IMG/VR virus record: IMGVR_UViG_3300048021_000332
Coordinates: 1 to 22,993 of that record
Length of the DNA: 22,993 nucleotides
From: a virus
Strand: one strand, 5' to 3'
The notes below the pieces were generated by a model that had not been told where the DNA came from, did no database searches, and saw only the letters and a list, made by a program, of their open reading frames with translations. Positions 1 to 22,993 of the stretch are shown here, one piece after another (the stretch's first letter is position 1; each line of letters begins with the position of its first letter). The translations under genes were made by a program, and so were the position numbers.

Positions 1-1
1 A

Positions 2-700
2 AACACTACAGCAGGCGTAGTTGGTGATGTAACAGGATCATTATTTGCTGATGATAGCACATTACTAGTAGACGGTATAAATGGCACAATTCCTAGTCCA
101 ACAATTGAAGGCGAAATGCAATGGCTCGGTGCAGGCAATGACGATCTTACAAAAATATACGCAAGCCAAGGTAGAATAGTAGCTGAAAACTTAGGTACTA
201 GAGCATTGAATCTAAGAGCATTCAATCCATTGTCAAGTCTTTGGAGCGACAATGGTGTTAGTTTATCAGTAAATATCGACCAATCAGTTTTTACTCAGTC
301 AAGACAACTAAGAATTAAAGATGAGGGTGCAGGTCAAGGGTTACAATCAGTAACAATACTAGGCAGCAAATATACAATTGGTGCCAATACTGAAAACTGG
401 ACTAAACTTTACTTAGGTGGATTGTCAGATGCTCCAGAACAAATCGGCGGAGTTATACCAGACGAGAAATCACACATATATAGGTTTGCAAAAGGTTGGT
501 TTGAAACTATTGACACAGACGCATTAATTATTAATGCAGATATTGAATTAAAAGGCAACTTAGTTAGTGACGACAGTACTTTGCTAATTGATGGTGCTAC
601 CGGAACTATCCCAGGATATGTAAGTTTAGCAACACTCAAGACAGAAGTAGCAGCAGCAACAGATTTTGCAGACTTCCAAACTAGGATTGCAGCACTTTAA
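2..700 (+). CDS. Virion structural protein with DDSTLLVDG repeats, 5'-truncated
   Basis: The frame is open from base 2, so the gene begins left of the window and 232 codons are visible before the TAA. Two 20-residue copies of a repeat (DDSTLLVDG...GTIP and DDSTLLIDG...GTIP) lie at 35-94 and 554-613, and the protein ends in TDFADFQTRIAAL. From memory, both the repeat and this ending recur in structural or fibre-like proteins of marine T4-like phages. No enzyme motif is visible. It lies directly upstream of two more fibre-like genes, with a late-promoter motif following its stop, so a tail fibre or baseplate-associated role is likely. An ATG at 116 is in frame, but the first repeat lies upstream of it, so 116 is not the true start. 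The exact virion position cannot be told. Confidence 0.75.
   Translation, partial: NTTAGVVGDVTGSLFADDSTLLVDGINGTIPSPTIEGEMQWLGAGNDDLTKIYASQGRIVAENLGTRALNLRAFNPLSSLWSDNGVSLSVNIDQSVFTQSRQLRIKDEGAGQGLQSVTILGSKYTIGANTENWTKLYLGGLSDAPEQIGGVIPDEKSHIYRFAKGWFETIDTDALIINADIELKGNLVSDDSTLLIDGATGTIPGYVSLATLKTEVAAATDFADFQTRIAAL
35..613 (+). repeat. Two dispersed 60-nt coding repeats (20 aa each)
   Basis: Copy 1 is at 35-94 and copy 2 at 554-613, both in the same frame. They share DDSTLL(V/I)DG and GTIP at protein level, but many codons differ, for example gatgatagcaca against gacgacagtact. The copies are therefore diverged and held by protein selection rather than recently duplicated. More copies probably lie upstream of the window. 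Confidence 0.7.
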
Positions 701-706
701 TGATTA

Positions 707-716
707 CGATAAATAC
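707..716 (+). promoter_or_regulatory. Late-promoter-like CGATAAATAC
   Basis: CGATAAATAC contains ATAAATA, close to the T4 late -10 element TATAAATA. It lies 7 nt after the stop at 700 and 21 nt before the ATG at 738, with CGGAG between. The same 10-mer recurs at 1455-1464 before the next gene. Confidence 0.6.
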
Positions 717-737
717 TAAAAACGGAGATATATCTAA

Positions 738-1451
738 ATGGCTATAACAAGTATTAATGTAGGAAACATTGCAAACGATGGAACAGGTGACGATCTCCGC
801 GAAGCTTTTATTAAGGTAAATTCTAACTTTATTGATATTGACAGTAGGGTAGCTGATGTTCCGTTATCAGCAACTAACATCGGAACTACAGGTGAAGGTG
901 TATTTTTTGATACAGTAAACAATAACCTACAATTTAAAAGACTAATTCCAGGTGCTAACACAAGCATTGTAGCAAACAATGAATCTATTACTATTAACTC
1001 TACTGGTGGTTTAACTAGCTTTTTAGTATTAACTAACAACGGCAGTATAACTGTTGATAGTGGCAATTATCTTGGTATAGAAGGTAGAAATGGTGTTAAT
1101 ACATCTGGCACAAACGGCACAGTGTTTGTTGAACTTGACCCTGTTGGATTAGTAGTATCTGATACTACTCCGGCGTTGGGCGGCAATTTAAATGCAAACA
1201 ATAAAAATATTACAGGCATTGACACGTTAAGCGCAGGATCAATGTTTGGTAACTTAACTGGCTTAGTACACGGTATTGATATAAGAACAATTAATCAATA
1301 TTTTGATCAAGAATGGGATTTTGGTCCTGTTTTAAATAGACAGTTTAATTCAATACTTGATTATATCATTAGTGACTATACAGTTGATTTAGGTGGATTT
1401 ATTGGCAATGAGGTATCAGAAGCAAATATCGACCTTGGAACTATTGCCTAG
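738..1451 (+). CDS. Tail fibre-like virion structural protein
   Basis: A 237-residue protein. Its N-terminus carries DDLREAFIKVNSNF, related to SQGFRDNFSTIQNNF in the protein starting at 4012. This segment looks like a shared attachment module. Around residues 144-160, TPALGGNLNANNKNITGI resembles the LGGNLDLN-type repeats of marine phage fibre proteins. There are no catalytic motifs. The ATG at 738 has a CGGAG ribosome site about 10 nt upstream and a late-promoter-like motif before that. It is flanked by other fibre or baseplate-like genes. The family assignment rests on motif memory, and the precise structural role is unknown. Confidence 0.7.
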   Translation: MAITSINVGNIANDGTGDDLREAFIKVNSNFIDIDSRVADVPLSATNIGTTGEGVFFDTVNNNLQFKRLIPGANTSIVANNESITINSTGGLTSFLVLTNNGSITVDSGNYLGIEGRNGVNTSGTNGTVFVELDPVGLVVSDTTPALGGNLNANNKNITGIDTLSAGSMFGNLTGLVHGIDIRTINQYFDQEWDFGPVLNRQFNSILDYIISDYTVDLGGFIGNEVSEANIDLGTIA

Positions 1452-1454
1452 CTC

Positions 1455-1464
1455 CGATAAATAC
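1455..1464 (+). promoter_or_regulatory. Late-promoter-like CGATAAATAC
   Basis: Identical 10-mer to the one at 707-716. It lies 18 nt before the ATG at 1483, with GGAG between. Identity extending beyond the ATAAATA core argues for a real phage promoter class rather than chance AT-richness. Confidence 0.65.
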
Positions 1465-1482
1465 TGTACGGAGAACGTATAG

Positions 1483-3987
1483 ATGACAATTTGGACACAA
1501 CGATCAGGCAGCAAACTTGCACAACTTCAGGAACGTATTACTACTACAGTTCCATTACCAGTAGATTCTTTAGCTACTGTTAAATTACTTAGTGGCGAAC
1601 TGCCAAAAGGTATGAGGCTTAACGGAAACATTATCGAAGGTACTCCGTTTGAAGTAGCAAGAGATACAACTTACAGATTTGTGTTACGAGCAAAACTTGA
1701 CGCAGCAGTTGAAGATAGAACATATAATATTGTAGTACAAGGGCCAGACGAGCCGCTATGGATTACTAAAGAAGGTTTGTTAGACATTGGATCTAACAGC
1801 ACGTTTTATATCTTAGACAGCACTCCAGTTGAATACCAATTTCAAGTAATAGATAATGATACTAGCTCAGGACAAACACTAACATACTTCCTTGGTGCTG
1901 ATTCAGGTGAATTGCCACCAGGTATCACATTAACACGAGACGGTAGACTTATTGGTGTAGTTGATCCTGTACTTGCATTAGAAAAGAATGCACGTAGTGG
2001 ATTATATGACGAAAGTCAATTTGATAGAAACCCTTATGATTTTAGTGTGCAAAGCGCACAAGGCTTTGATAGTTTTTACTATGATATAACAATTTATGAT
2101 TTTGCAACACCAACACAAGTACCTAAAAAACTAAACCGATTTTATCAATTTATTGTAAGTGTAACCGACGGCGATACAACAGCACAGCGCACATTTAGAA
2201 TATACGTTGTAGGTGATGATTTCCTACGTGCAGATAACACAATTATGCAAGTTGGATCAGGTATCTTTAGTGCAGATAATACGCACATCAGAACACCAAT
2301 ATGGCTAACACCAAGTGACTTAGGTGTTCGTCGTGCAAACAACTACATTACATTATTCTTAGATATTGTTGACCCTAACAGTTTAACTGGTTACACATAT
2401 TACGAATTAAAGTCTACTAACGATGATAACAGTGTTAGTACACTTCCGCCTGGAATGTCCTTGGATGCACAAACAGGTGAAGTATCTGGCTTAGTACCTT
2501 ATCAGCCTGCTGTAACAAAGGAATATAAATTTACTGTAAATGCAGTACGTGTTACTGGTGGTAGTACTGAAAGCACTGAAACACAAAAAACTTTTAAAGT
2601 TTTACTGCTAGGCGAAGTCAATAGTAATATTAATTGGGTTACTCCAGATGATTTAGGCGATATTAATTCAAACTTTTTATCTACCTTAAGTGTTGTAGCA
2701 ACTAGTGATGTACCTGATGCATTTGTACTTTATTCATTAGAATCAGGATCACTTCCGCCAGGATTAGAATTAGCATATGATGGCGAAATAATTGGTAAGA
2801 TTAATAACTTTGGGTCGCCAACACAACTTGGTCTAACAGTATTTGATAGTGCAAACTTATCTCTAGACGGGAACACTACAACTGTTGATAGATCATATAC
2901 GTTTACAGTACGAGCTCAAGATCATTTTGGATATAGTGCAACTACTAGAACGTTCACTATAAAAGTAGCTGACCCGGATGACAAATTATATACAGATATA
3001 TACTTTTCACCTTTGCTAAAGACAGAACAAAGAATTACATTTAATAACTTTGTAAGAGATGATGCAATATTTCCAAACCAATTAATTTACAGACCAAATG
3101 ACCCTGCGTTCGGTCTTCCTAAAGATATTAAATTACTAGTGTATTCAGGTATAGAATCTAAACTAGCAGAACAATATGTTGCAGCGTCAGCTCTTACAAC
3201 CAAACGTAAAAATTATAAAATTGGTGATTTAAAAACAGCAGTTGCAAAGTTGCCTGGAACAAATGAAATAGTATACGAAGTAGTATATTTGGATGTTAAA
3301 GATCCTTACGAAAGTACTGGCAAAGTTGCAGAATCAATTACCATTAAGAATAATGCTAAAATTTTAGTTAACAGTGTAAGAACTGATCCAAGTGATCTTA
3401 AGTATGACACTAGCACATTAACTAGAATAGAAATAAATGCAAGAAACGGATTAATTTTTGTAGAACCTAATAGAAAAAGTTTAACTATAGGTACACGCCA
3501 AGGCGATGTTGAATGGGAATTTGGAACTGATATATACTTAGACACTAGAACAGATAGTGTAGAAATTACAACAAAAGGAACACCTAGCAATAACTTGGCT
3601 GCTAGACCTTCACCAGTAGAAAACACTATCCGTACTGATATAGATGCTATCAAAGTAAGTGACCCTAATAAAATTACAAAATATATCAGTAATATAAGTA
3701 ATGTTAGACGTAAGTTTAGTCAGCTAGGAAGAACTGAAAGAAACTTTTTACCGTTGTGGATGCGTACAGCACAACAAGATAGCATACAAGAACTAGGATA
3801 TACGTTGGCAATACCTCTTTGCTATTGTAAACCTGGCACAAGTGAAACTATTAAGGCTGCAATTAATTTTAGTCAATTTGACTACAGACAATTTGAGCTA
3901 GATATTGATAGATTCTTAATAGACAATACCGAAGGTGTTGGCGAACCTAAATACTTCGTATTTGCTAACTACGAGTTAAATATATAA
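1483..3987 (+). CDS. Large virion protein with Ig-like (He_PIG) repeats, tail fibre/baseplate-like
   Basis: An 834-residue protein with at least four copies of a putative Ig (He_PIG) signature: LPKGMRLNGNIIEGTP near residue 40, LPPGITLTRDGRLIG near 144, LPPGMSLDAQTGEVSG near 321 and LPPGLELAYDGEIIG near 424. Between them are beta-rich segments with YTFTVRAQD-type strands. The last 300 residues lack the repeat and may form the attachment or assembly domain. Ig-like repeats are common in phage tail and baseplate-decorating proteins and often bind surface glycans. The start has a GGAG site and a late-promoter motif. Its neighbours on both sides are fibre-like. It is probably the largest fibre or baseplate component here; a T4 gp number cannot be given. 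Confidence 0.75.
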   Translation: MTIWTQRSGSKLAQLQERITTTVPLPVDSLATVKLLSGELPKGMRLNGNIIEGTPFEVARDTTYRFVLRAKLDAAVEDRTYNIVVQGPDEPLWITKEGLLDIGSNSTFYILDSTPVEYQFQVIDNDTSSGQTLTYFLGADSGELPPGITLTRDGRLIGVVDPVLALEKNARSGLYDESQFDRNPYDFSVQSAQGFDSFYYDITIYDFATPTQVPKKLNRFYQFIVSVTDGDTTAQRTFRIYVVGDDFLRADNTIMQVGSGIFSADNTHIRTPIWLTPSDLGVRRANNYITLFLDIVDPNSLTGYTYYELKSTNDDNSVSTLPPGMSLDAQTGEVSGLVPYQPAVTKEYKFTVNAVRVTGGSTESTETQKTFKVLLLGEVNSNINWVTPDDLGDINSNFLSTLSVVATSDVPDAFVLYSLESGSLPPGLELAYDGEIIGKINNFGSPTQLGLTVFDSANLSLDGNTTTVDRSYTFTVRAQDHFGYSATTRTFTIKVADPDDKLYTDIYFSPLLKTEQRITFNNFVRDDAIFPNQLIYRPNDPAFGLPKDIKLLVYSGIESKLAEQYVAASALTTKRKNYKIGDLKTAVAKLPGTNEIVYEVVYLDVKDPYESTGKVAESITIKNNAKILVNSVRTDPSDLKYDTSTLTRIEINARNGLIFVEPNRKSLTIGTRQGDVEWEFGTDIYLDTRTDSVEITTKGTPSNNLAARPSPVENTIRTDIDAIKVSDPNKITKYISNISNVRRKFSQLGRTERNFLPLWMRTAQQDSIQELGYTLAIPLCYCKPGTSETIKAAINFSQFDYRQFELDIDRFLIDNTEGVGEPKYFVFANYELNI

Positions 3988-3995
3988 TAAATATC
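3986..3995 (+). promoter_or_regulatory. Late-promoter-like AATAAATATC
   Basis: The ATAAATA core at 3987-3993 overlaps the stop of the preceding gene. It sits 18 nt upstream of the ATG at 4012, with GGAG between, the same layout as at 1455. Confidence 0.55.
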
Positions 3996-4011
3996 TTTGG
4001 AGATAAAAACA

Positions 4012-4614
4012 ATGGCAAGTAATATAAACACAACAAATATTGATGTAGCGTATCCTGTCGCAGGACAAGATAACGATTCACAAGGGTTTAGAGATAACTT
4101 CTCAACAATTCAAAATAACTTTGTAGCATCAAAAGCAGAGATTGAAGCACTTCAATCAACAACAGCACAAGGTGTTACACACAATAGTGACGATAATCTA
4201 AATGATTTTAACGGAACTATTATTCAAGACGCTAGTTTAGATACAGTAACACAAGAAGCAACTGTACTTTCAGGAGTTAACAGTCAAACAGATGTTAACT
4301 TTACAAACGGGCACTATCAAGAAATTTCAGTAACAGCAGACGTAACACTACGTTTTGCACTATGGCCAGGCAACTTAAAGTACGGAAAGATCCGTGTAGG
4401 AATTACAGGTACTGGTAGTACTGTTGGTGGAGCTACAGATTCTGCACATAGAGTTACTTTGTCTACAGAAAATGCAGGCTCAATAAAGTATAGCCCAAAT
4501 TATCCTGCAAACTTAGACATTCCGGCATCTTCTAACCCAACTATTATTGATGTTTGGACTACTACTGGCGGTGCTGTTGTGTATGTAGAATACATTGGAC
4601 AGTTTACACCGTAA
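4012..4614 (+). CDS. Fibre-like virion structural protein
   Basis: A 200-residue protein starting MASNINTTNIDVAYPV. The ATG at 4012 is chosen because TTTGGAG lies just upstream; the in-frame TTG at 3997 would place that ribosome site inside the gene. Residues 20-45 hold SQGFRDNFSTIQNNF, matching the N-terminal module of the protein at 738. The rest is Thr/Asn/Gly-rich and beta-like, ending near VYVEYIGQFTP. There are no enzyme motifs. It is probably a short fibre or baseplate-linked protein that shares a docking module with its neighbour. It is translationally coupled by TAATG to the next gene. Confidence 0.65.
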   Translation: MASNINTTNIDVAYPVAGQDNDSQGFRDNFSTIQNNFVASKAEIEALQSTTAQGVTHNSDDNLNDFNGTIIQDASLDTVTQEATVLSGVNSQTDVNFTNGHYQEISVTADVTLRFALWPGNLKYGKIRVGITGTGSTVGGATDSAHRVTLSTENAGSIKYSPNYPANLDIPASSNPTIIDVWTTTGGAVVYVEYIGQFTP

Positions 4615-4850
4615 TGTTTAACCCACTAGTAGATTCATTTGATGCGTTATCTAATAACGAAATTGAACAAACTATTAGTTCTTTATCTCGTAAGTATTTT
4701 CAAACGCACAATCCTGATGTTCAAATGCAAATATCAGCAATATTAGAAATGTACAAGTCAGAGATGAGAGTACGCATTGCTAAAGGCTCACAACAACAAA
4801 GTCAAGATAATGGCGATAATTCTCTTGACAATCTAATTAATATCAGTTAA
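4614..4850 (+). CDS. Small conserved phage protein, unknown function
   Basis: A 78-residue protein, MFNPLVDSF..., predicted to be largely helical (NNEIEQTISSLSRKYF, then MQISAILEMYKSEMRVRI), with a Gln/Asn/Asp-rich tail. The ATG at 4614 overlaps the previous stop as TAATG, so it is probably translated by coupling; no Shine-Dalgarno is seen. Starting further upstream at 4554 would overlap the previous gene by 60 nt. Similar short helical proteins occur beside structural genes in marine T4-like phages, as far as I recall. No function can be read from the sequence. Confidence 0.6.
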   Translation: MFNPLVDSFDALSNNEIEQTISSLSRKYFQTHNPDVQMQISAILEMYKSEMRVRIAKGSQQQSQDNGDNSLDNLINIS

Positions 4851-4855
4851 AATAC
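4847..4855 (+). promoter_or_regulatory. Candidate late promoter giving a leaderless transcript (weak match)
   Basis: TTAAAATAC, with the 7-mer TAAAATA at 4848-4854 ending exactly 5 nt (CTTGT) before the ATG at 4860. It is a poorer match to ATAAATA than the other sites, but the spacing is the same as at 16501-16507 and 20286-20292, and there is no Shine-Dalgarno. Confidence 0.35.
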
Positions 4856-4859
4856 TTGT

Positions 4860-5390
4860 ATGCTTATGAAAACTGACGACTTAGGAATACCACGATTCTC
4901 TAATAAAGATCTAGTAGATATGATCTATAGTGGCAATGTTGAAAAATGTCACGTAGTTCTATGCGAAGAATCAGATGATGTAGATAAGTTCAATGTCGCT
5001 ATGGAAGAACAAGGCTTTGATAAACTACAAAAATATATTCCATTAGATGTAGATCAACAAACTTTTGACGGTGTATGTCAAAGTGAATGGTTTATGCCTG
5101 ATGAATACAAAGACATCAATGTATATGAATATGTACTAGGCAAAGCAAAAACACCCTGCCCACAACACGTACAAGATCGTATATGGGAAGAAATGGAAGC
5201 ATATGGCGAACGTGATATGCATAATCTATTACGCTATATGATTTATCTTGTAGACTTTATGCGTGAGAATAACATTGTATGGGGTGTAGGTAGAGGTAGC
5301 TCTGTAGCATCATATGTGCTATATTTAATAGGTGTACACAAGATTAATTCAATCCAGTTTGGCCTGGATTGGCGAGAGTTCTTGAGATAA
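4860..5390 (+). CDS. DNA polymerase III alpha (DnaE/PolC)-like fragment lacking catalytic aspartates
   Basis: A 176-residue protein. Residues 118-176 align by eye with the palm entry of bacterial DnaE. A helical stretch (YMIYLVDFMRENNI) leads into GVGRGSSVASYVLYLIG (142-158), equivalent to the DnaE GPGRGSGAGSLVAYALG nucleotide-binding motif. INSIQFGLDWREFLR then matches the DPLEFDLLFERFL region. In DnaE the catalytic PDFDVDF follows within about ten residues, but here the gene ends at FLR. Polymerase activity is therefore not expected. It could bind DNA, a nucleotide or a host replisome partner. The N-terminal 110 residues are unrecognised. There is no ribosome site, and a second ATG occurs at 4866. 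Confidence is high for the similarity and low for any role. Confidence 0.7.
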   Translation: MLMKTDDLGIPRFSNKDLVDMIYSGNVEKCHVVLCEESDDVDKFNVAMEEQGFDKLQKYIPLDVDQQTFDGVCQSEWFMPDEYKDINVYEYVLGKAKTPCPQHVQDRIWEEMEAYGERDMHNLLRYMIYLVDFMRENNIVWGVGRGSSVASYVLYLIGVHKINSIQFGLDWREFLR

Positions 5391-5394
5391 GTAA
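5386..5394 (+). promoter_or_regulatory. Late-promoter-like GATAAGTAA
   Basis: ATAAGTA at 5387-5393 differs by one base from ATAAATA and matches the 7-mer at 16501-16507. It overlaps the preceding stop codon and lies 24 nt before the ATG at 5418, with TAGGAG between. Confidence 0.35.
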
Positions 5395-5417
5395 GTATAT
5401 AACTAGGAGAATATATT

Positions 5418-5777
5418 ATGCCAATGAAACAAACAGGACGCAAAGTTTATAAAACTATGCAAGGTAAGACAGTTGATATGGATTTACTACGTCAACGCAA
5501 TGAATTAACACCCGCAGTAGGTAACGCAAAAGTTAACGCTCGTGGTGACGAATTAGGTCCAGGTGGACAGATTATTAAAAAACGTGAAGAAGTTTTAGGA
5601 CAGTATTACAAAAACAATACTCCGGACGAAATTACAACAAAAAGATCTCAACTAGTAGCAGACGAGCCAACACTAGATAACAACGGTAAAGATGTTACAG
5701 ACGATTGGGTAGAGCCAGTATCAGAAGATAGCTGGGTTGAAGACGAAGACGGAAATTTTATTCAAAAAGGTGACTAA
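5418..5777 (+). CDS. Conserved phage protein, unknown function
   Basis: A 119-residue soluble, charged protein. The N-terminus is basic (KQTGRKVYKTMQGKTVDMD), followed by LLRQRNELTPAVGNAKVNAR and GPGGQIIKKREEVL. The last 40 residues are very acidic (EDSWVEDEDGNF). I recall the first half as a well-conserved protein of marine T4-like phages without assigned function. A strong TAGGAG site lies 9 nt before the ATG. It is coupled to the GroES-like gene through a TAATG overlap, which hints at co-expression with folding or assembly functions, but no role can be assigned. Confidence 0.65.
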   Translation: MPMKQTGRKVYKTMQGKTVDMDLLRQRNELTPAVGNAKVNARGDELGPGGQIIKKREEVLGQYYKNNTPDEITTKRSQLVADEPTLDNNGKDVTDDWVEPVSEDSWVEDEDGNFIQKGD

Positions 5778-6166
5778 TGATTGAAGGTGATGTAAAAGCA
5801 ATAGGCAATAGAGTTCTAGTAACCGATATGCATTTTGGTGAACAGACAACAGCAAGTGGATTGATTATTGCAAACGACGACGGCAAAACACGAGGAATTT
5901 ATCCAAGGTGGGGTAAGGTATATGATAAAGGACCTGAGAACAATGACCCATATGATATTGGACAATGGATTTTAGTTGAACACGGTCGTTGGACACGAAC
6001 AATAAAAGTAAAGACTACCAACGGAGATGAAATTGAAGTTCGTATGGTAGAAGCTGAGTCTATACTTGCAATGTCAGAAACTAAACCTGACAGTGTACAG
6101 ATTGGCACAGAGTATGCAGACGGTGAACACGCAACCGTCGACCCTAGTAGTTTTATAAGGACATAA
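5777..6166 (+). CDS. groES: GroES-like co-chaperonin (T4 gp31-like)
   Basis: A 129-residue protein with the GroES beta-barrel pattern. AIGNRVLVTDMHFGEQTTASGLII (residues 8-31) corresponds to the core RVxV and mobile-loop region. GKVYDKGPE (about 47-55) corresponds to the GxV.A.G segment, and IGQWILVEHGRW (62-73) to the GDxVLF segment. MVEAESILAM (91-100) matches the final barrel strands. A 30-residue tail follows that bacterial GroES lacks. T4 gp31 substitutes for host GroES in folding the major capsid protein, and the same role is likely here. The gene overlaps the previous one by TAATG, with AAGG upstream. Identification rests on fold pattern and length (T4 gp31 is about 111 residues). Confidence 0.75.
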   Translation: MIEGDVKAIGNRVLVTDMHFGEQTTASGLIIANDDGKTRGIYPRWGKVYDKGPENNDPYDIGQWILVEHGRWTRTIKVKTTNGDEIEVRMVEAESILAMSETKPDSVQIGTEYADGEHATVDPSSFIRT

Positions 6167-6168
6167 TA

Positions 6169-6525
6169 ATGACAAACGTATTTAGAGATATTGACACATT
6201 CGCTGTGGCTTGTGATCAGCCACCAAGTGAAGAAAACTACAAAATGTATCTTGATTTGATCCGTGAAGAAACGGATGAATTAGAAGAAGCCATCCAAGAC
6301 AACGACAAAGTCGAACAGCTCGATGCACTAGTAGACATCTTAGTTGTTACTATGGGTGCAATACGTGCCGCAGGCTGGGACGGAGAAGCGGCCTGGAAAG
6401 AAGTAATGGACACAAACTTTGCTAAAATTGATCCAACCACAGGCAAAGTAATCAAACGTGAAGATGGTAAGGTACTCAAACCAGAAGGTTGGAAAGCCCC
6501 TGAATTGGCACAATTTATCAAATAA
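6169..6525 (+). CDS. MazG-like/PRA-PH-like nucleoside triphosphate pyrophosphohydrolase
   Basis: A 118-residue all-alpha NTP pyrophosphatase-like protein. The metal-binding signature is EE at 33-34, E37, then D52 and D56 in LDALVDILV, the ExxE...DxxxD pattern of MazG and HisE-like enzymes. Further on it has AAWKEVMDTNFAKIDPTTGK and ends GWKAPELAQFIK, an ending I associate with phage members of this family. Such enzymes hydrolyse non-canonical or excess (d)NTPs and may alter nucleotide pools during infection; the substrate cannot be told. An AAGGA site precedes the ATG and the gap from the GroES-like gene is 2 nt. Confidence 0.75.
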   Translation: MTNVFRDIDTFAVACDQPPSEENYKMYLDLIREETDELEEAIQDNDKVEQLDALVDILVVTMGAIRAAGWDGEAAWKEVMDTNFAKIDPTTGKVIKREDGKVLKPEGWKAPELAQFIK

Positions 6526-6531
6526 AAACTC

Positions 6532-6560
6532 TTGACTTTTGTCCTCTATCCTGCTATAAT
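6532..6560 (+). promoter_or_regulatory. Sigma70-type promoter, extended -10
   Basis: The -35 TTGACT (6532-6537) and -10 TATAAT (6555-6560) are separated by exactly 17 nt, with TGC directly before the -10 (extended element). Transcription would start near 6567, about 10 nt before the tRNA. This is a near-consensus host promoter, suggesting early expression of the tRNA and the downstream exonuclease/replication block. The nine bases TTGACTTTT recur in the promoter before clpA. Confidence 0.85.
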
Positions 6561-6576
6561 TAATGTAAATTAACGA

Positions 6577-6653
6577 GCGGCTGTAGCTCAGCTGGATAGA
6601 GCACAAGTTTGCGGAACTTGAGGTCAGGGGTTCGACTCCCTTCAGCCGCGCCA
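6577..6653 (+). tRNA. tRNA-Arg, anticodon GCG
   Basis: A 77-nt cloverleaf with encoded CCA. The acceptor stem GCGGCTG/CAGCCGC is fully paired, the D arm is GCTC/GAGC with GG, and the anticodon stem is CAAGT/ACTTG. The loop TTGCGGA gives anticodon GCG. The variable loop is 5 nt and the T arm AGGGG/CCCTT encloses TTCGACT. A20, C35 and the G73 discriminator agree with arginine identity. It reads CGC and CGU. It has its own sigma70 promoter immediately upstream and is probably co-transcribed with the exonuclease gene 15 nt downstream. Confidence 0.95.
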
Positions 6654-6668
6654 AAAGAGGAAAATAAA

Positions 6669-7211
6669 ATGGCTACACACGGGATGATTGACCTAGAAAC
6701 CCTAGGAGTAGAACCTGATAGTGTTGTAATGACATTAGGTGCTATTAAGTTTGATCCTTTTACAGACAACGAGCCCCACAGTCCAATATATTTGCGAGGA
6801 GATATTGAGGATCAGACTAACAACTTTGATCGTTCAATTGATGATAATACGTTAGCCTGGTGGAGCAAACAACCACAAGAAATTCAAGACGAAGCATTTG
6901 GGGATCACGACGATCGTGTTACTGTTCCTGAAATGTTAAAAGTATTAAACAAATGGTGTGTAGGTTTAGATTACATTTGGTGTCAAGGTCCTACATTTGA
7001 TTTTGTAATACTACAGCATCTATATAAAGAAGCAGAAACACCAGTACCGTGGAACTTCTGGCAAATTAGAGATAGTAGAACATTGTTTGCTATGATGCCA
7101 AGTGATCCACGTAAAGCAATACAAGAAAGTTTACATAATGCACTTGCTGATTGTTATTATCAAGCAAAATGCGTACAGCAGTCTTACAAGCACTTTGGAG
7201 TAACTAGATGA
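6669..7211 (+). CDS. dexA: 3'-5' exonuclease, DexA/DnaQ-like (DEDDh)
   Basis: A 180-residue RNase H-fold exonuclease. D8 and E10 in MIDLET form ExoI, D111 in QGPTFDFVIL ExoII, and H156 with D161 in HNALAD ExoIII, so all four carboxylates and the DEDDh histidine are present. Length and order fit T4 DexA-like (Rv2179c-like) enzymes, which degrade single-stranded DNA. A role in host DNA breakdown or phage DNA metabolism is likely. The ATG at 6669 follows AGAGG; starting at an upstream TTG would put coding sequence inside the tRNA. It overlaps the next gene by ATGA. Confidence 0.85.
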   Translation: MATHGMIDLETLGVEPDSVVMTLGAIKFDPFTDNEPHSPIYLRGDIEDQTNNFDRSIDDNTLAWWSKQPQEIQDEAFGDHDDRVTVPEMLKVLNKWCVGLDYIWCQGPTFDFVILQHLYKEAETPVPWNFWQIRDSRTLFAMMPSDPRKAIQESLHNALADCYYQAKCVQQSYKHFGVTR

Positions 7212-7591
7212 AAATAGGCCTTAGCCTAAGTCGATGTATTCGTGATATATTTACTGGTGCAGTTGAAGAAAATGATGTATTGGTAATTATTGCTCGTACA
7301 GATTTTGATCCGCACAATGATAATCATTGGAATAATATTTGGGAAGGTTATACACAGGGCGGATTAAGTAGAGCTGAATGGGCAGACTTTAGAGATGAAT
7401 ATGTTTCTTTTAGGCGCCTAGCACTAGAATTATACGATGATGGCAAAATACATCAGCCACGACATTATGGTGCTCACCCACCACGGTTGCCATATCATTG
7501 GTTAGATTGTGTTGTAAGACCACAAGAACACAATCCAGCACAGGCCAAAGCGTGGCAAAATTATTTAACTATTACGGATTTATCAAAATGA
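7208..7591 (+). CDS. Conserved phage protein, unknown function
   Basis: A 127-residue soluble protein beginning MKIGLSLSRCIRDIFTGAV, with VLVIIARTDFDP (25-36), then Trp- and His-rich segments (DNHWNNIWEGYT, PPRLPYHWLDCV). I recall close relatives in marine T4-like phages annotated only as hypothetical. No catalytic signature is recognised. It overlaps the exonuclease gene by ATGA with GGAG upstream, and overlaps the next gene by ATGA, so it belongs to the same translationally coupled early operon. Confidence 0.65.
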   Translation: MKIGLSLSRCIRDIFTGAVEENDVLVIIARTDFDPHNDNHWNNIWEGYTQGGLSRAEWADFRDEYVSFRRLALELYDDGKIHQPRHYGAHPPRLPYHWLDCVVRPQEHNPAQAKAWQNYLTITDLSK

Positions 7592-7800
7592 TAAAAGATG
7601 ATACAGATAATCCTTGGGCTGTTATGATATGCCTTGATGGTAAAGATGATTGGATTTTTGTAACCGAAGACACTGGCAAATGTGATTGGGAATTAAAGCC
7701 TGTATTGTTTAACGATATTAATGATGCATTATTGTTTGCTGACCAATACGTAATTAGTGGTAAAGAAGAGAATGTTCAAGTAGTAACATACGATAGATAG
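7588..7800 (+). CDS. Small conserved phage protein, unknown function
   Basis: A 70-residue acidic protein, MIKDDTDNPWAVMICLDG. The ATG at 7588 overlaps the preceding stop as ATGA and has no good Shine-Dalgarno, so coupling is likely. An upstream in-frame start at 7498 would overlap the preceding gene by more than 90 nt and is not favoured. The pattern DDWIFVTEDTG...PVLFNDINDALLFADQY suggests a small alpha/beta domain. No function is recognised. Confidence 0.6.
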   Translation: MIKDDTDNPWAVMICLDGKDDWIFVTEDTGKCDWELKPVLFNDINDALLFADQYVISGKEENVQVVTYDR

Positions 7801-7811
7801 AAAGAAGTAAT

Positions 7812-7994
7812 ATGACACCAGAACCTAAAGATATAGATGACGAAACAAAAAGATTAGTAAAAGAGTACCTTGACAAGGGCGGAAAGATAACACACTATAA
7901 AAGTGGGGAAAGGTCTGAAGAAATTGATTTCAAAGGCGGCTTTTATCAAAGACGTAAAAGAAAGAAAGAAGAAAAAGAGGGGAAAAATGGTTAG
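7812..7994 (+). CDS. Small basic protein, unknown function
   Basis: A 60-residue protein. The first half is mixed-charge (DIDDETKRLVKEYLDKGGKITHY); the second half is strongly basic (FYQRRKRKKEEKEGKNG). It might bind nucleic acid or be a short regulator, but that is only a reading of composition. A purine-rich GAAAGAAG precedes the ATG. Its last 8 nt overlap the next gene, whose ribosome site lies within this gene. Confidence 0.5.
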   Translation: MTPEPKDIDDETKRLVKEYLDKGGKITHYKSGERSEEIDFKGGFYQRRKRKKEEKEGKNG

Positions 7995-8151
7995 ATGGTA
8001 TGATTGGATAGCGGCAGTAGTATATGCATATCTTATTATGTATTTCTTCTTTACAATTCCTATCTTCGGTGCTATAATAGCATATATGATATACGAATAC
8101 TTATGGGGACACGTATACTGTCAATATAGATTACAACAGGAAAACAGATGA
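7987..8151 (+). CDS. Small membrane protein
   Basis: A 54-residue protein, MVRWYDWIAAVVYAY. One long or two short hydrophobic segments occupy residues 6-40 (AAVVYAYLIMYFFFTIPIFG, then AIIAYMIYEYLW). The ATG at 7987 is chosen for the very strong GAGGGG 6-10 nt upstream; an earlier start at 7903 would lie wholly inside the preceding gene. It overlaps the clamp-loader gene by ATGA. An inner-membrane location is likely; function unknown. Confidence 0.6.
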   Translation: MVRWYDWIAAVVYAYLIMYFFFTIPIFGAIIAYMIYEYLWGHVYCQYRLQQENR

Positions 8152-9065
8152 AAGAATTATGGGTAGAAAAGTATCGTCCAAAAACAGTAGATGGTTATGT
8201 ATTCCGTGACGAAGCACAGCGCAGTCAAGTAAAGACTTGGATTAAAGACAAAACTATTCCGCATTTGCTGTTTAGTGGTAACGCAGGTATTGGTAAAACA
8301 ACACTTGCTAAATTGTTGTTTAATGAACTAGAAGTTAATGACTTAGATGTACTTGAGATTAACGCAAGTCGTACAAACTCAGTAGATGATGTGCGTGATA
8401 AGATTGTTAACTTTGTACAGATGATTCCATTTGGTGACTTTAAAGTTGTGTTGCTAGATGAGGCTGATTACTTGAGTCCAAACGCACAAGCGGCATTGCG
8501 TGGTGTAATGGAGGAGTATCATACAACAGCACGTTTTATTCTAACGTGTAACTATCCTAACAGAGTTATTCCTGCGCTACATAGCAGATGTCAAGGCTTC
8601 CATATTGCTAAGATTGATCAAACAGAGTTTACAGCAAGAGTTGCAGAGATTCTTATTACAGAAGGTGTAACTCCGGACTTAGACGTACTAGATACGTATG
8701 TAAAGGGTACATACCCGGACTTGCGTAAGTGTATTAACACAGTGCAAATGAATAGCGTAGATGGCGTCTTAAACAAGCCCAATGAAGGTGATACAGGCGA
8801 AAGCGACTGGAAACTTGAAATGGTTGAACTGTTTAAGGCAGGCAAGATTCAAGCGGCACGTAAATTGTTGTGCGGTGCAATCCGTCCAGAAGAGATGGAA
8901 GAAGTGTATCGTTGGTTATATGACAATATTGAACTGTTTGGAGATGATGCACAACAGGACCAAGCAGTACTTGTTATTAAGCAAGGTCTAGTAGATCATA
9001 CATTAGTTGTAGATCCAGAGATTAACTTGGCAGCAGTACTAATCAAACTAGCGAGACTTCAATGA
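8148..9065 (+). CDS. 44: Sliding-clamp loader ATPase subunit (T4 gp44-like)
   Basis: A 305-residue AAA+ protein of the RFC/gp44 type. It has the N-terminal LWVEKYRPKTVDGYV signature, Walker A GNAGIGKT (44-51), Walker B LLDEAD (102-107), sensor 1 region LTCNYPNRVIPAL, and the SRC arginine-finger motif (146-148). T4 gp44 is 319 residues. With gp62 it loads the gp45 clamp onto DNA, which is also needed for late transcription in T4. The usual neighbour gp62 is not the next gene here. A small membrane protein precedes it (ATGA overlap) and a nucleosidase follows (ATGA overlap). Arginine codons are mostly CGT. Confidence 0.92.
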   Translation: MKELWVEKYRPKTVDGYVFRDEAQRSQVKTWIKDKTIPHLLFSGNAGIGKTTLAKLLFNELEVNDLDVLEINASRTNSVDDVRDKIVNFVQMIPFGDFKVVLLDEADYLSPNAQAALRGVMEEYHTTARFILTCNYPNRVIPALHSRCQGFHIAKIDQTEFTARVAEILITEGVTPDLDVLDTYVKGTYPDLRKCINTVQMNSVDGVLNKPNEGDTGESDWKLEMVELFKAGKIQAARKLLCGAIRPEEMEEVYRWLYDNIELFGDDAQQDQAVLVIKQGLVDHTLVVDPEINLAAVLIKLARLQ

Positions 9066-9646
9066 AGTGGGTAATAGTTGCATTAGAAAACGAACTACCT
9101 AGTGATTTTTTTCACAAACACAGACCTGATGTAGATTGGCAAATATCATATTGTGGCGTAGGTAAAGTTAATGCAACCATTTCTGCAATGAAATATGCAA
9201 AATTAGAAAATTGTACAAAAATTATTAATTACGGATCAGCAGGTATTGTTAGCAAAAAACAATTAATTGGAAAAGTAGTACAGCCCGATGTGCTTATTCA
9301 AAGAGATATGTTAGCACAACCTTTAGTTCCTAGGGGAACTACTCCTTACGAAAATAATATGACAGCTGGTCCTATTATGCTTAATACTAATTCAAATATT
9401 ACTTTAGGCACAGGCGATAGCTTTGTTATGGAGGAAGATCCGTGGTTTGAATATGCTAGTATAGATCTAGTTGATATGGAAGCATATGCTATTGCGAAAG
9501 CATCACGATCGTTAAATATACCATTTGAATGCTATAAGTACGTTAGTGATTTCGCTGACAAGGATGCCGCAGAAACGTGGCAAGAAAATGCAAATAAAGG
9601 AGCAACAACATTTATGGAGATAATCAATGACCTACCTAGTAACTGA
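9062..9646 (+). CDS. MTA/SAH nucleosidase-like (PNP/UDP phosphorylase family) enzyme
   Basis: A 194-residue protein with the family landmarks. ALENEL at 7-12 corresponds to the MTAN AMEEEV segment, so E11 is the likely equivalent of catalytic E12. GVGKVNA is at 32-38 and INYGSAG at 55-61. VDMEAYAIA (137-145) has the M139-E140 ribose-binding pair, and SDFAD (162-166) contains the general-acid aspartate. MTAN cleaves 5'-methylthioadenosine, S-adenosylhomocysteine and 5'-deoxyadenosine. It is shorter than bacterial MTAN (about 230). It overlaps the clamp-loader stop by ATGA, and its own last 20 nt overlap the ferredoxin gene. A different nucleoside substrate is possible. Confidence 0.75.
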
Positions 9647-9974
9647 TAATTGTGTAATGTGCAAGCATACTACTTGCGTAGATGTTTGTCCCGTTGATTG
9701 TTTTTATGAAGGTGAAAATTTCTTAGCTATTAATCCAGATGAATGTATTGATTGCGGAGTATGCGAGCCTGAATGTCCAGTAGATGCTATTGTTCCTGAT
9801 GATGCATTAAAGGGCGACGAAAGAGACTTCTGGTTAAAAATTAATCAAGAAGCATCAAATCAGTGGCCGGTAATTACAGAAAGTATTTCACCTCTGCCGG
9901 ATCACGAAAAATACGACGGTGAACCAAACAAATACCAAAAATATGGTATTATACCAGCCATTAACATAGATTAA
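9627..9974 (+). CDS. fdxA: 7Fe ferredoxin (FdxA type, [3Fe-4S][4Fe-4S])
   Basis: A 115-residue ferredoxin closely resembling Azotobacter FdI and alphaproteobacterial FdxA. All seven cluster cysteines can be placed: C9, C17 and C50 for [3Fe-4S]; C21, C40, C43 and C46 for [4Fe-4S]. The landmarks [10 protein letters not shown] and DECIDCG and the family C-terminal extension ([13 protein letters not shown]) are present. It is a low-potential electron carrier, probably cytosolic. GGAG lies upstream, inside the nucleosidase gene, which it overlaps by 20 nt, so the two are translationally linked. Probably an auxiliary metabolic gene taken from a host; its redox partner is not evident in the window. 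Confidence 0.92.
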
Positions 9975-9987
9975 GGAAAATGAATTA

Positions 9988-10656
9988 ATGCAAGTTAAAT
10001 TAGTAAGTTACACACAGCCTACAGCCCAATGGAAAGAAGAAGGACTAGAAAACGTACAAGATCTAATTGCATTTTGTGCAAAGGTATCTAATCCAACAGC
10101 ACAAATTAATAAAGAAACAAGTGAAAAACTAATCAAGTATCTCATCAAGCATCAGCATTGGTCACCACTTGAAATGGCAAACGCTACTATGGAGATTGAA
10201 ACTACAAGAGACATTGCACATCAAATTGTACGTCATCGTAGTTTTGCTTTCCAAGAGTTTAGTCAACGTTATGCTGATCCTGCAGAGATGGGTAATCAGT
10301 TTGTAACACGTGAAGCACGTTTACAAGATACAAAGAACAGACAAAATAGTATCGAAATTGACAGTGAAGAAGATATTCATTATGCCTGGGCTAGTAAGCA
10401 ACAGGAAGTAATTGACAAAGCTCGTGAAGTATACGACTGGGCAATTAACGCTGGCATTGCAAAAGAGCAAGCTCGTGCAGTACTTCCTGAAGGAAACACT
10501 AAAACACGATTGTATATGAATGGTACATTGCGTAGTTGGATGCACTATATTGAGTTGCGTAGTGCAAATGGTACGCAAAAAGAACATATGGATATTGCTG
10601 TTGAATGTGCAAAAGCCATTGCTGAAATTTTTCCTTTGGCGGATAACCTAACTTAA
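9988..10656 (+). CDS. thyX: Flavin-dependent thymidylate synthase ThyX
   Basis: A 222-residue protein with the ThyX signature RHRSFAFQEFSQRY at 82-95 (RHRxxSxxxxSxRY type, with F in the first Ser position). HWSPLEMA near 57-64 lies upstream, and LRSWMHYIELR near 185-195 provides the dUMP-binding region. It converts dUMP to dTMP using FAD, NADPH and methylene-THF, supplying thymidine for an AT-rich phage genome. The length matches bacterial ThyX. The most likely start is ATG 9988 with AAGGA about 10 nt upstream. It lies between the ferredoxin and 2OG-oxygenase genes. Confidence 0.93.
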   Translation: MQVKLVSYTQPTAQWKEEGLENVQDLIAFCAKVSNPTAQINKETSEKLIKYLIKHQHWSPLEMANATMEIETTRDIAHQIVRHRSFAFQEFSQRYADPAEMGNQFVTREARLQDTKNRQNSIEIDSEEDIHYAWASKQQEVIDKAREVYDWAINAGIAKEQARAVLPEGNTKTRLYMNGTLRSWMHYIELRSANGTQKEHMDIAVECAKAIAEIFPLADNLT

Positions 10657-10675
10657 AAACAGAGAGGAAAATAAT

Positions 10676-11734
10676 ATGAAAGTTTCTAAAATTCCAGGCC
10701 TAGGAAGGTTTGGCATTTTCATCGACGACTTAGATATTAACAATCTATCAGATGAAGAATGGAAAGAAGTTGGTAAATTACATTTAGATTCGCTTGTAAC
10801 TATTATTCGTAATGTAAATTTAACTTCAAATCAATATGAAGCAAAAATGAGAGAATGGGGCACACCCAAATCTAGTGCAGTATTAAAAGTTTTAGCAAAA
10901 TATGGTATTTCAAATATGCGAGAAGCTCCTCGGATTTTAGATAGAGATGAGCTTAATGGTAAAAAAATTGACCCAGAGGATCAGATGTTTTTTACTAACT
11001 TGCTTAATATTTTAGGACACGATGTAACAGGCAATATCGATTCAGCTATTGTTAAAGTAACTGGCAAGCGAAAAGAAGACGGCTCACCTTTAGGAATGTT
11101 TGCAGAAGGAGAACTTCTATGGCATTCTAATGAATCAGGAGACTTGGCATTTTCTCCTGGCGTAAGTTTGCTAGGCGTTGAAGGAGTAGTAGGAAGTGCA
11201 ACAGGATTTGTAACTACTCCAGATTGGTACGAAAGCCAAACTGAATCATTTAGAAGCGAACTAGATGAAATGATTATTCAGCATCGTTTTACACCTGGTA
11301 GAATTAATCCAGGATTAAGAGAAGAACAAGACGGTATTATGAATAGAAATATGTGTCCTGAACCTAATGAACTTCCGTTAGTTTGTCAAAGCCCTAGTGG
11401 TATTAAAGGTTTACATTATAGTATTAATACTATTGAAGGCATTGTTGGAATGTCAAATGATGAAGCTCAAAAGGTATTTGATTATATTAACAAAACTTTG
11501 TTTGTAGATGAATACATTTACGATCATTGGTATGAGCAAGACAACGATTTGTGTTTATTTGATAATTCAGTAACACTACACAACCGAACAGGTGGTATTA
11601 CTAATAGAATGTGCTACAGATTGCAATACATTTATGATCAATTGATTGATCCTAATTGGTGTCCTTGGTTAAATGAACCATATATCACTCAGCACACACA
11701 AGAACTAGAAGTTCTTCGAAGTATTGTAAAGTAA
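10676..11734 (+). CDS. TauD/TfdA-like 2-oxoglutarate-Fe(II) dioxygenase
   Basis: A 352-residue protein. LLWHSNESGDLAFSPG (147-162) is the proximal iron-ligand region of TauD-like enzymes (WHTDxTF), with H150. The C-terminal LFDNSVTLHNRTGG motif supplies distal H302, followed by R311 and R315, four apart like TauD R266 and R270 that bind 2-oxoglutarate. Position 152 is Asn where the family has the iron-ligand Asp. The family oxidises small metabolites such as taurine or betaine-like compounds, and sometimes modifies macromolecules; substrate unknown. The start has AGAGG upstream. It is 19 nt after thyX and coupled by TAATG to a small downstream gene. Confidence 0.8.
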   Translation: MKVSKIPGLGRFGIFIDDLDINNLSDEEWKEVGKLHLDSLVTIIRNVNLTSNQYEAKMREWGTPKSSAVLKVLAKYGISNMREAPRILDRDELNGKKIDPEDQMFFTNLLNILGHDVTGNIDSAIVKVTGKRKEDGSPLGMFAEGELLWHSNESGDLAFSPGVSLLGVEGVVGSATGFVTTPDWYESQTESFRSELDEMIIQHRFTPGRINPGLREEQDGIMNRNMCPEPNELPLVCQSPSGIKGLHYSINTIEGIVGMSNDEAQKVFDYINKTLFVDEYIYDHWYEQDNDLCLFDNSVTLHNRTGGITNRMCYRLQYIYDQLIDPNWCPWLNEPYITQHTQELEVLRSIVK

Positions 11735-11955
11735 TGTTAGGAGCCAATTGGCAAAAGGATCCGCAGCATTCTTATGAAAAGAAATTTGCTTGGTGGCCAA
11801 AACGTAGTAATAGTAGGAAATTAATATGGTTAAAGGATTACTATATTCGGTTTACCTATTATGATCATAACGGTAAGCCTCCTTTAAAAGGTCCGCATTG
11901 GGCATACGTGTATACTAAACACGAATTTTTATTAGCACAGTTGAAAGGGGCATAG
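11734..11955 (+). CDS. Small protein, unknown function
   Basis: A 73-residue, aromatic- and Lys-rich basic protein (WQKDPQHSYEKKFAWWPKR, then LIWLKDYYIRFTYYDHNGKPP). It starts by TAATG overlap with the oxygenase gene and has no Shine-Dalgarno of its own. Its stop codon lies inside the loop of the terminator hairpin that closes the operon. No family is recognised. It may be an oxygenase-linked accessory protein, but only position supports that. Confidence 0.55.
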   Translation: MLGANWQKDPQHSYEKKFAWWPKRSNSRKLIWLKDYYIRFTYYDHNGKPPLKGPHWAYVYTKHEFLLAQLKGA

Positions 11956-11970
11956 AGCCCCTTTCATTTA
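11942..11970 (+). terminator. Intrinsic terminator hairpin
   Basis: TGAAAGGGGC (11942-11951) pairs perfectly over 10 bp with GCCCCTTTCA (11957-11966) around a 5-nt loop ATAGA, followed by TTTATTTAG. It closes the + strand operon and stands between it and the converging phoH gene. On the minus strand the trailing sequence is not T-rich, so termination of phoH there is less certain. Confidence 0.85.
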
Positions 11971-11977
11971 TTTAGAC

Positions 11978-12697
11978 TTATTCGTCACCATAAATTTGTA
12001 AAATTTCTTTAACCGCATCGTGGCGTTCAATATCTCCCTGTTCAAACTGGACTATGTCCAAATGTGCTGTTTGTTTAGACTGTAAGAGTTTTGTAAACTC
12101 AATCAATCCGTTGTCTTTTAGCCTATCAGCTTGAGCTAAGTCGCCTGTAACAGCCATTCTTGAGCCTTCGCCTAATCGTGTTAATAACATTTTCATTTGG
12201 TTTGGGGTTGCGTTTTGCATTTCGTCTGCTAGAATAAAACTATTCTTAAACGTTCTACCACGCATATATGCTAATGGAGCAATTTCAATAATGCCTTCTT
12301 CTATCATACCTTCGATTTGCTTTGCATCAAAATATTCACGTAACACATCAAATATAGGTCTAGTCCACGGTGCCATCTTCTGTTCTAATGTACCTGGCAA
12401 GAATCCTAAATCTTCATCAACCGACACAGCCGGTCTTGTTACGATAATCTTATCAACTTTACCTTCCTTAAATAATTTCACAGCCGTCTGTACAGCTAGT
12501 AAGGTTTTACCCGTTCCTGCTGGTCCAATTCCAAACACCACAGACGTTGATGGATCTAGTAGTTTGACTACATATGATTCTTGATGTCTGTTCCTTGGAA
12601 TAATTGTTACTGATTGCTGTTTTTGAGGTGGTTTAAAATCAACCACGTTAGTGTAGTGTTTTTGAGTCTGCTTTGCAGATTTGCGCTTTGCACCCAT
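11978..12697 (-). CDS. phoH: PhoH-like ATPase
   Basis: A 239-residue PhoH-domain P-loop ATPase: Walker A GPAGTGKT (58-65), VTRPAVSVDEDLGFLPG (86-102, a PhoH signature), Walker B ILADEMQN (155-162) and TGDLAQAD (184-191). A basic N-terminal tail of about 20 residues precedes the domain. phoH is widespread in marine phages; it is often linked to phosphate stress or RNA metabolism, but its biochemical role is unsettled. It is the only minus-strand gene here, convergent with the metabolic operon and divergent from the late operon. AAGGAGG, a very strong ribosome site, lies just upstream of the ATG. Confidence 0.93.
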   Translation of the reverse strand: MGAKRKSAKQTQKHYTNVVDFKPPQKQQSVTIIPRNRHQESYVVKLLDPSTSVVFGIGPAGTGKTLLAVQTAVKLFKEGKVDKIIVTRPAVSVDEDLGFLPGTLEQKMAPWTRPIFDVLREYFDAKQIEGMIEEGIIEIAPLAYMRGRTFKNSFILADEMQNATPNQMKMLLTRLGEGSRMAVTGDLAQADRLKDNGLIEFTKLLQSKQTAHLDIVQFEQGDIERHDAVKEILQIYGDE

Positions 12698-12779
12698 TAA
12701 TTGTCCTCCTTGATGGATTGAAATGGAAGTAAGTGACTCATTTGCCTAGTAAGGCCAACAAGCCCCTACACAACTATTT

Positions 12780-12808
12780 AGTATCTGAAACAATCTAAAA
12801 AGTGTTAA
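12780..12808 (-). promoter_or_regulatory. Candidate phoH promoter
   Basis: On the minus strand TTAACA (12808-12803) and GATACT (12785-12780) are separated by 17 nt, a 5/6 and 4/6 match to sigma70 elements, about 80 nt upstream of phoH. CTAAATA (12781-12775), resembling a late motif, overlaps its -10. Either or neither could be used. The region 12698-12863 contains no gene. Confidence 0.4.
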
Positions 12809-12823
12809 GTTATCTCTCACATA

Positions 12824-12833
12824 CGATAAATAA
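12824..12833 (+). promoter_or_regulatory. Late-promoter-like CGATAAATAA
   Basis: CGATAAATAA shares nine bases with the sites at 707 and 1455. It lies 30 nt before the ATG at 12864, with AGGA between, in the divergent intergenic region opposite phoH. Confidence 0.6.
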
Positions 12834-12863
12834 CAGTGTACAAGAAAGTATAGGACCCATTTT

Positions 12864-13415
12864 ATGCAAGACGTAACAGATATTATTAAAAACGTTGAAC
12901 GTGTATACGATTCAAATTCATCATTCCAAGTATTAAAAGACTTTGAAAGAGTTTTAGACGAACTCGATTTGTATGTATATGAAAACTGGATGGACGGTGA
13001 ACTAGCATCCGGACCAGACATTTCAAGACATTGGGTTACTTGTCGTTTCTTTTGGCCGCAAGATAAAATGCCAGATCCAATGGGAGGCAAGCGTTTATTA
13101 GATTATGACTGCAAGGTAGGATATTTAAAATCAGGAATGATTAAGCCTCGTAAAATTCGTACTCCTGATGATGTGCGTCCTGGAACTAGAAAAGGCAAAC
13201 TAGATAAAGAGCCTATTTGGATTGTTGAAATTAAAATGCCAAAGAAACTAATTGCTGATATTTGGACAGGCTATCAAGAGAAATATGATTTTGATGCAGA
13301 GGCACAAGCTGAAAATCCTGAACAACCAGCAGACGAAGCAGCAACAGCAGATCCAACAGCGGTAGAGCCGGCAGCAGATGCAGCGGCAGCACCGGACACA
13401 GGAGCAGTAATATAA
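12864..13415 (+). CDS. Probable virion structural protein with Ala/Pro-rich tail
   Basis: A 183-residue protein. The folded part (1-140) contains WMDGELASGPDISRHWVTC and the distinctive KMPDPMGGKRLLDYDCKVGY, which I recall from conserved structural-class proteins of T4-like marine phages. Residues 143-183 are a low-complexity Ala/Pro/Glu/Asp tail, probably disordered. It sits first in a late operon behind CGATAAATAA, with AGGA 8 nt from the ATG, and overlaps the next gene by TAATG-type spacing. No enzymatic motif. The structural assignment is inference from memory and context. Confidence 0.6.
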   Translation: MQDVTDIIKNVERVYDSNSSFQVLKDFERVLDELDLYVYENWMDGELASGPDISRHWVTCRFFWPQDKMPDPMGGKRLLDYDCKVGYLKSGMIKPRKIRTPDDVRPGTRKGKLDKEPIWIVEIKMPKKLIADIWTGYQEKYDFDAEAQAENPEQPADEAATADPTAVEPAADAAAAPDTGAVI

Positions 13416-14131
13416 TGGGACTAGTAGCAAACGATTTATTTGGTACAATTGATAAAATTTTTGAAATTGATTCATATGCAAGTAAAATGGGCGATGACAA
13501 AAATATTGTTACTCTTAGTTTTAGTTTAACAGGTAAAGAAGCAGCAAAAGATTTATCAAACTTTTTAGAAAAAGGTTACAGTTTTATCTTAGACAGTGAT
13601 GTTACCGAAGGCGAGCAATCAGATGGTATGTATCGTGTATTTGTAGAAATGGAACGTGACAGCGAAGTTAGTGACAATATTTTTGAAATACTAGACGGCG
13701 TGAAAAAACTATCAGGCAAAGACGATTTTAAATTCCGCTACTATAAAGGATTTCGTTCACACGAAGCTACACAAGATAAGATATCAGAAATGGTTCCAAC
13801 TGATCCAGAAAAGTATGGAATCACAATGCAAGAAAATACACTAAACAATTATAAAACATTTTTTAGTAATAGTTATGTAGATAGTATTGAAATGCAAGAA
13901 AATAAAATTACAATAAAGAAAAAGTTTGCAGACACCTTAATGTTTGAATTCGTTGATTTTGGTAACACATTAAACACCATTAAGCAAATTAACGAATCGT
14001 TTGATATTATGGACAGTTATCCTGAAATACTCTTTCTTACCAAGTACTTAGGTGACTACAACATAAGTAAGTATGGAGAGAAACTTGTTTTTGAAAACGA
14101 AGATAAGGCTCTCGTTTTAAAAAGGATCTAA
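13415..14131 (+). CDS. Conserved phage protein, possibly structural
   Basis: A 238-residue acidic soluble protein. The first half reads as an alpha/beta domain (NIVTLSFSLTGKEAAKDLSNFLEKG, then SDGMYRVFVEMERDSEV). The second half carries PEKYGITMQENTLNNYKTFF and FEFVDFGNTLNTIKQINESFD. There are no transmembrane segments or catalytic motifs. It overlaps the upstream gene's stop by one base, with AGGAG upstream, so the two are probably partners in the same structure. As far as I recall, relatives in marine T4-like phages are unnamed. Confidence 0.55.
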   Translation: MGLVANDLFGTIDKIFEIDSYASKMGDDKNIVTLSFSLTGKEAAKDLSNFLEKGYSFILDSDVTEGEQSDGMYRVFVEMERDSEVSDNIFEILDGVKKLSGKDDFKFRYYKGFRSHEATQDKISEMVPTDPEKYGITMQENTLNNYKTFFSNSYVDSIEMQENKITIKKKFADTLMFEFVDFGNTLNTIKQINESFDIMDSYPEILFLTKYLGDYNISKYGEKLVFENEDKALVLKRI

Positions 14132-14134
14132 ATT

Positions 14135-15016
14135 ATGAGTTTTGAATTTGACTTTACTAGCGATCATCTAGCGAAAATCATTCCAGGCAACAAAAGTGTT
14201 GACGCTTGGTATGATGCACTAGCTGAAATTATGCCTAAATACGGCATTACTACAGAACGTAGAGTTGCACACTTTCTAAGTCAGTGCGCTCACGAAAGTA
14301 ATAACTTCCGAAGTCTAGAAGAAAACCTAAACTATTCAGCAAAAGCACTTCGTGCTGTTTTTGGCCGTTACTTTGGCGCATCGCCTAAACGTGATGCAGA
14401 CGAATATCATAGACAGCCTGAAATGATTGCAAACTATGTATATATGGACGAGTACCGTAAATACAAAATGGGCAACGTAAACGAAGGCGACGGATGGTTG
14501 TTTCGAGGACGTGGACTAAAACAATTAACAGGACGTGAAAACTATACACGTTTTGGTTCAAGTGTAGATATGAGCGCAGAAGAAGCAGCATCATATGTTG
14601 CAACTGAAAAAGGTGCTGTAGAATCAGCTTGCTGGTTCTGGGACACAAATAACTTAAATGACATTGCAGATGGTGATGACGTAAAACGTATGACTAAGAA
14701 AATCAACGGCGGAAGCATTGGTTTAGACGATCGTAAAAAGCGTTACATTAATGCAATGGAAGTACTAGGAATGAGTGCAGAAGATGTTGCCGGAGACGAT
14801 GATGACATTGAAGATATCTTAGATGATATTGGTGTACTACGCAAAGGTGCAAAAGGCGAAGGTGTTAAAATTATGCAAGTAGCATTAGGCATTGGCGCAG
14901 ATGGCGACTTTGGTCCAGGTACAGAACGAGCACTAAAAGAATGGCAAGCAGCAAATGGTCTAACAGCAGATGGAATTGCAGGACCAGCTACATTAGGAGT
15001 GCTCCTAGGAGACTAA
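14135..15016 (+). CDS. Endolysin: GH19 chitinase-like domain plus peptidoglycan-binding domain
   Basis: A 293-residue lysin. The GH19 catalytic domain (about 1-205) has AHFLSQCAHESNNF with catalytic E54, a second acidic candidate at E62/E63 in SLEENLNYSA, substrate-cleft FRGRGLKQLTGRENY (123-137) and INGGSIGLDDRKKRY (190-204). An acidic linker (DDDDIEDILDD) leads to a PG_binding_1 domain (about 233-293) with VKIMQVALGIGADGDFGPGT and ADGIAGPATLG. It hydrolyses cell-wall glycan at lysis. There is no signal peptide, so a holin is needed. AAGGA precedes the ATG. It is first of the lysis cassette. Confidence 0.9.
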   Translation: MSFEFDFTSDHLAKIIPGNKSVDAWYDALAEIMPKYGITTERRVAHFLSQCAHESNNFRSLEENLNYSAKALRAVFGRYFGASPKRDADEYHRQPEMIANYVYMDEYRKYKMGNVNEGDGWLFRGRGLKQLTGRENYTRFGSSVDMSAEEAASYVATEKGAVESACWFWDTNNLNDIADGDDVKRMTKKINGGSIGLDDRKKRYINAMEVLGMSAEDVAGDDDDIEDILDDIGVLRKGAKGEGVKIMQVALGIGADGDFGPGTERALKEWQAANGLTADGIAGPATLGVLLGD

Positions 15017-15017
15017 T

Positions 15018-15503
15018 ATGTTTGGCTCAATAAAAATTGCTATGATTGTCGTTACCCTCTTAACAGCGGGTGGCGGCTTTCTACATTACAAAACAGTTAA
15101 AGCTGATTTAGAAACAGCAAAAGCAAACAACCTTTTACTTGAACAATCAGTTGAAGGACAGAAGGCTGTAATTGCACAGCAGAAAGCAGACTTTACTGCT
15201 ATACTAGCCGCTAACGAAACACTACAAGCAAAAAACAAAGTACTACAAGCAGAGTTTACAGCACTTGACGAACGTTTCAATAAAATTAACGGTGCAGGTA
15301 AAGTACGTGATATTGGTAAACTTGCTGTTGAACGTAGTAAGTCAGTCGAGCGTGTTATAAACGGAGCAAGCAATAAAGCAATGCGATGCGTTGAAATTGC
15401 TATGGGCTCCCCACTAACGGAGAAAGAGATAAATGCAACTAAGAAATCTGAAATTAATTCCGAATGCCCTAGTATTGCTAATCCCAATTACATTCCTTAT
15501 TAG
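15018..15503 (+). CDS. i-spanin (Rz-like) inner-membrane lysis protein
   Basis: A 161-residue type II membrane-protein layout. One transmembrane segment (IKIAMIVVTLLTAGGGFL, residues 5-22) is followed by a long heptad-like coiled-coil region (about 28-110) rich in Ala, Glu, Gln and Lys. The periplasmic tail holds two cysteines (RCVEIAMG and SECPS). Rz-like spanins span the periplasm and fuse inner and outer membranes after peptidoglycan loss. It starts 1 nt after the endolysin stop with AGGAG upstream. Its 3' end overlaps the lipoprotein gene by 71 nt in another frame, the classic Rz/Rz1 arrangement. Confidence 0.8.
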   Translation: MFGSIKIAMIVVTLLTAGGGFLHYKTVKADLETAKANNLLLEQSVEGQKAVIAQQKADFTAILAANETLQAKNKVLQAEFTALDERFNKINGAGKVRDIGKLAVERSKSVERVINGASNKAMRCVEIAMGSPLTEKEINATKKSEINSECPSIANPNYIPY

Positions 15504-15822
15504 TGGATGTAGTTCAGTACAAAAACTAGATGTGTTTGCTACTGAAGTAGAAAGAGCACCGCTTAATCTACCTAATCCTGAAACTCCTAAAATGGAGAGT
15601 ATAAATTGGATTATTATTACTAGTGAAAACGCAGAAGAAGTTTTTGCTAAGTTAAAAGAACAAGGCAAAGACCCTGTACTGTTTGGCATTAGTGACGATG
15701 ACTACCAACTGTTATCTAAAAACTTTGCACAAATACGTGCTTATATGATACAACAAGGTCTAACACTTGAAGAGTATCGCAAGTACTACGAACCCCAAGA
15801 AGAACAAGCTGATTCTAACTAA
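15433..15822 (+). CDS. o-spanin (Rz1-like) outer-membrane lipoprotein
   Basis: A 129-residue lipoprotein. The signal peptide (LVLLIPITFLISGC) ends in lipobox LISGC with C26, followed by SSVQKLDVFATEVERAPLNLPNPETP, a proline-containing stretch as in Rz1. The remaining 80 residues (INWIIITSENAEEVFAKLKEQG...) form an extra domain, making it larger than typical o-spanins. The start lies inside the i-spanin gene (71-nt overlap, different frame) with GAGAAAGAGA upstream. Position, lipobox and overlap together support the o-spanin call. The extra domain resembles a conserved marine phage protein of unknown function. Confidence 0.75.
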   Translation: MQLRNLKLIPNALVLLIPITFLISGCSSVQKLDVFATEVERAPLNLPNPETPKMESINWIIITSENAEEVFAKLKEQGKDPVLFGISDDDYQLLSKNFAQIRAYMIQQGLTLEEYRKYYEPQEEQADSN

Positions 15823-15826
15823 ATAC
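15819..15826 (+). promoter_or_regulatory. Possible late promoter CTAAATAC
   Basis: CTAAATAC overlaps the o-spanin stop codon and lies 26 nt before the ATG at 15853, with GAGGG between. The CTAAATA core differs at one base from ATAAATA. Confidence 0.35.
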
Positions 15827-15852
15827 ACATAGTTAATTAACGAGGGTAAACT

Positions 15853-16134
15853 ATGTGGGAAATGATTGAAAGAATGGCGGACGACCGCCTGTGGATTTAC
15901 ACAGCCTTAGTTGGATCGCTATTTGGATTGGCGTTCTCAACATATTTTCAAAGCACACGAATAGGACTATGGTTATATGCCAAGTTTGACTTAACGGTAG
16001 ACTTTTTAGTTGCACGTTGGGGATGGACTTGGTTAGAGCAACCTACAGATGCTTGGCGTAAAAAATATCCACACGTAACTAAAAAAATTGACGAATTAGA
16101 AAAACGTTTAAAACATCTTGAGGGGAAAAGATAA
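15853..16134 (+). CDS. Small membrane protein of the lysis block
   Basis: A 93-residue protein. One hydrophobic segment (LWIYTALVGSLFGLAFSTYF, residues 13-32) and a weaker second one (IGLWLYAKFDLTVDFLVARW) precede a charged helical tail (KKIDELEKRLKHLEGKR) typical of a short coiled coil. A strong GAGGG site lies upstream. It overlaps the next membrane protein by TAATG. A holin, antiholin or lysis regulator role is plausible from size and position, but there is no diagnostic motif. Confidence 0.6.
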   Translation: MWEMIERMADDRLWIYTALVGSLFGLAFSTYFQSTRIGLWLYAKFDLTVDFLVARWGWTWLEQPTDAWRKKYPHVTKKIDELEKRLKHLEGKR

Positions 16135-16469
16135 TGAGTGAAGCAGAAGTAAAAGCATCAGGGCACCATCCAGCAGATACAAACGGCGACGGCAAAGTAT
16201 CTAAAGAAGAACAAGCAATGTACTTAGAGTTCAAAAGAAAAGAACTAGAAGATGCAGACTTACGCAGAGACGCAATGCGTAATATGGCTTGGTTTGCATT
16301 GTTTGGTATGTTACTATATCCGTTTGCAGTTGTAGTTGCAGCATTAATTGGATTAGAGCAAGCAGGCAAAATCCTAGGCGATATGGCTCCAACATACTTT
16401 GTTTCAGTGGCAGCAATTGTAGCAGCATTCTTTGCTGGTAACGCATACTCTGATAATAAAAAGAAGTAA
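16134..16469 (+). CDS. Holin candidate with EF-hand calcium-binding loop
   Basis: A 111-residue protein. Residues 15-26 (DTNGDGKVSKEE) form a complete 12-residue EF-hand loop with D1, N3, D5, K7, S9 and E12. Two transmembrane segments follow at about 50-72 (AWFALFGMLLYPFAVVVAAL) and 84-103 (MAPTYFVSVAAIVAAFFAG), then a short basic tail (NKKK). The two-segment layout with a charged C-terminus fits class II holins, and the gene sits two genes downstream of the spanins. The EF-hand would place calcium binding in the N-terminal tail. GAGGGG lies upstream. The holin call is inference. Confidence 0.6.
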   Translation: MSEAEVKASGHHPADTNGDGKVSKEEQAMYLEFKRKELEDADLRRDAMRNMAWFALFGMLLYPFAVVVAALIGLEQAGKILGDMAPTYFVSVAAIVAAFFAGNAYSDNKKK

Positions 16470-16498
16470 TCAGTACTAAGTTTATGTAATAGTCTGTG

Positions 16499-16508
16499 CG
16501 ATAAGTAA
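16499..16508 (+). promoter_or_regulatory. Candidate late promoter giving a leaderless transcript, CGATAAGTAA
   Basis: CGATAAGTAA differs from CGATAAATAA (12824) at one base. The 7-mer ATAAGTA ends at 16507, exactly 5 nt (ATTGT) before the ATG at 16513. With T4 late-promoter geometry the transcript would start at or next to that ATG. The downstream gene has no Shine-Dalgarno. Confidence 0.45.
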
Positions 16509-16512
16509 TTGT

Positions 16513-17349
16513 ATGGACTATTATTCTATTCTTGGTGTTCCTAAAAACGCTTCCGACAAAGATTTAAAGAGCGCATACAAAAAATTAAGTATGCAACACC
16601 ATCCTGACCGAGGTGGTAGCGAAGACAAATTCAAACAAGTTAACGAAGCATATAGTACACTAAAAGATCCGCACAAGCGTGGTATGTATGACCATCAACA
16701 AAATGGTGGTGGACAAGGATTTAATTTTAATACTAGTAATATGGGAGGCGGACATCCGTTTGAAGATATCTTTAGTTCAATGTTTGGCGGCAATCCACAT
16801 ATGAGGCAGCAACGTCAACAACGCAATAGAGATGTTCAACTACACTATAAACTTAACTTAGAAGATTGCTGGGCTGGCAAAATGTTAAACTTACAATATA
16901 CTCTACCTAGTGGACGACAAGAGCAAGTAGAAATAAGAATACCGCCTGGAGTTCAAAGCGGTGATAATGTAAGTATTAGAGGATTTGGTGATGATAGTAT
17001 TCCAGGAGCTCCAAGAGGAAACTTGCTCGTAGGCATTACTATTTTAAAACCAAAAGGATGGGACGTTCACGGCCTTGATCTAATATATAGTATTAACGTT
17101 AGCGTAATAGATTTAATACTAGGATGCGATGTTATTATAAACAGTCCAGAAAAAAGAATGGTAAATCTTAAAGTTCCAAAAGGAACTAATCCAGATACTA
17201 CGTTTAGTATTAACGGATACGGTTTGCCTGACAACAGAACAGGACGAAGGGGATCTATTTTTGTAAAAGTAAAAGGCACAACACCAACAATAAATGACGA
17301 AACACTAGAACATCAAATAAAGGCACTTAAAGAAAAGATTGAAAAATAA
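16513..17349 (+). CDS. dnaJ: Type II DnaJ/CbpA-like J-domain co-chaperone
   Basis: A 278-residue J-protein. The J-domain (1-64) has the HPD motif at 30-32 (MQHHPDRGG). A Gly/Phe-rich linker follows (65-93), then C-terminal substrate-binding domains I and II (about 105-262, with RDVQLHYKLNLEDCWAG, IRIPPGVQSGDN, KGWDVHGLDLIY, LKVPKGTNPDT). The four CxxCxGxG zinc repeats of type I DnaJ are absent, so it is CbpA-like. J-proteins deliver substrates to Hsp70 and stimulate its ATPase; it would have to recruit host DnaK. No Shine-Dalgarno is seen and a late-like motif abuts the start. clpA follows after 62 nt. Confidence 0.9.
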   Translation: MDYYSILGVPKNASDKDLKSAYKKLSMQHHPDRGGSEDKFKQVNEAYSTLKDPHKRGMYDHQQNGGGQGFNFNTSNMGGGHPFEDIFSSMFGGNPHMRQQRQQRNRDVQLHYKLNLEDCWAGKMLNLQYTLPSGRQEQVEIRIPPGVQSGDNVSIRGFGDDSIPGAPRGNLLVGITILKPKGWDVHGLDLIYSINVSVIDLILGCDVIINSPEKRMVNLKVPKGTNPDTTFSINGYGLPDNRTGRRGSIFVKVKGTTPTINDETLEHQIKALKEKIEK

Positions 17350-17353
17350 AACG

Positions 17354-17382
17354 TTGACTTTTTTAATAAAGTTTAGTATACT
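17354..17382 (+). promoter_or_regulatory. Sigma70-type promoter before clpA
   Basis: TTGACT (17354-17359) and TATACT (17377-17382) are spaced by 17 nt. The first nine bases, TTGACTTTT, equal those at 6532-6540. Transcription would start near 17389, giving a short leader with GAGGA. It separates clpA from the J-protein gene and suggests early expression by the host polymerase. Confidence 0.8.
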
Positions 17383-17411
17383 ATTAAAACATAACGAGGA
17401 TTAAATAACCA

Positions 17412-19661
17412 ATGGTAGAACCCAGTAAAGAATTACAGCAAGTATTTGATAAGAGTATTAGAGATGCTAAAAAGTTGCAACACGAGTTTGTAACACTTGA
17501 ACATTTATTGTTTTCAATGATGTGTTCAGAGGGCTTTCAAAAACTTCTAGGCGGATACGGTGCAGATGTAGATTATATTAAGAGCAATCTTGAACATCAC
17601 CTTAAAACTAACTGTGATGATTTAACTACAATTGAAACAAAATATAAGCCTAAGAAAACACAAGCTGTTGAGCGTGTTTTAAATAGAGCGTTTACACAAG
17701 TTCTATTTGCGGGTCGTCCAGACATTGAACTTAGTGATGTGCTGTTAAGCATACTGCACGAGAAGAAAAGTATGGCAAACTACTTTTTAGAAAAAGGCGG
17801 TGTAAAGAAAGAATCATTTGCAGAATATATTAGCAGTGAATTCGAAGCAGCTTATGAAGACGAAGAAATTTCTGGGGCAGCACAAAAAGCACTCAATGCG
17901 TTTACAACAAACTTAAACTCCGAAGTTACTAAAGGCAAAGTAGACCCAGTAATTGGACGCAGTGAAGAATTAGAACTTATTGCATTGGCATTAGGTCGAC
18001 GTAATAAAAACAACGCTATTTTAGTAGGCGATCCAGGCGTAGGTAAAACTGCTATTGCGGAAGGTCTTGCGTTTAATATTGTAAATGATAATGTTCCTGA
18101 TTTCTTAAAAGATTATGAAGTGTTTAATTTAGATATTGCGGCAATGCTTGCAGGATCAAAATACAGAGGCGACTTTGAAGAAAGACTAAAATTAGTTATT
18201 AATGGTCTTATGAAAAAAGGCAAGACTGTTTTGTTTATTGACGAAGCACATATGATTAACGGTGCAGGCGCAGGCAGCAAAGATAGTTCGACTGATATGG
18301 CTAATATGTTAAAGCCAGCGTTGAGCAAGGGTAACATTAAAGTAGTTGCAAGTACAACTTGGGACGAGTATCGCAAGCACTTTGAAAAGGATCGTGCATT
18401 GATGCGTCGATTCCAACGTGTAACTATTGATGAACCTAGTCGCGATGTGTCGGTTGATATTTTAATGGGTCTTAAAAAGTACTACGAAGACTATCACAAA
18501 ACTACTATTACTCAAGAAGCAATTGAGCAGGCTGTTGATTTGTCAATTAAATATCAAGCAGATAAAAAATTACCTGACAAAGCAATTGACTTAATTGACC
18601 AAGCGTGTTCACGTTTTAAAGTAAACAACATTGTAGATGACGGCAAAATTGTAACAGATAAAAACATTCAATTTGAGCTTTCTAAAGCAATTAAAATTAA
18701 TCAAGATACTATTGCACAAAAAGAAAGCGAAAGCCTTGCTAATCTAGAACACAATCTTAAGAGAGTTGTGTTTGGTCAAGACGAAGCACTTGAAAAACTT
18801 GTTGATAAAATTTATGTTAGCCAAGCAGGACTTAAAGAAGAAAACAAACCAATTGGTTCATTTGTGTTTATGGGTCCAACAGGTACAGGTAAAACTGAAA
18901 CTGCAAAACAACTTGCAGAACAATTAGGTGTAAATCTTGTACGCTTTGATATGAGTGAATATCAAGAAAAGCACAGTGTATCAAAACTTATTGGTTCACC
19001 TCCAGGTTATGTAGGACACGAAGATACTTCAGGACAGCTAATTGAAAAATTACAAGAAAATCCTGGATGTGTAATACTAATGGATGAGATTGAAAAAGCC
19101 CATCCAGACGTTTCACAAATCTTACTACAGATTATGGACAACGGAAAAATTACAGGCAGCAACGGCACTGAAGCAGATGCTCGTCAAAGTATTATTATTC
19201 TTACAACTAACTTAGGTGCAAAAGACGCTGAGAAAAACACTATTGGATTTAGTGATGAGTTTGAGAAAGAATACGAAGACGCAGAACTTAAAAAGTTCTT
19301 TAGTCCGGAGTTTAGAAACAGACTAGATGCAACAGTTACGTTTGCTAAACTAAGTAAAGAAGTAATGATTAAGATTGTTGGTAAGTTCTTGCTTGAACTT
19401 AAAGGTATGATCAAAGACAGAAGCGTAACTATTGATATTTCAGATGAAGCAATTGACTTCTTAGTTGATAAAGGGTTTGATCCTAAAATGGGTGCAAGAC
19501 CACTACAACGTGTAATTGACGATCAAGTTAAGCGTCCTCTATCTCGTGCTTTATTGTTTGGTGAATTGAAAAACGGCGGATCTGCACATATTGATGTAGT
19601 TGATGACAATCTTACTGTATTGTGTAAGGAAGCTGTAATTGAACAAGTACAAGACGCCTAA
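17412..19661 (+). CDS. clpA: ClpA-like AAA+ unfoldase
   Basis: A 749-residue protein (E. coli ClpA has 758). The N-domain (1-145) has [14 protein letters not shown]. The D1 module has Walker A GDPGVGKT (206-213) and Walker B VLFIDEAH. The D2 module has Walker A GPTGTGKT (488-495) and Walker [12 protein letters not shown]. There is no long coiled-coil middle domain, which excludes ClpB. Residues 611-613 are IGF, placed between TTNLGA and [10 protein letters not shown] exactly where ClpA carries the IGL ClpP-binding loop. It probably docks on host ClpP and redirects degradation; no phage ClpP is in the window. Its own sigma70 promoter and GAGGA precede it. The next gene overlaps its end. Confidence 0.92.
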
Positions 19662-20289
19662 ATTATTTTTTAACAAATACCCATACAAGCTAGTCTTCAA
19701 AACTATTTTTTCAAATTCGTTTAGAGGTAATGATCTAATATACATTAGAGAAATGTTAGATCATTACTTTCTACACCTTGCTGAAGGTAAGCCAATGTAC
19801 GTACAACTTTGGAGAGAACAGACTAGAGTATCTCCAGTTCAAGTGGCAGAAGCTCAAAGAATATACACTGCATTATCAAAAAATAAAGAGTATAAACTTA
19901 GAGTCGAACAAGGATATATCACTATATACTCTAAAGAAAGAGACTGGTTGTATGATCTAGGTGACGTACTAAATGCACAAGAGTGGTGGGAACCAGATAC
20001 TAAGTTAGAACCAGGTATTTTAGTAATGGGGCCAAAAATGGAAGGTTGGGAGTATAAAATTACGTTAGGATGTAATATTCCTGATGGATTTTATAACTGG
20101 GCTGTAGCAAATGCTGACAAATTAAAGGTAGGTAACAAATTGATGTCTATGATAGCTAGTAGACAACGTAACTTATCAGGTTATTATTTTTATGTACACA
20201 ATGACAAAATGTTAAATCTTGTGAGTCTAGTAATAGGACCAGCACTACAACGTGTCGACAAAATAGTAGTTGACAACGAATCTGCATAA
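19639..20289 (+). CDS. Unknown phage protein, probable TTG start
   Basis: A 216-residue protein from TTG 19639, overlapping clpA by 23 nt. This start is chosen because AAGGA lies 8 nt upstream (19626-19630). The next in-frame ATG (19753) has no ribosome site and would remove the Lys/Tyr-rich segment [17 protein letters not shown], which looks like an ordered beta region. Later segments include VQLWREQTRVSPVQVAEAQRIY, YITIYSKERDWLYDL and GYYFYVHNDKMLNLVSLVIG. There are no motifs I can assign. I recall loosely similar KYPYKL-type proteins in marine phages without function. Coupled to clpA, so possibly early. Confidence 0.55.
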   Translation: MNKYKTPKLFFNKYPYKLVFKTIFSNSFRGNDLIYIREMLDHYFLHLAEGKPMYVQLWREQTRVSPVQVAEAQRIYTALSKNKEYKLRVEQGYITIYSKERDWLYDLGDVLNAQEWWEPDTKLEPGILVMGPKMEGWEYKITLGCNIPDGFYNWAVANADKLKVGNKLMSMIASRQRNLSGYYFYVHNDKMLNLVSLVIGPALQRVDKIVVDNESA

Positions 20290-20293
20290 ATAT
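20284..20293 (+). promoter_or_regulatory. Candidate late promoter giving a leaderless transcript, GCATAAATAT
   Basis: An exact ATAAATA at 20286-20292 overlaps the previous stop codon and ends 5 nt (TATGT) before the ATG at 20298. No Shine-Dalgarno is present between promoter and start. The geometry matches 16499-16508. Confidence 0.45.
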
Positions 20294-20297
20294 ATGT

Positions 20298-20636
20298 ATG
20301 AGTAATAGTCAATCAATCTTAACAATAAATCAACACCCAGGAGATAGTACAACTGTGACTATCACGGGTGAAAAGTTTAAAGGCGACGGATACTACGGAC
20401 GTAGTGACGGTTTGCACAGCGTACAATACACCTACAGCGGTATAACAGGAGTAATCAGTATACAAGGCACTCTTGTAACTGCTCCTGTAGAAGCAGATTG
20501 GTTTGATGTACATACATATACAGCAACAGCAGAAACGGCAAGTAAAATTGCAAGTTTCACAGGCAACTATGTGTGGGTTAGGGCCAAAGTAGTTTATACT
20601 GACGGCACAATTAACTCGATAACACTAAATCATTAA
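20298..20636 (+). CDS. Predicted small virion structural protein
   Basis: A 112-residue, Thr/Val/Gly-rich, all-beta-looking protein: YSGITGVISIQGTLVTAPVE (46-65), then ADWFDVHTYT and SFTGNYVWVRAKVVYTDG (87-104). The strand pattern resembles small beta-sandwich virion proteins of marine T4-like phages, some of which have the same SxTGNYVWxRA segment as I recall. No signal peptide or catalytic motif. It follows a late-promoter-like motif with only 5 nt to the ATG and no ribosome site. The role (capsid or tail decoration) is inference. Confidence 0.6.
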   Translation: MSNSQSILTINQHPGDSTTVTITGEKFKGDGYYGRSDGLHSVQYTYSGITGVISIQGTLVTAPVEADWFDVHTYTATAETASKIASFTGNYVWVRAKVVYTDGTINSITLNH

Positions 20637-20646
20637 GGTAAGTAAA

Positions 20647-21213
20647 ATGGAACATTTTGTAAGAGTTGTAATGGAAAAACAAGATATTGTAAACGGACTG
20701 AATGAGTCTGTTTTTCCAACCCACGATTTATATGAATCGGAGCAAGGCGCAACAATCATTCAAATTCCTTTGCCAGCGGCATTGGATGAACAACAAGCAG
20801 AAGCAATGGCCAATAAAGTAGCTGAACATTTCTTCAATGAAGGATACGAAGATTTTGATATTGAAATTTCATCTGATGAATTAGACGAAACTGATGAAAT
20901 TACATTTGACGATGACGATGACTTCTTTGCAGAATATGGTGTTATGTGGTATAACGATGATGACATTATTGACGAAGCAGAGTACCAAGGACGTAAAGTA
21001 AAACTAGGCAAGCCTATGGCAGGTGATGTTAAGAAGTTTAAAGTATACGTTAAGAATCCAAAAGGCAACATAGTTAAAGTTAACTTTGGTCAAAAGGGCG
21101 TTAAAATTAAAAAATCTAATCCATCACGTAGACGTTCTTTCAGAGCAAGACACAACTGTGATAATCCAGGACCAAGACATAAGGCACGTTACTGGTCGTG
21201 TAGGAAGTGGTAA
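20647..21213 (+). CDS. Conserved phage protein, acidic N-half and basic Cys/Arg-rich C-terminus
   Basis: A 188-residue protein. Residues 45-110 are very acidic (ELDETDEITFDDDDDFF). Residues 111-188 are basic: GRKVKLGKPMAGDVKKFKVY, VNFGQKGVKIKKSNPSRRR, and a closing SFRARHNCDNPGP with KARYWSCRKW. I recognise this last motif as recurring at the ends of several marine phage proteins, some thought to belong to capsid maturation or packaging, but cannot name the family. The paired Cys and His could bind metal. AAGG lies upstream. The next gene begins 1 nt after the stop. Confidence 0.65.
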   Translation: MEHFVRVVMEKQDIVNGLNESVFPTHDLYESEQGATIIQIPLPAALDEQQAEAMANKVAEHFFNEGYEDFDIEISSDELDETDEITFDDDDDFFAEYGVMWYNDDDIIDEAEYQGRKVKLGKPMAGDVKKFKVYVKNPKGNIVKVNFGQKGVKIKKSNPSRRRSFRARHNCDNPGPRHKARYWSCRKW

Positions 21214-21214
21214 T

Positions 21215-21544
21215 ATGCGTATTGATGAATTGGCAACGCCACAGGACACTAAATTAAACTTTGATATTGTTGATGACGCTGTTGTTTTTATGCGTAACGA
21301 TCCACAGTTTTATCGTAAAAATTATTACCCAACAGTAAGTAATATGGCTGACCGTGTAAAAGACGGAAAAGATCCAGACCGCAGTGTACTAGGATCAATG
21401 GTAGACAGTGGTATGACTTCATACTGTAAAAAATATAATTTAGGAAGAGGTCCAGCTGATCTCTTTACAAACGAAGATAGAGATGCTATTATAGAAAAAA
21501 TATGTTCGGAAGAACTTGTTGAAATCCAAAAAGGATCTTATTAA
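21215..21544 (+). CDS. Conserved phage protein, unknown function
   Basis: A 109-residue soluble helical protein, MRIDELATPQDTKLNFDIVDD, with FMRNDPQFYRKNYYPTVSNM, SYCKKYNLGRGPADLFT and EDRDAIIEKICSEELVEIQKG. The ATG at 21215 has AGGAAG 7-12 nt upstream and follows the previous stop by 1 nt; an upstream start at 21086 would run through the end of the preceding gene. I recall similar proteins in marine T4-like phages, unnamed. Its stop abuts the next ATG. Confidence 0.65.
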   Translation: MRIDELATPQDTKLNFDIVDDAVVFMRNDPQFYRKNYYPTVSNMADRVKDGKDPDRSVLGSMVDSGMTSYCKKYNLGRGPADLFTNEDRDAIIEKICSEELVEIQKGSY

Positions 21545-22993
21545 ATGTTACTTCGTGATCTCTTTGAATCCCCTAGAACTGCCGTAATGGCATTTGGGCG
21601 GATGAACCCTCCAACAATTGGACATCAAAAACTTGTAAACAAAATTAAAAGTATTGATGGAGATCACTATGTGTTTTTAACACACTCGCAAAAACCTAAA
21701 ACAGATCCATTAGCATTTGAAGATAAACTACGCTTTGCAAAGTTTTTCTTTCCTAATATAACAGTTGGACATCCAGAAGTTAAAACAATTATACAGGCAC
21801 TTCAAAAAATGGAGCAGCTTGGGTATAAAGATATAGTATATGTTGCAGGCAGCGATAGAGTTGCACAGTTTGAAAACTTATTAAACCAGTACAACGGCAA
21901 GCCTGACAAGTCTGGTAACATTGCATATAACTTTAACAGTATAAAAATTATAAGTGCAGGCGAACGTGATCCGGATGCAGATGGTGCAGAAGGTATGAGC
22001 GCAAGTAAAATGCGTCAAGCAGCGTTAGACGGTGATTTAGAGTCATTTAAGCAAGGAGTTCCGCAACAAGATTTAGCAGACGAAATGTTTGCCGCAGTAC
22101 GCAAAGGGTTAGGTGTTAAAGCTACTGCAACAGAAAGCATTGGATCAGATATTAACTTTCCGGGATTTGATAGCGACGAAGAAAAAAAGAAAAAGAAAAA
22201 GAAAAAGAAAAGTATAATTTCTAAACTTAAAAATTTAGTTGGTCTTGAAGAAGCAGCGACAAGAGCAGATGCTGATGCAATGATTGCAGCTATCAAAACA
22301 TTTCAACAGGCCGCAGGATTAAAAGCTGATGGTATTGTAGGTCCTAACACAAGAGCCAAAGCTGGCGAAATGATAAAGGATCCTGCACAAGCAAAAGTAG
22401 TCACAACATTACAGTCAGCAATTAAAGGTTTCCAAACAAAAGCAGGTATTACAGCAGACGGAAAAGTTGGACCGCAAACTATGGGGGCTGTTAATACAGC
22501 ACAAGGATTAGATGCTACAACAGGTAAGCCGGCAGCAGATACAGCAGCGCCAGCAGAACCAAAAGATGCTACAACACCGGCTGCAAAACCACAAACATCA
22601 GCAGATGCAACAGCAAAAGCAGGAGATGCACAAGTAACCGATCCTAATGCACAAAAAGCAAAACCAGAAGATCCGGGAAAAACAACACCTGTAAACAACA
22701 AACAAGCTACTGCAACAACAGAGCCTGTAGACACAGCAGCAACAGCAAACGATAAAGATGGTACACAGCCAGTAGAAGAGCCAGCAGCAACAAATACAGA
22801 ACCAAAAGCAGAGCCAGCAGCAACAGCTACAGAACCAGAACCAAAAGCAGATCCAGAAAAACCTAATTCAGGAAGCGAATATACGCTAGATGGAAAACCT
22901 GTATCACGTGACGAATATGAAAAGAAATTTGGTAAGGATTTGTCAGGTAGAACAAATGATTACAATAGACTTAAAAATCAAATCCAAGGATTA
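21545..22993 (+). CDS. Nucleotidyltransferase fused to two peptidoglycan-binding-like repeats, 3'-truncated
   Basis: Open to the window edge: 483 codons from the ATG at 21545, directly after a TAA, with AAGGA upstream. Residues 13-165 form a cytidylyltransferase/NMN-adenylyltransferase-like domain: GRMNPPTIGH (18-27, with the T/HxGH motif), VYVAGSDR near 100-107 and SASKMR (152-157, ISSTxxR type). A run of nine Lys near 214-222 follows. Two PG_binding_1-like repeats come next, at 246-277 (IKTFQQAAGLKADGIVGPNT) and 290-318 (IKGFQTKAGITADGKVGPQT). An Ala/Pro/Thr/Glu-rich linker (about 319-438) leads to a new charged region. Marine phage nucleotidyltransferases of unknown substrate exist; this fusion is unusual. 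Confidence 0.8.
   Translation, partial: MLLRDLFESPRTAVMAFGRMNPPTIGHQKLVNKIKSIDGDHYVFLTHSQKPKTDPLAFEDKLRFAKFFFPNITVGHPEVKTIIQALQKMEQLGYKDIVYVAGSDRVAQFENLLNQYNGKPDKSGNIAYNFNSIKIISAGERDPDADGAEGMSASKMRQAALDGDLESFKQGVPQQDLADEMFAAVRKGLGVKATATESIGSDINFPGFDSDEEKKKKKKKKKSIISKLKNLVGLEEAATRADADAMIAAIKTFQQAAGLKADGIVGPNTRAKAGEMIKDPAQAKVVTTLQSAIKGFQTKAGITADGKVGPQTMGAVNTAQGLDATTGKPAADTAAPAEPKDATTPAAKPQTSADATAKAGDAQVTDPNAQKAKPEDPGKTTPVNNKQATATTEPVDTAATANDKDGTQPVEEPAATNTEPKAEPAATATEPEPKADPEKPNSGSEYTLDGKPVSRDEYEKKFGKDLSGRTNDYNRLKNQIQGL
22778..22849 (+). repeat. Imperfect tandem coding repeat, 33 and 39 nt
   Basis: Unit 1 at 22778-22810 encodes EPAATNTEPKA and unit 2 at 22811-22849 encodes EPAATATEPEPKA. Both begin with the same 15 bases (22778-22792 and 22811-22825). 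They lie in the low-complexity linker of the nucleotidyltransferase fusion and suggest slippage-driven length change. Confidence 0.7.

Follow-up and report, generated by a model that had tools for sequence, protein, structure and literature searches.

In the textbook account of T4-type late expression, late mRNAs carry a leader with a Shine–Dalgarno (SD) sequence. The late promoters of T4 are served by gp55, gp33 and gp45 (PMC2988020, PMC7892883, PMC1524935), and the late box, TATAAATA, occupies positions −13 to −6, the base at −13 varying among T4-like phages (PMC1524935). In leaderless mRNAs, it matters how close the AUG lies to the 5′ end (PMC9031893). Such mRNAs are known, as are T4 late promoters; their systematic combination in the structural genes of lytic phages, to which the sequences described here point, would be the new element, and the open literature that we searched contained no account of T4-like phages with late genes that are leaderless.

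The window, by which we mean the whole stretch of DNA analysed, is an IMG/VR virus fragment of 22,993 b (37% G+C) belonging to the T4 superfamily. The features around its small virion gene are as follows.

20285–20292, + strand: T4-type late promoter octamer, CATAAATA, predicted to occupy −13 to −6; the offset is kept in the gene family
20287–20289, + strand: stop codon TAA of the upstream ORF (19639–20289 in the ORF list), inside the promoter motif
20293–20297, + strand: 5-nt spacer TATGT, predicted −5 to −1; the T at −1 is conserved in the family (1.35 bits)
20298–20636, + strand: CDS of a small virion structural protein (112 aa, β-sandwich), predicted to be leaderless, with the A of the ATG as +1

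A sequence-only reading of this DNA had described ATAAATA at 20286–20292, followed by the spacer TATGT and an ATG at 20298, with no ribosome site in between and a gene of structural appearance. The window reads exactly so; no SD-like sequence lies between CATAAATA and the ATG, and the product matches phrog_14467 (virion structural protein), its homolog in the phage PA5oct (∼29–32% identical) being annotated as structural by ESI-MS/MS. The product is predicted to fold as a β-sandwich (pLDDT 89) and, in a structure search, resembles phage virion proteins and carbohydrate-binding modules, with virion proteins among the viral matches; as to specific function, the search returned just a generic carbohydrate-binding-like β-sandwich. 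The gene is therefore likely, from its homologies, to be late and structural. The strict TATAAATA has no match anywhere in the window; the TATAAATA-like octamer is present there in the form CATAAATA, and the consensus of the clade is GATAAATA.

We consider it highly probable that CATAAATA at 20285–20292 acts as a gp55-type late promoter setting +1 on A20298, with a predicted leaderless, SD-less late mRNA as its product, because a T4 box at −13 to −6 followed by a 5-nt spacer places +1 on the A of the AUG. From the sequence we infer the actual +1, the late timing and leaderless initiation by host ribosomes as follows. A gp55-like late sigma factor of the phage would recognise CATAAATA, transcription would begin at the A of the ATG at 20298 to give a late mRNA with neither 5′ leader nor SD, and ribosomes would start at the 5′-terminal AUG, as they do in known systems with either the intact 70S ribosome or a 30S–IF2 complex. 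The reading rests on the motif and the precision of its spacing, on its conservation, on the lack of an SD, on the near-exclusive use of AUG and on a gp55 homolog encoded by a large contig from a relative. Read-through from clpA may provide an additional, SD-less transcript over the 20298 gene and, because read-through transcripts offer no SD, a likely consequence is that translation would depend on the firing of the gene's own promoter. For some of its late genes, T4 meets a comparable problem with RNA hairpins (PMC3014915).

The layout is conserved among homologs of the gene. IMG/VR yielded 118 relatives of the 20298 protein, from which 80 loci were kept; in nearly all of them GATAAATA stands exactly 5 nt ahead of the homologous ATG. 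Collapsing identical 40-nt upstream contexts left 51 distinct ones. NATAAATA stands exactly 5 nt before the ATG in 43 of these 51 contexts; the motif at this offset reads GATAAATA or CATAAATA, the upstream consensus of the family being GATAAATA-GTTRT-ATG, and the column information rises steeply over −13 to −6 and at −1. Among the eight deviating contexts, the spacer is 4 nt in two, 6 nt in one and 7 nt in three; one of the remaining contexts is without the motif, and the other (L073) is without the motif but has an SD-like AAGGA.

Motif statistics confined to the window are underpowered. HTAARTA-N5-ATG occurs twice in the whole window, compared with 0.89 expected in shuffles, and 22 of 100 shuffles reach two, a plain scan that is not significant. 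Both matches are gene starts, for which ∼0.014 would be expected over 33 starts (P(≥2) ∼1e-4, a post-hoc figure). The genome-wide scan that the original reading offered as its check came out in favour of that reading when run on relatives, where there is a strong excess at exactly 5 nt. In nine relative contigs (998 kb), we measured the distance from each of 116 GATAAATA sites to the ORF-opening ATG and found it to be bimodal: 23 sites have a distance of exactly 5 nt, and a second, broad group lies at 15–32 nt, in whose genes SDs are common; the other short distances are sparsely occupied (five sites at 4 nt, three at 8 nt and none or one at most others below 15 nt). Other NATAAATA sites on these contigs contribute 13 at 5 nt, and each of the nine contigs adds 3–8 NATAAATA sites. 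The 5-nt spike stands above background at P ∼5e-28, a value that overstates independence because the contigs are related, and a control with the reverse-complement motif was flat in the same nine contigs, with no 5-nt spike. Among hexamers upstream of ATGs that are not SDs, TAAATA with its last base at −6 ranks first (55 versus 5.1 per offset). The strict leaderless-type layout is found at 50 genes of 26 families in the nine contigs, including those for short-tail-fibre-like, gp10-like and virion structural proteins, and a terminase large subunit gene is among those preceded by a relaxed form of the motif.

The promoter-proximal form of the late layout can be written as GATAAATAGTTGT-ATG. Across IMG/VR, GATAAATAGTTRTATG occurs in at least 120 stretches and, among the matches listed, 100 of 122 open ORFs of at least 100 aa, whereas a control in which the spacing was lengthened by two bases matched 49 stretches altogether, with 17 ORFs of that size. 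The families found at GATAAATAGTTRTATG among the matches listed include the head–tail adaptor Ad2, tail tube, DNA end protector, terminase and several virion structural proteins. As far as functions can be assigned, the leaderless-type sites mostly precede structural genes, with neck, tail-tube, baseplate, terminase and DNA-end-protector families represented.

The starts at these sites show two properties, both as expected of leaderless mRNAs. An SD is absent from 41 of 50 leaderless-type starts, compared with 18 of 112 leadered late genes (Fisher 8e-16; at random positions it is absent from 92%), and the start codons at a distance of 5 nt comprise 49 ATG, no GTG and one TTG, compared with a ratio of 386:55:53 in genes with an SD (P 1.6e-4). 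Leadered late promoters within the window provide the contrast.

708–727, + strand: leadered late promoter GATAAATA (708–715) with SD GGAG (724–727), before the ATG at 738
1456–1473, + strand: leadered late promoter GATAAATA (1456–1463) with SD GGAG (1470–1473), before the ATG at 1483
3986–4002, + strand: leadered late promoter AATAAATA (3986–3993) with SD GGAG (3999–4002), before the ATG at 4012

After leadered GATAAATA, the fifth base favours T (36 of 67) and the sixth favours A (41 of 67), a preference that fits transcription beginning at this same point, with T at −1 and A at +1.

The sequence-only reading had also placed the 20298 gene in a shared layout with two other sites, at 16499 and 4847. 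The corresponding features of the window, together with a tRNA gene that lies between them, are listed here.

4825–4853, + strand: σ70-type promoter TTGACA-N17-TAAAAT, with 6 nt between the −10 and the ATG at 4860 (the '4847' site)
4860–5390, + strand: gene for a DNA polymerase III α-like protein (phrog_11127), predicted to be leaderless from the σ70 promoter
6577–6653, + strand: tRNA-Arg (anticodon gcg)
16500–16507, + strand: GATAAGTA, promoter of dnaJ in leaderless position, a late variant or of extended −10 type
16513–17349, + strand: dnaJ (DnaJ and DnaJ_C; PF00226, PF01556), with a predicted leaderless start

The first of the two shares the layout: the sequence before dnaJ reads GATAAGTA-ATTGT-ATG, and the start codon at 16513 is secure because the J domain begins at residue 2. 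A late-like motif lies 5 nt from the ATG in 33 of 43 distinct dnaJ contexts, being exactly GATAAGTA in 22, and nearly all of the other ten have a consensus-like σ70 promoter with its −10 ∼6 nt from the ATG. Between dnaJ orthologs (L011, L013, L024, L034 and L037), GATAAGTA-N5-ATG is exchanged for TTGACA-17-TATAAT-6-ATG with the leaderless position kept, and this change of promoter type at an unchanged position suggests that the position itself is selected. A conserved TGC just 5′ of GATAAGTA at dnaJ resembles an extended −10, and GATAAGTA is weakly enriched at leadered positions in the nine contigs; the GATAAGTA sites as a whole may be late promoters, or that at dnaJ may be of the extended −10 type, and dnaJ itself may not be late. 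The 4847 element, on the other hand, had to be rejected as a third late site. It reads TTGACA-N17-TAAAAT-ACTTGT-ATG, and the arrangement TTGACA-N17-(−10)-N6-ATG is kept, with variable −10 hexamers, in 80 of 80 homologs fetched of the 4860 gene, a conservation that could be partly coding since the TTGACA shares bases with the 3′ end of the preceding coding sequence. It is a σ70-type promoter in leaderless position and probably not late. Predicted leaderless starts of the σ70 type form a genome-wide class in the clade: the distance from the −10 to the ATG peaks sharply at exactly 6 nt (22 versus ∼2 per offset), and no such spike was found in T4, S-PM2, RaK2 or PA5oct. Because late and σ70-type promoters both abut start codons, leaderless starts would span two promoter classes, and the 20298 gene is, by this prediction, a member of a wider class in marine T4-superfamily phages. 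The earlier suggestion of a class of leaderless late genes gains support from the 5-nt spike, the conservation in homologs, the SD-free starts and the mostly structural nature of the genes.

The motif contains the upstream stop codon (20287–20289), which stands 8 nt from the ATG, and for 44 of the 50 leaderless-type genes another gene ends no more than 50 nt upstream (median 17 nt), often with the stop 4–8 nt before the ATG, as might be seen if ribosomes ending the upstream ORF re-initiated at 20298 and TAAATA merely marked the gene junction. However, the distance from the upstream stop ranges from 4 to 372 nt while that from motif to ATG is constant at 5, some upstream neighbours lie on the opposite strand, the octamer is the T4 late box and is also found 15–32 nt upstream of genes with an SD, and a similar stop-containing motif shows no spike (TAAAATA, with four sites at 5 nt and four at 12 nt). 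The variable stop distance rules out translational coupling as the whole explanation, which we regard as improbable, although it may assist and contribute at such junctions. We give somewhat less weight again to the idea that TAAATA near the AUG is an element of AT-rich, SD-independent initiation on longer read-through mRNAs, as in hosts with few SDs. The leaderless-type starts do lack an SD, and 486 of 1038 other genes have none at their first ATG, a count that is partly an artefact of crude start choice, but the octamer also stands 15–32 nt ahead of starts that have an SD, a position in which it cannot serve translation, the σ70 promoters have a matching spike of their own at 6 nt, and dnaJ swaps its promoter type with the position unchanged.

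As the start codons here are predicted, the true start might instead lie downstream, with its own SD and an ordinary leader. This is very unlikely, given that conservation among homologs of the 20298 protein begins at residue 4 (S4 invariant, I7 near-invariant), that the J domain of DnaJ runs from residue 2 and that genes at such sites in the phage HTVC008M share their starts with the deposited annotation. A chance match in AT-rich DNA would agree with the non-significant scan of the window, but it is refuted by the conservation across homologs that are 50–80% identical and by the sharp spacing spike, and we give it almost no credence.

The layout that we read as a late promoter abutting the start codon, NATAAATA at 5 nt from an ORF-opening ATG, was also counted in other phages, giving 0/65 in T4, 0/38 in Syn9, 0/66 in RaK2, 1/59 in S-PM2, 4/145 in PA5oct and 9/45 in HTVC008M. 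The value for T4 agrees with the original statement that the layout is not typical of that phage. A gp55 homolog is present in the relatives G001 (E 1.4e-75) and G003, that is, in 2 of 14 clade contigs, all of which are fragments, as is the 23-kb window, and also in HTVC008M and PA5oct. The 5-nt sites of HTVC008M precede genes for gp25-like and gp48-like baseplate proteins, the tape measure and the DNA end protector, and seven of the nine are annotated starts in the deposited annotation (the first 50 kb covers seven). Mosig and Melnitz, close cultured relatives of HTVC008M, are absent among the matches listed. In the pelagimyophage gp25-like gene (L480–L559), distinct contexts carry a TATAAATA-type box ∼5–8 nt before the ATG; among homologs of the HTVC008M gene, this late-type box lies at exactly 5 nt in 15 of 40 distinct contexts. 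The looser spacing at gp25 means that strict zero-leader spacing is not universal, and some transcripts may carry leaders of 1–3 nt. Late-promoter prediction was reported to be unsuccessful in pelagimyophages (PMC7029224), and boxes so near the ATG may help to explain why standard methods did not recover these promoters.

Some further observations were made on the window and its relatives. An N-terminal tag, M-x-[LI]-R-[ED]-[LIF], is common to different proteins (at 21545 in the window; relatives in G001–G012), with 27 N-terminal and two internal matches, some of the proteins being homologous to each other. It is reminiscent of the T4 capsid-targeting sequence, and the proteins that bear it are possibly packaged in the head. 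A 95-aa cysteine-containing family (G004, G005, G010 and G012) keeps TTATAATCTTAATGTAAATA-N5-ATG at its gene starts, and other contigs show a comparable arrangement. The ribosomal protein bS21 is phage-encoded in G002, G005, G011, HTVC008M and PA5oct; we considered it as a companion of leaderless translation and set the idea aside, as its occurrence in 3 of 15 clade records, many of them partial contigs, and in the two other phages shows no clear link.

Rare in classical T4, the layout recurs at numerous structural genes across a large marine phage group, a widespread branch that appears to put many of its structural genes on 5′-terminal AUGs. If this is true, gene-start and promoter prediction would change for abundant ocean viruses, which would also offer a natural system for the handling of heavy leaderless translation by host ribosomes and for the gating of late genes. 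We raise only tentatively, and as something we would not yet bet on, the possibility that leaderless mRNA is a general strategy in this large marine T4-superfamily group, across gp55-type and σ70-type promoters, with translation dependent on a gene's own promoter and SD-less read-through copies silent, instead of the hairpins of T4.

In comparison with known systems, the locus is like T4 in having a TATAAATA-type octamer at a predicted −13 to −6, with no −35 element required, and a gp55 homolog in its relatives; it is unlike T4 in that the ORF-opening ATGs of that phage never have NATAAATA at 5 nt, the distances being 12–41 nt, with room for an SD. HTVC008M, a T4-like Pelagibacter phage with a SAR11 host, shares the 5-nt spike but is of a different lineage. 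The synteny of PhoH, two structural genes, dnaJ, clpA and the small structural gene is shared with the Pseudomonas jumbo phage PA5oct, whose structural gene, unlike that of the window, is leadered, with GATAAATA ∼31 nt upstream and an SD-like AGAGG. Finally, the locus resembles lambda cI and the leaderless genes of mycobacteria in its 5′-terminal AUG, here predicted, and in the absence of an SD (PMC9031893, PMC4633059), but it differs from both in that the predicted leaderless starts belong to a recurring group of structural genes in lytic phages, under a phage late sigma factor.
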